Assembly (NCBI GenBank): GCA_938074205.1
Contig: CALJES010000002.1
Location: 248,001-312,000 of the forward strand
DNA from: an uncultured bacterium
GTDB taxonomy: Bacteria > Armatimonadota > UBA5829
Length of the DNA: 64,000 nt
Direction of reading: 5' to 3'
The notes below the pieces were generated by a model. The model was not told the DNA's origin and did not search any database. It saw nothing but the letters and a program-made list of their open reading frames with translations. Every line of letters begins with the position of its first letter. Position 1 is the first letter of the stretch. Made by a program: the position numbers and the translations under genes. This document shows positions 1-64,000 of the stretch, piece after piece.

Positions 1-520
1 ATATCAGCTCGTGTTTGCGAAAGATGTTGCCCACATCCTTACCTATTGGTCTGGTAAAGGAATCGAAACCCTCTATTTCCCGCTCAATTTGAGCTTCAAC
101 AGAGTCATCAAGCTTGTACCCGTCGGGACCGAAGAACTTAATTCCGTTGTCCTCAACAGGATTATGCGAGGCTGAAATCACAGTGCCTATTGCGCATCCG
201 GTCCGGATGGTCAGGTACGCTACACCGGGAGTCGGAATAACTCCCACTAGCAGAGCATCTACTCCCTGAGAGCATATTCCCGATATCAGTGCGCTCTCAA
301 GGATATCACCTGAGATTCGCGGGTCTCGTCCCACCAATACAGTTGGACGATTTCGAGTGCGTCTGAGACCCTCATCGGCGGGTTGGTTGAATGAAACGTG
401 CGAGTTTCTGGCCACGAGAACGTGCGCCGCTGTAGTGCCGAGCTTCAGTGCAAGAAGCGGCGAAAGCTCTGCGTTAGCTAAACCACGAACCCCGTCTGTC
501 CCAAAAAGCTTTCTATTCAC
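1..520 (-). CDS. glmM: Phosphoglucosamine mutase GlmM, partial (N-terminal part only)
   Basis: Converts glucosamine-6-phosphate to glucosamine-1-phosphate on the way to UDP-GlcNAc, in the cytoplasm. Reading the minus strand from a GTG at 520 gives an N-terminus with the GlmM hallmark KLFGTDGVRG, and further on the phosphoserine loop ASHNP. About 173 residues are in the window; the C-terminal part lies beyond position 1. The GTG directly abuts the TGA of cdaR (523-521), and an ATG at 524 is closed by a stop after three codons, so GTG is the start. The order cdaA-cdaR-glmM is the conserved c-di-AMP operon of Firmicutes, in which CdaR and GlmM modulate the cyclase. Confidence 0.93.
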   Translation of the reverse strand, partial: MNRKLFGTDGVRGLANAELSPLLALKLGTTAAHVLVARNSHVSFNQPADEGLRRTRNRPTVLVGRDPRISGDILESALISGICSQGVDALLVGVIPTPGVAYLTIRTGCAIGTVISASHNPVEDNGIKFFGPDGYKLDDSVEAQIEREIEGFDSFTRPIGKDVGNIFRKHELI

Positions 521-1456
521 TCATTCCCCCTGTTCAATGGTTATTGTCACGTGGACCCTAGATGGTCCGAGTACGCGGATGCCAGGAGGCACACGCAGTG
601 AAACTTGCTTCGTCACGCTAGTTGTGGCACCTTCTATTGATATCTCTTCGGTTTCGATAGTACTGATGCCAATAAGAATCTTCGGCTTACCTTCTATTGT
701 CACGGAGGGTGGAGCTACGGAAACTCTCACAACCTTTGCCGGATATTTCGGTCGACCGACTATGTTCTCACTTACAATTACTGTCTTTGTAGCCGGCACC
801 TCAACGACGTTTATTTTCAGGTGTACTGTCTTAGTATCAAGAGTTACGTCGTCCACCCTGTTTCCGTTTGCATCCACCGGAGTCACTTCAAAGTCGTCGT
901 CGATGGGTTTACCCAACGTGTTGTAAAACAGCGGAAGGATAACGTGTCTTACGCGGGCGACGTCGCTTGCTTTGCCCGATACACCGACGAACGCAGGGCG
1001 CAGAACCGGCTCTGCAAAGGTATATCCCAGAGGGGGCGCCGTCATCAGGCGCAGCTCAACAGGCAGGCGTTTGGATTGTATCGCCTCAACCCGAACATTG
1101 ACTACACTGGGTCTTGCTGCAACTGTCAAATTACTGTCGCTGGCACCAATAACTCGTACTGATACCTTTGCTCGACTGACTACTGTACCTCGCACTAAGC
1201 GCAGCCGAGAAAGATCTATCCACGCACTCACATCCGAGGACCGCACCGAGTCCACTGCCAGTTTCGGACCTGTGACCGTCACGCTTACTTCCGAAGCGGA
1301 TGGTTCAGCAGTATATCCGGAGGCAAGATTGCGAATCTGGAGCGGAACGCTGACTACCTTGACGGTCTGCGGGTTGCGCTCTGCGTTTACGTAAGCCCAC
1401 AGAAATACAGCTATAACGAGAGCGAGAATCTTGTAAATGAGATTGTGCCGAATCAT
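521..1456 (-). CDS. cdaR: CdaR/YbbR-domain regulator of diadenylate cyclase
   Basis: A 311-aa membrane-anchored protein. Residues 7-24 form one hydrophobic helix, followed by a long extracytoplasmic part made of repeated beta-rich YbbR-type segments (motifs such as VTVTGP, VNVRVE, VSVAPPSVTIEG). In the known family CdaR binds and regulates the membrane diadenylate cyclase CdaA. Here it overlaps the end of cdaA by four bases and abuts glmM, so the three are almost certainly translated together. The assignment rests on YbbR repeat character and operon position; sequence is poorly conserved in this family. Confidence 0.88.
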   Translation of the reverse strand: MIRHNLIYKILALVIAVFLWAYVNAERNPQTVKVVSVPLQIRNLASGYTAEPSASEVSVTVTGPKLAVDSVRSSDVSAWIDLSRLRLVRGTVVSRAKVSVRVIGASDSNLTVAARPSVVNVRVEAIQSKRLPVELRLMTAPPLGYTFAEPVLRPAFVGVSGKASDVARVRHVILPLFYNTLGKPIDDDFEVTPVDANGNRVDDVTLDTKTVHLKINVVEVPATKTVIVSENIVGRPKYPAKVVRVSVAPPSVTIEGKPKILIGISTIETEEISIEGATTSVTKQVSLRVPPGIRVLGPSRVHVTITIEQGE

Positions 1457-2325
1457 CTGTGCCTGAGCTTGGCCTTACGAAGAGTACTGTCGAGCGTACT
1501 GGCGAGCCACGTCGCGCGGTAACGCTTTTCCGGAGTTGCGAGAAGCTGGGTGAGAGCATCTGTTAGCGAATGCTCGTTTAGCCCTCTGTGTAGTTTGCCT
1601 TCTACTGCCAACGAGATCGTTCCAGTCTCTTCGGAGACTACTACTACTGCTGCGTCACTTTCTTCGGCGACACCCAACGCTGCTTTGTGACGGGTATGAA
1701 TCATCGTCCCCAGATGGGTGGTTTCAGACAAAGGCAGTATGCACCCGGCAGCAACAATCCTATTGCCCCTGATCAATACAGCGCCGTCGTGCAGCGGTGC
1801 TCCCGGATTGAAGATCGACAGTATAAGCTCTTCGGTCGCAGCCGCATCGAGTTTTGTTCCTGTTGATGCAATGTCTTCGAGAGCATCTTCGCGCTCTATC
1901 ACGATCAACGCGCCGATCTGTCGCCTTGACATCTCGCAAGCTGCTCTCACTATCACTGGAACTATGGGTGCTGCGTCCTCCTTTTCTAGAAGTGCAAACC
2001 TGGTACCCCAGCCGGCGAACTTGCCCATGTTCTCGAGTGCATGCCTGAGCTCCGGATAGAAAAGAATAACAATCGCTACTGGTCCTAAAGGCAAAAAAGA
2101 TCTCAGAAGGTAATTGAGAGTGCGCAACCCAAGTCGATCAGTGAGGAAGACCAAGAGCAGAAAAATTGCAAGGCCCCACACGATCTTCCAAGCTCGGGTT
2201 CTCTTGGAGAGCATGATTAGCCAGTAGATAACCGCCGCGACAAGGAGGATATCTGCTATGGTGGACAACAAAGTAACCCACCCACCACTACCAACCTCCC
2301 TTTGTAAAGCGTGTAGGAAGCTCAA
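1453..2325 (-). CDS. cdaA: Membrane diadenylate cyclase CdaA
   Basis: Makes c-di-AMP from two ATP. The 290-aa protein has three N-terminal membrane helices (about 17-38, 44-62, 76-92) followed by a DAC (DisA_N) domain. The DGA motif is at residues 180-182 (LHDGAVLI). The second catalytic motif reads TRHKAALG at 211-218, so the usual RHR is RHK in this protein, a conservative change that might affect ATP binding. It is the first gene of the cdaA-cdaR-glmM operon, with a near-consensus promoter about 70 bases upstream. c-di-AMP typically controls potassium and osmolyte transport and wall homeostasis. Confidence 0.94.
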   Translation of the reverse strand: MSFLHALQREVGSGGWVTLLSTIADILLVAAVIYWLIMLSKRTRAWKIVWGLAIFLLLVFLTDRLGLRTLNYLLRSFLPLGPVAIVILFYPELRHALENMGKFAGWGTRFALLEKEDAAPIVPVIVRAACEMSRRQIGALIVIEREDALEDIASTGTKLDAAATEELILSIFNPGAPLHDGAVLIRGNRIVAAGCILPLSETTHLGTMIHTRHKAALGVAEESDAAVVVVSEETGTISLAVEGKLHRGLNEHSLTDALTQLLATPEKRYRATWLASTLDSTLRKAKLRHR

Positions 2326-2392
2326 TTTGCCTTGTCCAGCGGGCTGCGACCGAAGACAGCTCTAGTGTTTCTTAACTCTGGATAGTCACTTA

Positions 2393-2422
2393 AGTATACC
2401 AACCCGACTTGATCAAGGTCAA
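2393..2422 (-). promoter_or_regulatory. Sigma-A type promoter of cdaA operon
   Basis: On the minus strand TTGACC (2422-2417), 18-base spacer, TATACT (2398-2393). Transcription would start near 2386, giving a leader of about 60 bases before the cdaA ATG at 2325. Confidence 0.72.
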
Positions 2423-2600
2423 TAAAACGTTCCTTTTAGATGCTCATTGGGCTTGCTTTCTGCTGTTGTTGATCCGAATCTTCACGAACTCTGATCACCA
2501 CCTTCTGAACTGTACTATGTATTATATATAGGAAAGAGTTTTCTTGCATCCGTAAGTTCTGTCTCTATTGGTGTTCAGAACAGGCAAAGTTTTTCTGACA

Positions 2601-2624
2601 AAGAAAAACCCGGCATTCGCCGGG
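2601..2624 (-). terminator. Rho-independent terminator after pseudopilin gene
   Basis: Minus-strand hairpin with six perfect G/C pairs (CCCGGC at 2609-2614 against GCCGGG at 2619-2624, 4-base loop), followed by TTTTT. It lies about 45 bases past the stop codon at 2668. Confidence 0.88.
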
Positions 2625-2667
2625 CAGCAGACTAACCAAATGTCAGAAAGATCTTCGTCACATCAAC

Positions 2668-3042
2668 CTATGGCTGCTCTAGACCGTGGTAGTTGTATTC
2701 TCCCGGCGTTCCACCGATGCTGCACTCTGCATTGGTGCCTATCGGATTTACCGTGTAAGTTCCGCCGGACGGACAGCTCGGTTCCTGCTTAATGTAGTCG
2801 GGCGTTAGTTCAGCCATTGTCACGGTGTCACCGTCTGATGCCTTGTTGTCCATAGCCCACTGCTCTTTTGCTGTCTCTATCTGCCGCAAATTCGAGCAGC
2901 AGCTTTTCGCCCGCGACGTTTCCCTAGCTCTCATAAAGTTAGGAATCGCGATGGCCAACAGAACTGATATGATCAAGACCACGATCATGATCTCGATCAA
3001 CGTGAAGCCTCGATTGCGCTTCTTGGGTGTGAATCTTGTCAT
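2668..3042 (-). CDS. Type IV pilin-like / pseudopilin protein
   Basis: A 124-aa prepilin: short basic leader, cleavage motif RGFTLIE (G|F at residues 12-13), then a hydrophobic helix to about residue 34, as in type IV pilins and type II secretion pseudopilins. The helix continues into PNFMRARE, and the rest is a short globular domain with four cysteines (C48, C49, C89, C107) that could form disulfides. A strong ribosome site (AAGGAGG, 3055-3061) precedes the ATG. It stands alone, with its own terminator and no pilus assembly genes nearby. Whether it is a major pilin, a minor pilin or a secretion pseudopilin cannot be told from sequence. Confidence 0.88.
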   Translation of the reverse strand: MTRFTPKKRNRGFTLIEIMIVVLIISVLLAIAIPNFMRARETSRAKSCCSNLRQIETAKEQWAMDNKASDGDTVTMAELTPDYIKQEPSCPSGGTYTVNPIGTNAECSIGGTPGEYNYHGLEQP

Positions 3043-3250
3043 TGCCTGCGTCTACCTCCTTCGTGATCTATAAAAAACACGCAGTGGGGTTCCGTTGGAG
3101 TTCCCATAGAGGTTTTTCCATGCCAGGCTAACAGTTTCACATTGGTTGTCTAATATGACTGGTCAAAGTGCAAGAACAGGCAATAATACGGGTCCGCTAT
3201 ACCACCTTGAAGTAGTTGGCTAGCTTATTTGGAGCATTTATGGGTTGGGT

Positions 3251-3619
3251 TCAAACGGAGAAAGCGCTGCGGATTATGCCTTTAACAAGTAGCTTTCCAT
3301 CGCTGCTAGACGCTACTTCTACCACATCGAATCTGCATTCAACGCCTTTGATCTCATGCTCATCCAGATAACACTGAGCCGTGGCTGCTAGTCGAGCTTG
3401 TTTAGCAGGGGTAATCGATTCAGCAGGTGTACCGAACGCTTCTGTTCGCTTGCACCTGACCTCAACAAATACTATCTGACCGTTCTCCTCTGCGACGAAA
3501 TCAATTTCTCCCATCCGCCGCCGGTAATTCGAAGTAAGTATACGATATCCACGCTTGCCAAGCTCAGCCGCTGCCGCGATTTCAGCACTTCGACCTATTC
3601 TAGACCTGGAAGTCGACAT
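3251..3619 (-). CDS. YraN / UPF0102 family endonuclease-like protein
   Basis: A 122-aa protein with the fold signature of the PD-(D/E)XK-like UPF0102 family: an RIL..NYR.R.GEID segment followed by FVEVRCK, which carries the E-x-K pair (around residues 51-56). Its cellular role is not established; it is commonly the neighbour of rnhB, as here. It overlaps the end of rnhB by 25 bases, and an AAGGG lies 7 bases before its ATG. It is the last gene of the ffh operon, and about 200 bases without features follow before the pseudopilin gene. Confidence 0.85.
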   Translation of the reverse strand: MSTSRSRIGRSAEIAAAAELGKRGYRILTSNYRRRMGEIDFVAEENGQIVFVEVRCKRTEAFGTPAESITPAKQARLAATAQCYLDEHEIKGVECRFDVVEVASSSDGKLLVKGIIRSAFSV

Positions 3620-4230
3620 ATTGAGACCCTTTCTCGGACGGGTGCGAATGACTTACGATGATACTCACACACTCCCCATATGTCTATTGCTTCCAAGTGC
3701 GTCCGTGTGGCATAGCCTTTGTGCTGTCGGAATCCGTACTGTGGATACTCGCGATCGAGTTCTAGCATAATCCTGTCTCGCGTCACTTTGGCAACAACCG
3801 ATGCCGCCATTATCGAAGCACTTATTGAATCACCCTTCACAATAGCCCTGGACGGCACTGGCAGACTGTTTACTGGCAAACCATCCACAAGCACAAAATC
3901 GCAAGGAACACTGAGATTCTGCAATGCTTCTTGCATCGCTCTGGCCGTGGCACGCAATATATTTATGTCATCTATTATCTCAGGCCCAACTTCTCCGATA
4001 CCTACTGCCAGAGCTTCCCTGATTATGTGCTCGTATACCGATTCGCGTTGCTTAGGGGTCAGAACTTTGGAGTCTCGCAAGAGCGAACAGTCGAAGTCCT
4101 CGGGTAGAATTACTGCCGCAGCCAAAACAGGTCCCGCAATGGGACCTCGTCCAACTTCATCTACACCTGCGATTCGAATGAAACCTCTCGTGCGGGCTTC
4201 TCTTTCGTAGTGCCAAGGATCAACGGGCAA
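3595..4230 (-). CDS. rnhB: Ribonuclease HII
   Basis: Cuts RNA of RNA-DNA hybrids, including single ribonucleotides in DNA. The 211-aa length is normal. GVDEVGRGPIAGP at residues 22-34 supplies the catalytic D-E pair, and further acidic residues sit in VLVDG and in KVTRD. Start is a TTG at 4230 that gives the expected short N-terminus. It lies 49 bases downstream of lepB within the ffh-to-yraN operon. Confidence 0.93.
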   Translation of the reverse strand: MPVDPWHYEREARTRGFIRIAGVDEVGRGPIAGPVLAAAVILPEDFDCSLLRDSKVLTPKQRESVYEHIIREALAVGIGEVGPEIIDDINILRATARAMQEALQNLSVPCDFVLVDGLPVNSLPVPSRAIVKGDSISASIMAASVVAKVTRDRIMLELDREYPQYGFRQHKGYATRTHLEAIDIWGVCEYHRKSFAPVRERVSICRLPGLE

Positions 4231-4279
4231 CTTGTTCTCGGCAAAATCCCGGGTGACTTGCGTCGATGATCACCTTCCT

Positions 4280-5167
4280 TCAGCGAATCCACCTAATTCG
4301 TTGGGGCGGCCAAAATATGAACATTGCCTTGCCAAGAACTCGCTTTCTATCGAGGAGCCCCCAGTATCGAGCATCGTTCGAATCATTCCTGTTATCGCCC
4401 AACACCAGCAATTTCCCCTTAGGGATCTTAACATGCGGCACACCATTTTTGGTTACAATCCACCTCGGATCAGTTGCTCTAGGTCCGTAGAGAATCGGGT
4501 AGGGCTGATCTGGATCTTCCGCAGTATATGGCTCGGTCAGTGGCTTCCCGTTGATATATACCTTTCCGGGAACAACTCTCACTTTCGCGTTGGGCTCACC
4601 GAACGCAGCAGCGACTTCCGATAAACTGACTTCCCGGCCGTCTACCAATACCTTGCTGTCTACCAGTTTTACTTTTCCGTCCCCTCCGGGCTTGGCATAT
4701 CCCCGCAGCACGCTCTCCAAGTAACTATGGTCGTACTGCGTCTCACCCACTATGACGTACCCGGGCGTTATTCGAACCAAATCCCCAGGGACCCCTATTA
4801 CACGCTTGATAAAGTCACGTTCCTTCTGTTCGCCTGGCGTAGCCTCGAGTGGTGCCTTGAACACAACTACGTCTCCACGTCTGGGCTCTCGGAATCTATA
4901 AACCAGTTTGTTAACCAGAATATGGTCGTGCTCAAGCAGCGTTGGCCGCATAGACGCGGAGGGAATGAAGAACGCCTGGACAAAGAACGGTCTGATGATA
5001 AGAAACACCAGACCCATTGCAACAGCCAGGGATTCTGCCATCTCTCCCGCGGATTTGGCAATGGGGTGTTTTTGCTTGAGCAATGCCCATCGCAGCCCCA
5101 GCAATACTATGATTGTAGCGATAACGGTTGGAATGCTGAGGTTCGCTAACCTCTCGGTGATACTCAT
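4280..5167 (-). CDS. lepB: Signal peptidase I
   Basis: Membrane serine protease that removes Sec and Tat signal peptides. The 295-aa protein has two N-terminal membrane helices (about 12-30 and 45-65), the nucleophile in PSASMRPTL (Ser72), the general base Lys121 in KRVIGVPGD, and the C-terminal box [11 protein letters not shown]. An insertion of roughly 60-70 residues separates the Lys box and the GDN box, making it longer than the Bacillus enzymes. Its ATG overlaps the stop of rplS by four bases, so the two are translationally coupled. Confidence 0.95.
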
Positions 5168-5517
5168 TTGGCGTCTTGGCGTTCCTTTATCTTTGTAGCT
5201 TTTCCTACCTTCTCGCGCAGGTAGTACAGCTTAGCCCTACGTACTGCACCTCTGCGCACAACTTCAATCTTGGCTATGCGCGGAGAATGAAGCATGAAAG
5301 TGCGCTCTACGCCAATGCCGTGCGATATTTTGCGAACGGTGAATGCTTCGCGCAAGCCTCCGCCTTTCTTCCCAATGACGGTTCCTTCAAAGACCTGTAT
5401 GCGTTCCTTTCCACCTTCGATGACCCTCGTGTGCACACGCACTGTATCTCCGGGTCCGAATTCAGGAGTGTCGATTCTAAGTTGTTCCGATTCGATAGTG
5501 TCAATTATCTGCTGCAT
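5164..5517 (-). CDS. rplS: Ribosomal protein bL19
   Basis: A 117-aa 50S subunit protein at the 30S-50S interface. Characteristic stretches are [26 protein letters not shown] and [14 protein letters not shown] ribosome site GAGGTG precedes the ATG. The order trmD-rplS-lepB is the common bacterial one. Confidence 0.97.
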
Positions 5518-5578
5518 ACCTGCACCTCTTGTTAGTTAGTAAACTCTTTTGCTCATCGACAAACGAAGCTTCTTCACG

Positions 5579-6337
5579 TCAACTATTCCTTGCACTATCC
5601 GCCGCTTCAGCTTGGAGCTCGGACAAAATGGCCCTGTCTTCATCGGTCAATGGTGCTGTTTCCAATAGATCCGGTCTTCGCTTCAAAGTTCTTTCGAGCG
5701 AATTCCTGCGGCGCCACCGCTCTATTTCGGCATGATTGCCGGATAGGAGTACATCAGGAACTTTGTATCCCCTAAAATCGGCTGGGCGAGTATACTGCGC
5801 ATACTCGAGAAGCCCACTTGTAAACGATTCGGTTTTGGCGGATGTTTCGTCTCCCAACACACCAGGAACTAAGCGAACTACGCTTTCCACTAGCACCAGC
5901 GCAGGTAATTCGCCGCCGCTCAATATGTAGTCACCGATTGATATCTCGTCCGTAACCAAGTGCTCGCGAATGCGTTCGTCGACTCCTTCGTAGCGACCGC
6001 ATATCACAATAAGATAATGCTGGCTTGCCAGCTCTTCAGCCATTTTGTAATTCAGCAATTTCCCCTGCGGCGTCATCAATATGACGCGCGGTCTAGTTGG
6101 CATTGATGTTGCTGTCAGCGCTTCGACGGCTCTGAATACCGGCTCGCATTTCATAACCATGCCTGGACCGCCGCCGTATGGCTCATCATCCGTAGACTTA
6201 TGTTTGTCTGTCGCGTAATCCCGCAGATTTACAGCACGGATCTCTATGATTCCTTTCTCTCGCGCCTTGCCAAGAATGCTTTCACTGCAAACAGCTTCAA
6301 TTATTTGCGGAAAGGTAGTCAGTATGTCTATGCGCAT
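5579..6337 (-). CDS. trmD: tRNA (guanine37-N1)-methyltransferase
   Basis: SAM-dependent methylation of G37 in tRNAs, which prevents +1 frameshifting. The 252-aa protein has the SPOUT-knot signatures: [26 protein letters not shown], and [13 protein letters not shown]. The length is usual for TrmD. It lies 57 bases after rimM and 61 bases before rplS, in the standard rpsP-rimM-trmD-rplS order. Confidence 0.97.
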
Positions 6338-6394
6338 TTCAAGGCCTATGGCGGCGTGGTTCTCGGTTCGCTACCGACAGAAACCTCTCTTAAC

Positions 6395-6904
6395 CTACTC
6401 TGGCAGCATTCCAGGCATAGGTCTAATGGTCATTAGGCGTCTTTCTAGGTCCACTCGGACTATCACTGTCTTCAGTGCGGGAATGCACAATCCCGTCGAC
6501 GTAACGTATACGTCGTTAGCTCCTCCCTGGAGCACTTCGGTTACGATACCCTGTTCTCGGCCGTCCTCAGTAACAACTCTCAGACCGACTATTTCAAATA
6601 TGTAGAACTGGTCGGGACCTAGCTCGCGCAGCTCAGCTTCGTCAATGACAATGTTCACATTCCTCAGGCGCTCAGCGTCGTTTCGAGTCTCGACTCCTTC
6701 GAATTTCAGCAAAAATCCGGTTCTGTGGAACCGGCTCCTCTGTATACGAAAGGTCTTGCGGCCTTCTGCGAGACTCAGGGTGACCTCTGCGCCAGCTGCA
6801 AAACGATCCGGGAAGTCCGTGGTAGGAACTACCTTAACCTCACCACGTATGCCGAAAGGTCCCACAATCCTTCCTGTTACGATCTCGCGTCCGGTTGCGG
6901 GCAT
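6395..6904 (-). CDS. rimM: 16S rRNA processing protein RimM
   Basis: 30S maturation factor that binds uS19. The 169-aa protein has the N-terminal RimM beta-barrel (GRIVGPFGIRGEVKV) and the PRC-barrel domain (DQFYIFEIVGLRV, GIPALKTVI-like end). The start codon lies inside the 3' end of the ylqD-like gene (28-base overlap), with an AGAAGGG just upstream. Confidence 0.94.
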   Translation of the reverse strand: MPATGREIVTGRIVGPFGIRGEVKVVPTTDFPDRFAAGAEVTLSLAEGRKTFRIQRSRFHRTGFLLKFEGVETRNDAERLRNVNIVIDEAELRELGPDQFYIFEIVGLRVVTEDGREQGIVTEVLQGGANDVYVTSTGLCIPALKTVIVRVDLERRLMTIRPMPGMLPE

Positions 6905-7308
6905 TGCCCTTCTCTTATTTCGACTATTCTATCGTCTTTTACGACTATTTCACAGTCTGCAATTCTCGAAAAGTCATCACCGACACTGACTTCGACTAAA
7001 CCTTCAACAATCCCGCGATCGTATTCGGAACCGAGCTCCAACGATTCAACAAGCTCCAGTTCCTTAGCAAGCGCGGCTCGCGTCCTTTCATTCCTACGCT
7101 CTACTTGTTTCAGTCGTTCCGCGAAGCGGTCCGCATTGGACTGGTTTGTGTCAGAACGCCGCTTCACACTTTCCATCTCAAACTTAACGCGCCTCGAGGC
7201 TTCGTCAAGCTTAGCAAGTGCTTGTTTGATCTCTGCACATCTTTGGCGCTTGAACTCTTCGGTTACGACAACCTTAATCCTGATGGCCCGCTTTATTGTG
7301 ATCCCCAT
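6877..7308 (-). CDS. YlqD-family protein of unknown function
   Basis: A 143-aa protein: a short beta N-terminus, a charged coiled-coil helix from about residue 18 to 95, then a beta-rich tail (VEVSVGDDF, IVVKDDRIVEIR). This is the architecture of YlqD, and it sits exactly where ylqD lies in Bacillus, between the KH-domain gene and rimM. Function is unknown; an RNA or ribosome-assembly role is inferred only from the context. Confidence 0.75.
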   Translation of the reverse strand: MGITIKRAIRIKVVVTEEFKRQRCAEIKQALAKLDEASRRVKFEMESVKRRSDTNQSNADRFAERLKQVERRNERTRAALAKELELVESLELGSEYDRGIVEGLVEVSVGDDFSRIADCEIVVKDDRIVEIREGQCPQPDARS

Positions 7309-7313
7309 TGAGC

Positions 7314-7544
7314 CTACGGCATTATCTTAACGTATACGCTTTTATGCTCCTTGAGCGCCGCAGCCTTTGCAACCGTGCGCAGAGCGTTAGCTACACGTCC
7401 ATCCTTGCCGATTACCTTGCCGACGTCGTCGGGCGCAACCGTAACTTGATACGTTACTGAGCCGTCCTCCTTGACTTCGTCGACAATCACGGCGTCCGGA
7501 TTGTCAACCAATGCCCTCACCAGTATTTCTATGAGTTCCTTCAC
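7314..7544 (-). CDS. khpA: KH-domain RNA-binding protein KhpA
   Basis: A 76-aa single KH domain with the GxxG loop in VIGKDGRVANALRT (residues about 44-57). KhpA-type proteins bind RNA and in Firmicutes act with KhpB on cell elongation and RNA. Start is GTG at 7544. It lies between rpsP and the ylqD-like gene, five bases before the latter, as in Bacillus. Confidence 0.92.
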   Translation of the reverse strand: MKELIEILVRALVDNPDAVIVDEVKEDGSVTYQVTVAPDDVGKVIGKDGRVANALRTVAKAAALKEHKSVYVKIMP

Positions 7545-7615
7545 GGCAACCTACCTCTATTATGTGCTGCCTGTTTAGCCTGTATACGTTCGAGTTGGGT
7601 GCCTGATGCAGTTCC

Positions 7616-8011
7616 TCAGCCAGCAGGCTCTTTAGCAGCCGCGTAGTCGCCACCTGCCTCTGCGACAGCTTGGCCATCAGTTGCGGGAGCCGGCTCACTT
7701 TCGCTTTTCTTGCGACGAGAAGCTTTCTTCTTTGGCTCTTCAGGAGCTTCAGGCTGCTCTCCACCGGTGCCACCGAGGAGTCCTGCTTTCTTTAGCAGAG
7801 CTCTGGCAATATCCGTGGGTTGAGCCCCGTTCTTCAACCAGTACTCCGCACGTTCTATATTGATTTTGACAGCAGGGGGATCCACCGTTGGATCGTATGT
7901 CCCGATTGCCTCAATGAACCGACCGTCTCGCGGAGAGCGACTGTCAGCTACCACCACTCGGTAGAACGGTCGTTTTCTTGCCCCCATTCGTCTTAGCCTA
8001 ATCTTTACCAC
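7616..8011 (-). CDS. rpsP: Ribosomal protein bS16
   Basis: A 131-aa 30S subunit protein. The first 80 residues are canonical ([27 protein letters not shown]). A C-terminal extension of about 45 residues is rich in Glu, Lys and Ala and looks disordered, longer than the Escherichia coli protein (82 aa) but seen in several phyla. Start is GTG at 8011, followed by another in-frame V. Confidence 0.96.
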
Positions 8012-8061
8012 GCTTCAGCCTCCATAATCACCAATTGGTTTTTTTAGACTTCACCAAGATT

Positions 8062-9411
8062 CTATTGCATAAAAGGAAACTGAAAACCGCTCGCTCCTCG
8101 ACGCTTTCCTGAGCGCTCCGCCCCAGTAATTGCCTTCATCATACGCTTCATATCGTTGAATTGGTTTATCAAACGGTTAACTTCCTGCACACTTGTGCCG
8201 CTGCCGGCTGCTATGCGACGTCTGCGGCTGGCGTTTAGAATTGAGGGATCGCGCCGTTCCTCAGGTGTCATCGACTGGATTATCGCCACCTGGTGGTCTA
8301 TCTCTTTTTCGTCAACTTCTATGTTCTTCAATTGCCGCAAAGACTTAAATCCCGGTATCATTGACAGTATCTCTTCCAAGGGACCCATCCTTCGCATTTG
8401 CTGCACTTGTGCAAGATAGTCGTTCAAATCAAAAGTATTCTCTCGCAGCTTGCGCTCCATCTCAAGGGCCTGTTCTTTGGTGAACGCTTCCTCAGCCTTC
8501 TCGATGAATCCCAGAACATCTCCCATGCCAATTATGCGGGATGCCATTCGGTCAGGATAAAACGGCTCCAGCCCATCCATCTTTTCGGATGTGCCCACGA
8601 ACTTGATTGGCTTACCTGTTACTGCCCTAACCGACAGCGCCGCGCCGCCGCGAGCATCGCTGTCGAGTTTGGTCAAGATGACCCCATCGATGCCAAGGGA
8701 CTCGTCGAATTCTTTGGCGACGTTGACTGCGTCTTGACCGGTCATAGCGTCAACGACCAGGAGTACCTCTGTAACATCTATAGACGACCTCAGCTTTTTC
8801 AGCTCACCCATCATTTCCTGGTCTATATGCAGACGTCCCGCAACATCGATCAAGACATAGTCGTGGCCATTCGACTTGGCATATGCCAATGCTGCCTTGG
8901 CTACGGCAACAACATCTTGCCTTTCTCCTATATCAAAGACGTCCACGCCGATCTGTTCGCCAAGTGTTTTAAGCTGCTTTATAGCAGCTGGACGATATAC
9001 ATCTCCCGCTACAAGAAGTGGTCGCCTCCCCTGTTTCTTAAGCAAATTCGCTAACTTGGCAATGTTGGTAGTCTTACCAGAACCGTGTAGACCGACCACC
9101 ATTACGACCGTCGGCGGTTTGTTTGCGACCTTAAGTCTGGTATTCTCGCTGCCCAGCAGTTTAATCATCTCTTCTTTAACGATCTTGATTACCTGCTGAA
9201 CAGGGTTCAAGCCCTTCAGTATATTCTCACCAACGGCGCGGTCTTTAATGGTCTGGACGAAGTCCTTGACCACCTTGTAATTGACGTCAGCCTCGAGAAG
9301 TGCGCGTCGAACCTCTCGGAGGGCGTCATTAACGTCTTCCTCCGTCAGCACGCCTCGGCTTCTTAAACGGCCGAAAATGCTCTGCAGTTTTTCGGTTAAA
9401 CTCTCGAACAT
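8062..9411 (-). CDS. ffh: Signal recognition particle GTPase Ffh
   Basis: SRP54 protein that recognises signal sequences with 4.5S RNA and delivers ribosomes to FtsY. The 449-aa protein has the N domain (1-85), the G domain with GLHGSGKTT (107-115), DVAGR, and TKLD, and a methionine-rich M domain with the helix-loop motif MTPEERRDPSILNASRR-type RNA-binding segment. First gene of the operon ffh-rpsP-khpA-ylqD-rimM-trmD-rplS-lepB-rnhB-yraN. The ribosome site is weak (GGTG 7 bases before ATG). Confidence 0.96.
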   Translation of the reverse strand: MFESLTEKLQSIFGRLRSRGVLTEEDVNDALREVRRALLEADVNYKVVKDFVQTIKDRAVGENILKGLNPVQQVIKIVKEEMIKLLGSENTRLKVANKPPTVVMVVGLHGSGKTTNIAKLANLLKKQGRRPLLVAGDVYRPAAIKQLKTLGEQIGVDVFDIGERQDVVAVAKAALAYAKSNGHDYVLIDVAGRLHIDQEMMGELKKLRSSIDVTEVLLVVDAMTGQDAVNVAKEFDESLGIDGVILTKLDSDARGGAALSVRAVTGKPIKFVGTSEKMDGLEPFYPDRMASRIIGMGDVLGFIEKAEEAFTKEQALEMERKLRENTFDLNDYLAQVQQMRRMGPLEEILSMIPGFKSLRQLKNIEVDEKEIDHQVAIIQSMTPEERRDPSILNASRRRRIAAGSGTSVQEVNRLINQFNDMKRMMKAITGAERSGKRRGASGFQFPFMQ

Positions 9412-9427
9412 ATAGAAACACCGAAAC

Positions 9428-9501
9428 AGGGAACGGAAGAGACTGAGGGAAGAGATCGGTTGACCTCTCGCCGCAATCCCTTCAGTTCCCTTTCAACCGA
9501 T
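9428..9501 (-). ncRNA. Possible structured 5' leader of the ffh operon
   Basis: Between the predicted start of transcription (about 9495-9501) and the ffh ATG there are two inverted repeats: ATCGGTTGA (9455-9463) against TCAACCGAT (9493-9501), and AGGGAAC (9428-9434) against GTTCCCT (9485-9491). The right arm of the second lies in the loop of the first, so the two pairings are mutually exclusive or form a pseudoknot. That geometry could suit a regulatory leader; no known riboswitch or r-protein leader was recognised. The 9-base stem begins at the very edge of the transcript, so it may lie partly outside it. Confidence 0.35.
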
Positions 9502-9530
9502 AGTATAGTCCTTCAAAGGCTTGTTGTCAA
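9502..9530 (-). promoter_or_regulatory. Consensus promoter of the ffh operon
   Basis: Minus strand TTGACA (9530-9525), 17-base spacer, TATACT (9507-9502). This is the best promoter in the window. The -35 box and spacer lie entirely within the first copy of the 30-base repeat. Confidence 0.85.
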
Positions 9531-9603
9531 ACAAGATCTCTGAGCTAGCAGTACAGAGCCTACTGCATGTGATGTCCTTCAAAGGCTTGTTGTCAAACAA
9601 GAT
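9508..9603. repeat. Two identical 30-base direct repeats (9508-9537, 9574-9603)
   Basis: Two perfect copies, 66 bases apart from start to start, with 36 unrelated bases between. Each contains two small dyads: CCTT-CA-AAGG and CTTGTT-GTCA-AACAAG. The copy at 9508 supplies the -35 element and spacer of the ffh promoter. The upstream copy has the same -35 but only ATCACA where the -10 should be. It looks like a promoter-segment duplication or paired binding sites for a regulator, rather than a CRISPR array. Confidence 0.85.
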
Positions 9604-9706
9604 GTGGTGGCTATTAGGGGCTCATGGGTAGTGCCTCCTGTCTGAACTCGTTTCGAACCAGTTTACCAGAACGGATAGTCAGGCTCATTCTGGGGGCGGC
9701 AGTTAA

Positions 9707-10822
9707 TCACTCGATTTTTCGGAAGTCTGACAGTTTAGCGTCTATGTATTCGTAGAACTCAACGTTCGTGCATTGACCGTGGTCCAGGTCCATCCGCGCA
9801 TATGGAAGCGACATCAGGTGCGCAAGGTGGCTTTCAAGAGCACACTGGTCGTGTTTGCGATCGATTTCCAAAAAGTCCCGCAGGGACGAGTCGGGGAGCG
9901 ACTCTTCCATTCCCACGGGAATTGCGCACATATAGGCTAGGTCGACCGCATCATTCCTGTTCACTCCTAGGTCTGTGCAGCTTGCCTCGATGTAAGTGCT
10001 CAGGTCGAAATCCTGGTCGGAGTAAACTGGCACATACTTTTCCAGCGTATCGATTGCATCTGCCAGCCAGCATCCGACAGCTGCGGATAGTCCCCACAGC
10101 TTTCCCGCAGCAACTACAGCAGCATCGTCGGATGCGCCGGGTCCCTCTTTGTAACGCACATACATATATTGAACGTTTTCATCGCCCTCGTCGGCGAAAA
10201 GGCCAGCACGTTCAAACTCGTCCAGCTCGTGCTCGTGGCCTTGTTTTGCCAGAACGTAGCCGTCAAGACCCAAATCTCGCATAACTCTCTGGTCGACCAG
10301 CCGACACTTCCCATAGCCCATATCGATACCGTACCGCTCATTTGCAAGCTTTCTTACCTCTACACTGTCGCGCATACCTCCGAGATACAGACCTCGTAAA
10401 ATACCCAAGGGCTCGACTTCCAAGTGGCGCAACGTGCCGCATCTCAGCAGAGGCTGGCCATCGGAATTGCACGCGGTCCGTGGTCTATCACCGGCTATAG
10501 CACGTTTTGCAAAATCGAATATCTCATCTATAAGCTCTTGCCTATCAGCCTTTACGACTTCCGGGTCAAACCTGAGAGCCTTGGCAATATCATCTACGGT
10601 CGTGTTGGGAAACTTTCTGCCGTAGAACAATCCGTGTCCTTCGTGTGCGTGACCTTCGATAGACTGCATTAACACCAGTTGTTCCACGTCGTGGCTGCAT
10701 CGCAGCGTGACACGGGCGTCAAAGGCGGCGAAGTCTTCTCTAATCAAGCTAGCGGGGGCGACCCCTTCAATGCGTACATCGAATTTGCGCGTGTTTGTGT
10801 AACGGTGTTTGTTGTGGGCCAT
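9707..10822 (-). CDS. Hypothetical protein, 371 aa
   Basis: Not recognised. The reading frame is open from 10882, but the ATG at 10822 (MAHNKHRYTN) is preferred because a TATAAT sits at 10837-10832, only 10 bases upstream. The protein is soluble, acidic in its C-terminal half and without signal peptide or membrane helix. Visible features: a histidine-rich GHAHEGHG segment around residue 60 that could bind metal, several cysteines, and alternating helix-rich stretches. It is transcribed divergently from ftsK and ends about 100 bases before the ffh promoter repeats. Base composition and codon use resemble its neighbours. Confidence 0.7.
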   Translation of the reverse strand: MAHNKHRYTNTRKFDVRIEGVAPASLIREDFAAFDARVTLRCSHDVEQLVLMQSIEGHAHEGHGLFYGRKFPNTTVDDIAKALRFDPEVVKADRQELIDEIFDFAKRAIAGDRPRTACNSDGQPLLRCGTLRHLEVEPLGILRGLYLGGMRDSVEVRKLANERYGIDMGYGKCRLVDQRVMRDLGLDGYVLAKQGHEHELDEFERAGLFADEGDENVQYMYVRYKEGPGASDDAAVVAAGKLWGLSAAVGCWLADAIDTLEKYVPVYSDQDFDLSTYIEASCTDLGVNRNDAVDLAYMCAIPVGMEESLPDSSLRDFLEIDRKHDQCALESHLAHLMSLPYARMDLDHGQCTNVEFYEYIDAKLSDFRKIE

Positions 10823-10831
10823 AACAAGTGG

Positions 10832-10861
10832 ATTATAACACCGTAACATATACAAGCACAA
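10832..10861 (-). promoter_or_regulatory. Putative promoter of the 371-aa gene, leaderless arrangement
   Basis: Minus strand TTGTGC (10861-10856), 18-base spacer, TATAAT (10837-10832). The expected transcription start, about 10825, is only three bases before the ATG at 10822, which leaves no room for a ribosome site. Confidence 0.5.
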
Positions 10862-11014
10862 ACACTGCAGGTTCAAATGCACGTGGCCGGATGACTAAGG
10901 TGTGCGTGATGACGGTTGCCTGGTGCCGAGCATAAGAGTCAGCGATATTCTAGCTGAATCTGGTTCTGCGTGGCGTTGATGACTTGCGCCAAGAGGGATT
11001 CGTCTGCGGTCTGT

Positions 11015-11043
11015 TTGACCAAGAGGGTGCTATTGAGTATAAT
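11015..11043 (+). promoter_or_regulatory. Promoter of the ftsK operon
   Basis: TTGACC (11015-11020), 17-base spacer, TATAAT (11038-11043). The predicted start near 11050 lies inside the longest open frame, which shows that the ATG at 10984 is not the real ftsK start. Confidence 0.8.
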
Positions 11044-11082
11044 GGCGGTGTCCTGAGAGTAAGTCACTGCGAGGCTCATAGC

Positions 11083-13425
11083 GTGGGTAAGAAGCCACGG
11101 ACGGCGCGGCGCAGACGGCCAGCGCGCAAGCGAGAGAGAATTAGCCCCGTCTTGATTACCGACATATTCGGCATTGCAGCTATTGTCGCATGCCTCGTGA
11201 TGTATTACGCTCTTGCCAATGCTCAGGCGAGTGGTATGGTGGGGCCGTATATCGCCGGTGTGCTCAAGAGCCTCTTTGGGATTGGTGCGTACCTTATTCC
11301 CGGACTTCTGGGGCTGCTGGGGGTTGTCGCGATTATCGGTCCATTGGAGATTATCCCACGCAATATTGCCGTGGGAAGTTCTATCCTGTTCTTCGTTGTT
11401 ATTACGTGGGCTTCTCTTGATGCTTTGCCGATGGGGATACCGGCACAGAAGGTTGGCGGTGGTCACATTGGCAATGCTCTAGCGTATGCTCTGAGCAGAC
11501 CTTTCGGTTTCACTCCTGCCTACATCGTTCTCGTCGGCGTTGCCGCAGTTGCGCTGCTGATAATTGTCGACAAGCCTTTGGCGGTGGTATTCGAACACGT
11601 GCGGTCGCTCTATAGAGAATCGCGGGAAGCAGCCGCGCAGCGGCGAGCAGTATCGACTTGTCGGAGCCAGTCTGGGAAGTCGATCGTTTCAAAACCTGTG
11701 GGAGCAGTCGTCGAACCACAGCGTCAGAGGCTAAGTGTTCGTGAACTCCTGCGGCGCAAGCTTGTTCCGCATAAAGAAGCTGAGGAGCGCCCAACTGAGC
11801 TACCTAGTCGTCTGGAACCAGTTCCAGTGTCCGGTGAACCACTCCAGTTAGAACTGGATCGCGCGGATAAGGAACCACAAGCGGAGTCTGAGGAGCCCGG
11901 TGAGTTCCAACTTCCGCCGATATCGCTGCTTGCCGATCCGCCTCCGCCGCCGCAGCGAGTTGAAAGTGAGCTCCGGGAAAACATAGAAATAATCGAACGG
12001 ACACTGCGCGAGTTCAAAGTAGACGCTACTGTGGTTGAGATTGCTCATGGGCCTACGGTGGCTAGGTACGAAATACGTCTCGCGCCGGGTATAAGAGTGA
12101 ATAAGATCGTTGGGCTTGCTGACAACCTGGCAATGCAGCTGGCTGCCATAGATGTCCGGGTAGAAGCGCCTATTCCCGGCAAGTCTGCCATAGGGGTTGA
12201 GGTACCAAATAAGAAACGCGGGATCGTAGTTCTCAAAGAAGTCGTAGAAAGTAGAGCCTTTCGAGAAGCGACTTCCAAACTCACATTCGCGCTTGGTAAG
12301 GATGTCGCAGGGAGACCAGTTGTTGCGGACCTTGCGAAAATGCCGCATCTCCTGATCGGGGGAGCGACAAATGCGGGCAAGAGTGTGTGTTTGAACAGCT
12401 TGATTGCCAGCTTACTTTTCCGGGCTACTCCTGACGAGCTTAAGTTCATAATGATTGACCCAAAGCGGGTCGAGCTCAGCTTGTTTGATGGCATCCCGCA
12501 CTTGGCGTGTCCAGTTGTCAAGAACGTAAAGCAGGCTGCGGGCATCTTGCGAGCTGCTGTTCAAGAAATGGAAAGGCGCTACGACCTGTTCGCTCGGACC
12601 GGCGCTCGAAATATCGACGGTTACAATGAGAAGATTCCTGAAAGCGAGCATCTGCCCTACATCGTGGTTGTGGTGGACGAGTTATGCGATTTAATGATGC
12701 AGGCGGCTGCTGAGGTTGAGGGGTCTATAACAAGGCTTGCCCAGCTTGCTAGAGCCACCGGTATTCACCTGGTTATCGCCACCCAAAGGCCGTCCGTGGA
12801 CGTTATAACCGGTGTTATAAAGGCGAATATCTCGTCCCGGATAGCTTTCGCAGTATCGTCGTGGCACGACAGCAAAACGATACTAGATCACAAGGGTGCC
12901 GAGAGACTAGTCGGTCGCGGGGATATGCTGTTCCTGCCGATAGATGCCTCGAAACCTACCCGCTTACAGGGCTGTTATATCTCTGAGAAGGAAATCTCAG
13001 CGTTGGTGGATTTCCTGAAGTCACAGCGGAAGCCTACTTACTTCATTCAGCCAATGATGGTCGGCGAAGGTGGCGGGCCCGGCGGCGACGAGGATGTTTT
13101 GGCAGACGAATACTACGAACCTTCCGTTCGGTACGTAGTGACTACCGGTTATTGTTCAACTTCTATGCTGCAACGCAAGTTCAAAATTGGTTATACTCGT
13201 GCCGCTAGGATAGTGGACTTTATGGAGCAGCAGGGGATCGTGGGCCCGCTGGATGGCGCGGGCACTAAGGGCCGGCAGGTTCTTGTTACCAAGGAAGAAT
13301 TGGACACAATCTTCGGGGGTCGTTCGGGTCTGCGCACGCGAGCTTGTGAAGGCGATCTCAAGGACGACAGTTCTTCCGCGGCGGCACATGAGGGTGCCGA
13401 CGACGCGGACCAGCAGGAGGAATAG
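11083..13425 (+). CDS. ftsK: DNA translocase FtsK/SpoIIIE
   Basis: Hexameric ATP-driven DNA pump at the division septum that clears the chromosome terminus. With the GTG at 11083 (GAGG nine bases upstream, promoter at 11015-11043) it is 780 aa: a basic N-terminus, four membrane helices between about residues 20 and 160, a Pro/Glu-rich linker, the motor with Walker A GGATNAGKS near residue 425 and Walker B VVVVDELCDLM near 530, and a C-terminal gamma winged helix (from about 680) ending in an acidic tail. The frame is open upstream to 10984, but that part has no start context. First gene of a seven-gene operon. Confidence 0.95.
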   Translation: MGKKPRTARRRRPARKRERISPVLITDIFGIAAIVACLVMYYALANAQASGMVGPYIAGVLKSLFGIGAYLIPGLLGLLGVVAIIGPLEIIPRNIAVGSSILFFVVITWASLDALPMGIPAQKVGGGHIGNALAYALSRPFGFTPAYIVLVGVAAVALLIIVDKPLAVVFEHVRSLYRESREAAAQRRAVSTCRSQSGKSIVSKPVGAVVEPQRQRLSVRELLRRKLVPHKEAEERPTELPSRLEPVPVSGEPLQLELDRADKEPQAESEEPGEFQLPPISLLADPPPPPQRVESELRENIEIIERTLREFKVDATVVEIAHGPTVARYEIRLAPGIRVNKIVGLADNLAMQLAAIDVRVEAPIPGKSAIGVEVPNKKRGIVVLKEVVESRAFREATSKLTFALGKDVAGRPVVADLAKMPHLLIGGATNAGKSVCLNSLIASLLFRATPDELKFIMIDPKRVELSLFDGIPHLACPVVKNVKQAAGILRAAVQEMERRYDLFARTGARNIDGYNEKIPESEHLPYIVVVVDELCDLMMQAAAEVEGSITRLAQLARATGIHLVIATQRPSVDVITGVIKANISSRIAFAVSSWHDSKTILDHKGAERLVGRGDMLFLPIDASKPTRLQGCYISEKEISALVDFLKSQRKPTYFIQPMMVGEGGGPGGDEDVLADEYYEPSVRYVVTTGYCSTSMLQRKFKIGYTRAARIVDFMEQQGIVGPLDGAGTKGRQVLVTKEELDTIFGGRSGLRTRACEGDLKDDSSSAAAHEGADDADQQEE

Positions 13426-13433
13426 ATATACTA

Positions 13434-14804
13434 GTGGCAACAGTGTGCGTGATAAGTTTAGGTTGCCCGAAGAACCTCGTGGACGCAGAAGGAGCTTGCG
13501 GTGAAATCGTTACCTCTGGCCACAAATTGGTAGACGATCCCTTAGACGCAGACGTTATCCTTATCAACACCTGTGCGTTCATCGAAAGTGCCAGGGAAGA
13601 ATCAGTCGGAGTCATCGAGAGCGCACTTGCTCAAAAGGAGCAAGGGCGGTGTCGTGGCATCATAGTCACCGGCTGTCTTGCGCAGAGGTACGGAGCTGAA
13701 CTTGCCGAAGCTGAACCGGCAATTGATGGCGTTGTGGGCATCTATCACGCCGGGATCATTTCTGATGCAATCGAACACGTTCTAAAGGGAAAACGAATCT
13801 GCACGGGACTTAGGCGTGGGTGTACATGGATGGAGCATTCTCAGCGCCTGCGCTGTACGCCGCCGTGGACTGCTTACATCAAGATATCCGACGGCTGTGA
13901 CAACCGCTGTTCCTATTGTGTGATACCTGAGATTCGAGGGTCCTACGTAAGCAGGCCTCCGAATCTGATTCTGGACGAGGCTAAGCGGCTTGCAGACGAA
14001 GGAGTCAAGGAGCTCATCCTCGTAGGCCAGGATGTCACGCAATATGGTGCAGACCTGGATTGCCGAACAACGCTGCTTGATCTGCTGGAAGCGCTTAGCA
14101 AGATTGAGTCGCTGCAGTGGATAAGGTTGATGTACTGCTACCCCACGAAGATATCAAGAGAACTAATCGCGTTTGTTGCGCAGAACGAGAAGGTAGTCAA
14201 ATACATAGATGTGCCTTTTCAACACGCCGACGACCGTATCTTGCGTGCGATGAACAGGTGCGGCAGTCGCGCAGAGTATCTGCGTTTGATCGACAAGCTG
14301 AGAGAATGGTGTCCTGATATAGCGCTCCGGACATCATTCATAACCGGATTCCCGGGTGAAACTGAGGACGCATTTCGAAATCTTCTCGAGTTTGTTGGCC
14401 GAATACAATTTGACAGAGTAGGGGTGTTCGAGTACTCGCCTGAGGAAGGTAGTCCAGCCTACACAATGAAACCGAGAGTTCCAAAGCGAATAGCTCAAAG
14501 GCGGCGTCAAATCCTGATGCAGTTGCAGCAGCAGGTATCGCTAGATCGTAACCGGTATTTTCTTGGGAAAAAACTAACCGTACTAGTCGAGCAGCAAGTT
14601 GAAGATGGCCTCATCGGGCGCAGCTACAGGGACGCGCCGGAGATCGACGGTGTTGTCTACGTTAACGCTAATGGTAGAAAACCTGGCGAGTTCGTTGAGG
14701 TTGAGATAGTCGCAGCGTCGGAATATGACCTGCGCGGAGTTTTGCCAGCAGTGGCGACTGAGTCGAACAGCCGAAAAGAATGTACTTGTAATACGGAGGA
14801 CTGA
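13434..14804 (+). CDS. rimO: Ribosomal protein uS12 methylthiotransferase RimO
   Basis: Radical-SAM enzyme that adds a methylthio group to an Asp of uS12. The 456-aa protein has the N-terminal cluster cysteines C11 (SLGCPKN), C47 (NTCAF) and C81 (TGCLAQ), the radical SAM triad C155-x3-C159-x2-C162 (CDNRCSYC), and a C-terminal TRAM-like domain. The SLGCPKN start and RGSYVSRP segment favour RimO over MiaB. Start is GTG at 13434, eight bases after the ftsK stop, with AGGAGG inside the end of ftsK, 13 bases before the start. Confidence 0.93.
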   Translation: MATVCVISLGCPKNLVDAEGACGEIVTSGHKLVDDPLDADVILINTCAFIESAREESVGVIESALAQKEQGRCRGIIVTGCLAQRYGAELAEAEPAIDGVVGIYHAGIISDAIEHVLKGKRICTGLRRGCTWMEHSQRLRCTPPWTAYIKISDGCDNRCSYCVIPEIRGSYVSRPPNLILDEAKRLADEGVKELILVGQDVTQYGADLDCRTTLLDLLEALSKIESLQWIRLMYCYPTKISRELIAFVAQNEKVVKYIDVPFQHADDRILRAMNRCGSRAEYLRLIDKLREWCPDIALRTSFITGFPGETEDAFRNLLEFVGRIQFDRVGVFEYSPEEGSPAYTMKPRVPKRIAQRRRQILMQLQQQVSLDRNRYFLGKKLTVLVEQQVEDGLIGRSYRDAPEIDGVVYVNANGRKPGEFVEVEIVAASEYDLRGVLPAVATESNSRKECTCNTED

Positions 14805-14805
14805 A

Positions 14806-16638
14806 TTGACAAGAGCATCAACAGTTGGGCTTGATCAAGATACTATTAGACAAGCAGCAAAAAGATATCTCGCAGACCAGGTGTATTTGTACCTGCTCGG
14901 CATTGAGCAACCGGTTAAGCTCAGGCAAATCCTCAAGTCGGTTAGTGTCAAAGAAGCTACGCCGCGTCTGCTGAAGCATGTCATGAGCGAGTCTGAAAGA
15001 TTTGCAACAGTTGACCGTCGATGGGCGCCCGCTGTGCGATACGGGGACTCGCGGCGGCCATTTGAACGCATACTCGACGAGATAATGTCGGCCGCTGGTG
15101 TTCCTCTTGGCATCGAGCCGATAGCTCGCGAGCTTGGGCAAACTTTTGGAAGGCCTGCAGAGGCGTATGTTCAGACCCTGCCTCGCATATTGGCAAACAT
15201 GGATAAGTACTTCCGATTGCCCAGTGATCGCTATGGGCTGACTAGGTGGTTGACGATTCCGACTTCGGATAACGAAGAGGACGTCATTTTCGACAACTTC
15301 TTGTCTGAAGAACAGATTGCGCATTACGTCGATCTTTGCAGGGATGTAAACTGGAATCCAGAATATATGTCCGAAAGTGCAGCGCAAGTAGTAGAAGCCA
15401 GCGAAGGTTTTACACCTGTCAAGGTGTTGAGCTTCCTTGCTTGGCGGGCTTTGGGAGAAGACTACGATCCGGGTGAGTTCTACGAAGCCCTATTGGATAA
15501 CAGCAAGGTCATAGTTCTGTCGGATCAAATTGTGTACTCCTTCTCGGCTGTAAAGACGTTCAAGAAATTACTGGTACAGCTCGCCGAAGAACTTGCGGCG
15601 CTTCCCATCGAGCCCGACGAAGAAGCGGAAGGCCCCGTTGAGATAACGGATACGGACAAGGAAGAGATAGTTACTCTCATTCTAGAACGCGGGACCGCAT
15701 CGGCAGAGGAGCTTCTCGAGGCCGTGCTGGAAGTGAGCCCGGACGAGCCGGCATTTACAGGTACGCTCCAAAACTTGTTCGAAGCCCTAAAAGATGACAC
15801 TCGAGTCATGTACCTAGGCGATAACAGATGGAGCAAGGTAATCACGTTCCCTGAAGAGGTAAAGGTTATTCCAGAGTCGCTCATCGTTCGATCGGTTGAG
15901 CCTTTCGAGACTCCCGAGGGTGAAGTGTATGATCTCATGCTTGACGAAGAGGGATTTGAAGGGGATCTTAAGGTTGCGATATACAACCCGCTTGCCCAAG
16001 ATGTTACTGATGAGGATCCTGCGCGCACGGATTATCAGCCTAATAGCGACACCCAAAGATGTGTACTAAAGTACCACCACAAGGTAGAAGGGACTTTCCC
16101 GCTTTGCCAAATAAACCCCGAGTTCTTCGGTGTTGAACCTGAGATTATTCCTGTCACGCTCATTCAAGACGGCATGCGCAAACAGGTATTCGTAAACAAC
16201 TCCACTCGACTTATCTATGGATTGAAAGACTTCTACAAGGACATTACCGACGTATCTGGTGCCGTATTCTACATCGAGCGTACGCCCAAGCCTGGCGAGT
16301 TCCGATTCCGCTACGAGGGAGAAGTGGATCCTCAGCTAGGTATCGACACTGATCGCAGCTTAGAGCTGCTAGATATCAAGGCCCGGTTCGAGAGCCAGGA
16401 GATGCCCGTTCACGACATAGTGGTTGAGATCCTCGAACGCAGACCGGGCGGTATGACCTTCCCGCAGCTAGTGAACGAGGTTAACATCGTGAGACGATGT
16501 TCGAGGCTTCTGATAGCTTCCATTCTTAGTTCATATCACTACTTCACGATGCGAGGCAAAACCGGGCGCTGGCAGTACGACGAAAAGAAGCGCTCGCAAG
16601 GGTTCAATAAGTCAAAACGAAAGTATATCAAGAAATAA
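14806..16638 (+). CDS. Hypothetical protein with repeated winged-helix-like segments, 610 aa
   Basis: Not a family I can name. Start is TTG at 14806, six bases after a GGAGG and overlapping nothing but the rimO stop region. Several segments have the helix-helix-strand pattern of HARE-HTH / RpoE-delta-like winged helices, ending in a basic-aromatic wing: near residues 20-75, 85-150, about 290-355 (IVTLILERG ... YLGDNRWSKV) and about 530-590 (FPQLVNEVN ... GKTGRWQYD). An acidic stretch (about 260-290) and a beta-rich centre separate them, and the tail is strongly basic (KSKRKYIKK). This suggests a nucleic-acid-binding or RNA-polymerase-associated protein (inference). It lies between rimO and gltX in one operon. 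Confidence 0.72.
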   Translation: MTRASTVGLDQDTIRQAAKRYLADQVYLYLLGIEQPVKLRQILKSVSVKEATPRLLKHVMSESERFATVDRRWAPAVRYGDSRRPFERILDEIMSAAGVPLGIEPIARELGQTFGRPAEAYVQTLPRILANMDKYFRLPSDRYGLTRWLTIPTSDNEEDVIFDNFLSEEQIAHYVDLCRDVNWNPEYMSESAAQVVEASEGFTPVKVLSFLAWRALGEDYDPGEFYEALLDNSKVIVLSDQIVYSFSAVKTFKKLLVQLAEELAALPIEPDEEAEGPVEITDTDKEEIVTLILERGTASAEELLEAVLEVSPDEPAFTGTLQNLFEALKDDTRVMYLGDNRWSKVITFPEEVKVIPESLIVRSVEPFETPEGEVYDLMLDEEGFEGDLKVAIYNPLAQDVTDEDPARTDYQPNSDTQRCVLKYHHKVEGTFPLCQINPEFFGVEPEIIPVTLIQDGMRKQVFVNNSTRLIYGLKDFYKDITDVSGAVFYIERTPKPGEFRFRYEGEVDPQLGIDTDRSLELLDIKARFESQEMPVHDIVVEILERRPGGMTFPQLVNEVNIVRRCSRLLIASILSSYHYFTMRGKTGRWQYDEKKRSQGFNKSKRKYIKK

Positions 16639-16665
16639 TTCCATCTGATCGATAGAGGTTGCACA

Positions 16666-18165
16666 TTGAACAAGCCGAGGTTGCGATTTGCACCAAGCCC
16701 GACGGGTTCGCCTCACGTTGGCAACATCCGTACGGCAGTGTTCAACTACTTGTATTGCCGTCATAATGACGGTACGTTCATATTGCGTATAGAAGATACT
16801 GACAGAGAACGCTGCACCGAAGGATCTCTGGAAGAGATTATGCTGAGCCTTCGATGGATGGGAATGGATTGGGATGAAGGGCCAGAGGTTGGCGGAGACT
16901 ACGGTCCTTATTTCCAGTCTCAACGACTTGACATCTACAAGAAGTACGCTGAAGAGTTAATTGAAAGAGGACGTGCCTACCGCTGTTACTGCACCAAGGA
17001 ACGATTAGAAGAACTCCGCAAGTATCAAGAGTCCAACAAGTTGCCGCTCGGTTACGACCGCCGGTGCAGAGAGCTGGGTTTAGACGAACGGGCACGACTC
17101 GAGCGTGAGAATCCGGAACCGGTTATTAGGTTTGCTATGAATATTGAGGGTACCACGGAGTTCGATGACGTAGTGCGTGGCCACCTCGTGTTTGACAATT
17201 CTCTGCAGGACGACTTTGTTATCATAAAGTCGGACGGATATCCGACGTACAACTTTGCAAATGTTGTTGATGACCATCTGATGCAGATAACACACGTGAT
17301 CAGAGGAGAGGAGTTTATCTCTTCAACGCCGAAGCACGTGCAGTTGTACGAAGCCTTTGGGTGGAAAGCTCCTATTTGGGTGTCGGTGCCGCTGATTCTA
17401 GACGAACGGCGCAGAAAGCTTTCCAAACGCAGTGATACCCAGACCAGATTTGTTAGCTATATCGAAGACGGCTACTTGCCAGAAGCCATGCTCAACTTTC
17501 TTGCCACTATGGGATGGTCGAGCGGTGAGGATAAGAAGATTTACACCCGTGAGGAGCTCATACAGCAGTTTACGTTGGAGGGAATCTCTACCAGTGCAGC
17601 AGTTTTCGACTTGGCTCGGTTGAACGATCTCCAAGGTGAACACGTACGGTTACTGAGCGTGGACGATCTGGCGGGTCGACTGATCCCATTCCTTAAAGAG
17701 GCGGGGTATATCGGTGATCCGCCAACACCTTCTGATCTTGAGTATCTCAAACGAATAGTCCCGCTGATTCAACCGCGTCTGGTGTTGTTAAAAGATGCAC
17801 CTGATATGATGCTCTATTTCTATAGAGACGACTTCGACTATGAAGAGAAAGGCGCGCGCAAATACCTTATTAAGGAAAACTCACCGCAGCTGCTCGAAGT
17901 TGTCGCCGAAAAACTGGGCTCCCTACACGAGTGGTCTTGTACCACCATCGAACGGGCAGTTCGCGAGGGCGGTATTAGTCTGAATATGGAAGGTGGTCAG
18001 GTTATCCATCCGGTGAGGGTTGCTATTACAGGGCGGACCGTTGGGCCTGGTCTCTTCGAACTTATGGATGTAATCGGAAAAGACCGCTGCGTAGCCAGAC
18101 TCAGACGAGCAGCCGATTGGGCTCGCAGCCGATTGGAAGTCGTTGAATCACAAACGAGCTCATAA
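16666..18165 (+). CDS. gltX: Glutamyl-tRNA synthetase
   Basis: Charges tRNA-Glu (and possibly tRNA-Gln, if a GatCAB amidotransferase is present elsewhere). The 499-aa class I enzyme has APSPTGSPHVGN (HIGH box, residues 9-20), the Glu-binding FNYLY region, and a KLSKR signature near residue 251. The C-terminal anticodon-binding part is complete. Start is TTG at 16666 with GAGG seven bases upstream. Confidence 0.96.
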   Translation: MNKPRLRFAPSPTGSPHVGNIRTAVFNYLYCRHNDGTFILRIEDTDRERCTEGSLEEIMLSLRWMGMDWDEGPEVGGDYGPYFQSQRLDIYKKYAEELIERGRAYRCYCTKERLEELRKYQESNKLPLGYDRRCRELGLDERARLERENPEPVIRFAMNIEGTTEFDDVVRGHLVFDNSLQDDFVIIKSDGYPTYNFANVVDDHLMQITHVIRGEEFISSTPKHVQLYEAFGWKAPIWVSVPLILDERRRKLSKRSDTQTRFVSYIEDGYLPEAMLNFLATMGWSSGEDKKIYTREELIQQFTLEGISTSAAVFDLARLNDLQGEHVRLLSVDDLAGRLIPFLKEAGYIGDPPTPSDLEYLKRIVPLIQPRLVLLKDAPDMMLYFYRDDFDYEEKGARKYLIKENSPQLLEVVAEKLGSLHEWSCTTIERAVREGGISLNMEGGQVIHPVRVAITGRTVGPGLFELMDVIGKDRCVARLRRAADWARSRLEVVESQTSS

Positions 18166-18196
18166 CGAAACCAACTACCAAGCATCGGAGCCGTAG

Positions 18197-18922
18197 ATGT
18201 CGTTCGAGGTTATAGACTGTAACACTGTTTTTGGTCCTTGGCCTCTCGTTCGAGCGGATATGTCTGTTGAGAGGCTTGTCAAGGCTCTCACTAATCACAG
18301 TGTATCCAAGGCGTTGACTGTTTGCACGGTCGGAGCGCTGCACAACTACAACGACGGTAATGCGGAGACCCTTCGTGTCTGCGGCGAGCAGACCGTGCTG
18401 TTGCCGGTGGCAACAGTCGATCCACGAGGATATTTTGGGCCTGCTGGAGTGATTGCGAAACTGGCTCAGCAGGGATTCAAGATGGTTCGTTTCTTCCCTG
18501 TGCTTCAGGGATGGCAGCCGGACCATATAGTGTTCTGCGACATTCTTGACGAGTTGGAATCTGCCAACCTGCCGGCGATGATTCAAGCTCGCGACGTAGG
18601 CATTCCCAGTATGGTAGCAAGAAGCTTGGGCAGATGCAAAGTACCGTTTATCTTGGAAAGTGTCAACTTCGAGAACATGACAGAGGCCATTTCCGTCATG
18701 CGCAAGCACGAAAACGTACTGGTTGACACGCGTGCTCTAAGGGTTCCTGGTGCGCTTCGGTTCTTGGTGGATCAAATAGGACCGGACAGAGTTGTTTTCG
18801 GTTCTGGCTGTTTGAGGAGTTCGTTGGCATCAGCATTGGGATATGTTTTGGATTCCGACATTCCGGATGAGTCGAAAGCCAAGATTCTGTCCGGCAATAT
18901 CAAGCGATTGATAGGGGAATAG
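18197..18922 (+). CDS. Amidohydrolase-superfamily-like TIM-barrel protein (A), probably metal-poor
   Basis: A 241-aa protein resembling amidohydrolase-2 (ACMSD/PTP-like) hydrolases: strands ALTVCTV, VLLPVATVDP, KMVRFFPV and a C-terminal RVVFGSG ... KILSGNIKRLIG segment, which is the usual family end. The N-terminal metal motif HxH is replaced by DCNTVFG, so at least two ligands are missing. It may be a catalytically altered or regulatory member. It is followed after 73 bases by a related protein and lies in the ftsK-trxA operon. Confidence 0.72.
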   Translation: MSFEVIDCNTVFGPWPLVRADMSVERLVKALTNHSVSKALTVCTVGALHNYNDGNAETLRVCGEQTVLLPVATVDPRGYFGPAGVIAKLAQQGFKMVRFFPVLQGWQPDHIVFCDILDELESANLPAMIQARDVGIPSMVARSLGRCKVPFILESVNFENMTEAISVMRKHENVLVDTRALRVPGALRFLVDQIGPDRVVFGSGCLRSSLASALGYVLDSDIPDESKAKILSGNIKRLIGE

Positions 18923-18995
18923 TCGTTCCTTTAGCCACATCACAATAGAAAAAAGCAATTCCGCGGACCATTCTGCAGTTTGGCAGGAGGAGAGT

Positions 18996-19739
18996 GTGGC
19001 GATTTTCGATGTTCACGCAGAGATAGGAACTACTCCGCTCTGGGGAGTACCGTTCACAGAAGCAAATTTGCTTAGGAGCATGCAGAAGTATGGCGTGGAG
19101 AAGTGCATAGTCTCTTCCACCATTGCCAACTCTTGCGATTTTCGCAGGGGAAACGCACTGATCGCGCGCGTAGTCAAAGCGAATCGCGCCTTGCTAGGAT
19201 GTGTGGTTGTAAACGTAAACTATCCAGAGCAATCTCAGCAGGATATGCATGCGTATCTGCCTGACGACTCGTTCGGAGGGATACTCCTAACATCAGGCGT
19301 CAGGGGTCGGCACGTTACGCTTGCTGAGGCTGAGGATATACTGAACGCTCACAGGAGGTTTTTGAAGCCTGTATTTGTACACACGCCTAACCAGGCTGCT
19401 CTCCTCGCGGCGAATGAGATGGCGAAAGCGTTCAATACGTTGAAATTCGTTCTTCTCTCGATGGGCGGTGACGATTGGCGCATGGCGACTATACTTGCCA
19501 GCCGCACTCTGAACCTGGTATTGGAAATATCCGGCAGCTTCAGTCCGGATAAGATCAAATTCGCTGTTGATCACATCGGCTCGCACAGGATAGTATACGG
19601 CAGTGGCCTGCCGTATACCGATCCGTCTTCGATAATCGGGCTCGTAGAGGATGCTGATATTTCAGATGTTGACAAACGTAATGTTCTCGAACAGAGTGCC
19701 AAGAGGCTTCTGCAGAAATTAAGCAAGGAGGTAAGCTAA
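18996..19739 (+). CDS. Amidohydrolase-superfamily-like TIM-barrel protein (B)
   Basis: A 247-aa paralogue-like neighbour of protein A with the same plan: N-terminal FDVHAEIG (one His where the family has HxH), a beta/alpha body, and a C-terminal RIVYGSGLPYTDP ... NVLEQSAKRLL segment. One histidine is kept at the first motif, against none in protein A. Start GTG at 18996 has AGGAGG about six bases upstream. The fixed pairing of two small, ligand-poor members suggests they act together, possibly as a heterodimer (inference); substrate unknown. Confidence 0.74.
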   Translation: MAIFDVHAEIGTTPLWGVPFTEANLLRSMQKYGVEKCIVSSTIANSCDFRRGNALIARVVKANRALLGCVVVNVNYPEQSQQDMHAYLPDDSFGGILLTSGVRGRHVTLAEAEDILNAHRRFLKPVFVHTPNQAALLAANEMAKAFNTLKFVLLSMGGDDWRMATILASRTLNLVLEISGSFSPDKIKFAVDHIGSHRIVYGSGLPYTDPSSIIGLVEDADISDVDKRNVLEQSAKRLLQKLSKEVS

Positions 19740-19744
19740 AGATA

Positions 19745-20068
19745 ATGGGTGCAGCTCAAGCTATAACAGCAGACAGATTTGAGGAAGAAGTCCTGCACTC
19801 GGACGTTCCGGTTCTTGTGGATTTTTGGGCTGAGTGGTGTCCGCCTTGCAAAGCTCTCGGTCCGACAGTAGATGCCATTGCTGAAGAGTATGCAGGCAAA
19901 ATGAAAGTGTTTAAGCTTGATGTGCAGACGGATGCTGCAGTTGCTAGCAAGTATGGCGTGTCAAGCATACCTGCACTTCTGCTTTTCAAGAACGGTGAGG
20001 TAGTGGAGCGGATAATCGGTCTAAAGCCTAAACACGAAATAACCAGCCGCATCGATGCACTTTTGTAG
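19745..20068 (+). CDS. trxA: Thioredoxin with CPPC active site
   Basis: A 107-aa thioredoxin. FWAEWCPPCKALGP places the redox pair at C32 and C35, and the cis-proline is in SSIPALL. The usual WCGPC is WCPPC here, a change expected to alter redox potential. No signal peptide, so cytoplasmic. It starts six bases after the stop of amidohydrolase-like protein B, with an AGGAGG inside the end of that gene, and is the last gene before the terminator at 20101. Confidence 0.93.
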   Translation: MGAAQAITADRFEEEVLHSDVPVLVDFWAEWCPPCKALGPTVDAIAEEYAGKMKVFKLDVQTDAAVASKYGVSSIPALLLFKNGEVVERIIGLKPKHEITSRIDALL

Positions 20069-20100
20069 TAGCGTGGGTTCCGGCTTCGACTGATTGGTAC

Positions 20101-20131
20101 AGAGCGCTGGGAGCAAACCTGGCGCTCTTTT
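20101..20131 (+). terminator. Rho-independent terminator of the ftsK-trxA operon
   Basis: AGAGCGC (20101-20107) pairs with GCGCTCT (20122-20128), with further G-C pairs inside, followed by a run of T. It lies 33 bases after the trxA stop. Confidence 0.85.
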
Positions 20132-20251
20132 TCATAATCTACATCTGGTTAAGCTCCCTGAACAATGACTGTTTCTTGTCGACCCCTAAGCCTACGCAGG
20201 TGAACGTCCGAAATAAGTAGTGTAGTTCTCCTCTCGGGAGGTTTGTCTTTC

Positions 20252-21787
20252 ATGGCCTCTTCAAAGAAAGATGGGCGCGAGCAGCTGGATGAATTGCTCG
20301 CCCAGCTGCGGGATCGCACGCTGACTGAAGACGAAACAATAGTTGCACAAGCTCAGGGCGATCATGGACAAGGCGTTGTGCTAACCTCCAAGCGAGTGTT
20401 GGTTCTGAAAGCTGGAATTACAGCCACAGGCAAAATCGACGGTGTGGTTGTCGGTGAATTCCCGTTCGAGTCAATTGCCTCCGTCAAGGTGCGAAAAGGA
20501 CCACTCGGCGCTGTCATCCAGATATGCCCCTCAGTACAGGATCTGCTGGCTCAAGGTGATGTGCCTAACAACGTGGTGGTGTTTACAGGTCCCAAGCGCG
20601 TGAAGAAGTGCGAGTGGATAGCGGCTCGGATAGAATCTGCTCTGGGTAAGCCTCTGGAGTGTACAGAGGCTCCTGAAGATCAAGAAGCAGGGAAAGTAAT
20701 CCTGGATTTTGGGGAATCGGGTTCTAGCCCACATGAAGAGGATACAAGTTCGGAGGATCTAACAGCGGTTCAACACGAGCAGGCCGCACAGACATTAGAC
20801 GAGGTTACAAGCGAGACTAAATCCGCTAGCGATACAGCCCAACTGCAGGATGAAACGGTGCCAAACTGCGAAAGCTCAACTGCTGCAGAAAAGCCGCGAT
20901 CGAATCGCCGAACGTCCAGATCGCTTGCCGATGAGATATATTCCGAAGTCCTCGAAGCGCGTGCCAACCCATCGCCTGCTGAGAGGCATCAAGAGTATCA
21001 ATATGCTGAGCCTGAAGATCGATCGCATATTCCATCAGCCGACAGTTCAGATGGCACCCCAGCCGAAACCGCGAAGCCGATTTCGAACCGGCCTGGGCCT
21101 CAAGATGCAAAGCCAAATGTTGCGGCTAATCCAAGGTTGCCAAAGCCGGTGAAGAGGCGAGTGCAGCGAGATAAGGCGCTAACATTACTCGCACTTCTCT
21201 TCGTGGCGTTAATTGCAGGCATTGCTGCGATTGCGCCGTCTAGGTACGGTGCTGTGGCGCCAACGCAAGCGCCGGCTCAGGAATCTGCGGCTCAAGACGT
21301 CCAGTTGCTGCACAAACATCTACAGAAAGTCTCTGAGTATAAACAAAGCGTGTCTGTTTACGTCGCGAAGGCTGTTGAATACCTTCAGACCGTGGAATCC
21401 GCGGCAAGAAGTGGTGACAGGTCTGCTTTAGCCGCCCTCGCGGCGCAGCAGAGGCTGGATGCGGTGCTCCAAAGAGTAGAATCCATAGATGCACCGGTTG
21501 GTCTAGCGGCAGCCAAAGAGCATATTCTGGCCGGGTTGGCACTTGCTCAAACTGCAATTGTGAAACTTTCCGTTGGTCAGCAATCGTCGCTAGGGGCCGA
21601 CATACGCGACTGTCTCCGCGAACTTGGCGAAGCTAAAAACAAACTGACTAGGGGCCTAGCTGCAATCGATAACGTTCGCTCAGAAATTGAACATCGCAGC
21701 TTAAAAGCCGCCCCAGCTCAAGTCGATTCAGGCGGCTCAACAGAGTTCTCCAAGCGCAAAACGTTACCCGCAAACAATAGTCGCTAA
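20252..21787 (+). CDS. Hypothetical PH-like, single-pass membrane protein, 511 aa
   Basis: Not recognised as a named family. ATG at 20252 is preferred (GGGAGG 11 bases upstream); an in-frame TTG at 20243 is too close to that site. Residues about 15-140 look like a bacterial PH / YokE-like domain (DETIVAQAQGDHGQGVVLTSKRVLVL ... ESIASVKVRKGP, split here by dots), followed by a long acidic, low-complexity linker, one membrane helix at about 310-330 (ALLFVALIAGIAAIA), and an outer helical region predicted as coiled coil. Probably a membrane-tethered sensor or scaffold with the PH-like part in the cytoplasm. Function unknown. Confidence 0.72.
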   Translation: MASSKKDGREQLDELLAQLRDRTLTEDETIVAQAQGDHGQGVVLTSKRVLVLKAGITATGKIDGVVVGEFPFESIASVKVRKGPLGAVIQICPSVQDLLAQGDVPNNVVVFTGPKRVKKCEWIAARIESALGKPLECTEAPEDQEAGKVILDFGESGSSPHEEDTSSEDLTAVQHEQAAQTLDEVTSETKSASDTAQLQDETVPNCESSTAAEKPRSNRRTSRSLADEIYSEVLEARANPSPAERHQEYQYAEPEDRSHIPSADSSDGTPAETAKPISNRPGPQDAKPNVAANPRLPKPVKRRVQRDKALTLLALLFVALIAGIAAIAPSRYGAVAPTQAPAQESAAQDVQLLHKHLQKVSEYKQSVSVYVAKAVEYLQTVESAARSGDRSALAALAAQQRLDAVLQRVESIDAPVGLAAAKEHILAGLALAQTAIVKLSVGQQSSLGADIRDCLRELGEAKNKLTRGLAAIDNVRSEIEHRSLKAAPAQVDSGGSTEFSKRKTLPANNSR

Positions 21788-21819
21788 CCGACGACGAATG
21801 TGATGTAAAGTCCGAGGTA

Positions 21820-22260
21820 CTACATGCCGGCGTCCCCAGATGGCGGCTCGTATTCGTCTGTTGGATGTTCAACCACCTGCGCATCTTTTGCAGGCTGCAC
21901 GCCGGCAGCCGGTGCGCTTGCGGGGGCGGAATAACTGTGTGTTACAGGAGTGCTTATCTTAACTTTGGGATTCTCCTGGCTCTGCATGCTTGCTGGTCTA
22001 GAAACACTCTGGTTTGGTGCATTGTCAGGTCGAGCGAATACTATCCAGTAGGATATCAGGAACACGATAAAAGCCCCCACGACCACAAGAAGCCCTATCT
22101 GCTTTTTGGACTTCGTTGCCGCAGCAGCACGTTTTTCTTCCTCCTTTACCGCAGCTCGCTGCTGTCTAACCGCCTCCGCCGCTGCTTGAACGTCCTTCAG
22201 CAGATTACCAGTCAGTTCGTCCGAATCGTCGTCTAGGTTTAGCCTTCTGTCATCAGCCAT
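21820..22260 (-). CDS. Hypothetical single-pass membrane protein, 146 aa
   Basis: Starts ATG at 22260. An acidic N-terminus and a charged helix rich in Ala, Glu and Lys (residues about 20-52) precede one membrane helix (about 54-75, LLVVVGAFIVFLISYWIVF). The outer part is rich in Pro, Ala and Ser and looks disordered. No family recognised. It converges with the 511-aa membrane protein, 32 bases apart, and the two share a charged inside / low-complexity outside layout. Confidence 0.65.
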   Translation of the reverse strand: MADDRRLNLDDDSDELTGNLLKDVQAAAEAVRQQRAAVKEEEKRAAAATKSKKQIGLLVVVGAFIVFLISYWIVFARPDNAPNQSVSRPASMQSQENPKVKISTPVTHSYSAPASAPAAGVQPAKDAQVVEHPTDEYEPPSGDAGM

Positions 22261-22481
22261 CTCTCAAGATCCTTTAGGCGTAGTATCGGTGGCGACATCT
22301 CCAATTTTGACGTTTACATGTTACCTCGGCTTGGCTGCGTGTTCAAGGGAAAACCTCGTGCATCTCTCATACATTTGACGATTACCGACTATAATTTGCT
22401 CCAGCTCGAAGGAATCGAATCCAACCAGGCTAACACTTACTTTGATATACCACACTCGGTTGGCAAGGGAGATGGAAAATC

Positions 22482-23249
22482 GTGAATCGGATTACTCAGA
22501 TCGCCGCTCAGCTTTACACTGTTAGGGATTTCTGCAAAACGGCTAAGGACCTCGAAGAAAGCCTTCGCAAGCTCAGGAAGATAGGCTACGATGTCGTTCA
22601 GATATCTGGGATAGGTCCCATTCCATATTCGGAAATTAAGACTATTCTTGACAATACTGGAATGACTTGCTGCGCGACACACGTACCTTACGAGAGAATG
22701 GTAAACGAGACAGAGCAGGTAATTGAAGAACACTATATGATCCAATGCAAGTATGCGGCAATTGGAGGCTTGCCGAGTCAGTATAGAAGCGCTGAGGGAT
22801 ATGTGCGCTTTGCCAAAGAGGCGACAGAAGTTGCTAAGAAGCTTGCCAGGGGCGGCCTGTGTTTTGGCTATCACAACCACAGCTTCGAACTGGAACGATA
22901 CGGTAAGCGTACTGGTTTGCAGATACTTTACGAGGAATCGGACCCTCAATACTTCAAGGCGGAGATAGACACCTACTGGATTCAGCACGGAGGAGGGGAT
23001 CCGGCTGCATGGATCGAGAGACTATCGGGGCGCATACCCTTGGTGCACCTAAAGGACATGACTATCCGCAGCGGCCAGCAGATAATGGCGGAAGTGGGCG
23101 AGGGCAATCTCAACTGGCCTCGCATAATCGAAACCTGCAAGAAGGCTGGAGTAGAGTGGTATATTGTCGAGCAAGACACTTGCGAACGCGACCCGTTTGA
23201 GAGCCTTGCGATATCTCTTCGAAATCTGAAAGCAATGGGTATCAGTTAA
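22482..23249 (+). CDS. Sugar phosphate isomerase/epimerase family TIM-barrel protein
   Basis: A 255-aa xylose-isomerase-like (AP endonuclease 2 family) barrel. Typical metal-site and barrel segments are visible: AAQLYTVRDF, GYDVVQISGIG, FGYHNHSFE (His and Glu), AEIDTYWIQHGG, LVHLKDM, and a final YIVEQDTCE. The family comprises inosose and hydroxypyruvate isomerases and 3-keto-sugar epimerases; the substrate cannot be told. Start GTG at 22482 with GGGAG upstream. A monocistronic unit, about 220 bases downstream of the divergent 146-aa gene. Confidence 0.88.
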   Translation: MNRITQIAAQLYTVRDFCKTAKDLEESLRKLRKIGYDVVQISGIGPIPYSEIKTILDNTGMTCCATHVPYERMVNETEQVIEEHYMIQCKYAAIGGLPSQYRSAEGYVRFAKEATEVAKKLARGGLCFGYHNHSFELERYGKRTGLQILYEESDPQYFKAEIDTYWIQHGGGDPAAWIERLSGRIPLVHLKDMTIRSGQQIMAEVGEGNLNWPRIIETCKKAGVEWYIVEQDTCERDPFESLAISLRNLKAMGIS

Positions 23250-23383
23250 GGCTGCGCTGAACAGGTTACCTACAACGCTTGCTGATTTTGCTAATGGGCG
23301 TGACGATAATAACTCTGCCGTTTGAGGCTATCCCAGCGCCAGCTCTATTGGTCGAGCAGCTACAAGTGGGTGCCGCCTAAGAA

Positions 23384-23447
23384 CAATATGACGGGACAAA
23401 AATTTGTCCTGGCAATATGACAACTTATCCTGAACTGGATTCAGGAT
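23384..23447. repeat. Palindrome flanked by 9-base direct repeats, plus a second dyad
   Basis: CAATATGAC occurs at 23384-23392 and 23413-23421. Between them lies GGACAAA-AA-TTTGTCC (23394-23409). A second perfect dyad, ATCCTGAA-CTGGA-TTCAGGAT, spans 23427-23447. The whole lies between the TIM-barrel gene and the URO-D gene and could be operator sites or an excision scar. Confidence 0.7.
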
Positions 23448-23486
23448 GCAGCACAAACTTGCTTCGCACGTCGTAGAGATTTGCTC

Positions 23487-24461
23487 ATGGGACAAAGATT
23501 TGCTTGCGGTTTTTCGGATAGAGTTCTTGCAGAAGCGGCAGGTGTTCCGCTGGATGCCCTCCACTTCGATCCTGACGCCATCATAGCGGCGCATGAAGCG
23601 ATCAAGCCAATAGCGGAAAGGTTGGGGGTCGAACCGCCGCCTCCGCACATTGCGGGCTTCACTTACGCCCACATTGCGGCGCTGGGCGCTGATATTGAGT
23701 TTCCTGCTGGTTCAGAGCCCAAACCTCGCACCCTAATTCGTTCGCCCCAAGAGATTGACGGACTACGCGAACCGGACGACTATCTTTCAGCACCTCTTAT
23801 TCGCCAACGTCTGGCGCTGCTCGAGGAACTCAAGAAGCGTGCACCTAACGCCGCGAACTCTATAGGACACGTGTTCGAAGGTCCAATAACTACGGCGGCA
23901 CTTATCCTCGGCGAAGCATTCTTTACTTTGCCCTATGATGATCCAAAGCGTGCGCACCGGCTGCTTGATTTCTCTGTGACAAGCGCCCTAAACTACGCTC
24001 GAGCGATATGCAAGAGACTTGATATACCGCTTGTCAAAGGTCCCTTAGCTTTTCCCGACGACTTTGCCGGAATATTCCCGCCGGATATTTTTGCCGAATT
24101 TGTAGTACCATATTGGGAACGCTTCTACACAGAGCTGCACGAAACAACAAAGCGCAGTGTTCACAGCGAACTGCTACGCCAAGAGCACCTACCTTTACTG
24201 GCTGAGCTCAGGATCGATTTCTTTGATCCGGGAATGGATCAGTATCTAACACCTGAGATTCTGAAGGACTGCTGTCCCTGCGCTTTTAGCGCGCCTATTC
24301 ATCCGTGGGACATACGAGATCTCCCAGAGGATGACCTAGAGGAGCTTTATGTGCGATACTCGCGCTGCAATCCGGCAGTAATTTCGTTCTCTATGGATAG
24401 TCTGAACTGGGAATCGAAAATTGCTCGTTTGTTGAAGGTAGCGAGAAAAATGGCTGACTAG
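23487..24461 (+). CDS. Uroporphyrinogen decarboxylase (URO-D) family protein
   Basis: A 324-aa member of the URO-D / MtaA-like superfamily: RVLAEAAGVP near the start, a central IGHVFEGPITTAALILG, FPDDFAGIFPPDIFAEFVVPYW, then VHSELLRQEHLPLLAELRIDFFDPG and DCCPCAFSAPIHPWD. The HSE/C-rich pattern is more like the corrinoid-protein methyltransferase and uncharacterised branches than like HemE, which needs other residues. ATG at 23487 or TTG at 23481; the frame stays open back to 23421 but without a good start. The gene overlaps the converging RDD gene by four bases. Likely role in a catabolic or methyl-transfer step; not heme synthesis. Confidence 0.8.
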   Translation: MGQRFACGFSDRVLAEAAGVPLDALHFDPDAIIAAHEAIKPIAERLGVEPPPPHIAGFTYAHIAALGADIEFPAGSEPKPRTLIRSPQEIDGLREPDDYLSAPLIRQRLALLEELKKRAPNAANSIGHVFEGPITTAALILGEAFFTLPYDDPKRAHRLLDFSVTSALNYARAICKRLDIPLVKGPLAFPDDFAGIFPPDIFAEFVVPYWERFYTELHETTKRSVHSELLRQEHLPLLAELRIDFFDPGMDQYLTPEILKDCCPCAFSAPIHPWDIRDLPEDDLEELYVRYSRCNPAVISFSMDSLNWESKIARLLKVARKMAD

Positions 24462-24976
24462 CACTCTGTTTCCACTTCGGATCTTTTCGGCGCAAATGTT
24501 ACGTACGTCCGCGATACTAAATCATGGAACGTTTCCGCGTGTGCGGTAAATCCTGCCGGTATGAACCCCAGCCAAGCAATGGACGAAACAGGGACCAGCA
24601 GCTGCCTTACTATTATCTGACCAATCGAGGGTTTCGCTCCGCGTGCGTCAACGAGTACTACTCCTGAATGTCGCATGCCTAGAGTTTTCCCGAATGCGCT
24701 CAGGCATATGACAGAGTAGACCAACCATACGCCTGCGAGTATAACTTCCGGCATGCCGCACGAAAAAAACATCGTACCCCAGAAGAGAGCGCTTGCGGTA
24801 TACCGGAAATCTTCAAACGAAAGCGGCGGAGCAACCTGGTCCAGCACAGGCTGGAAGTACACATAATCCCAACCCAGCCACTTCAGACCCCAGCGGATTA
24901 CGAAAACGACAACGAAGTCTATCAGCAGCGCCTCGGAACGCGCCGCCACTATAACGAGCCGCTCCGCTGAAGTCAT
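24458..24976 (-). CDS. RDD family membrane protein
   Basis: A 172-aa protein with three hydrophobic segments and the RDD hallmarks: AARSEALLIDFVV (the R..D pair) near residue 12, GKTLGMRHSGVVLVD in the middle, and TFHDLVSRTYV near the end. Function of RDD proteins is mostly unknown; some act in ion or solute transport. ATG at 24976 has GGGAG eight bases upstream; an in-frame TTG at 24982 is too close. Downstream of the uronate-type genes, 97 bases away. Confidence 0.88.
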   Translation of the reverse strand: MTSAERLVIVAARSEALLIDFVVVFVIRWGLKWLGWDYVYFQPVLDQVAPPLSFEDFRYTASALFWGTMFFSCGMPEVILAGVWLVYSVICLSAFGKTLGMRHSGVVLVDARGAKPSIGQIIVRQLLVPVSSIAWLGFIPAGFTAHAETFHDLVSRTYVTFAPKRSEVETEC

Positions 24977-25072
24977 AGCCAAATCTCCCGTTTCCAGTTG
25001 GTGCCCGGATTACTCAGTCAAACTCCTTAACTCTGCATGTTTCTGCCGACCCCAATCCTGGCACTGTTTTTA

Positions 25073-25996
25073 CTATATCATCGCCCAAGCCTTGTTCAGG
25101 GCTCGTTTTGCGTTGGCTATTATTATCTCAGGTTTCTCGTCGAACGCGGCAACCGGCTTTACCTCGAAGCTCACTGGCTTTATGGTTTTTCCATCAAGAT
25201 AACCGATCTTGAGGAGTCCCTTCAGGAAAGCTGCCAGCTCTTCAACCCCGTTTTCACCTCCGGGGATCCCAAACCGCGGATGCTCATCGCCATACGCAGG
25301 GTGCGTTGGGTCCTTCATTACACAGTTTCCTATGTGCACGTGCACCAGCACATCCTTGGCAGGCTCTAGCATCTGATCGACGGTTTCGCCCAGCAAAGGC
25401 AGGTGGCTGAGGTCAAGCATAAGACCGAAGTTCGGATAGTCGTGCCGTATACGTTCAGCAAACTTGACAGCGTCCTTAGTGGGTCCCAAGATAGTATTCT
25501 TGCCGTATTCGACCCGGTCGAATGTTTCAAGCGCCACGGTAATATTGCCCTTCGACTTGGCGTAATCACAGATCTCCCGTACAGAATCTTCGAGTAGCTC
25601 GAGCCCTCGTGCCCTGCCTTCAAGTCCGGGGTCGCGGCCGCTGAGAAAAGCTATTCCGCACGCACCCAGCTCGATAGCTTCGTCTATCCCCGACTTCACC
25701 TGGGCGACTGCTTTCTTGCGGCCTTCCTCGTCAGGATCGTTCAGGTTCAGCTTCTGAGTCAGAAGTGTCGGCTGAGCACCGAATGCGCAGCGCATCCCAG
25801 CCTGCTCTATCATCTTAGCTGCAGCCTTTCTGACCTCAGGATCCTTCATCCACGTGACTTCGACAAACGTGAAATACTCGTCTTCACATATTTTAGCCAG
25901 GGTCTCGAGTATCGGTCCCTCGCCCTTGATTACTTCGGGGAATGCCATAAAGTGTATCAAACCCACGTCAGCATACTTGTAGATGGATTCGTTCAT
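25073..25996 (-). CDS. Sugar phosphate isomerase/epimerase family TIM-barrel protein
   Basis: A 307-aa xylose-isomerase-like barrel. Metal-site type segments are visible: FVEVTWM, AFGAQPTL, CGIAFLSGRDP, ALETFDRVEYG (Glu), LMLDLSHLPLLGE (Asp, His), VHVHIGNC, GIPGGENG and FEVKP. AGGAGG lies eight bases before the ATG, and the gene follows the uxaC-like gene by 12 bases, so it belongs to that operon. A role in sugar-acid or keto-sugar isomerisation is likely, but the substrate is unknown. Confidence 0.87.
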   Translation of the reverse strand: MNESIYKYADVGLIHFMAFPEVIKGEGPILETLAKICEDEYFTFVEVTWMKDPEVRKAAAKMIEQAGMRCAFGAQPTLLTQKLNLNDPDEEGRKKAVAQVKSGIDEAIELGACGIAFLSGRDPGLEGRARGLELLEDSVREICDYAKSKGNITVALETFDRVEYGKNTILGPTKDAVKFAERIRHDYPNFGLMLDLSHLPLLGETVDQMLEPAKDVLVHVHIGNCVMKDPTHPAYGDEHPRFGIPGGENGVEELAAFLKGLLKIGYLDGKTIKPVSFEVKPVAAFDEKPEIIIANAKRALNKAWAMI

Positions 25997-26008
25997 TGCT
26001 GATTCCTC

Positions 26009-27259
26009 CTATCCCACGAATCTCCAGAAGTTCTCGCCAAACAATGCCGCAACATCGCGCCTTATCTCTTGTTCAGTCGGCAACCAGCCTGTAGCAGCTA
26101 GATCGACATACTTGTCCGTGAGAACATCTGCGATTATGCGTCGCGAATGAGCCCACTTGTATATCAGTTGATCTAGCACGCGCGCATCGGAATGCTGCGG
26201 CGTCATGCTTAAGCCCAACAATTCTAACCGCATCCTCGTGATTTCGTCTACCAGGCTCGGGTTGTTCAGAAACCACCAGCAGCCGAATACGTGCAGGTTG
26301 CGAAACTTTCGCGCGACCACACACAGCTCGTGCTGATTCTCTCGAGAAAGCATTGTAACAAGGAACTTCACATCGGGATAATTTGCGCATAGATACTCCA
26401 CAACGTCGATATTAGCTTTTCCCACCGAATCTCCCGCCAATCGCAGTGCCGGATTCGTCAACTTCTTGACGCCTATCATCATGGCAAACGGTTTACAAGT
26501 TTCTCTAGCTGTGGGTAAGACACACTCGCTTATTAGTTGTCCTCGCGTGGACCCTTCTGGAAAAGCGAAGCTTGGGGGAAGCGATACAGCCATATACACT
26601 GCGTTGATTTGATTCAGCCATTCCACTAGAAACCTGCGTACCTCCGACACCGTTTGCGAATTGATATCAAACCCTACGTTGTAGCCCCATTCTTGCAGCT
26701 TCGGAACAGCAGTGTGCCACGAGTTAAGCAGGGCATCCAACCGCAGTGCTGCACGGAACCGCTCGTCTTGCTGCCGCGACTTCGACCAATAGCCAAGCTC
26801 CGCATCATCGAATGGGTCATTGGTCATGACCACAGTCTTTACTCGAGACAGCTCGAACACCTTATCCACATATTCATCAACTTTTTGCTCGGCGAAGAAT
26901 CGTCGATATGCTTCCAGATCTCGCTTCGAAACATCAAGACCAAGTTTCTCGAGTGTTGTTAGCACGCCTCGACAAGCTTCACTAACAGGAGATCGTTCAA
27001 TGAAAAGTGTCCTCCAGACAAGTTCTGCCTGGGCACGCTTCGGCAGCGCCCAGAAGTGTTCATAGCCCATCTCCAAATAGCGCATCGTCTCAGCTATTAA
27101 GTAGTGGTAGGTAAGCAAGTCGTCAATACCCCACAGCAACAGACCATCAAATGTATGAGGATAGATGTGAGTGTGTATATCTGTTATTTGGACTTCGTCT
27201 ACAGCTTTCCAGACTAGATCACGTATGGTGGTGCTGTCTCCAGGTCGAAGTTCAGCCAT
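26009..27259 (-). CDS. Glucuronate isomerase (UxaC)-like amidohydrolase superfamily protein
   Basis: A 416-aa protein. ITDIHTHIYPHTF near residue 25 is the HxH metal motif followed by the shape seen in uronate isomerases (DHH or DTH then a W..DDLLTYHYL stretch). Further agreement with UxaC-type enzymes is found in AGVN/GFDINSQ and the C-terminal DLAATGWLPTEQEIRRDVAALFGENF, the usual family end. It is shorter than true UxaC (about 470 aa), so a different sugar acid or a related reaction is possible. Ribosome site GAGGAGG lies inside the end of uxaE; one base separates the stop of that gene from the ATG. Confidence 0.75.
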   Translation of the reverse strand: MAELRPGDSTTIRDLVWKAVDEVQITDIHTHIYPHTFDGLLLWGIDDLLTYHYLIAETMRYLEMGYEHFWALPKRAQAELVWRTLFIERSPVSEACRGVLTTLEKLGLDVSKRDLEAYRRFFAEQKVDEYVDKVFELSRVKTVVMTNDPFDDAELGYWSKSRQQDERFRAALRLDALLNSWHTAVPKLQEWGYNVGFDINSQTVSEVRRFLVEWLNQINAVYMAVSLPPSFAFPEGSTRGQLISECVLPTARETCKPFAMMIGVKKLTNPALRLAGDSVGKANIDVVEYLCANYPDVKFLVTMLSRENQHELCVVARKFRNLHVFGCWWFLNNPSLVDEITRMRLELLGLSMTPQHSDARVLDQLIYKWAHSRRIIADVLTDKYVDLAATGWLPTEQEIRRDVAALFGENFWRFVG

Positions 27260-27260
27260 T

Positions 27261-28856
27261 TTACCTCCTCTTAAGTTGCAAATCCTCAGCCAACCGGACG
27301 ATGTACTTGCTCACCCTCTTGGTGTACTCTGCTTGCACGTCTGGGCTTAGTGAATAGAACTTCTCTCTGAACAAGAAACGACCTTGGTCGTCCTTTGCAC
27401 CTACTATGCCGAAACAGAAATCTGTGAAGAACCGATCCGTGGGAAGAGGCCGGAATGCGTCGCCTTCCTGCGTTCGTCTTTTATCCAAAAGAGCCAAGTA
27501 TTCGGCTGCCACTTGGTTGCCTGATTCCGCTTCCGACTTCGCGCTTTCAAATGTGTAATCCCACCACTCCCGGAAGAACTGCGGATCCAAGTCGGCCAGC
27601 ACTTCGGCTAGGATTAGCTGCAACTTGCCTGACACCTTCAACTTCAGTCTTCCGCTGCAAGCACGGGCTATGGTATGATGGGTTTCAGGGCTCTTATCTG
27701 ACCCTGAGTGGAAGTCGAGGAGTGCGCCGTACTCGGCCGCAATACGAGAGAGTTCTCGAACTCGCTTCTCTAGACCGCTGAGGCCGTCGGGCATTCGGTA
27801 GTCAACACGTTTCTCGAAACCTACGTTTGGAGCCACAAAAGCAGTAGAGACTCCCCTCTGTGTCAAGCGTTCCAGGACGTATCTCAGCTCCGCAGGTTCG
27901 GTTAGAGCTGGTCCTTCGTCAAGTGAGAACTCGAAGTCGAAAGGTTCTCCATTTTTCAATGAGCGTATGTGATTGTAGAGTTCTACAGCTGCGTCGACTG
28001 CCGCATCGTACCTGCGGGGCAGATCGTCTGTTGTGAAGTCAAAGAGAGCGGAGACATCTACGGTGAAGAATGTGAAATACTTTCCGCAGTCAACTAGGTA
28101 CTTTGCATGCGCCAAGCCAGCTTCGTCGAAGCTCTTGACGGGTATGTGGTCCAGGTCGGCCCCGTACGGCTCGGTGCAGTTGTTTTCTATGTGGCAGACT
28201 ACTCCAGCCAACCAGAAACCTTCTATGCTGGATCCTGTATGACCGATGTTCACAGCCCCATGCCCGGGAAGATAGGCCGTCTCGCCAATAGGAGGAGCCA
28301 AAATAATGCTCTTCGGTGCCAGTTCTCTGAATGCTGAGTTCTGAATAGTTTCCGCAGGTCCACCTACTAGCTTTAGCCCTTCAATGATCCCGGGCCAAAC
28401 AGTAACGGTCTGCCTGGCGCCTATACCGAGCCGGGGCACGCTTCCGAATGCTCGAGGCGCAAACTGCGGGGCGATATCCGTTACATACCACTTCACTGTT
28501 TCCGTGTCCAATGCTATTATTGCAGCCTTGCCGCCCACAAACGTAGCCAACGGCGGAATCGGCGTACTTACACCTCGCGGTGAAACTATTGCGATTACCT
28601 TTTGCCCGTCATCCAGGTTCATTATAAAATAGGCCGCATTCTTTTTGAGAACGAGGGAATTGACAGATGCCGGCGAACCTTTGAGTATAGCTTTCAAACA
28701 GTTCGCGCACTGCGCAGTGCCGACAGCCAGTCCGCATTCTGCGAGGAAAGGCTCAAGTTTCTCGCACAGAGCTTCAGCAGTTGACGGATCCCACGTGTAT
28801 GTATCAATCAAGGCGGGGTTTTTTGCGGGGTCAAGGTCTATCCCGTTTATTCTCAA
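27261..28856 (-). CDS. uxaE: Tagaturonate/fructuronate epimerase (UxaE)-like protein
   Basis: A 531-aa protein with features of UxaE, which interconverts tagaturonate and fructuronate in Thermotoga-type uronate breakdown: a central NIGHTGSSIEGFWLAG, FEFSLDEGPAL, STAFVAPNVGFEKRVDY, and a LLDFHSGSDKSP metal-binding segment. Start is TTG at 28856 with GGAGG five bases upstream. It heads the operon uxaE - uxaC-like - TIM-barrel epimerase, and this context supports uronate metabolism. I name the family with moderate confidence; the exact substrate is inference. Confidence 0.72.
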   Translation of the reverse strand: MRINGIDLDPAKNPALIDTYTWDPSTAEALCEKLEPFLAECGLAVGTAQCANCLKAILKGSPASVNSLVLKKNAAYFIMNLDDGQKVIAIVSPRGVSTPIPPLATFVGGKAAIIALDTETVKWYVTDIAPQFAPRAFGSVPRLGIGARQTVTVWPGIIEGLKLVGGPAETIQNSAFRELAPKSIILAPPIGETAYLPGHGAVNIGHTGSSIEGFWLAGVVCHIENNCTEPYGADLDHIPVKSFDEAGLAHAKYLVDCGKYFTFFTVDVSALFDFTTDDLPRRYDAAVDAAVELYNHIRSLKNGEPFDFEFSLDEGPALTEPAELRYVLERLTQRGVSTAFVAPNVGFEKRVDYRMPDGLSGLEKRVRELSRIAAEYGALLDFHSGSDKSPETHHTIARACSGRLKLKVSGKLQLILAEVLADLDPQFFREWWDYTFESAKSEAESGNQVAAEYLALLDKRRTQEGDAFRPLPTDRFFTDFCFGIVGAKDDQGRFLFREKFYSLSPDVQAEYTKRVSKYIVRLAEDLQLKRR

Positions 28857-28999
28857 TGCTTCCTCCCAGCTACCAGGTTGTTCTCAGGAGAATCGTGCTG
28901 AGCTTCCAGTAGTTCTGAAACAGCTCCTGCTGATTCGAATTTTCTCCTATACACTGAACTTGATTCATCACCAGTGCCTAGAGCAGAACATCCAGTACA

Positions 29000-30718
29000 T
29001 CAAACGCCTGCGCATTCGCGCTTCAATTGTTCTATCACTTCGGCAACAGGTACGGACCCTTTGTCCCCTTCTGATCGGCTTCTAACGGCAACGGTTCCAG
29101 CTTGCAGTTCTCTGTCGCCGACTACCAGCATGTAAGGTATCTTTTGCAATTGTGCCTCACGTATCTTGAAACTCGTCTTCTCATTGCGGTCGTCCACCGT
29201 GACACGAAATCCTGACGCGCGCAGCATTTCAGCCACATTGTGTGCATACTCTACGTGTCGGTCCGCAATAGGCAGAATGACGGCCTGTACTGGCGAAAGC
29301 CACAGTGGTAGCGCTCCGGCATAATGCTCCAGCAGAACTGCTACAAACCGCTCCATCGAACCCAACAAAGCTCGATGTATCATTATGGGTCTGTGGTGAG
29401 CATTGTCCTGCCCCACATAAGTGATATCAAACCTCTCCGGCTCGTTGAAATCCACCTGTATCGTGCTGCACTGCCACTCTCTATCCAACGCGTCTCTTAT
29501 CTTCACGTCAATTTTAGGACCGTAGAAAGCACCGCCGCCTTCATCGACGTCGTAATCCAGTCTTTCTTCTTCCAAGGATTCTCTGAGTGCACGCGTTGCT
29601 TCTTCCCATACGTCATCTGCGCCGACATAATGTTCGGGTTTAGTAGAGAGATACACGTGGTAATCCTGGAAACCGAATCGGCGAAGCACCTTCATTACGA
29701 AGCCTATTACTCGCCTCGTCTCCGAGTTGAGCTGATCGCGTGTGCATATTATGTGGGCATCATCCTGGGTAAACCCCCGCACGCGAAGCAGACCATGCAG
29801 TACTCCTGAACGCTCGTAGCGATAGACAGTTCCGAGTTCAGCCCATCTAATTGGAAGTTCTTTATAACTGCGCACACGAGTCTTGTAGATCAGCATGTGG
29901 AACGGACAGTTCATAGGCTTGATACGATACGGCACGCCGTCAACGATCATGGGATCGTACATGTTCTCTGCAAAAAACTCTTCATGACCACTTACTCGCC
30001 ACAAGTCCCCGCGCGCGATATGTGGAGTCATCACCAGCTCGTACCCGTTAGCCAGGTGCTCATCGCGCCAGAAATCTTCTATGATCTTCCGCAGTAACGC
30101 ACCCTTGGGGTGCCAATGAACCAGTCCGGGGCCGGCTTCGTCATGGATTGAGAAAAGATCCAGATCCTTTCCCAATCTACGATGATCGCGCCTCTCGGCT
30201 TCTTCGAGCTTCTGCAGATACGCATCCAGCTCCTCTTGGGTTCGGAATGCAGTTCCGTATATTCGCTGGAGCATGGGGTTTTTCTCATTGCCTCGCCAAT
30301 ACGCGCCTGCAATCGATAGCAATTTGAATGCTTTGATTTCACCCGTGTGCTGCAGATGAGGTCCGCGGCAAAGGTCAACGAATCCCCCTTCTTCGTATAC
30401 CGTTATTGGTTCGCCTTCAGGTATCTCATTTATCAGTTCAAGTTTGTAGGGCTCATCCTTGAATAGTTCGAGCGCTTCCTCTCGAGATATCTCTTTTCTC
30501 ACAAAGGGGCTGCGCGAATCGACAATCCGGCGCATTTCGGTAGTGATCCGCTCAAGATCTTCGGGCGAGAACGGCTTCTGTACGTCAAAATCATAATAGA
30601 AGCCGTCTTCGATCGCCGGACCGATTGCTATCTTGACGCCAGGGAACAAGTTGCGGACGGCGTGAGCCATCACGTGCGCTGTCGAGTGACGTAGGACATC
30701 AAGATCAGAGTTCTCCAT
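29000..30718 (-). CDS. thrS: Threonyl-tRNA synthetase lacking the N-terminal TGS domain
   Basis: Charges tRNA-Thr and edits mischarged Ser. The 572-aa protein begins directly at the editing domain, with H11 and H15 of HSTAHVMA and C117/H121 in DLCRGPHL. The class II core (motif 2 region YRYERSG, zinc ligand C271 in MNCPFH) and the C-terminal anticodon-binding domain are complete. Typical bacterial ThrRS has about 640 residues with a TGS domain of about 60 in front. That domain cannot be hidden upstream because the galE stop is at 30722, three bases before the ATG. Confidence 0.95.
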   Translation of the reverse strand: MENSDLDVLRHSTAHVMAHAVRNLFPGVKIAIGPAIEDGFYYDFDVQKPFSPEDLERITTEMRRIVDSRSPFVRKEISREEALELFKDEPYKLELINEIPEGEPITVYEEGGFVDLCRGPHLQHTGEIKAFKLLSIAGAYWRGNEKNPMLQRIYGTAFRTQEELDAYLQKLEEAERRDHRRLGKDLDLFSIHDEAGPGLVHWHPKGALLRKIIEDFWRDEHLANGYELVMTPHIARGDLWRVSGHEEFFAENMYDPMIVDGVPYRIKPMNCPFHMLIYKTRVRSYKELPIRWAELGTVYRYERSGVLHGLLRVRGFTQDDAHIICTRDQLNSETRRVIGFVMKVLRRFGFQDYHVYLSTKPEHYVGADDVWEEATRALRESLEEERLDYDVDEGGGAFYGPKIDVKIRDALDREWQCSTIQVDFNEPERFDITYVGQDNAHHRPIMIHRALLGSMERFVAVLLEHYAGALPLWLSPVQAVILPIADRHVEYAHNVAEMLRASGFRVTVDDRNEKTSFKIREAQLQKIPYMLVVGDRELQAGTVAVRSRSEGDKGSVPVAEVIEQLKRECAGV

Positions 30719-30721
30719 TAC

Positions 30722-31708
30722 TCACCTGCCGTATCCGTTAGGGTGCGTCGAATGCCACTTCCAGGCTGTTTGGATAATGCTAACCAGTTCGGGAAATCTC
30801 GGCTCAAACCGGAGCTCAAGTCGGATCCTTTCTGAGCTCGCTACCAGCACGGCAGGATCACCGGGTCTCCTGGGGGCCGGCACTGCCTTGATGTGTGCGC
30901 CGGTGACGCGCTCAGCCGCCTTTATCACCTCCAGCACTGAGTAACCATTGCCGTTACCGAGATTGTATGCGGTTGTCGGCAGCCCTTGCCTGAGCGCATC
31001 GAGTGCGAGAATATGTGCTTGTGCAAGGTCGCTGACGTGAATGTAGTCACGTATACAGGTGCCGTCTTTCGTAGGCCAGTCAGTACCATACACCTTCACG
31101 TGGTCGCGCTGGCCTAATGCTACCTGCAAAACTAGCGGAATGAGGTGGTGCTCCGGAGTGTGATCTTCTCCTATCTCTCCCGATGGATCCGCACCGGCTG
31201 CATTGAAGTATCGCAGTGATACCGAGCGCAAGCCGTAAGCGTGATCGTAATCCTTTAAGACCTCTTCAAGCATCAATTTTGAGCGCCCGTAGGGATTGGT
31301 TGGGTTCTTTGGGTGGTCCTCGGGAATCGGCACCGCTATCGGCTCACCAAAGGTTGCAGCGCTTGAAGAAAAAATCATCTGTTTGCATCCGAACTCGAGC
31401 ATCACGTCGAGCAGTATGAGGCTTGAGGCTACGTTGGTCAAATAGTACTTATGAGGGTCGGCTACGGACTCTGCTACATCCGCCAGCGCTGCAAAGTGCA
31501 TAACAGCTTCAATATTGTTGTTGGAAAATATGTCCCGCAACAGCTCTCGGTCGCCAATATCACCTACAATAACCCTACTCCCACACGATGCTTCCAAATG
31601 GCCAAACGAAAGATTGTCGAGGTTAATAACTTCCTCTCCGCGTTCGACAAGAGCTTTGACTGCGTGGCAGCCTACGTAGCCGAGTCCCCCGGTAACCAGA
31701 ATCGCCAT
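30722..31708 (-). CDS. galE: UDP-glucose 4-epimerase
   Basis: Interconverts UDP-glucose and UDP-galactose for polysaccharide synthesis and galactose use. The 328-aa extended SDR has the NAD loop TGGLGYVG (6-13), the serine in FSSSAATF, and catalytic Y140-x3-K144 in NPYGRSK. Substrate-region RYFNAAGADP and NLGNGNGYSVLEV match GalE. It is the first gene of a two-gene unit with thrS, under an extended -10 promoter. Confidence 0.95.
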   Translation of the reverse strand: MAILVTGGLGYVGCHAVKALVERGEEVINLDNLSFGHLEASCGSRVIVGDIGDRELLRDIFSNNNIEAVMHFAALADVAESVADPHKYYLTNVASSLILLDVMLEFGCKQMIFSSSAATFGEPIAVPIPEDHPKNPTNPYGRSKLMLEEVLKDYDHAYGLRSVSLRYFNAAGADPSGEIGEDHTPEHHLIPLVLQVALGQRDHVKVYGTDWPTKDGTCIRDYIHVSDLAQAHILALDALRQGLPTTAYNLGNGNGYSVLEVIKAAERVTGAHIKAVPAPRRPGDPAVLVASSERIRLELRFEPRFPELVSIIQTAWKWHSTHPNGYGR

Positions 31709-31797
31709 AAGCTCACCGATTTCAATAATACCGACCGGCAGAGCGATCGCTCCGCCGGCGCGACAAGATCCAAATGCAACAGGCCTAAGCCCGCGTT

Positions 31798-31827
31798 ATT
31801 ATAGCATTCGCCCGCGCAGAGTAGCAA
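31798..31827 (-). promoter_or_regulatory. Promoter of galE-thrS
   Basis: Minus strand TTGCTA (31827-31822), 18-base spacer, TATAAT (31803-31798) preceded by TGC, an extended -10. Start near 31791 gives a leader of about 80 bases. Confidence 0.68.
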
Positions 31828-31959
31828 CCGAAGCGAGCAGGCCTGAGACCAACGGTGGTCTTGGAATACAGGCGCGATGCGGTGTCGGCTCGTATGCTAG
31901 TCGTAACGAGTTTGATTCAAACCTTCGGCAAAGCTTGCACTAAGTCAGAAGCCACGTGC

Positions 31960-31988
31960 TTGTCTGAAGAATACGTGGGGCTTATACT
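31960..31988 (+). promoter_or_regulatory. Promoter of the 582-aa secreted protein gene
   Basis: TTGTCT (31960-31965), 17-base spacer, TATACT (31983-31988). The expected start near 31995 is about 35 bases before the TTG at 32029 and supports that start codon. Confidence 0.7.
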
Positions 31989-32028
31989 CTTAATCAGCAC
32001 TTTACGTTTAGGTAGGAGGCCCAGCGAG

Positions 32029-33777
32029 TTGAAGATTGTGGAGAAGGTTTTATCACTTCTTTTTGCACATTGTTTGTTATTGCTTCTAGCTGGTGCTCGT
32101 CTCTCAGCGGAACCGGTATGGGACTGGCTTCCCTCGGATGAGGTCGGGATAGAGCTTTACGTGGGAGAAGACTCAGAAATAGTTATTCTGTCTTCGCATA
32201 CTGATAGATTGCAGGGAAAGGTCGTTATATACACTGGGTCCGCGTGCAACCTGCAGGCTGGGGATGTCTTGGTCTTCACAGCTACAGAGCTTTTCACCGA
32301 CAAGAAGTTCGAGCACAGGCAGCTGCTCGGCGAAACGATTGAGGCAGGTTTAAAAGTACAAAGGCCTTTTACGATTTCCCTAAGAAATCTTCATTTCGTG
32401 CCCGGGTACTACTGGATTACGTGCGACCTGGTGCGAGATGGCCGCTCCCTCGCTGGTGGGCGAGTCGGTTTCGAGGATTTCTACATTCAAAGGCCTGAAG
32501 AATCAATGCTTTACACTGTGCTTTCTTTCAGGTTGGGCATGGGCCTTTATATTATAGATCCAACTGGTGGATACGGAACAGGCGGTAGTGCGTCTCTGCT
32601 GCACACGTATGATCCGCGAGACCCGACGTACTACACGCATTTCATTCGTGCTTATAAGGGAAGTACGTATAAGCACAGTGAAGGCTTAGAAGCTGGCGTC
32701 ACGGGTACTGTCTTCGCAGCTTATGCATTCCGTACTGCTGGGGACATCGAGCGCGCTCGTTTTGCTGAGAAGCTTATCAAGAGCAACTGCGATTATATGC
32801 TTAGGTATATGCAGTTTCCCGACGGTGGCACGCTTACCATATCCAATGCATACCTGGAAAGCCATCCAGGCGAATATGTGGACCGCTCTACACGAGTGGC
32901 TTATAGGGATACGAACCAGGTCGGCGAGTGGATCAGGCCTATAGCGCGAGCGATACTCTACTTCCAAACCGTGCCTGGAGAAGAGGCCTATGCCTACAGA
33001 CTGTACCGCGCCGCTCGCAGAGCAGCGGATTTCTTGGTTAGAGTTGGTACTGACCAGATAGGCAGCCGCAAGAACGTGCTTCGTCACTTCTATTTGTATG
33101 GAATCTTACCTGCGATCGAAAGAAAGTTGTACTACCAGGAAGGTCGCCAGTGTGACGTGTATGTTCCACGGGCGATGGCTGGATTGGCCTATTTCGCTTA
33201 CGTAATGCATCTCAGGGAGGGCAGGGTTCCTGATGCCTATCTAGCTGTTTTGCGCGAGACCACCGAATGGGCCTTAGAGAAGATGCAGCCTGATACCGGT
33301 TGGTTTGATTGGCAGTGCGGTTACGAGGTCGAAGGTGGCTGCCACGCGATCCTGGGCAACCTTTATCTGGCGGAGGCAGCGCAGGGCTATTACTTGCTTT
33401 GCAAGGCTAGGCGAGATCAAGAGGGGGCGAAGCTTGCAGCCGAATGTGCTCGGAAAGCACTGCATTTCATCACCGATTATGAACGCGGCGGTGGTGCTCC
33501 CCATTTGGAGTTCTGGCTTGGCCCCTACCTCTATTGGCAGTTTACAGAGTACCTCGGTTCTATTGGCGAGGACCCCGCTTTCCGAAACTACATTCTTGAG
33601 CAGCACAGGTGGTGGTCCGAACAGCGCGGCTGGCGCGATTTTACAAAGCGTGAGGGCAGGAGTCTAGTCTTCCGAGCGGACAACCTCTCACACTTGACGA
33701 TGAGCATCACAGCGTACCCGGCCCTTAGGTTGATGGAAGAACTCGGAAAGCCGTTTATGTGGATTGGCAGTCGCTAA
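32029..33777 (+). CDS. Secreted alpha/alpha-barrel protein, probable carbohydrate-active enzyme
   Basis: 582 aa from a TTG at 32029, nine bases after AGGAGG. The N-terminus is a Sec signal (MKIVEK, then LLFAHCLLLLLAGA, ending LSA-EP). A beta domain (about 25-145) is followed by a long helical domain with repeated aromatic-rich hairpins (EAGVTGTVFAAYAFRTAGD, DTNQVGEWIRPIARAI, GNLYLAEAAQGYYLL), as in six-hairpin (alpha/alpha)6 glycosidases, lyases and unsaturated glucuronyl hydrolases. No family-level catalytic pair can be named. Located next to galE and the uronate-type genes, which is compatible with polysaccharide breakdown outside the cytoplasm. Confidence 0.72.
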   Translation: MKIVEKVLSLLFAHCLLLLLAGARLSAEPVWDWLPSDEVGIELYVGEDSEIVILSSHTDRLQGKVVIYTGSACNLQAGDVLVFTATELFTDKKFEHRQLLGETIEAGLKVQRPFTISLRNLHFVPGYYWITCDLVRDGRSLAGGRVGFEDFYIQRPEESMLYTVLSFRLGMGLYIIDPTGGYGTGGSASLLHTYDPRDPTYYTHFIRAYKGSTYKHSEGLEAGVTGTVFAAYAFRTAGDIERARFAEKLIKSNCDYMLRYMQFPDGGTLTISNAYLESHPGEYVDRSTRVAYRDTNQVGEWIRPIARAILYFQTVPGEEAYAYRLYRAARRAADFLVRVGTDQIGSRKNVLRHFYLYGILPAIERKLYYQEGRQCDVYVPRAMAGLAYFAYVMHLREGRVPDAYLAVLRETTEWALEKMQPDTGWFDWQCGYEVEGGCHAILGNLYLAEAAQGYYLLCKARRDQEGAKLAAECARKALHFITDYERGGGAPHLEFWLGPYLYWQFTEYLGSIGEDPAFRNYILEQHRWWSEQRGWRDFTKREGRSLVFRADNLSHLTMSITAYPALRLMEELGKPFMWIGSR

Positions 33778-33833
33778 CTGTCGTTCTCGCCAACTACTCC
33801 TTTCACAAGCTCTGCATAAGGCTGTATGGAGGG

Positions 33834-33859
33834 AAGATTGTTTGAAGAGCGACAATCTT
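33834..33859. repeat. Perfect 8-base inverted repeat between convergent genes
   Basis: AAGATTGT (33834-33841) against ACAATCTT (33852-33859), 10-base loop. It lies between the converging 582-aa and GNAT genes. No T-run follows on either strand, so it may be a factor-dependent or RNA-stabilising element. Confidence 0.45.
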
Positions 33860-33924
33860 GCCATGGGCTTGCCCAACGCGTGTAGATATTGCACGGTAGC
33901 CTGCATAATCATTGAAGTTGTGTG

Positions 33925-34641
33925 TCATCGCCAATTTTCCTCGCATCCGAAATCCAACGCGTAGTTCCTAAAACCGACGGCTAACGCCGTGCGTAGTGAC
34001 GCTACGTTATCTCGGTCGCATCCCCAGCCTACTAGACGACCATGGGCGAAGCAATATCTGACTGCAGTCGAAACCGTGCTTTTAGCGTAGCCTCTACCAC
34101 GGTAATCAGGATGCGTTTCTATACTGAGATCCCACACCTTATCCGACAGCACCTTCACCGCGCACCAAGTCACAGGTTTGCCATCAACAATTTGTCCGAA
34201 TACCGGTCCACCCCAAACATTTCTCATGTGCCAGGCGGACTCATCTTCGTTAGATACATCGCGAACCTCTCCGAAACTGCAATCTACGAACCCGGAAGGT
34301 TCACAAAACAACCTGTACCCGCGGAACCAGAAATTGGCGTCGATGTACTGCCCAAGTCGACGTTCCACCTCGGAACAGAGCTGAACATCCAACGTGCAGT
34401 TTTCCATTGCACTGACTATTTCATTAAGCTTCTCAGCCAATTCAGGTTTTACAGCGAACACAGCTCCTCGTGACTTGGACATTGCGTAAATTGCCAGAGA
34501 CAAGCCATGCGCGAATCGTATCCTTCGCATATCTCGGTGTGCCACAACAACGATGCTAGTGCCATTAAGTTGTTCCGGGGTACAGCAGAGCATGTTCGCA
34601 TAGTGCTTGTCCAGTGCTTCAACCGAATCCGAGTGTGCCAT
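33925..34641 (-). CDS. GNAT-family N-acetyltransferase
   Basis: A 238-aa protein whose C-terminal half is a GNAT domain: the acetyl-CoA loop HPDYRGRGYA (residues 177-186, R-x-x-G-x-G/A type) and VGWGCDRDNVASLRTALAVGF, typical of motif B. The N-terminal 100 residues are a separate region often seen in FR47-like acetyltransferases. Substrate unknown. It lies nine bases after the exonuclease-like gene and may be the last gene of the dCMP-deaminase cluster. Confidence 0.82.
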   Translation of the reverse strand: MAHSDSVEALDKHYANMLCCTPEQLNGTSIVVVAHRDMRRIRFAHGLSLAIYAMSKSRGAVFAVKPELAEKLNEIVSAMENCTLDVQLCSEVERRLGQYIDANFWFRGYRLFCEPSGFVDCSFGEVRDVSNEDESAWHMRNVWGGPVFGQIVDGKPVTWCAVKVLSDKVWDLSIETHPDYRGRGYAKSTVSTAVRYCFAHGRLVGWGCDRDNVASLRTALAVGFRNYALDFGCEENWR

Positions 34642-34650
34642 TGGTGATTG

Positions 34651-35415
34651 TTACTCTCTTCCCAACATTCGACTGGCCAAGTCCGCCATAGCAAGAAGGT
34701 CGTATAGGTTGTGTTTAACAACTTGAACAATCCTGCACAAGTTGCCTGTTTCCATGAACTCCAAGTATGCATCAGGCACTTCAGAAGAAGATATATCATC
34801 CTCCCGAAACCGGCCGCATATCATTTGTTCCAGGGTTTGTAACTTACAGTTTGGCAGCTCGTCCCCGTACCGGCGCCTAGCTTCCAAAAGTAAATCCAAA
34901 TGTATTTTCGGCTCTAGAAAATACACACCGTTAGCAACTGCTCTGCGGCGAATGTAGGGTATATCGAACCAAGTACCGTTGAACGTTACCAGAACACGGG
35001 CACCGCGAAGACGGTCTGATGCCGCGGCTATTATCCAGGGTTCCTCAGTGTAGTTGCGCGCGAAGTACTGGCGAAAGATGAATTCTTCAGCACTGCACTC
35101 CATTAAACCAATAAGGAACAAAGGAGTATCGGTTAGTCCTGTCGTTTCGATGTCCAGAAATACTGCCTGAGTAGGGTGGACAAGCTCACAAGGTTCTCCG
35201 GACTGGGCCAGCAAAGCACGATGCCATCCGAGGCTTTCTTCCAGCATCAAGAACCGGCGGTGGACGTACACTGATTGCACTTCGAACTCGCAGGCAAGAA
35301 TCTGGATTTCGCAGTAGGGCAGATCCGTCCGCGAGGAAGATAAACGCTGCAATAGCCAATCATCAGGCGATCTTTGCAGTTCCACTGCCGGCTCACCCAT
35401 ATTCTGCATTTCCAT
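34651..35415 (-). CDS. YprB-like RNase H-fold 3'-5' exonuclease
   Basis: A 254-aa protein with the DEDD-type first motif FLDIETTG (D88, E90), a second acidic motif in LVTFNGTWFDIPYI (D near 157), and a third region KHNLYDLLAMADL (H and D). This is the predicted RNase H-like exonuclease domain of YprB. Likely acts on DNA or RNA ends; substrate unknown. It follows the thymidylate-synthase-like gene after a 100-base gap. Confidence 0.82.
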   Translation of the reverse strand: MEMQNMGEPAVELQRSPDDWLLQRLSSSRTDLPYCEIQILACEFEVQSVYVHRRFLMLEESLGWHRALLAQSGEPCELVHPTQAVFLDIETTGLTDTPLFLIGLMECSAEEFIFRQYFARNYTEEPWIIAAASDRLRGARVLVTFNGTWFDIPYIRRRAVANGVYFLEPKIHLDLLLEARRRYGDELPNCKLQTLEQMICGRFREDDISSSEVPDAYLEFMETGNLCRIVQVVKHNLYDLLAMADLASRMLGRE

Positions 35416-35515
35416 CGCGGTTTCGTTTTGGGCTTAGGTGAACATTGTGCAGCAGTCCGCGGTTGAGCGTTTCGATCCGTCTTATGAGTTCCTGGGGCAA
35501 TGACTTGATCGTGTG

Positions 35516-37030
35516 TCACTCCTCCTCAAATGGTTCGCCCCTGATCAGACACTCCTCTGCTCTGGCAAGTTGTCTGCCAACGTAAAGGGCGTGGTTGATA
35601 TCGGATATTGCACAGTCCCTGGCGATCTCATGTTGAATACGTTCAGCTTTCTTGCCCCGGTATTCGGCAAGCTGTGTCCCATCCTGGCTGAGATGACACG
35701 CCACTATCTCCTTTGATTCACTATCCACTGAGATAACGAAATAGCCGTTAGGATCGAGATCGACTGAGAAGCCTTTGGATTCCGCAACGCGCCGCGCGAA
35801 GTCGTATCTAGCGGGATCTACGCTTATCGAATGGCTTACCACCGTTATCGCTCCAACTTTGATTCCTGCGCTGGACGAGACTATCTCGAGAACCTTCATC
35901 AACCCATACACGTTCCTCAGCCACGCATCTAGTGCGTTGTGCGTGCGGTAGATGGCGGTCAACGTGAGCTTATCCTCGAATACACGAAAGAATACACTTA
36001 CTAGACACGGCGAGCTATCAGCTTCGATGTCTATTGTGTTGTCCCACAATGTGAAGTAGCAGTGTCGGTCCTGTGGGTTCTTGCGCAGTCGTCCGGCGAA
36101 TAAACTCAACGCATCGATGCCGAAATGTCGCCTAAGCCGATTACCGTACGTATACGCCTGATCAATCAGTATCTCCGAGTCCACCATTTCGGCTTGGTAT
36201 TTTTTCAGATCGTCGAGAGAAAAACCGTACTCGCTGAGTTCCTCAGCTTCGTCCGGGGCAGGTTGGGTGATGACTACTTTAACGTTCTGAAGTTCCTGGC
36301 GGTCGCCTTTGTCTAAGCGGACCAGATGTCCGAATCTGACCAGTCGGAAGACAAGCTCGCGCCACGCTTGCAAAGGTGTTTCCTTGACTATTACGTGCGA
36401 CCGCGGCTCGCTCGGAAAACGCTTCACTCGTACTTCCGGAAGTGGGACCTCGAGGCGTTCAGTTGTTACGGGCGGAAAAGGAGAGTATGAATGCACAAAC
36501 CTGTATAGTTTTATGGCTGCATATTGATCATCAGGTTCGCCGAAGACGTGAATGCGCGGTTTTTCCGCAAACATTTCGGGCGTGACTAATGAGTCTATAA
36601 CGTGGCTAGTGCCTTTGATCCGGGTTATTTTCTCTCCTAGGTAATCCGCTTTTTCCAAGCCTTCTTCGAAAAACGCGATAAGGTCCTGAGATGAGCCGGA
36701 TCTGTCTCTGCCGAAAACCGCCAAATCTCGAATCTGCGGGTTATACAGCAGATTGCGAAGTAGGTGCGGGATTCCGTTGCCGTATAGGTTGCCCACGACG
36801 GCTATCTTTGAAGTTTCAGGGCACAGGTCGATTCCGAGTTCCTGAAGCCTTTGGATAATGTAACTTTGGGTGCTCCAAAGCGTAATAATGCCCAGCCTAC
36901 CGCGAGGGTTGATGACGGTCAGCTTGTCACCAAAGTGCAGCGGTACGAATTCCAGGGTGCATGCACTCGAATCGTAGGGTTTCGGGGAATGGCAATCGGT
37001 AGATCGCTTAGCTATATCACTTCCCTGCAT
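35516..37030 (-). CDS. Thymidylate-synthase-like protein with an N-terminal MtrA-like (DUF4346-type) domain
   Basis: 504 aa from the ATG at 37030, which overlaps the stop of the ParB-like gene by 14 bases and has GAGGG upstream; a frame open to 37147 is not needed. Residues about 30-175 match the MtrA/DUF4346-like segment (KIAVVGNLYGNGIPHLLRNL, FGRDRSGSSQDLIAFFEEG). Residues about 290-500 resemble thymidylate synthase: YGNRLRRHFG, a catalytic-type Cys in SSPCLVSVFF (C342) and YRTHNALDAWLRNVYG where ThyA has the RS-x-D ... PFN segment. The Cys is present, while the ThyA substrate loop is altered. Could be this organism's dTMP-forming enzyme or a nucleotide hydroxymethylase-type enzyme; dCMP deaminase is encoded upstream. 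Confidence 0.74.
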   Translation of the reverse strand: MQGSDIAKRSTDCHSPKPYDSSACTLEFVPLHFGDKLTVINPRGRLGIITLWSTQSYIIQRLQELGIDLCPETSKIAVVGNLYGNGIPHLLRNLLYNPQIRDLAVFGRDRSGSSQDLIAFFEEGLEKADYLGEKITRIKGTSHVIDSLVTPEMFAEKPRIHVFGEPDDQYAAIKLYRFVHSYSPFPPVTTERLEVPLPEVRVKRFPSEPRSHVIVKETPLQAWRELVFRLVRFGHLVRLDKGDRQELQNVKVVITQPAPDEAEELSEYGFSLDDLKKYQAEMVDSEILIDQAYTYGNRLRRHFGIDALSLFAGRLRKNPQDRHCYFTLWDNTIDIEADSSPCLVSVFFRVFEDKLTLTAIYRTHNALDAWLRNVYGLMKVLEIVSSSAGIKVGAITVVSHSISVDPARYDFARRVAESKGFSVDLDPNGYFVISVDSESKEIVACHLSQDGTQLAEYRGKKAERIQHEIARDCAISDINHALYVGRQLARAEECLIRGEPFEEE

Positions 37031-37631
37031 TGACAAATCGCCCTCTAGGTCCGCCGACGTTTTGGAACGCCGTATTGAAGTCGCGGTAAAGCGTCTTGTA
37101 ATTGGGTATACGGTGCCACTTTTTGATATAATTCTCTGGGAGTTCATCCACTATCTCTACGTCGTTCCAGCCATTAACTAGTGGGTAAGCGTAGTAGGGA
37201 TATTCCTTGGGAACATCTCTCACATAGACTACTTGAATGGGTGATCGTTCCATACGAGCCAAATAGACGCGATGCATGCCGTCGTTGAGTATTTTCACTA
37301 CGCTGCCGTCGGCTTCTACTGAGCGTTCTATGACAGGCGGCAGTACATCTATTGGTTCATCGTATCCGCGAAGCCACATGGTCACATATCCGTTCAAATT
37401 GAAAAGGTCCACATCCCACTCGCGAAGCGCCCATTTCAAGTTGCGCACCTTGAGTATCTCTTGAACAAGCACATACCTCTGTGCTGGTGATATTTCGTCG
37501 GTATGCAGTGTGACGACTTCGATTCGGCAGTCTCTATAGAGCTTTATATTAGGGTCGGTCAGCATTCCCACATTGCGCATATTGTCGATAAGTTCTTCGA
37601 TCGAATGGTGCTCTATCCGCTCAATGTTCAT
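37017..37631 (-). CDS. ParB/sulfiredoxin-fold-like protein, 204 aa
   Basis: Unrecognised as a named protein. A central ILNDGMHRVYLARMER (near residues 113-128) resembles the DG-x-HR core of ParB/Srx-type nucleotide-binding or nuclease folds. The flanks are rich in Trp and Tyr (YPYYAYPLVNGWNDVEIVDE). GAGG lies eight bases before the ATG. It begins three bases after the HAD gene and overlaps the start of the thymidylate-synthase-like gene. ParB-like proteins occur in phage and bacterial DNA-base modification clusters, which is why the context is of interest (inference). Confidence 0.65.
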   Translation of the reverse strand: MNIERIEHHSIEELIDNMRNVGMLTDPNIKLYRDCRIEVVTLHTDEISPAQRYVLVQEILKVRNLKWALREWDVDLFNLNGYVTMWLRGYDEPIDVLPPVIERSVEADGSVVKILNDGMHRVYLARMERSPIQVVYVRDVPKEYPYYAYPLVNGWNDVEIVDELPENYIKKWHRIPNYKTLYRDFNTAFQNVGGPRGRFVNAGK

Positions 37632-37634
37632 TCA

Positions 37635-38342
37635 CTATACCTCAGACAGGCTAGTTTTTGTTGTCACTCGGTCCCGGCAGAACAATGGCAGGTGTAGTAT
37701 CTGGGTGATGTCAAGAACAGTGAATTCGGGAGTCGGTGAATCTGCGTTCAGCAGCCGCACAATGTAATCCTTCTCACGTTCCGGACGCGCAAGAACCCAG
37801 ATTGTGTGCATCCCAAGTTCGATTGCCGGCAAGATATCGTGTTCATAGGTGTCCCCTATCATAACTGCCTCACTGGCCTCGATATGTAACTCCTCAAGAA
37901 CTCGATTGAAGTTGAACAAGTCGGGCTTTCTTCTGCCAGTCTCGAAACTGAGCACTACAGCGTCTGACACTTCCAGGATATCAGGAATTGCTCGCTGAAC
38001 ACTGAGGTAGTACGGCGTCCAAATATCGGACACCAACCCTATCTTGAATCCACGTTTTTTAAGAGTAAGTACAGTTTCAACAGACCCTCCAATTTCCTGG
38101 GCGGCGTTCGCTTGCGAGTTCCACAGCTCTTCCACAGCACGCGAGGCATCGGTACTAAGAGGACCAAACTTAGCTTCCAGAGCTGCCACGGCATCCACCG
38201 GACTGAATAGTGGCTGGGTCATAATTACGGCGGCTACCTCCGAAGGCGTTGTGCAGCCGATTACGCTCGCGATTATTTTGTTCGGTGCCACCGGCGGACC
38301 GGTCACCAGTGTGGCGCCTATGTCAAAGACTACGGCTTTCAC
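37635..38342 (-). CDS. HAD-superfamily phosphatase
   Basis: 235 aa from a GTG at 38342 (AVVFDIGATLVTG). The frame is open to 38399, but that part has no HAD-like sequence. Motif I is DIGAT, so the nucleophile Asp7 is present and the second Asp (general acid) is Gly, as in a HAD subgroup with DxGGT. Later GLVSDIW (motif II), KPDLFNF (motif III lysine in GRRKPD) and MIGDTYEHD (motif IV) are clear. Likely acts on a nucleotide or sugar phosphate. The start lies within the end of the dCMP deaminase gene (20-base overlap). Confidence 0.85.
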   Translation of the reverse strand: MKAVVFDIGATLVTGPPVAPNKIIASVIGCTTPSEVAAVIMTQPLFSPVDAVAALEAKFGPLSTDASRAVEELWNSQANAAQEIGGSVETVLTLKKRGFKIGLVSDIWTPYYLSVQRAIPDILEVSDAVVLSFETGRRKPDLFNFNRVLEELHIEASEAVMIGDTYEHDILPAIELGMHTIWVLARPEREKDYIVRLLNADSPTPEFTVLDITQILHLPLFCRDRVTTKTSLSEV

Positions 38343-38811
38343 AGCAACTGTTTTCGATTTGCGTGTTATCACTGGTGTCCCACTCCACAACTTCCACACC
38401 TGACTTTTTGAGAAGGTCGATTCCGTCGGACGTGCCTTTGTTGTCGCGCCTTACAACTACCCGCACTATTCCGCACGCCACTATCAACTTTGCGCACGTT
38501 ATACAGATATCTGCGTTCACGTACAATGTGGCGCCCCCTACTGCCAATCCTCGCTTTGCGCATTGACAGATAGCGTTCTGCTCAGCATGGATACAAATCT
38601 TGTACTCCTCCGTGCCGGCTATCTCCTTTAGACACTTGCCTGTATCGCAGCAGTGCTCATGACCACTAGGTACTCCGTTATAGCCGTGGGAGAGTATACG
38701 ATGATCGTATGTTATAACAGCCCCGACCTTCTTGCGCAGACACGTAGACCTGCGGGCTATTACGTCGACAACGTCCATGTAGACTTCATCAAACGATGGT
38801 CTCTTCGCCAA
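38323..38811 (-). CDS. comEB: dCMP deaminase (ComEB type)
   Basis: Deaminates dCMP to dUMP, the thymidylate synthase substrate. The 162-aa protein has the catalytic HAE (H75, A76, E77) and zinc cysteines C103 and C106 in ICITC, plus an additional Cys-rich segment GHEHCCDTGKC (residues 50-60) typical of this family. The proline usually before the first Cys is Ile. Start is TTG at 38811 with GAGG nine bases upstream and a promoter about 35 bases upstream. Head of the cluster with the HAD, ParB-like and thymidylate-synthase-like genes. Confidence 0.92.
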   Translation of the reverse strand: MAKRPSFDEVYMDVVDVIARRSTCLRKKVGAVITYDHRILSHGYNGVPSGHEHCCDTGKCLKEIAGTEEYKICIHAEQNAICQCAKRGLAVGGATLYVNADICITCAKLIVACGIVRVVVRRDNKGTSDGIDLLKKSGVEVVEWDTSDNTQIENSCCESRSL

Positions 38812-38842
38812 CTTTCTCGACCTCTTCTGACAAGCTTACCCT

Positions 38843-38870
38843 AGTATATCACAGCAGTTTTTCGCAGCAA
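38843..38870 (-). promoter_or_regulatory. Putative promoter of the dCMP deaminase cluster
   Basis: Minus strand TTGCTG (38870-38865), 16-base spacer, TATACT (38848-38843). Start near 38836, about 25 bases before the TTG start codon. Confidence 0.5.
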
Positions 38871-39049
38871 ATTGGCTCGTTTGTTTCCAGTGGGCAAATG
38901 CTGACAATGCCATTATCGTGTAAACTAACTGGATTCTACTCGATGGCTAACGATAGGTTGATGGTATATACTAATTAGAGCACTCGGGAAACATCAGGCA
39001 CCCAGTTGCGTCTAACGACTTAGAGAGAGTGCGAGGCCTGTGAGGCTGT

Positions 39050-40954
39050 ATGGCCATACTTGTACACTTAAGCAATAGAACACTAGTCCTGATTTTGGCC
39101 GTATCAGTTGTTGCGACGGCGGTTGCGGCTGCGCCTATGGGCGACCGGGTGACGGATGTCATCGTCGGACGCAACAACAGGGGGCCCTATACGCTATCTT
39201 GGACCAACATTGATCTATCAAGCGTCATCGTCGTGGTCAATGGCCTTACCCTGAGGAAAGGCGAACACTACACGATCGACTCCGAGAAAGGTTTGATATC
39301 ATTCACTTCTCCGGTCAAAGCCGACGCAATAGTCCGTGTCAGTTACAATACAGTTCCCGGAAAGTCTCAGCGGAATACGGGACAGCTCAACGTGCCAATT
39401 ACGTTGAATGTGTTCCAAAGACAGGATGCAAACCTGCAGGTTACGGGTTTGTACGCTCAGGATGATCCTCGGAATCCTGACGTAGGCAGAGTGCTGGTGG
39501 GAATAGGCGGAGAAAAGAAGTGGGGTAGCACAAAGCTTTCGTCTCAGTTTTTTGTTGGTCAGCGCCGAGAAGATGACAGACGAGCTACACAACCAGAATC
39601 CGGTGGTCACTCTGCATTCAAGGTGGGTGCTGAAAGCGAATTTGGTTCACTGAAAGTGTTCGGTTCACTTGCCCAAGCAGGTCAAGGCTTTGTAGGGAGC
39701 AAGGAAACGGGCATTGCGCCAGGCAATAGAAGGAGTGAGATGTTGGTTACATTCTCGCCGGATTCCAAACTTCAGGCTTCATCGCGTCTTCAGCAAGTGG
39801 AAAACCTTACTGCCGGAGGCGGTAAGTCGGTGGTTCAGGAGCACAATGTCGTGGTTAGGCCGAGTCATGAAACCAAAATAGCTCTAAGTCATACTGTCTC
39901 GCAAGCTTCAAAGGACAACGCAGAAAAGACCGTACAGTCGACATCGGTGAAGGTGGAGCAGAAGCTCGGTCAGTCAACTGCCGCAACTCTCACAACTACC
40001 TCTGCCACCGTTGATGCCAACGGCAGCACCGAAAAGACGCAGTCTCAGCAGCTAACAATATCAAACCAGAAAGCCGCGGCTCAGGTGGTTCTACAGAAGA
40101 AGGAATCCGAAGGTCTCGGTGAGAGTACGACGACAGATGTTTCGGTGAGTGCCAAGCCGCTAGCACACACAGAAATAAAGGGTAGGCTGTTTACTACCGA
40201 ACGGTCGGACACCACTCTATTCCAGCGTGAGGTTTCGCTCGTTTCGAAGCCTCTAGAGTTTGCTAAGCTCGAGGCGGGATTGACGCAGGCTGGTAAAGAT
40301 CAGCAGGACGACGTAACGAAACAGGTCAAACTCGAGCTTACGCCTTTTACCAATACTAAGCTTACAGCTGGGCTGAAGTACACGGAATTCGGTGCCAACC
40401 TGATGACGATAAAGGACTACGCTGCGCAGATGCAGCCGCTCAAGTTTGCAACTGTCACGGCGAGCGTGCGCGAACGCAATGCAAAAGGCAGTGACGCCCC
40501 TGATACGACAGCCGTACAGGTGTCTTTAGCACCGCTGCGCTATTTTACTCTGACTGGCAGCTACATTGAAAACCCCGAAGATACTCGAGGGCAAATACAA
40601 GCATTCAATGCCGCAAATCTGGGCGTCAAGTTCAAGGTGGGCAGTGTTGACGTGTCCACTGAGTACGGCAGCAAAGAGGAGTACCTGGCAAGTCGCACCG
40701 CCGACGAGGCAAAGATCGACCTTCACTTCCCAGCATTTGGCGGTGGCACGCTTACCACAGGTTTCAGGACTTACCGCATTCTGGACGCTTCCGCGCTATC
40801 TAGCAACACTTTTTCCCTAGGTTACAGACGCAGCCTCGGATCCAGTTTCAGCTTGTCGCTTGCTGCGTATTACACGCAATACATGAAGGACAGGGCTGTG
40901 ATGCCGGACAAAACTGAATATAACGTCGAAGCGAGCGTAGGCATCAGGTTCTGA
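39050..40954 (+). CDS. Predicted outer-membrane beta-barrel protein, 634 aa
   Basis: No named family recognised. Signal peptide (TLVLILAVSVVATAVAAAP, cleavage near residue 27), a small N-terminal beta domain with SSVIVVVNGLTLRKGEHYTIDSEKG (split by context; reads like a TonB- or IPT-like domain), then a long stretch of alternating amphipathic strands with Ser/Thr-Gln turns. The protein ends ASVGIRF, with a C-terminal Phe as in Bam-assembled barrels, and the last 200 residues fit roughly a dozen strands. Similar beta segments recur (SAKPLAHTEIKG, TPFTNTKLTAGL, APLRYFTLTGSY). This is the best evidence in the window for an outer membrane. Confidence 0.78.
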   Translation: MAILVHLSNRTLVLILAVSVVATAVAAAPMGDRVTDVIVGRNNRGPYTLSWTNIDLSSVIVVVNGLTLRKGEHYTIDSEKGLISFTSPVKADAIVRVSYNTVPGKSQRNTGQLNVPITLNVFQRQDANLQVTGLYAQDDPRNPDVGRVLVGIGGEKKWGSTKLSSQFFVGQRREDDRRATQPESGGHSAFKVGAESEFGSLKVFGSLAQAGQGFVGSKETGIAPGNRRSEMLVTFSPDSKLQASSRLQQVENLTAGGGKSVVQEHNVVVRPSHETKIALSHTVSQASKDNAEKTVQSTSVKVEQKLGQSTAATLTTTSATVDANGSTEKTQSQQLTISNQKAAAQVVLQKKESEGLGESTTTDVSVSAKPLAHTEIKGRLFTTERSDTTLFQREVSLVSKPLEFAKLEAGLTQAGKDQQDDVTKQVKLELTPFTNTKLTAGLKYTEFGANLMTIKDYAAQMQPLKFATVTASVRERNAKGSDAPDTTAVQVSLAPLRYFTLTGSYIENPEDTRGQIQAFNAANLGVKFKVGSVDVSTEYGSKEEYLASRTADEAKIDLHFPAFGGGTLTTGFRTYRILDASALSSNTFSLGYRRSLGSSFSLSLAAYYTQYMKDRAVMPDKTEYNVEASVGIRF

Positions 40955-40981
40955 GAGCTTGCTGACGCGGAGGTTCGTGCT

Positions 40982-41188
40982 ATGTCTCAAACTGAGGTCG
41001 AGCCCATACAGGACGGGTGCATACACCTTAGGGGTCGCTACAAGCTGCAGCCCTCTCGGCGATCTCCATTTCCGGAGAAGCGATTCTTGCGGTATGAATG
41101 TGACAAGGGTCACACGCTAGATTCATCCAAAGACGATGAAATCAAAAAATGTCTCGAACAGCGGGTAGGTTGCTGGAAAGAATCGTAG
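40982..41188 (+). CDS. Small cysteine-containing protein, 68 aa
   Basis: Not recognised. A very good ribosome site (GGAGG, eight bases before the ATG) and its position 27 bases after the barrel gene support it as real. Four cysteines (residues 13, 40, 57 and 64) with a neighbouring His (KGH) could bind zinc. The N-terminal half is rich in basic residues. It probably shares the transcript of the barrel gene; the next gene converges. Confidence 0.65.
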   Translation: MSQTEVEPIQDGCIHLRGRYKLQPSRRSPFPEKRFLRYECDKGHTLDSSKDDEIKKCLEQRVGCWKES

Positions 41189-41217
41189 CCGTGCCACCGT
41201 TTCTTCTATTTTTGCCT

Positions 41218-42324
41218 TCAAAGACCGACGAAATCCGCGCGTGTTGAGTAGTTCGCAAGGAGTTCCGCATTGATGTCGGTGCTGCGCACATCGGTTTGCT
41301 TTGTGTTGAACGCGCTGCAGTTGAGCAAGGCCTCTCCCTCTTCTGTACAATACTGAGTTCCCAGCAGGCAGCCTACCACTGAAGAATTTGCGGCGACTCG
41401 AGATCCGCTTCCGATAATACTCGCCCTCACAGTAGCCCGTTCCCCAACTGCAGTCTCCGCTCCTATAACCGTTCGCGCGCCTATTACCGCTTCAGGTCCG
41501 ATTACTGTTCCAGAGCCCAGATACACCGGAGGAACTATTTGAGCAGTTGGGTCTATCTGAACTCTCTCCCCTATCCAAATTCCGGGTTCGACTGCCTCTG
41601 CGTTCAACTCGGCCTTTAGCCGACCCTCGAGCACGTCGAAGTGCGCTGCTTTGTAAGAAAGCACAGTTCCGACATCTAACCATCGACAGTCGGCGTGGTA
41701 AGCTCTCACCCATTCCGCTTCTTTGATCAGGCGAGGCAGAACATCACGGTCTATATCGCGAGACTCAAATGGAGGAATGCGCTTTATGACGTGTCGGTCG
41801 AGAATAGTTATTCCCGTGGATACGCATACGTCTATCGCATCTTTCGCCGAAGGCTTTACCAAGACACGAGCAACCTTGTCATCATTCCCCAGCTCGAAGC
41901 ACGTGTGCAACGTAGGGTCATCTGAGGCTGAGGTGATTACCGTAGCTGCTGAGGAACGAGAACGATGGAAAGCGATTGCGGGAGTAAGATCCACGTCGGT
42001 TATGAGATCCCCGGGAATGACTATGAATGTTTCTTCGAGGATATCTTCTAAAGCCTTCAGCGCGCCTCCTGTACCCAGTGGTTTCCCTTCGGTGCAGTAG
42101 CGTATAGATACGCCGAATCTTCTACCGTTGCCTAGGTGATCCGCTACATCAGTCGATTCTCGACAGAGGCTGATGATTATGTCCTCAAATCCCTGGCGCA
42201 CCAGTAGCCTAACCACGTGCTCAATAACTGGGCACTCGAAAAAAGGGAGCATAAACTTCGAAGTGTTGGAGTTGATAGGATATACGCGCTGTTGAGGACC
42301 GCCTGCCAAAATGACTACCTGCAT
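41218..42324 (-). CDS. NDP-sugar pyrophosphorylase-like protein with left-handed beta-helix
   Basis: A 368-aa protein with an N-terminal nucleotidyltransferase domain (VILAGGPQQRVYP, IPGDLITDVD) and a C-terminal left-handed beta-helix (about 235-325, hexad repeats such as VIGPEAVIGARTVIGAE). The substrate loop, usually GGxGTRLxPLT...PK, is degenerate: GGPQQRVYPINSNTSK, with the Gly/Thr and the Pro before Lys lost. A functional mannose-1-phosphate or glucose-1-phosphate nucleotidyltransferase, or a regulatory partner as in GMPPA-type pairs, are both possible. Confidence 0.85.
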   Translation of the reverse strand: MQVVILAGGPQQRVYPINSNTSKFMLPFFECPVIEHVVRLLVRQGFEDIIISLCRESTDVADHLGNGRRFGVSIRYCTEGKPLGTGGALKALEDILEETFIVIPGDLITDVDLTPAIAFHRSRSSAATVITSASDDPTLHTCFELGNDDKVARVLVKPSAKDAIDVCVSTGITILDRHVIKRIPPFESRDIDRDVLPRLIKEAEWVRAYHADCRWLDVGTVLSYKAAHFDVLEGRLKAELNAEAVEPGIWIGERVQIDPTAQIVPPVYLGSGTVIGPEAVIGARTVIGAETAVGERATVRASIIGSGSRVAANSSVVGCLLGTQYCTEEGEALLNCSAFNTKQTDVRSTDINAELLANYSTRADFVGL

Positions 42325-42396
42325 GTTTTATTCACTCCTGACGGAATAATTCTCAGGTTTGATTATTGGCTAGGCACGGGTAGAACTGGAATAACG

Positions 42397-42425
42397 TTGC
42401 ACACATCTACGAAAAGTGCTATGCT
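42397..42425 (+). promoter_or_regulatory. Promoter of the met operon
   Basis: TTGCAC (42397-42402), 17-base spacer, TATGCT (42420-42425). Start near 42432, just before AGGAGG, so the leader is only about 23 bases and no SAM riboswitch can be present. Confidence 0.68.
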
Positions 42426-42451
42426 CTTCTTTCAGGAGGTAAAAGGTCTAA

Positions 42452-43720
<1,269 letters not shown>

Positions 43721-43793
43721 GAGCCGCGACACGTTCGACACGGGACCTGAGTCTTTGGGAGTCATTGGTTTGTGGCTATTGTTGTGATTTCGT

Positions 43794-44951
43794 ATGTCTA
43801 GTGTTATCGAACCTGGTTCAGTTGGAATAGTCGAGACCAAGTACTTCACGTTTGCGGAGCCGCCGAATGAGCTTCAGTTAGAGTCTGGCAAGAAGCTCGG
43901 GCCTATAACTCTCGCCTACGAGATGTATGGCGAGATGAATGAGGATAAGTCGAATTGCATCCTTATTCTTCACGCATTGTCAGGCGATGCACACGTTGCA
44001 GGCAGGCATCACCCGGACGATCGTAAGCCCGGATGGTGGGACAGCATGGTTGGTCCCGGGAAGGCTTTCGACACCACTAAATACTGTGTAATATGCTCAA
44101 ATGTAATCGGAGGTTGCAAAGGAAGTACCGGTCCGAGCTCGATCGATCCTGCCACGGGGAAACCCTACGGGCTGAGATTCCCGATTGTAACGATCGCCGA
44201 CATGGTTAACGCACAGAAACACCTTATAGACTACCTGGGGATAAAGCAGCTGCTCTGCGTTGTCGGTGGCAGTATGGGCGGAATGCAGGTTCTACAGTGG
44301 GCTGTTTCATATCCTGAGATGGTAAGACTAGCCATTCCTATCGCGACGACAGCTCGCCTTTCAGCTCAGGCGATAGCGTTCAACGCCGTAGGAAGGCACG
44401 CTATAATGGCTGACCCCAACTTTGCGGGCGGCGATTACTACGGCAAGCAAATTCCGAGCGCCGGGCTTCGAATAGCGCGGATGATAGGCCACATCACGTA
44501 TCTAAGCGACAAGTCGATGCACCGCAAGTTTGGCCGGGGGCTCCAAGACAAAACGGCGCCGTCCTACGACTTTGGAACTGAGTTTCAGGTAGAAAGCTAT
44601 CTCAACTATCAGGGCGACGAGTTTGTGAAGCGCTTCGATGCTAACTCGTACCTTTACATAACCAAGGCAATGGACTACTTTGATCTGTCGCAGCCCAGCG
44701 GAGATCTTAAAAAGGAGCTTTCCCGAGTCAAAGCGGCATTTCTTGTGATATCGTTCAGTTCCGACTGGCTTTTCCCGTCGTATATGTCCAAGGAAATCGT
44801 GACTGCCCTGCGCCGAAACAACGTAGACGTTACATATACCGAGATTCAATCGGACTACGGGCACGATGCTTTTCTGCTTGAAACAGATACCCTGACAAAT
44901 CTCATAGTTAATTTCCTTGAGTATGCTGACCAACGAGACAACGGTTTCTAG
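43794..44951 (+). CDS. metX: Homoserine O-acetyltransferase
   Basis: Acetylates homoserine with acetyl-CoA. The 385-aa alpha/beta-hydrolase has the oxyanion-type [14 protein letters not shown], nucleophile Ser near residue 160 in [13 protein letters not shown], and the catalytic His in YGHDAFLLE near residue 365. The ATG at 43794 lacks an obvious ribosome site and is 73 bases after metY. The gene overlaps metW by about 30 bases, the usual metX-metW pairing. Confidence 0.95.
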
Positions 44952-45588
44952 GACGACTGAGATAGAGAAATACGCTCATATCTTCGAGGAGCGGCCTGAG
45001 TTTCGCTACATCGTGGACATGATCAAGCCTGGAAGTCGAGTGCTGGATTTGGGATGCGGTGAGGGGCATTTGCTCAAGATCTTGCAGCTTCAAAAGCGCG
45101 CACGCGTACAGGGGATTGAGCTTTCAGACCAGGCGATACAGGAGTGCGTTGCCAAGGGATTGTTTGTGTATCACGGCGATCTCGACGAAGGGCTGGCGGA
45201 CTTCAACGACCAGAGCGTAGACTACGTTATACTGACAAGCACGATCCAGGTCCTGCATCGGCCCGACTTTCTTATCTTGGAAGCGGCAAGAGTAGGGCGA
45301 GAGTGCATCATATCAATTCCCAACTTTGCTTATTGGAAGAACCGCTTTCAACTAATGTTATTGGGGCAGATGCCAAAGACGAAAACGCTGCCCTACGAGT
45401 GGTACGATACCCCAAACATTCACCTTACGACCATTCGAGACTTTATTCGGTTTTGTAGGGAGCGGGGTTTAGAAATCCTCGAGAAGGTCTATCTTGTCAC
45501 TGAACGCAGACCATGCAAGCGTGTGAGGTGCTGTCCTAATCTACTTGCCGATTATGCGATTTTCAGACTTAAGCAGAGCTCTGGTTGA
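44923..45588 (+). CDS. metW: Methionine biosynthesis protein MetW
   Basis: A 221-aa SAM-dependent methyltransferase-fold protein. [14 protein letters not shown] is the SAM loop, and [46 protein letters not shown] and [15 protein letters not shown] are signatures of MetW, which partners MetX in many bacteria. ATG at 44923 or TTG at 44917, both inside metX and without a strong ribosome site, consistent with translational coupling. Confidence 0.93.
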
Positions 45589-45642
45589 CCGAACATGCTA
45601 CTGTGCTTAGAATAACTAGGTGAGTTTAATACCAGCCTGGTA
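45585..45642 (+). promoter_or_regulatory. Promoter and dyad upstream of the DUF6485-nth genes
   Basis: TTGACC (45585-45590), 17-base spacer, TAGAAT (45608-45613). The -35 overlaps the metW stop. Just after the expected start (about 45620) is a dyad TACCAG-C-CTGGTA (45630-45642) that could be an operator. Confidence 0.6.
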
Positions 45643-45661
45643 GATTTAGGAGGTGAAAAAG

Positions 45662-45859
45662 GTGTCTTGTGACAACCTGAGTGCTAATCTCAAGAAGTGC
45701 AACTGCAGCTATCCGGGATGTCCGCGGCACGGCAAGTGCTGTGAGTGTTTACATTATCACCTCTCTATGAATCAGCTGCCGGCATGTTGTTTTCCGGATG
45801 ACGTAGAGAAGACATACGATCGCTCGTTTGCCAGGTTTATTGCATGTCGTTCCAAATGA
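45662..45859 (+). CDS. Small cysteine-rich protein, DUF6485-like
   Basis: 65 aa from the GTG at 45662 (AGGAGG eight bases upstream; the GTG at 45653 overlaps that site). Pattern NCSYPGCPRHGKCCECLHYH ... LPACCFP ... EKTYDRSF matches DUF6485-type small proteins, which carry CxCxxxxCxxxxxCxxC-like zinc or cluster sites. Function unknown. The end overlaps the nth start by 16 bases. Confidence 0.82.
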   Translation: MSCDNLSANLKKCNCSYPGCPRHGKCCECLHYHLSMNQLPACCFPDDVEKTYDRSFARFIACRSK

Positions 45860-46527
45860 GCGAAGAATCGCAAGAGCAAAAGAGAGAGCGCCTGCTTAGG
45901 GTAATCGAGATTCTCAAGAGAGAGTACCCGGATGCCAAGTGTACTCTAGACTTTCGAACGTCCCACGAGCTTCTTGTCGCTGCCATACTTGCAGCACAGT
46001 GCACCGATGAACGGGTGAACCAGGTAACACCTGGATTATTTGCTAGATACCCATCGGTCGAAGCTTTTGCTAAAGCAGACATATCGGAACTCGAGGAAAT
46101 GATCAAGCCGACCGGTTTTTTCCGAAACAAAGCGAAAGCGATCATCGAGTCGGCACAGGTGATCCTCGACCATTACGGCGGGAAAGTACCGGATACTATC
46201 GAGGAGTTGACAAAGATTCCTGGCGTTGGCCGGAAGACTGCAAACTTAATAGTGGGGGTTGCGTACGGCAAGCCGGCAGTGATAGTGGATACACATGTTC
46301 GGCGCGTGGCAGCTCGTCTAGGATTTACAAAGGAGAAAGATCCAGCAAAGATCGAGGAAGACCTTTGGAATCTGCTTCCGCCTGAAGAAGCGACGCAGTT
46401 CAATCACCTTATAGTGGCGCACGGCAGAATGATATGCAAAGCACCGAATCCTGTGTGTCGGGCCTGTGTTATAGCAGAGTTTTGCCCAGAAGGCAGAAAT
46501 CGATTGGGCGAGCGGTTGGGTGTCTAG
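45844..46527 (+). CDS. nth: Endonuclease III
   Basis: DNA glycosylase/AP lyase that removes oxidised pyrimidines. The 227-aa length is normal. The helix-hairpin-helix IPGVGRKTAN carries the catalytic Lys, VDTHVRR the catalytic Asp, and C-x6-C-x2-C-x5-C (CKAPNPVCRACVIAEFC) binds the [4Fe-4S] cluster. Start at ATG 45844 (AGG eight bases upstream) or at ATG 45856. Confidence 0.96.
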   Translation: MSFQMSEESQEQKRERLLRVIEILKREYPDAKCTLDFRTSHELLVAAILAAQCTDERVNQVTPGLFARYPSVEAFAKADISELEEMIKPTGFFRNKAKAIIESAQVILDHYGGKVPDTIEELTKIPGVGRKTANLIVGVAYGKPAVIVDTHVRRVAARLGFTKEKDPAKIEEDLWNLLPPEEATQFNHLIVAHGRMICKAPNPVCRACVIAEFCPEGRNRLGERLGV

Positions 46528-46572
46528 GAAAACATACAGTAGACCCTTGTCGTGGGCCCACACACCGGTGCG

Positions 46573-47955
46573 CTATTGCGTGCTTTCTTCAGGCACGGAT
46601 GATGCTTTGGGCTTAGGCAGGAAGACGACAACAGCGTAGTTGCCGAAGTATTTTCTAGCTACACGCTGAACATCCTCCGCCGTCACCTTCTCAAATCCGT
46701 CCGGTAGTTTGTAAACAGCTTCGCAACCGATACCCACGCTTTCAAACCAGGCAGGCAGGAATGCGCGATCGATTAAGTGCTCCTGCATTTTGGCGAACGT
46801 TCCGATTGTGTAACCCTTTGCTCGCTGCAGATCGGCTTCTGATAGGTGTTTTTCCTTCAGTAGTCGAACTTGCTCCAAGACAAGTCGCTTGAGTTCTTCC
46901 AGAACAAGAGGACCTCTTACGTTCGGAAGAACTTCCTTATACGGATCTGCGATAACATACGCTACCAAGTGGCTCTGGTATTTCAGCCGTGGATATAGAA
47001 CTCCCAGATCATATGCCATTCCGCGCTTTTGACGAATCTCTCTGAACATCAAAGACCCTTTACCGCCACCAAGTGCATTCGCAGCTACTGCGAATGCCGG
47101 ATAGTCCGGCGATGTTAGCGCAGGCGCCAGCCAGCCAACGAGCAGATAAGCGGCGGGTATCTCCGATTCGCGAGCAAGGTATTTACAGCGCTCGAGCTTT
47201 TCGTCAGCGATGCCCCGATCGATCGGCAGTTTTCCTGGAGGCACTCCGGCAAAAGCTTTCTCAACGGCGTCGAGTGCTTGCTCGGTCGTCACGTCGCCTG
47301 CTATGCTGATCACTGTATTGTTCGGCACGTAATAAGTAGAGTAAAACTTGCGAAGATCTTGCACTGTAGATTTCTGGATTACCCTTTCGAATCCCAAGGT
47401 GGGCCTGCGATAACCGCTGTCTTCGTATAGCAAGCTTCTGAGCTGCGCGTATGCCAACTGAAGCACATCGTCGTTTTCTGCACGCAAGTTACGCAGGATT
47501 TCCGCGCGAACCTGCTCAACCCACTTTTCTTCAAAAACAGAATCGGTAAGACATTCGCCTATCAGCGCCATTGCACGCTTGAACATTTCGGACGTAGTGA
47601 CGGCTCTAAGCTCCGTGAAGTCTTCCCTCCAATACGCCGCAATGCTGCCACCTACCTGGTCTGCAACTGCGGCAACTTCTTCCGCGGAACTCTGCCTTGT
47701 ACCGGCCAAGAGAAGCTGCGCCACAAAGTTTCCAAGTCCGGCGTTTTGGATGCTTTCCTGAGCGGCTCCAGCACGCACAATGGCAACAATCGCAACTAAT
47801 CCGCTTCCTTTTTCCGGCTTTATGATAACCGTCAATCCATTGTCGAGCACGTGCTTGGTCATCCCGCGTTCAGCTGCCGCCGGCATGCTCGCTAGGCACG
47901 TTGTCAGCAGCACCGATACACCGAGGAGCACAATTCGACCAAAAGCCCGCCTCAT
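46573..47955 (-). CDS. M16 peptidase-like protein, zinc site lost (beta-type subunit)
   Basis: A 460-aa exported protein: signal peptide (LLGVSVLLTTCLASMPAAA), then M16 architecture with NGLTVIIKPEKGSGLVAIVAIVRAG, GGKGSLMFREIRQKRGMAYDLG. Where the active partner has HxxEH, this protein has NFVAQ, so it cannot bind catalytic zinc. The C-terminal R/Y-type region (RQKRGMAYDLG) that helps bind substrate is kept. Its ATG overlaps the stop of the active M16 gene by four bases, typical of the active/inactive heterodimers of this family. Confidence 0.9.
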   Translation of the reverse strand: MRRAFGRIVLLGVSVLLTTCLASMPAAAERGMTKHVLDNGLTVIIKPEKGSGLVAIVAIVRAGAAQESIQNAGLGNFVAQLLLAGTRQSSAEEVAAVADQVGGSIAAYWREDFTELRAVTTSEMFKRAMALIGECLTDSVFEEKWVEQVRAEILRNLRAENDDVLQLAYAQLRSLLYEDSGYRRPTLGFERVIQKSTVQDLRKFYSTYYVPNNTVISIAGDVTTEQALDAVEKAFAGVPPGKLPIDRGIADEKLERCKYLARESEIPAAYLLVGWLAPALTSPDYPAFAVAANALGGGKGSLMFREIRQKRGMAYDLGVLYPRLKYQSHLVAYVIADPYKEVLPNVRGPLVLEELKRLVLEQVRLLKEKHLSEADLQRAKGYTIGTFAKMQEHLIDRAFLPAWFESVGIGCEAVYKLPDGFEKVTAEDVQRVARKYFGNYAVVVFLPKPKASSVPEESTQ

Positions 47956-49268
47956 CGAGTGCTTCCCTCCTTAGGGGTCATTATTAAGATCACTGCGCGC
48001 TCTGGGTCGAGATACTTCTGCGCTACTCGGATTATGTCATCGTTCGTTACTGATTGGACGCAGTTGATGTATTTGATGGCAAAAGCCGGTTCGGACACGG
48101 CGAAATAGAAGCCTAACGAGTTGGCGATCCCCTCGACAGTCTCGTTTTGGAACGCGTATCGTCCCAGAAGCGACTGCTTCGCAAGGTTCAGGGATGCTTC
48201 CGAGATCCCGCGCGTTCGAATATCAGCTATTTTTTCGAGTATGAGGTCACGGACTTTGTCGAGATTAGCCAAGCTTGTCGCAGCAAACACAGTGATCATT
48301 CCGCGATCCCTTTGTGTAAGAAAGTCTGCGGACACAGCATCAGCCAGCGCCTGTTTGTTCATGACTTCATCTTCGAGCCAAGACCTGTAACCGTAGCCCA
48401 GATAAGATAACAGCACATCTGTGGCGCAGACGTCTTCATAGTCACTGCCGCGCGGTCCCAGGAATCCCAGAGTCAGATACGTATTTTTAAAAGACGATTC
48501 AATACGTTTAACAATTCGTTCCTTGGGAGGCTCCAGGTCAGGAAACTGCGGTAGTGGTGGGGTAGTACTAGGCCATCCCTGAAATGCCTTTCCTACCTCC
48601 AATAGAGCTTTTTGTGGCTCTATGTCGCCTACTATTACGAGGGCAGTATTGTTCGGCGAATAATGCTGGTGGTAGTAGTTGAGTATGTCCTCGCGGGTTA
48701 TAGTCTTTATCGACTCACGGGTACCTTGAATTGGAAGAGCGTAAGGATGCGACCTGAAAACCGCCGATGCTACAGCCATTTTGCACATCTCAACAGGATG
48801 AGCTTCCAATCTACTAATCTCGTCCAGCAGGACCATGCGTTCGCGTTGAACCTCGTGCTCTGTAAACTGAGCGTTCATTAGGGCGTCGGCAAGAACCTCT
48901 AGCGCCTTGGAAAGGTACCGAGAGCTGACGGTAGTATAGAAATGCGCCCAATCCTGAGATGTTCGAGCGTTTAAGACTCCGCCTACGCTTTCCATCTCAA
49001 GGTCCATATCGCCAGCTCGGCGCTTGAGGGTGCTGCCGAAGATGAGATGCTCTATGAAATGGGAAACTCCGTTGTTTTTAGGGGTCTCGTTTGCACTTCC
49101 TGCCTTGACCCAAACGTCAATAGCAACAAGCTCGCTGGAATGGTCTTCCAGCAAAATAACTGTTAGGCCGTTGCCCATTTTTGTTACTGCCGGCATTCCA
49201 AACTGGGCATGGCAAGCGGCACCCAAAAGCGTCGCGAACATAGATCCGATCAGTACTAGTCTTCTCAT
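47952..49268 (-). CDS. M16 family zinc peptidase, active subunit
   Basis: A 438-aa exported protein. After a signal peptide (VLIGSMFATLLGAACHA) the inverted zinc motif HFIEH is at residues 70-74 with the distal ligand E150 in LLDEISR, spaced as in M16. The central SRYLSKALEVLADAL and HPYALPIQGTRESI are typical. Together with the downstream inactive partner it probably forms a periplasmic heterodimer that degrades peptides. Divergent from rodA, with 86 bases between the start codons. Confidence 0.93.
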   Translation of the reverse strand: MRRLVLIGSMFATLLGAACHAQFGMPAVTKMGNGLTVILLEDHSSELVAIDVWVKAGSANETPKNNGVSHFIEHLIFGSTLKRRAGDMDLEMESVGGVLNARTSQDWAHFYTTVSSRYLSKALEVLADALMNAQFTEHEVQRERMVLLDEISRLEAHPVEMCKMAVASAVFRSHPYALPIQGTRESIKTITREDILNYYHQHYSPNNTALVIVGDIEPQKALLEVGKAFQGWPSTTPPLPQFPDLEPPKERIVKRIESSFKNTYLTLGFLGPRGSDYEDVCATDVLLSYLGYGYRSWLEDEVMNKQALADAVSADFLTQRDRGMITVFAATSLANLDKVRDLILEKIADIRTRGISEASLNLAKQSLLGRYAFQNETVEGIANSLGFYFAVSEPAFAIKYINCVQSVTNDDIIRVAQKYLDPERAVILIMTPKEGSTR

Positions 49269-49354
49269 AACAGTCTTCTTGGAACGCTAGACTTGGCTAC
49301 CAAATGCGCTACCGCAACCATTATAATTGTTCCGAACAAACATTTCGAGAAACT

Positions 49355-50461
49355 ATGCACGTGATAGAACGCAGGTACATAAGAAACTTCGATTTTGCAT
49401 TAGCGCTTTCAGCAGCTGCAATCCTTGCTTTCGGGTGCGTGGCTATATACAGCGCGGCGGGCACAAGAGCGGTCCACTATGTCGAAAGGCAGCTGATATA
49501 TTCGCTTGTGGGGGTCATCGGTGCTGTATTGGCTGCTTCCCTCGACCTCGAGATGTACCAGCGCTATGCCGGCAAGTTATATGGGTGGACAATCATACTG
49601 CTAATAATCGTGCTTAGGTTCGGACACCAGTCAAAAGGCGCAATAAGATGGATTGGGATCGGCCCATTCCAGTTTCAGCCGTCAGAGTTAGCCAAAGTTG
49701 TAATTATCATTTGCTTGGCTATATTTTTTGCCACGCGTCAGGATGAAATAAATCGGCTTAAGACGGTTGTGTTGTCGCTGCTTTATCTTGCCATTCCGAT
49801 GCTGCTTATATTCAAACAACCAGACCTCGGTACCAGTCTTACTCTGGTTGCCATATGGGTTGTCATGGCTTTTGTGGCGGGGATAGATGCCAAATATTTA
49901 CTGGCGGTGGGGTTGTTCGCTGTACTATTAGGCCTCGCAGCTTGGTGTGTTCCGGGAGTGATTAAAGACTATCAGAAGGCTCGGCTTGCCAGCTTCATAA
50001 ATCCGAGTGCGGACCCCTTGGGTAGCGGCTATCATGTAATTCAATCGCGTATAGCAATTGGCTCTGGTCGATTCTCGGGCAAAGGCTATTTGAAGGGTAC
50101 TCAACGGAAACTGCGCTTTATACCAGAGCAGCATACCGATTTCATTTTTACCGTAGTTGGTGAAGAGATGGGATTCGTTGGAGCAGTCGGATTAGTTGCG
50201 CTGTATTTTACACTCCTATGGAGAGCGCTGAACATAATGGCCGCCGTTGAGGACGTGAGGGGTCGACTCATGTCAGCCGGCATTACAGGGATGTTCTTGT
50301 TTCATGTGTTTGTGAACATCGGCATGACCCTGGGAATAATGCCCGTCACGGGTGTGCCTCTTCCTCTTTTCAGCTACGGCGGAAGCAGCTTGGTCAGCGC
50401 CTTAATTTCTGTGGGACTACTGGAAGGCATCAGTATGCGGCGGCATAAGATCAGTTTTTGA
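49355..50461 (+). CDS. rodA: SEDS peptidoglycan glycosyltransferase RodA
   Basis: A 368-aa integral membrane protein with about ten helices, which polymerises lipid II for cell elongation. SEDS signatures: GAIRWIGIGPFQFQPSELAKV, FKQPDLGTSL, RFIPEQHTDFIF, GEEMGF and LPLFSYGGSSL. ATG at 49355 is preferred; the frame is open from 49304, but the extra 17 residues are not conserved-looking. The lack of an N-terminal extension and RodA-type loop make FtsW less likely. A TATAAT lies at 49322-49327 without a matching -35 box. Confidence 0.92.
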   Translation: MHVIERRYIRNFDFALALSAAAILAFGCVAIYSAAGTRAVHYVERQLIYSLVGVIGAVLAASLDLEMYQRYAGKLYGWTIILLIIVLRFGHQSKGAIRWIGIGPFQFQPSELAKVVIIICLAIFFATRQDEINRLKTVVLSLLYLAIPMLLIFKQPDLGTSLTLVAIWVVMAFVAGIDAKYLLAVGLFAVLLGLAAWCVPGVIKDYQKARLASFINPSADPLGSGYHVIQSRIAIGSGRFSGKGYLKGTQRKLRFIPEQHTDFIFTVVGEEMGFVGAVGLVALYFTLLWRALNIMAAVEDVRGRLMSAGITGMFLFHVFVNIGMTLGIMPVTGVPLPLFSYGGSSLVSALISVGLLEGISMRRHKISF

Positions 50462-50479
50462 GCACGAGTCGCCTGCGCG

Positions 50480-51577
50480 CTAATGAACGCGGTCGCGCAA
50501 CACGTTGATTAGATTCCATTTAGGAGCCCCTGTCAGAACCTCCGCGCCTCTGTCGGTGACCAGGACATCGTCCTCTATCCTGATTCCTCCCCAGCCTTCA
50601 ATGTATACACCTGGCTCGACTGTGACGACGTTTCCTGGTTCCAAGATCAGATCACTTGTCATCGAGAGCGCGGGACCATCATGCACTTCGATTCCCAGCT
50701 GGTGCCCGAGGCCATGGCCGAAGTTGTCACCGTAGCCCCGCGACGCAATGTAGTTTCTGGCCACCGAATCGATTTCTCGGCCGGATTTGCCGGCTGCTAT
50801 GGTTTCGATGGCTCTGAGCTGGGCCTCTAGCACAATCTGGTACACCTCAATCTGTTTGCTGTTCGGTTCACCGAGAACTACAGTGCGCGTGATGTCGCAG
50901 TTGTATCCACCCACTCGTGCGCCAAAATCGAGCTTAAGCAGTTGGTTGGTTTCTATTCTCGCGTTCGTTGGCTTGGCATGAGGACAAGCAGAATTTACTC
51001 CTGCTGCTGCAATGGTCTCGAATGCTTCTCTGTCTGCTCCCAGCTTTCGTATGTGCCAGTCGATCAGGAGGGCAACGTCTTTTTCGGTCATGCCGGGTTC
51101 GATTTCAGCAACAACTGCCCCAAACGCATCATCTGCAATCTTAGCCGCTGCACGGATTTGAGCAACTTCGTGTTCATCTTTGATACTTCTAAGCTTTTCG
51201 ACAACTCCGACAGTGCTGCGGAGGGCGATATTGCTGTCAACCAATCTGCGCAGTGTACGGTAACACGAGAGCGATAGGCGATCCGCTTCAAAGCCTACAC
51301 GGTTCGGTTTGAGTTCATTTACAAGATCCGAAACTGCTTTGAAGATCGGTAACCCTTTATAATCTCTGATCTCAACTTCCTTGCATTCTTCTCTTGCTTG
51401 GATCGAGTATCTGGGATCAACAAGCAGCACGCACTTTTCGGAAGTTACAAGCAGTGCACCCGACGAACCTGAAAACCCTGACAGGTAGAAAACGTTCGGC
51501 ATGTGCATGCTCAGAAACGCATCCATCCCGCGTTTCTGCATTTCTTCTCTTGCCTTATTCAGCCTTGCGTTATGCAT
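50480..51577 (-). CDS. Xaa-Pro aminopeptidase (M24B)
   Basis: A 365-aa metallo-aminopeptidase: N-terminal creatinase-like domain ([28 protein letters not shown]) and a catalytic pita-bread domain with metal ligands in [17 protein letters not shown] (two Asp), HGLGHQLG (His), VEPGVYIEG (Glu) and IRIEDDVLV (Glu). ATG at 51577 overlaps the aroQ stop by eight bases; an ATG at 51595 is possible. The aroQ-pepP order, followed in many bacteria by efp, is common, but efp is not present here. Confidence 0.92.
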
Positions 51578-52007
51578 TTCTGAGCAGCTCCACAATCGCG
51601 CGTATGCCGAGCAAGTAGCTGTTACTGCCGAATCCCGTTATCTGTCCGCACACAACCGAAGCTGTAACCGATTTTTGGCGGAACTCCTCTCGAGCATAAA
51701 TGTTGGACAAGTGTACCTCAACAGCTGGCACCGAAACGGCTGCCAGAGCATCGCGGATGGCATAACTGTAATGTGTATACGCACCAGGATTGATGACTAT
51801 CCCGTCGAATGTGCCTCGCGCCGAATGGATTAGATTAATTATTTCACCTTCACTGTTGCTTTGAGAAATTTCTACATCGATACCCAGTTCCTTGGCTAAA
51901 GCTAGGCACTTGGCGTCAATGTCGCTCAGCCTCTCGGTGCCATATATACTTGTCTCTCGTGTGCCTAACAAGTTCAGATTCGGGCCATGTATTATCAGTA
52001 TTCTCAA
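51570..52007 (-). CDS. aroQ: 3-dehydroquinate dehydratase, type II
   Basis: Third step of the shikimate pathway. The 145-aa protein has [12 protein letters not shown] at the start, the catalytic Tyr in [20 protein letters not shown], and the catalytic His in [13 protein letters not shown]. Start is TTG at 52007, overlapping the stop of the ABC ATPase gene, with AGGAGG ten bases upstream. Confidence 0.96.
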
Positions 52008-52756
52008 TTCAACTTTTCCTCCTGGTCAACGCGTGCTGCTTTGAGGTATTCGTGCACAACATCCGTGGGAGCCCCATCGACACGCACTCTCCCGCCATCC
52101 AGCCAAACTGCCCGAGTGGCAATATCCTTTACGATGTCTAGATTATGTGTTACTACAACTATTGTCCGGCCGGACCTCTGAAATTCTCGGATACGATTGT
52201 AGCACTTCTGTTGGAACGCGGCGTCTCCTACTGCCAATACCTCATCCACGAGTAAAATGTCCGGGTCGGTTTCGATCGCCACTGAAAATCCCAGCCGCAA
52301 AAGCATTCCGTTCGAATATGTCTTGGCAGGAGCATCGATGAATTTATCCAACTCAGCAAAAGACACTATCCTATCGAACTTTGCTTGGATTTCCCTTGCG
52401 GTTAAGCCCATTATAGCGCCGTTGAAGTAAACATTCTCGCGACCCGTCAGCTCAGGTTCAATTCCGGCGCCGAGATCCAGCAAGGTGGACATCCGCCCAT
52501 CAACTTCCACCGCGCCTTCCGTCTGACGATACACTCGGCAGATTATCCTAAGAAGGGTGCTCTTGCCTGATCCATTGCGACCGATTATCGCAACAGTCTC
52601 ACCGTGACCCATTGAGAGAGTCACATCGTCTAGAGCTACGAGTCTTCTCGCAGACGGTCGCCGGAACGAAAGCACCGCAGCCTTGAGCGACGTCTGCCGC
52701 TCACACGGAAGCTCGAAGACCTTGGTGACGTTCCTCAGGGTAATTGCCTCGGCCAT
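52004..52756 (-). CDS. ABC transporter ATPase for polysaccharide export (Wzt/TagH type)
   Basis: 250 aa from ATG 52756 ([16 protein letters not shown]); the longer frame lies within the permease. Walker [11 protein letters not shown], the signature [25 protein letters not shown] (YSNGM in place of LSGGQ, as in Wzt, KpsT and TagH), and Walker [14 protein letters not shown]. It lacks the C-terminal carbohydrate-binding domain of longer Wzt proteins. Together with the permease it exports an undecaprenyl-linked or similar glycan across the inner membrane. Confidence 0.92.
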
Positions 52757-52763
52757 CACGTCT

Positions 52764-53633
52764 TTATACTCTCTCAGCAAATATCCATTTCCTTTTGTTA
52801 AAGAATGCGTACCCGGCAATAGCAATCAACACACATATTGTGCCAGCGCCTGCGAGAGTGACATAATCTAATGGCATTGCCTCTACTTCTGTCCCTCGCA
52901 GCCTCAAGCTGGTGACAGGGAGCATGGTTTTTCGATATGCATCCGTGAGCGCGTTCATCGGCAGCATCAGATACATCTTGTAAATAATCGGTTTGTAGAA
53001 CTCGGAAATGCTCCACTTCTGAAGCCACGCTCGTATTAGCTCAGCCGGATACATCACAGGGGTTAAATAGAAGAGCACGTTCAGCAGGACCGCCAATATG
53101 TACTTTGTGTCCTCGTAGAAAACGTTGAGGCACGATACTGCGCATGCGAGTCCAATTATTAGTAGGCTTTGCAAAACGATCAAGAGGGGGAGCCAAAGCG
53201 CCGTTAGCAGTATGCCGCTTCCGTGAAGTATCAGGTGGATGTAAAAGATAATGTAGGCAAAAAAAACTACTAACGCCAGCACAAAATGCACCAGGTTCGA
53301 CAACACCGCCGACAGCGGCAGGGCTTCTCGAGGAAAATATACCTTTCTAAGAAGGTCACGGTGAGTGATTAATATCTGACTTGAGTCCAGAAGTGCCATC
53401 TGGAAGAAAGCCCACGGCAGGTAGGCTGCTAGAAGATATGCAGAGTAATTGGCTATTTCCAGACCCAAAATATACTTGACAACTATTGTGATTGTCGCGA
53501 CTTGTATCAGCGGGTTGAGTAAGGACCAGAAAAACCCAAGAACGGAATTTTTGTATCTGATTTTCAGGTCGCGCTTGACCAACTGTTTGATGAGTTCGTT
53601 GTATCTCAGAAGTTCTTTGATCTCAGCCAGCAT
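52764..53633 (-). CDS. ABC-2 type polysaccharide export permease (Wzm/TagG type)
   Basis: A 289-aa membrane protein with about six helices. RDLKIRYKNSVLGFFWSLLNPL is the signature of this family's N-terminus, followed by LTPVMYPAELI and a polar C-terminus. ATG at 53633; an in-frame TTG lies at 53639. Seven bases separate its stop from the ATPase gene. Glycan-synthesis glycosyltransferases are not in the window. Confidence 0.92.
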   Translation of the reverse strand: MLAEIKELLRYNELIKQLVKRDLKIRYKNSVLGFFWSLLNPLIQVATITIVVKYILGLEIANYSAYLLAAYLPWAFFQMALLDSSQILITHRDLLRKVYFPREALPLSAVLSNLVHFVLALVVFFAYIIFYIHLILHGSGILLTALWLPLLIVLQSLLIIGLACAVSCLNVFYEDTKYILAVLLNVLFYLTPVMYPAELIRAWLQKWSISEFYKPIIYKMYLMLPMNALTDAYRKTMLPVTSLRLRGTEVEAMPLDYVTLAGAGTICVLIAIAGYAFFNKRKWIFAERV

Positions 53634-53784
53634 TGGCAATTCCGGATATTACCACAGTGGAGTATTGTCGCCTTGAGTATAGGCACGGGTGTAGCAAAAG
53701 TCAACGTCGATCGGTAACTTTGCTGTGCTTGGCAGTCATGATCAAGTATTTGATGACTTGTCTTCATTTTCTCAAAGGCTATGC

Positions 53785-53813
53785 TTGACGGCAAATCAAC
53801 TGCAGTCTAAAAT
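53785..53813 (+). promoter_or_regulatory. Promoter giving a probable leaderless glycosidase mRNA
   Basis: TTGACG (53785-53790), 17-base spacer, TAAAAT (53808-53813). The expected transcription start (about 53820) coincides with the GTG start codon of the next gene, which has no ribosome site. Confidence 0.7.
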
Positions 53814-53819
53814 GAGCAA

Positions 53820-55937
53820 GTGCGTCTCGAAAGCTTCGAAACATCCCGATATCAGCTAGACATAGAACTCGATGACGGCAAAATCTGCAGAATAGCGCTC
53901 AACTGCGCCTATTCCGGGGTCAAGTTTGCTGATTCCGCGTATCGCTACTCCGTGTTTGCCGAATCTGACGGCAGGATTTTCTGTTTGGAAGGGTTGCGTG
54001 ACGCCGAAGTCCGCGAAGAACCTTGGAGACGGGGTGGGCGTACCGTTACGATCAGGGGGGTACTAGGCGACGACCCTGCGGCGCCGCGAATAAGTGTTCG
54101 CCACGTGTTCTATATTCCAGAGGATGAAGATTACCTCGAAGAAAGCATTACTCTGTCCAATCAGTCGCCTGCCGTGATAGTGTTACGGGGGTACAGATTC
54201 GGGTTCAGAAAGAAACTGGCAAAGCCGAAGAAATTCGGCGGTCCCGGCGTCGATGTTGAAGACTATCGGTTGATTGCCATCCCCTTCCGTTTGCAGCCCG
54301 ACGGCAAGAAGCACGACTATCCATTGGACGACATCTACCACGGCCGATACGAGTGTTCCACTTTCCACAATCCCGCGCGTTTGGTTCAAGAAGTGGTCGA
54401 TGTTGGCAGGGGCAGGTCTGAGGCTTGGGCGTGGACCAATGGCGAAGATGGTCTTTTAATTATCAAGTACAATCCCCATGCGGTGGAGTATTCTATGGTC
54501 GAAACCGAACGAGCTGCGGAAACTGGCTCGTCCGGCGAGACCAGGATCGAGGTGTATCTCAACTTTGGTGGTGCCGCACCTTCTCTCTACAACGAGCCCA
54601 TACAGGCGAGAATTCTCGAGCCCGGAGGCGAGTTCACATTCGGCACGACGCGCTACCAGTTCTATGAGGGACTTTGGAGACAAGGCTCTTATCTTTTCCG
54701 TGAGTATATGTCAGCAATGGGGCATGCCGTACCTGAGAACTACGACCCGCCAGTCAATTGGAACGAGCTCTACGATGTCGGCTGGTATCACAACGACCAC
54801 AATGCCCTGGCGCGGCACTACACTTCACGAACCCTCGAGCGCGAAGCTCAAAAAGCGCGAGATCTAGGCTGTGATTTGCTGTACCTGGATCCTGGGTGGG
54901 AAGTTTGTGAGGGCGTTACAGTTTGGGACGAGGAAAGACTCGGTACTCCGAGCGAGTTCATCGCTAGCATACGCGAAAAGTTTGGGCTGAAAGTCGGCTT
55001 TAGGACTATAGGAAGAAGCTACGCCGATGCCTGGCAGGGAATGTATCGAATGCGTTTCGATGGCACCATCGGTTTTTATGCTCCTTACGCTTCCAAGCCT
55101 TTCTACGAACCCTGCTTTTGCTCGGAGGCCTACCAAGAAGAAAAAGTGCGGCGCATACTGGAGATTGCCCGCGCCGGAATGAGTTTCATTATGTTCGACG
55201 AGTTTGATTGGCGCGGACCGTGTTATGATCCGTCCCACGGGCATCCGATTCCCACAACACCGGATATGCACGCGCGGGCGGTGGCTGAGATAGCTCGAAG
55301 GGTACGAGAAGAATGTCCAGGGATTACTATCGAATTGCATGATCCCGTCTGGCCGTGGGGCGTCCGATACTTGCCTATCTATTATCTGCACAGCGAGAAT
55401 GGTGCGTTTCATGAGCTGTGGGCTTTTGAATTCATGTGGAGTCCACTCGAGGATCTGCTCTGCGGAAAAGCGATAAGCCTGTTCTACTACAATCTTGCCT
55501 ATTCCATACCTCTATACATTCATCTGGATATGGCTAACGACAACGACAACTGTCTTGCCTTCTGGTGGTATGCATCTACCTGTAGGCACATCGGCATCGG
55601 AGGGGAAAAAGGAAACAAGACGCGTTTCGAAGCTTACAAGAAAGCGCTGTCTGAATATCTGTCCCTTAAGGATCTGTATGCCCGTGGCACGTTCTACGGA
55701 CCTGATGAGCTCACACATATCCATGTGCTTCCTGAGGAAGGCCGGTGCGTACTCAACGCGTTTAACCTGACGGATTCATCGATCTCACGGCAGGTCGAGA
55801 TCAGGCCGCACGACGTCGGCTTGATAGAGGAACTACACGTCGTAGGTGCCGATCACAAAATGATCCGTGGGAAGCTGGTGCTTGACTTACAAATCCCACC
55901 TTTCAGCTGTGTACTTGTCAAGATGCTGCCGCGGTAA
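53820..55937 (+). CDS. Alpha-galactosidase-like (clan GH-D / GH36-type) glycosidase
   Basis: A 705-aa cytoplasmic enzyme without signal peptide. The N-terminal beta-sandwich (about 1-290) is followed by a TIM barrel with WNELYDVGWYHND near residue 315, YLDPGWEV near 355 (candidate nucleophile region) and FIMFDEFDWRGPC near 457 (candidate acid/base region), then a C-terminal beta domain. This order and length fit melibiases and related glycosidases; the exact CAZy family and substrate are not certain. Start GTG at 53820, with no ribosome site but exactly one -10-to-start distance from a promoter. Confidence 0.78.
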   Translation: MRLESFETSRYQLDIELDDGKICRIALNCAYSGVKFADSAYRYSVFAESDGRIFCLEGLRDAEVREEPWRRGGRTVTIRGVLGDDPAAPRISVRHVFYIPEDEDYLEESITLSNQSPAVIVLRGYRFGFRKKLAKPKKFGGPGVDVEDYRLIAIPFRLQPDGKKHDYPLDDIYHGRYECSTFHNPARLVQEVVDVGRGRSEAWAWTNGEDGLLIIKYNPHAVEYSMVETERAAETGSSGETRIEVYLNFGGAAPSLYNEPIQARILEPGGEFTFGTTRYQFYEGLWRQGSYLFREYMSAMGHAVPENYDPPVNWNELYDVGWYHNDHNALARHYTSRTLEREAQKARDLGCDLLYLDPGWEVCEGVTVWDEERLGTPSEFIASIREKFGLKVGFRTIGRSYADAWQGMYRMRFDGTIGFYAPYASKPFYEPCFCSEAYQEEKVRRILEIARAGMSFIMFDEFDWRGPCYDPSHGHPIPTTPDMHARAVAEIARRVREECPGITIELHDPVWPWGVRYLPIYYLHSENGAFHELWAFEFMWSPLEDLLCGKAISLFYYNLAYSIPLYIHLDMANDNDNCLAFWWYASTCRHIGIGGEKGNKTRFEAYKKALSEYLSLKDLYARGTFYGPDELTHIHVLPEEGRCVLNAFNLTDSSISRQVEIRPHDVGLIEELHVVGADHKMIRGKLVLDLQIPPFSCVLVKMLPR

Positions 55938-55943
55938 CTCTGC

Positions 55944-56723
55944 CTAACTCAAGACCAACTTAAGCGCGGCTACTGCCGCAAGGATGATGAGAACCCCTTC
56001 GAACGCTTTCTGGGGTATGCGCGGCAAGAGCCACTTACCGGTGTAGACTCCCGTCAAAACCGCCGGGAATAGCATAGCATTCAGAGTCAGCGACTGTACC
56101 GTCACTATCGGCGAGCGCGGGTTTGCAACCGTGAGAGCAATATATACCGGCAGCTTGCTGAGGTTTATAATGAAAAAGTACCACGCTATCGTGCCTATGA
56201 ACTGGTTCTTAGGAAGTCTGTGAGCTGCCAAATAAATCGTCATCACCGGGCCAGCAGCGTTCGAAACCATAGTCGAAAAACCCGCCAAAATGCCCGTCGC
56301 GGCGACACCGACGGAAGATGTGGGTGTCAGCTTTTCTCCAAGCTTGCCCTGGAGAAAGTAAACCGCGAGCATCAGTAGAACCAGCCATCCGATCACCTGC
56401 CCAAGAATGTCTCGGCTACCATTTGCCTTCGCCGTAATCTGAAGGGCGCCAGCACCTATGACAAGGCCTACTACAACCCATGGAAGTAGTCCAATTAGTT
56501 TGTCCCACTGAGCGTGACGGCGGTACCAATTCACCGCAAAAACGTCGCCCATTATGAGTAGGGGAAGCATAATTCCAATCGAAGGTCGACCTCCAAACGC
56601 AGCCGCCAAAAGTGGCACAACGGGCGTACCAACGCCTGGAACGCCCGTCTTGGATATGCCAATACAAAATGCTGACATCGCCCCGAGCGCCCACTGCCAA
56701 AGTGTGTATCCGAGGAACGTCAA
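55944..56723 (-). CDS. TSUP-family (TauE/SafE) membrane permease
   Basis: A 259-aa protein with seven to eight membrane helices. The repeated family motifs are GISKTGVPGVGTPVVPLLAAAFGG and GFSTMVSNAAGPVMTIYLAA. Members export or import sulfite, sulfoacetate and other organosulfur or anionic compounds; the substrate is unknown here. Start is TTG at 56723. It lies 21 bases after the Gfo/Idh gene and may be in the same operon. Confidence 0.88.
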   Translation of the reverse strand: MTFLGYTLWQWALGAMSAFCIGISKTGVPGVGTPVVPLLAAAFGGRPSIGIMLPLLIMGDVFAVNWYRRHAQWDKLIGLLPWVVVGLVIGAGALQITAKANGSRDILGQVIGWLVLLMLAVYFLQGKLGEKLTPTSSVGVAATGILAGFSTMVSNAAGPVMTIYLAAHRLPKNQFIGTIAWYFFIINLSKLPVYIALTVANPRSPIVTVQSLTLNAMLFPAVLTGVYTGKWLLPRIPQKAFEGVLIILAAVAALKLVLS

Positions 56724-56744
56724 CTCTTAAGCTCGCTCCTCGGC

Positions 56745-57902
56745 CTAAACACTCTTGAATGATGAGGCGATGTCGTCCTGCCTTGCCTTGACTTCCTTCT
56801 TTTCAAACCGCGAGGTTGCGCACAGCTCTTTCAGCTTTGCCTCGTAAGCGGCTCCGTCAAGCGGAAGGGTGATCGTAGAATCAGTCCAGGTCGAATAGAG
56901 CATGCAGTTGACCAACTCGACAGAGTTGATGCCTTCCTCGCCCGGAGTAATGCGCTCAGTGCCGTCGAGTATGGCGTCCACGAAGTTCTGCGTTACGACC
57001 TTGTGACCGGTCTCTTCGCGCCCATATGGGATTTCTATATTCCAAACCGCTGGCTTACCGAAACCGCGGGGGCAGGTTCTCAGGAACTCTAGCATTGGCT
57101 CTTCGTTGCGAATGAAACTGATTTTTCCGTCTTCCACTACCAGCTTACCGCGGTCCCCTGCAACTTCGAGTCGGTTAGTCCCAGGAGCTTCACCGGTCGT
57201 CGTCACGAATACGCCTGTGGCGCCGTTCGGATACTCCAGGTACGCTGTTACTGCGTCTTCAACCTCGATATCGTGCCACTTACCAAATCCGCAGAACGCT
57301 CGGACCTTAGATGGCATTCCGAACCACCACTGGAGCAAATCTAGGTTATGCGGGCATTGATTGAGCAGCACTCCTCCGCCTTCGCCCTTCCAGGTTGCCC
57401 GCCAGCCGCCGCTGTCGTAATAGGCTTGAGTTCGGAACCAATCCGTTACTATCCAGTTGATCCTTACAATTTGCCCCAGCTCTCCTGCGTTGATAAGTTG
57501 TTTCACTTTCTTGCACAGTGGCTCCGTGCGCATCTGATACATCACGCTGAAGACTTTTCCACTTGCCTTGTAGGCTGCTATCAACCGCTCGCAGTCGGCT
57601 TTGTGCACTGAGATGGGCTTTTCGGTCAGCACGTGAAGGCCGTTTTCGAAGGCGTCTATGCCGATGGTTGTGTGGTCATAATGGGGCGTAGCGATTAACA
57701 CTGCGTCTACTAGCCCTGATCTGATGAGCTCACGGCTGTCCGTAAAAGTTGGAATATCCATCCAGTCCCTGAGCCTATCTGGGTCGATGTCGCATACGGC
57801 TGTAAGCTCGCAGCGCTTAACTTCACCGGCTTTGAGATATCTGGCGTGGAAAGATCCCATCCCACCAACACCAATCACACCGATTCGAACCTTGTCTGCC
57901 AT
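56745..57902 (-). CDS. Gfo/Idh/MocA-family oxidoreductase
   Basis: A 385-aa NAD(P)-dependent sugar dehydrogenase-type enzyme. VRIGVIGVGGMGSFHARYL is the Rossmann loop, LTEKPISVHKADCERLI the family signature, and FRTQAYYDSGGWRATWKGEGGGVLLNQCPHNLDLLQWW the substrate-binding domain with the catalytic Lys (KP) and a His. ATG at 57902 is preceded by GAAGGTGA. The frame is open to 58007, but that stretch contains a regulator site, so the shorter start is preferred. The downstream TSUP gene suggests a role in uptake and use of a sugar or sugar acid. Confidence 0.92.
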   Translation of the reverse strand: MADKVRIGVIGVGGMGSFHARYLKAGEVKRCELTAVCDIDPDRLRDWMDIPTFTDSRELIRSGLVDAVLIATPHYDHTTIGIDAFENGLHVLTEKPISVHKADCERLIAAYKASGKVFSVMYQMRTEPLCKKVKQLINAGELGQIVRINWIVTDWFRTQAYYDSGGWRATWKGEGGGVLLNQCPHNLDLLQWWFGMPSKVRAFCGFGKWHDIEVEDAVTAYLEYPNGATGVFVTTTGEAPGTNRLEVAGDRGKLVVEDGKISFIRNEEPMLEFLRTCPRGFGKPAVWNIEIPYGREETGHKVVTQNFVDAILDGTERITPGEEGINSVELVNCMLYSTWTDSTITLPLDGAAYEAKLKELCATSRFEKKEVKARQDDIASSFKSV

Positions 57903-57990
57903 TTCTTCGTCACCTTCTGAGTGTGTTTGTGTACTTGTTGCAGCTCCGCTATATTTTGAATGTGCCTTCGGCGCCCAGTCGCTTAGCACA

Positions 57991-58004
57991 TGAAAGCGTT
58001 TCCA
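57991..58004 (-). promoter_or_regulatory. Perfect LacI/cre-type operator
   Basis: The 14-base palindrome TGGAAACGCTTTCA (minus strand) matches the LacI-family consensus TGnAAnCGnTTnCA at every fixed base. It lies about 90 bases before the ATG of the Gfo/Idh gene. A LacI-family repressor or CcpA-like control of that operon is likely; no such regulator is encoded in the window. Confidence 0.72.
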
Positions 58005-58175
58005 CATCTAATGGCACCAGTCCTTCTCGATGGGGCGGCAAAGAATGCTTAACCTACTCAATCCTCCACGGTCTTACACTCTTACAGAGATCCATATATC
58101 CTACAAAACACAAAATATGTGGGTAAGAAGGTTTTGGGATTGGCTCTAGATAATTCAATATCGAGGTGTCTGAAC

Positions 58176-58637
58176 ATGGTTGCTAGAGATATTATGACAA
58201 CGGATGTGGTTACGGTAAATACAGATACACCTGTTACCGAGGTTGCCAAATTGATGGCTACTAAAGGCATAAGCGGAGTTCCGGTTTTAGATGATGATGG
58301 TTGCCTAGTAGGAATGGTTACAGAAAACGATCTGTTACTCAAATTGGCAAAGTCTAAAAGTCACCCTAGACTTGCGCTGTTCGGGCTATGGGTCGTGCCT
58401 GATGAGGCTGTAGAAAATGCGTATAAGGATGCACGAGCTCGATTAGTGGCTGCTGATATAATGAGCAAGGATGTGGTGACATTTACTGAAGACGACGAGA
58501 TCGGGACTATAGCGGCGACGATGGTAAAGAAAGGAATCAATCGCGTACCAATTATGCGAAATTGCAAGCTGGTCGGGATAGTTTCCAGGGAAGACATACT
58601 CCGAGCTATTGCTGAGGAATCAGGTAGCAAGAACTAG
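58176..58637 (+). CDS. Protein of paired CBS domains
   Basis: 153 aa from the ATG at 58176 (GAGGTG about nine bases upstream); a frame open from 58119 has an extra N-terminus without conservation. Two CBS units: ARDIMTTDVVTVNTDTPVTEVAKLM ... GVPVLDDDGCLVGMVTENDLL (about 4-55) and AADIMSKDVVTFTEDDEIGTIAATM ... VPIMRNCKLVGIVSREDIL (about 85-145). Such pairs bind adenosine nucleotides and act as energy sensors. The region is more AT-rich than its surroundings. Divergent from the Gfo/Idh gene. Confidence 0.9.
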   Translation: MVARDIMTTDVVTVNTDTPVTEVAKLMATKGISGVPVLDDDGCLVGMVTENDLLLKLAKSKSHPRLALFGLWVVPDEAVENAYKDARARLVAADIMSKDVVTFTEDDEIGTIAATMVKKGINRVPIMRNCKLVGIVSREDILRAIAEESGSKN

Positions 58638-58784
58638 AAGATCTTACTGCTCCGGTTGGGTTTCAGTTGTGCTCGCCAACTATACCATGCAGATTCCTGG
58701 TTCATATAAGCCAACAGATCTGACCAATGGTAGCTCTTGCTAGCCCCGGCTTTCCTACTCGATTATCTACGTTGTCTACCTGAT

Positions 58785-59567
58785 CTACCGACCTGCACCG
58801 CGGATCGAGATTCCATGTTTGTGCGGTCTATCCATTCTGTGGTTTGTGTACCACACAGGAGCCCAACCGCAGCCTGTCTCCTGCCACCTGGCGTGGCCAT
58901 CAAGGTAGACGTAGATGGTCCCTTCTCCATGGGGAAAGTAAGGCGTCACCAACGGCCCACCTGCATACGCCTCAATCGGTATGTCCGGACCTAATGCATA
59001 GCAGCACGCAAAGACTTTCTTTGAGGGAACGCCAGGCCGCCCATACTTAGTTCGATCCTCCGAAAGCACTTCCGTGATAATTCGCCCGATTCCATTGCTG
59101 TCGGTGAAACAAGCGTCGGGGTAATCAGATGCCCATTTCACAAGCCCGCCAGAAATGAAGAACCAACTGTTTCGGTATCCGTAAGCGTATTTAGTGCCGT
59201 ACGGACCGCTCGGGAATGGACATATCCAGATCTCCTTGTTTTTCACGTATGGTGCCAGCTGAATGTACGCGAAACTATTCATGCCGCTGACGCCCCAAGT
59301 TTCGACGCCTGGCTTAGCAGGCCAGTCATACTCCCATCTCCAGTCCTTGAACTTCTCCAGAAGTTCAGGGATGATTGTCGGGAATCGGTTGTTGTTGTCG
59401 TCCAGGTACATTAGCATTGCTTGGCCGAGCTGTCTACCATGGGCCAAGCACTTGTTGGCAGCGGCGTTTTCTCTCACCTTGAGGAAGACGGGAAAAAGCA
59501 TCGCTGCGAGGATCGCAATGATGGCGACCACCACGAGCAACTCAATAAGCGTGAAGCCCTTCCGCAT
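58785..59567 (-). CDS. H-X9-DG prepilin-like protein (paralogue 1)
   Basis: A 260-aa prepilin: MRKGFTLIELLVVVAIIAIL with cleavage at G|F, then a long soluble domain. PYFPHGEGTIYVYLDGHARW carries the H-x9-DG motif of the DUF1559-type family that is expanded in Planctomycetes, Verrucomicrobia and Armatimonadota. ATG at 59567 gives the standard MRKGFTLIE start; an upstream in-frame region adds seven residues. Close paralogue of the next upstream gene, with the same LAHGRxLGQAMLMYLDDNN and the same ending CGWAPVWYTNHRMDRP. Confidence 0.92.
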   Translation of the reverse strand: MRKGFTLIELLVVVAIIAILAAMLFPVFLKVRENAAANKCLAHGRQLGQAMLMYLDDNNNRFPTIIPELLEKFKDWRWEYDWPAKPGVETWGVSGMNSFAYIQLAPYVKNKEIWICPFPSGPYGTKYAYGYRNSWFFISGGLVKWASDYPDACFTDSNGIGRIITEVLSEDRTKYGRPGVPSKKVFACCYALGPDIPIEAYAGGPLVTPYFPHGEGTIYVYLDGHARWQETGCGWAPVWYTNHRMDRPHKHGISIRGAGR

Positions 59568-59621
59568 CTGCATCCACCCCCTGAGCAATCAGCGCTTTAT
59601 TGATACTATCATTCTACTAGA

Positions 59622-59650
59622 ATTATGTGTTGTAAGCACCCCATTGTCAA
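59622..59650 (-). promoter_or_regulatory. Promoter of prepilin-like paralogue 1
   Basis: Minus strand TTGACA (59650-59645), 17-base spacer, CATAAT (59627-59622). Leader of about 48 bases before the ATG at 59567. Confidence 0.75.
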
Positions 59651-59749
59651 GGGTTTCACGCTAACTTTTTTGTTTATTGTGCCGCCCCTGTTAGAAGACG
59701 TCCTAGGAATTCTCTGATTGTAACGGCAAATTGTAGATTCTTGATGTGA

Positions 59750-60538
59750 CTAGCGTCTGTGAGGCCTGTCCATCCGGTGATTAGTGTATCCTACGGGTGC
59801 CCAGCCGCAACCTGTTTCACCCCATTTGGCATGGCCATCTAGGTAGACGTAAATGCTTCCATCATTATGGGGGTAGTAAGGGGTTATCACTGGTCCTCCA
59901 GGATAGGCTTCAACGGGGATGTCCGGACCTAGGGCATAGCAAAATGCAAAAATCTTCTTTGACGGTGTCCCAGGTCTTCCATACTTTGCCTTGTCCGTTC
60001 CCAAAACGTCAGGTATTAGCCGGCCGACTCCGTCAGGTTGTCCGGTGCCATCGTCTTTCTCATGCCAAAAGGGGGTGTCGGGGTACGTAGCTCTATCTTG
60101 TCCGTAACCGATCTTGCGCCATATGAAGAACCAGCTATTTCGATAGCCGTAGGCATACTTCGTGCCGTAGGGCCCGCTAGGGCTAGGGCAAATCCATATT
60201 TGCTTGTTCTTCGTATACTTTGCCAGCTGGATATAGGCAAACTGGTTTAACGGTCCCACACTCCACTTTTCAACCCCTGGTGCGTAGGGCCAATCATATT
60301 CCCAAACTTCGCCTGCAAACTTCTGATACTCTTCGGGTTTGGCATTGCTTGGGAAACGATCGTTATTATCATCCAGGTACATTAGCATAGCCTGGCCAAG
60401 CTCTCTTCCGTGAGCGAGACACTGCGACTGAAATGCGTTCTGCCTAACTCTCGTAAATACGGGGAACAGTATAGCTGCCAGGATTGCGATTATAGCAATC
60501 ACGACTAACAGTTCTATTAGAGTAAACCCCTTTCTCAT
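59750..60538 (-). CDS. H-X9-DG prepilin-like protein (paralogue 2)
   Basis: A 262-aa prepilin with MRKGFTLIELLVVIAIIAIL and the same domain plan as paralogue 1: LAHGRELGQAMLMYLDDNNDRFP, ICPSPSGPYGTKYAYGYRNSWFF, and H-x9-DG in PYYPHNDGSIYVYLDGHAKW. The two share most of their length and are a recent tandem duplication with separate promoters. Likely minor pilins or pseudopilins of a type II secretion or pilus system, or surface proteins delivered by it; the function of this family is unknown. Confidence 0.92.
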   Translation of the reverse strand: MRKGFTLIELLVVIAIIAILAAILFPVFTRVRQNAFQSQCLAHGRELGQAMLMYLDDNNDRFPSNAKPEEYQKFAGEVWEYDWPYAPGVEKWSVGPLNQFAYIQLAKYTKNKQIWICPSPSGPYGTKYAYGYRNSWFFIWRKIGYGQDRATYPDTPFWHEKDDGTGQPDGVGRLIPDVLGTDKAKYGRPGTPSKKIFAFCYALGPDIPVEAYPGGPVITPYYPHNDGSIYVYLDGHAKWGETGCGWAPVGYTNHRMDRPHRR

Positions 60539-60574
60539 TGCTGATTCTCCTTAGCATATTGGTAGGATAATTGT

Positions 60575-60603
60575 ATTATATCCCGAAAAAACCTCTGCTG
60601 CAA
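60575..60603 (-). promoter_or_regulatory. Promoter of prepilin-like paralogue 2
   Basis: Minus strand TTGCAG (60603-60598), 17-base spacer, TATAAT (60580-60575). Leader of about 30 bases with AAGGAG before the ATG. Confidence 0.75.
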
Positions 60604-60762
60604 TAGGTTTATCGGATGACATTTTACTGTTCCTTAGACGCTCATTTCACTCGCAGCGCTCCCCACTAGTAACTGCACCCGCTCAGGCCAGTTTGTAATA
60701 ATAGTATCGGTAGTCGGCTTTAGTTTCGCGAGATGCCGATCCTGCTCGGCGATGTCTTACTT

Positions 60763-61929
60763 TTAGAACGCTGCCGCGCATCCAAAGAACGCGCGTCTCG
60801 AAGTGTCATATCCGAACTGCAAGCTGACGCGGTCGCCAAGACTCAGCCGGCAGCCGGCAATCGCGCAGGGTTTAATCTCTCGGGTTTCGCCGCCGTACCA
60901 CTTCCAGCCGGTAACGTTCGAGATGTCCACGTAGATCGTTTTCTCCACGGACAAGCCAGCGCCGAAGATAAATGTTGCGGATTCCGAACCGATTCCCAGT
61001 AGCCCCTGTACGCTGTAGCTGCTCCATCTTGTGACTGTGTAGTAGTCTTCGTGAGGTATCGTAGCTTCTATGATGTCAGTGTCCGGACCGAACGAACCGG
61101 AGAACCATAATCCCACACCGTAACCCTTGTTTGATATATACTGCAGACCAAATGAGGTTCTTCGCTCAGCGTCTCCCGGTGCAACTACTACCGCGATATG
61201 CGACCGTTGCGTGTCACGGTTGGCAAAACGCTTGTCTGGGTATGAGTAGTCGGTTGCAGATCTGACAGGCGGATAAGACGCAGCTTCCGCCTCATAAGTG
61301 TTCGAGATTGAGTTCGCGGGAAGCGCGTGAACTACTGACATGGCATCCGAACCGCCGGCCGGCGTCAGATTGCTGCTAACAACGGTCGTCAGTAGGGTGG
61401 TGAAATATTCCCGCGTTCTCTTGGCGGGCAGATAACAATCGCTCCACGTTATCGGACGATACCGCCACCAACGATTGCGCGATATCTTCTCAAGTTCCAC
61501 CAACCGCCGCATTTCGGTTTCCAGGCGAACCTTATCTTGTCTTAAATTCTCGCCACCCACCAGACCTGATGCCTCGCCCGGAGTCGGTTGATGGAACAAA
61601 CTTGGAGTAGGTCGCTCTGCGCTGGTATTCTGCGACCGCTTCTCTTCTTTCGAAGGCGAAAGGGTGGTTATTGTTGCAGGTGCGGTTTCGGCTTTGGATC
61701 GCTTCGAGTCATAAGTATCCTGGTGTTTTAGTGAGTCTGATGCTATGCGTCTTTCAGCTTCTCGCCGTGCCTCTTGTTCCTTGTGAACTTTTTCTTCGGT
61801 AGACTGAGGTCCCTGTGCGACAACAATTCCAAGCAGAGCGGCAGATGTATTGTTCGCCAAGCAGGGTACCGTCGGCACCAGCAAAGCAAGCGCGCTGAAT
61901 GTTTTTACAATGATTGAGCAGTTACCCAT
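60763..61929 (-). CDS. Hypothetical exported protein with C-terminal beta-rich domain, 388 aa
   Basis: No family recognised. ATG at 61929 (GGGAG nine bases upstream) begins MGNCSIIVKTFSALALLVPTVPCLA, a signal peptide; an in-frame GTG at 61938 is too close to that site. Residues about 40-150 are a charged, Lys/Glu/Ser-rich helical region predicted as coiled coil or disordered, and about 225-388 is a run of alternating strands (SIGLQYISNKGYGVGLWFSG-like, SYSVQGLLGIGSESATFIFGAG, SLQFGYDTSRRAFFGCAAAF) ending in Phe, as in an eight-stranded outer-membrane barrel. Likely anchored in the outer membrane. Confidence 0.68.
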   Translation of the reverse strand: MGNCSIIVKTFSALALLVPTVPCLANNTSAALLGIVVAQGPQSTEEKVHKEQEARREAERRIASDSLKHQDTYDSKRSKAETAPATITTLSPSKEEKRSQNTSAERPTPSLFHQPTPGEASGLVGGENLRQDKVRLETEMRRLVELEKISRNRWWRYRPITWSDCYLPAKRTREYFTTLLTTVVSSNLTPAGGSDAMSVVHALPANSISNTYEAEAASYPPVRSATDYSYPDKRFANRDTQRSHIAVVVAPGDAERRTSFGLQYISNKGYGVGLWFSGSFGPDTDIIEATIPHEDYYTVTRWSSYSVQGLLGIGSESATFIFGAGLSVEKTIYVDISNVTGWKWYGGETREIKPCAIAGCRLSLGDRVSLQFGYDTSRRAFFGCAAAF

Positions 61930-62086
61930 TGCTGACACTCCCTTTCAAGTGCAGAATTGTTACTCACTCTAAATAGACGCAGTTGTCCTGATCTAATTCC
62001 TGAACTCGCTTGAGTGTTGAGCTTGTTCGGCTAAGGTTGCTTTGGTTGGGGATTGGAGGAATCGAAGAGGTTAATTATGGAAGAGC

Positions 62087-64000
62087 CTAAGCCACTACTT
62101 GAACTTCGCGCTTCTTCTCATGCGCGTCACGACGTTGGGAGAGAACCTTTTGCAGGAATAAACCTGTGTACGAGCGCTCATTAGCTGCTACTTCTTCTGG
62201 AGTGCCAGTGGCGACCACTTCCCCGCCTTGGTCTCCTCCTTCCGGACCCAGGTCGATGATATAGTCGGCAGTCTTTATAACGTCCATGTTATGTTCGATG
62301 ACGATCACCGTATTGCCGGCATCAACCAGTTTACCCAGAACTTCCAACAGCTTCTTGATATCGTGGAAGTGTAGGCCAGTAGTCGGTTCGTCAAGGATGT
62401 AGAGCGTTCGTCCGGTGCTGCGCTTCGCCAATTCCGCCGAAAGCTTCACACGCTGCGCCTCGCCCCCAGAAAGCGTAGTAGCTGGTTGACCAAGCCTGAT
62501 GTAGTCCAGGCCGACGTCATGTATGGTCTGCAGTTTACGGGTGATCTTCGGGATGTGCTTGAAGAATTCCAGTGCCTGGCTTACGGTCATATCGAGCACG
62601 TCCGCAATACTCTTTCCCTTGTACTTAACTTCCAGCGTTTCGCGGTTATAGCGTCTGCCCTTGCATACTTCGCACGGCACGTATACATCCGGCAAGAACT
62701 GCATTTCGATCTTTATGATGCCATCGCCTTTGCACGCTTCGCATCTCCCGCCTTTTACGTTGAAGCTAAATCTGCCGGGTTTGTAGCCTCGCATCCGTGC
62801 GTCCGGGGTCTGACTGTAGAGCTCACGTATCATATCAAAAACGCCAGTATACGTTGCAGGATTGGAACGCGGGGTCCGTCCTATGGGTGATTGATCTATG
62901 TTTATAACTTTGTCGATATGTTCGAGACCAACGATCTCATCGTGTTCACCCCACGCGTGATATGTCCCGTGAAGCTGATACATGAGTCGTGGATACAGAG
63001 TCTCCTGAATCAACGTGCTCTTTCCGGAGCCCGACACACCGGTCACACATATGAATACCCCCAAAGGAAAGCGCACTGTGATGTTCTTCAGATTATGTGC
63101 ACGGGCGCCTCGTATCTCTATGTACTTACCGTTAGAGACTCGTCTAATCGGCGGAACAGGTATCGATAGCTCGCGCTTCAAATACTTGCCGGTCCAAGAA
63201 TTTGGTGCGTTTTCGATGTCTTCAACTGTTCCCTGAGCTACGATCTCACCGCCGTGTTCACCAGCACCGGGTCCGATATCTATTATGTGGTCTGCAGATC
63301 GGATAGTTTCTTCATCATGCTCCACGACTATAATCGTGTTGCCTAAATCGCGGAGCCTGTGGAGAGTATCGATAAGTCGTCTGTTGTCCCGTTGGTGTAG
63401 TCCTATCGACGGTTCGTCTAGGATATATAGCACGCCCATCAGACCACTGCCTATTTGAGTAGCAAGCCTAATTCGCTGAGCTTCTCCGCCGGCTAGCGTG
63501 GCTGCCATTCGGTCAAGTGTGAGATATTCAAGCCCTACGTCCAATAAGAAGCGCAATCTAGTGCGGATCTCTTTGATGACCTGTTCCGCAATAATCCCTT
63601 CTCTTCGGGTCAGTGGCAGGTTTTCGAACCACTCGTAAGCAGCTCTTACCGACATTGCTGAAACTTCGGCGATGTTCAATCCTGCTACGGTTACCGCCAA
63701 ACTTTCAGGCTTCAGACGCTTGCCGCCACACGAGCGACAGGGTACGTCAGACATATATTGTTCGATCTCTTCGCGAACCAAATCGGATCCGGTTTCGTGG
63801 TAGCGTCTGTCCAATAGGTTTATGATTCCTTCATACGACGTTCTCCACGTGCGATGAACAGGCCGGAACCGGCTGCGGTAGCTTACGGTTATGCTTCGGT
63901 TTGTGCCATAAAGAAGCGCGTCGAGTTGCTCCGGAGAAAGATCCTTTATGGGTGTGTCGAGCGAAAAGCCATATTCTTGAGCTAGACCTCGCACCAACGC
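62087..64000 (-). CDS. uvrA: UvrABC excinuclease subunit A, partial (N-terminal third off the edge)
   Basis: DNA damage recognition ATPase of nucleotide excision repair. About 637 codons to the stop at 62087 are present; the N-terminal part lies beyond 64000, and the frame runs open to the edge. Visible: a first Zn-type module ([15 protein letters not shown]), the ABC signature [18 protein letters not shown] with [13 protein letters not shown], the second Walker [13 protein letters not shown], a second zinc finger ([19 protein letters not shown] ... CEVCKGRRY), and the second signature [17 protein letters not shown] with [12 protein letters not shown]. The C-terminus is complete. Confidence 0.96.

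Follow-up and report, generated by a model that had tools for sequence, protein, structure and literature searches.

Cells cannot do without thymidylate synthesis, which in nearly all of cellular life is credited to one of two unrelated enzymes, ThyA or ThyX. A cluster of four genes on the minus strand of an Armatimonadota genome that is 98% complete (positions 35516-38811 of the 64,000-nucleotide stretch of DNA that we analyzed, hereafter the window) raises the question of whether its products make dTMP by an unusual route or instead produce a modified deoxypyrimidine. The first-pass annotation had offered both possibilities, and it is the dTMP route that has held up, as the cluster encodes the only candidate synthase and its linkage is conserved; the modified base has not. 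We consider it probable that the cluster is an operon for making dTMP de novo, which stands in for ThyA as well as ThyX, operates independently of DHFR, and is built on a methanogen-type thymidylate synthase (TS) core with a pterin-binding tail. Its product is likely to be dTMP and unlikely to be a modified base. The components of the cluster are as follows.

38323..38811, minus strand: dCMP deaminase, 162 aa, TTG start (PF00383, 1.3e-18; PHROG 174, 4.8e-46)
37635..38342, minus strand: HAD-fold protein, GTG start (PF13419/PF00702, 1e-13)
37017..37631, minus strand: ParB-CE, 204 aa (PF24392, 2.9e-63)
35516..37030, minus strand: fusion of MtrA-like domain, methanogen-type thymidylate synthase and PterinBD-DUF4346, 504 aa (profile matches, AF2)
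36482..36937, minus strand: MtrA-like N-terminal domain of the fusion, residues ~32-183 (profile matches to 8q3v, 1.3e-5, and 5laa, 7e-5)
35780..36415, minus strand: TS core of the fusion, residues ~206-417 (TIGR03283, 5.8e-35; PF00303, 7e-6; Foldseek)
36005..36007, minus strand: codon of Cys342, at the position of E. coli TS Cys146 (invariant, 76/76)
35525..35758, minus strand: C-terminal PterinBD-DUF4346 domain of the fusion, residues ~425-502 (PF14251, 1.4e-20)

With the start codons chosen here, the four genes overlap or abut as originally described, with overlaps of 20 and 14 bases and one gap of 3 bases. The mechanically predicted reading frame of the HAD gene extends to 38399, and that of the fusion encodes 543 aa, as compared with 504 aa from the ATG at 37030. 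We rejected the downstream RNase H-fold and GNAT genes, which the first-pass annotation had listed with the cluster, as parts of the module because they are linked to it only inside the same Armatimonadota family.

Profile matches agree with the initial description of the fusion as a TS-like domain with a catalytic-type Cys342 joined to an MtrA/DUF4346-like domain. Searching the PDB with the single fusion sequence gave only marginal TS matches, and profiles were needed to detect the relationship. TIGR03283 matches all 47 of 47 fusion members, and its score on the TS core of the window protein (120.6 bits) lies below the equivalog cut-off of 174.55, while the PF00303 score of the core is above its own cut-off. 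PF14251 is matched in 46 of 47 members (E<=0.01) and exceeds its gathering score in the window protein (74 vs 29.6 bits), and the Thy1 domain PF02511 is not among the fusion's Pfam matches. In an AF2 model of the fusion (pLDDT 90.9), the TS core folds like TS and dCMP hydroxylase structures (Foldseek, E ~1e-11), and the best phage matches of the fusion are TS-like genes of siphophages. The top structural match to the core is AfhB (9iqu), a TS-fold flavin-dependent dCMP hydroxylase with a truncated TS fold; it shares 16% identity with the fusion, and its E-value is barely better than that of ordinary TSs, so that we did not accept flavin use from this match, and flavin binding is unsupported here.

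The outer domains of the fusion correspond to the two ends of MtrA-DUF4346 proteins (PF04208, NF002128; ~390 aa), which lack the intervening TS core. The N-terminal domain is homologous to the soluble domain of MtrA, matching the structures 8q3v and 5laa in profile searches (E 1e-5 to 7e-5), but in alignments the corrinoid-ligand GH motif of MtrA, which contains the cobalt-ligand His, is not kept and an SGS-type sequence stands in its place. An MtrA-DUF4346 protein in another Armatimonadota genome (L026) has the corrinoid-ligand motif as PKGH, where the fusion has RSGS. Because the corrinoid-ligand His is lost in the fusion family, the MtrA-like domain yields no mechanism, and we did not adopt corrinoid methyl transfer. 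A literature search returned no paper on DUF4346, and one on TS with methanopterin and MtrA gave nothing.

Conservation of active-site residues was scored over 76 aligned fusion sequences in the numbering of canonical ThyA, with residue roles other than that of D169 taken from PMC6005164. The positions of Cys146, Arg21/126/166 and Asn177 are each kept in 76/76 sequences; the His147 position is occupied by Leu, Phe or Met, the His207 position by Ser, Thr or Gly, and the Tyr209 position by Asp, Asn or Ser, and the R127 position is variable. The position of D169, which we take to be the folate-site residue that positions folate in ThyA, is Asn in 76/76 sequences and is immediately preceded by an invariant His. 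Judged from sequence, the altered ribose-contact His/Tyr and folate-site Asp could mean another substrate or reaction.

We counted the other thymidylate genes of fusion carriers by HMM searches of ORFs in all six frames. The first-pass annotation had named a normal thyA or thyX elsewhere as evidence against its proposal; the window genome contains neither. ThyX (PF02511) gave no match there, the fusion is the sole TS-family protein, and DHFR and a convincing thymidine kinase are likewise missing. We extended these counts to 56 fusion-bearing bacterial genomes from Armatimonadota, Bacillota, Desulfobacterota, Nitrospirota/Nitrospinota, Pseudomonadota and Synergistota. ThyX is absent from 53 of the 56 (present in G007, G084 and G092), the fusion is the sole TS-Pfam match in all except G067 and G075, and DHFR (PF00186) is absent from 52, with four carrying a DHFR-family gene. 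Cultured carriers of the fusion include Desulfofundulus thermobenzoicus, Desulfacinum and Desulfonema, and the genome of Desulfonema magnum is closed. Absence of DHFR is also compatible with FolM, flavin-dependent or other DHF reductases. Thymidine salvage was rejected, as the PF00265 matches are weak, partial P-loop matches in frames of ~360-440 aa, and the window-genome PF00265 locus reads as a PilT-type ATPase. Within the Armatimonadota family of the window, the only member without the fusion (G010) carries ThyX and lacks ParB-CE. ThyA is coupled to FolA, and bacteria without DHFR mostly use ThyX (PMC1971073, PMC9931769).

The genes of the cluster also travel together. A search for their linkage in relatives, proposed in the first-pass annotation, showed that linkage of the same four families extends to at least six phyla and one large (jumbo-type) virus, with several gene orders among them. 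Viruses also carry the module. The absence of ThyX, another TS, DHFR and a convincing thymidine kinase, combined with this linkage across phyla, supports an unusual route to dTMP. The cluster is not a set of chance neighbors, a reading in which the fusion would be a minor or decaying protein of Armatimonadota and to which we assign almost no probability. HAD proteins and deaminases are common superfamilies, and in many Desulfobacterota loci the genes are no longer linked; yet linkage recurs in several phyla in differing orders, these particular HAD and ParB-CE subfamilies accompany the fusion even from unlinked sites, and the catalytic residues are conserved. The linkage and the distribution of ParB-CE already contradict this reading.

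ParB-CE is an obligate partner of the fusion. It is present in 56/56 fusion-bearing genomes, often on a different contig, and in 0/47 fusion-less genomes of Armatimonadota (Fisher 4e-14, relatedness ignored). Its AF2 model (pLDDT 93.3) has the fold of sulfiredoxin (Foldseek prob 1.00, E 1e-3) and also matches SerK and ParB (prob 0.85-1.00). The PP..E and DGxHR motifs are invariant, and across 30 sequences neither DG nor HR varies. ParB-CE shares with sulfiredoxin, the free serine kinase SerK, SbnI and ParB CTPases both a fold and a G-x-H-R motif of nucleotide-binding type; unlike these proteins, it lacks an HTH or parS context, forms its own family (PF24392) and is tied to a thymidylate synthase. 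Neither ParB-CE nor the viral fusion has a match among INPHARED phages, ParB-CE has none in plasmids, and literature matches to its name concern the unrelated centromere ParB.

The other two proteins fared differently. The assignment of the first gene as a dCMP deaminase stands, as PF00383 and PHROG profiles agree with its zinc motifs (HAE and CxxC, conserved; HAE...ICITC in the window protein), and in Nitrospirota and Magnetococcia operons a dCTP deaminase (Dcd, PF22769) replaces it. The label of phosphatase for the HAD protein is, by contrast, doubtful: motifs II-IV are kept (S, KP, GD....D), but in 35 aligned sequences motif I reads DIGxTL rather than DxDxT, the second Asp, the phosphatase acid/base, being replaced by Gly. 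An orthologue occurs in 38/56 fusion genomes and 0/11 tested fusion-less ones (E<1e-50), so that one fusion genome in three lacks it.

Among known systems, the methanogen-type TS (TIGR03283) is the family that matches the TS core most closely, and it has a likewise short core. DHFR is mostly missing from fusion genomes, and two control methanogen genomes also gave no DHFR match; these two genomes lack ParB-CE. Unlike the methanogen-type TS, the fusion occurs in bacteria, places its core between MtrA-like and DUF4346 domains, and has a strict ParB-CE partner. With ThyA (PF00303) it has in common the fold, the nucleophile Cys, the phosphate-binding Arg residues and the Asn177 position, but it differs in D169 to N, H207/Y209 to S/D, a variable R127, two extra domains and no FolA coupling. 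With ThyX (PF02511) it shares a genomic logic, namely DHFR-less genomes and a complementary distribution within the family, without any sequence or domain relation.

We propose a route in which dUMP comes from dCMP deaminase (in other phyla, from dCTP deaminase). The fusion would then methylate dUMP at C5 after attack of Cys342 on C6, with Arg244/322/362 holding the phosphate and Asn373 selecting uracil. A methylene-tetrahydropterin, of either the H4folate or an H4MPT-like kind, probably donates the one-carbon unit, and the DUF4346 pterin-binding tail may handle it. Unlike ThyA, the enzyme would probably release no bulk dihydrofolate, given the Asn at the Asp169 position, the invariant His before it and the DHFR-less genomes; reduction may come from elsewhere or take place on the enzyme itself, following the logic of ThyX. 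A plausible role for ParB-CE, whose ParB/Srx fold is of ATP/CTP-binding type, is that of a small-molecule kinase or activator enabling synthase turnover, and HAD often accompanies it. Tentatively, and with slightly more doubt than confidence, we suggest that thymidylate is made de novo here by a third class of system, found in at least six bacterial phyla and in large viruses. Its TS-fold enzyme, equipped with MtrA-like and pterin-binding domains of its own, would need neither DHFR nor a flavin-type ThyX but would require a PF24392 ParB/sulfiredoxin-fold nucleotide-binding partner.

An unlikely but serious alternative is that the fusion is a divergent, chemically ordinary ThyA, in which CH2-H4folate is both carbon donor and reductant, released dihydrofolate is recycled by an unrecognised DHF reductase, and the MtrA-like and DUF4346 domains and ParB-CE/HAD are structural or regulatory. 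The absence of DHFR from 52/56 genomes, the loss of D169 in 76/76 sequences and the strict dependence on ParB-CE, of a kind that we know of for no ThyA, argue against it; the conserved TS fold and catalytic Cys, the four genomes with a DHFR-family gene and the existence of alternative DHF reductases (PMC1971073) are in its favor. We regard as quite improbable a third reading, in which the module serves to modify DNA or the nucleotide pool by making a modified deoxypyrimidine such as 5-hydroxymethyl-dUMP, and ParB-CE and HAD carry out tailoring steps of the kinase/phosphatase type. Both dCMP hydroxymethylase-like enzymes and dCMP hydroxylases do occur among the TS-fold relatives, the phage matches nearest to the fusion are TS-like siphophage genes, viruses carry the module, and H207/Y209 and D169 are altered. 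Where ThyX and a convincing thymidine kinase are missing, however, the fusion is left as the sole TS-like enzyme, and dTMP has to come from it unless many bacterial chromosomes have replaced thymine altogether. A modified base is further unsupported because of the deaminase swap, the invariant uracil-selecting Asn177 and the neighboring ORFs, in the scanned subset of which we found no glycosyl/acyl transferase, DNA kinase, TET-like or other base-decorating gene; the HAD protein's missing phosphatase Asp also counts against it.

Dozens of bacteria in at least six phyla carry the fusion, nearly all of them without ThyX, which suggests that one of the building blocks of DNA can be made in a manner not yet described. 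If the dTMP route is correct, the module would stand in for ThyA and ThyX, apparently with no need of DHFR, in cultured sulfate reducers, magnetotactic bacteria, Beggiatoa relatives and Armatimonadota, filling a gap in the metabolic maps of these groups. It would also give PF24392 and DUF4346 their first functional context, and would have implications for dTMP synthesis in methanogens, whose TS has received little study (PMC9012536).

The module's four genes lie on one strand, and the coordinates, the 20- and 14-base overlaps and the 3-base gap read by the first-pass annotation were all reproduced:

38323-38811, minus strand, dCMP deaminase
37635-38342, minus strand, HAD protein
37017-37631, minus strand, ParB-CE (PF24392)
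35516-37030, minus strand, fusion

The mechanical ORF of the fusion is 543 aa, its upstream extension running into the ParB-CE gene; because homologues of other genera start near the start of the 504-aa version, we adopted the latter's numbering. Its domains are as follows:

residues ~32-183, MtrA-like
residues ~206-417, thymidylate synthase (TS) core
residues 425-502, PterinBD-DUF4346

The RNase H-fold nuclease and GNAT genes (window 33925-35415), which that annotation had noted as following the cluster, keep their downstream linkage only within the Armatimonadota family; their adjacency is lineage synteny, outside the module.

The fusion is the sole TS-type enzyme in nearly all of its carriers. 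The genome that contains the window measures 3.02 Mb and is 97.9% complete. Searching it for an ordinary thyA or thyX left the fusion itself as the single match to PF00303; no ThyX was found by profile search, nor any DHFR, nor a convincing thymidine kinase candidate. Matches to PF00265 (thymidine kinase) are weak, partial and inside ~360-440-aa frames, and we read the one in the window genome as a P-loop of PilT/secretion type. In f1, the Armatimonadota family of this genome, 14 of 15 genomes carry the fusion; the exception, G010, encodes ThyX and lacks ParB-CE, and one, G007, has ThyX and the fusion together. ThyX is present in 40 of the 46 remaining fusion-less genomes of the phylum (G010 apart). 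Many genomes of the phylum have a tandem-duplicated ThyX, in ~500-570-aa frames with two PF02511 matches (G028, G029, G032, G037, G041-G043, G046, G052, G054-G056, G058, G059), and Armatimonadota also have separate ~260-330-aa TS-like families beside ThyX (L016-L025, L027-L029) that keep RSND and HIY.

When GTDB representatives were searched with the alignment of the family, 77 fusion loci emerged, in Armatimonadota/Abditibacteriota, Desulfofundulus, Desulfovirgula, Desulfocucumis, Desulfacinum, Desulfobacca, Syntrophobacterales, Thiotrichaceae, Magnetococcales, Magnetominusculus, Synergistaceae, one Nitrospinota bin and the complete genome of Desulfonema magnum. The fusion tree broadly follows taxonomy, which excludes recent contamination as the source. 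Among the 42 bacterial fusion genomes from the scan, only two, both Magnetominusculus, have ThyX, and PF00303 finds the fusion alone save in G067 and G075; in five genomes it matches nothing, the fusion there being too divergent for Pfam. G067 and G075, both Desulfobacterota, have a second, smaller TS-like protein of the ~260-330 aa class (G067:C22, L146; G075:C183, L145). With f1 included, ThyX is absent from 53 of 56 fusion genomes and DHFR from 52 of 56. These absences were called from Pfam searches, mostly in MAGs; assembly gaps are an unlikely cause, since 56 genomes agree, some of them cultured and closed.

The four genes recur together in varied orders across phyla. HMM searches of six-frame ORFs around 79 loci found ParB-CE adjoining the fusion in ~35; the HAD adjoined it in 34, and dCMP deaminase did so in 25. 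Among the gene orders are:

dCMPd-HAD-ParBCE-TS: Armatimonadota, Bacillota
dCMPd-TS-HAD: Syntrophobacteraceae
TS-ParBCE: Desulfobacca
HAD-ParBCE-dCMPd-TS: Desulfonema, one virus
TS-HAD-ParBCE: Magnetococcales
ParBCE-TS-dCMPd: Synergistaceae

dCTP deaminase occupies the deaminase slot at three loci of Nitrospirota and at six of Magnetococcales, and this non-orthologous swap between two dUMP-supplying deaminases is the best single argument for dUMP as the substrate. In Desulfonema magnum the module is immediately preceded, on its upstream side, by a gene for a LAGLIDADG-type protein (L102 4309-6075).

ParB-CE is an obligate partner of the fusion. All 56 fusion-bearing bacterial genomes have it, often on a different contig; the phylum's 47 fusion-less genomes and 14 control genomes gave no match (Fisher's p 4e-14 within the phylum, relatedness ignored), and further phyla show the same pattern. 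G006 has an intact, synthase-less dCMPd-HAD-ParBCE operon and, at another place, a double TS-DUF4346 fusion, in whose second TS copy both the Cys (PC -> PS) and the SHS His are gone. The structural matches of the ParB-CE model (pLDDT 93) are sulfiredoxin, the serine kinase SerK and ParB CTPases, and PP..E and DGxHR are invariant; these features suggest that it binds NTP and perhaps transfers a phosphoryl group. At E<1e-50 the module-specific HAD is present in 38 of the 56 fusion genomes and absent from all 11 fusion-less genomes tested. Its motif I reads DIGxTL and therefore lacks the acid/base Asp of HAD phosphatases, so the phosphatase activity first ascribed to it is not to be assumed.

Viruses carry the module as well. 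One viral contig of 286 kb (L126), with genes for RNA polymerase beta-type subunits, has HAD, ParB-CE, dCMP deaminase and fusion consecutively, and the fusion is also on viral contigs L125 and L151. Querying viral contigs with ParB-CE gave one further fusion, adjoining ParB-CE (L150); two 67-70 kb contigs with ParB-CE (L148, L149) had none in the 12.6 kb examined. Three others (L153, L155, L156) encode a distant version, ~25% identical, with canonical RSND and, in those read, the HIY residues. INPHARED phages held no relative beyond the TS core. L110, titled Zambryskibacteria, shows same-strand packing and PHROG matches next to the module, and is probably a phage contig within the bin.

The catalytic-type Cys and altered substrate loop noted at first pass hold across the family: the positions of the E. 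coli TS nucleophile Cys146, of Arg21, Arg126 and Arg166 and of the uracil-selecting Asn177 are invariant in 76 aligned sequences (contacts to phosphate, sugar and base by residue: PMC6005164). The Gln165-Asn177 stretch keeps its 13 residues and reads F/Y-R-T-H-N-A-x-D-A-W-x-x-N, with position 168 His and the Asp169 position Asn in 76/76. Asp169 of TS is important in folate activation. The His207 column is Ser/Thr/Gly and the Tyr209 column Asp/Asn/Ser; TS-like proteins of other Armatimonadota retain RSND and HIY, so these alterations are specific to the fusion family. AlphaFold models the fusion with confidence (pLDDT 90.9), its domain packing unsure given a pTM of 0.63, and Foldseek returns TS, CMP hydroxymethylase and flavin-dependent dCMP hydroxylase at near-identical E-values. 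The MtrA-like domain aligns with MtrA of known structure but does not conserve the His that ligates the corrinoid. A 373-aa MtrA-DUF4346 protein of another Armatimonadota genome (G050; L026 224-1342) has no TS core and keeps a corrinoid-type PKGH (GH motif); it suggests an origin of the fusion by insertion of a TS core between the two domains, with this protein a possible ancestor-like scaffold. In yak-rumen Abditibacteriota (L038 4026-6380, L043 6703-9072) one protein comprises two TS-DUF4346 units; the second, with Ser at the nucleophile Cys and Met at the SHS His, is by its residues probably a non-catalytic pseudo-subunit.

FolA is needed in ThyA-containing genomes, and DHFR-less genomes mostly rely on ThyX (PMC1971073, PMC9931769); the module thus joins ThyX logic to a ThyA-type fold, sharing with ThyX its DHFR-less hosts and with ThyA the fold of its synthase. 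We propose that the fusion methylates dUMP, that a tetrahydropterin would be the one-carbon donor, that reduction would proceed without release of dihydrofolate, and that ParB-CE may give the synthase NTP-dependent help. The fusion is very probably the dTMP synthase of these organisms, and it may, at somewhat less than even likelihood, represent a distinct, DHFR-independent class of that enzyme.
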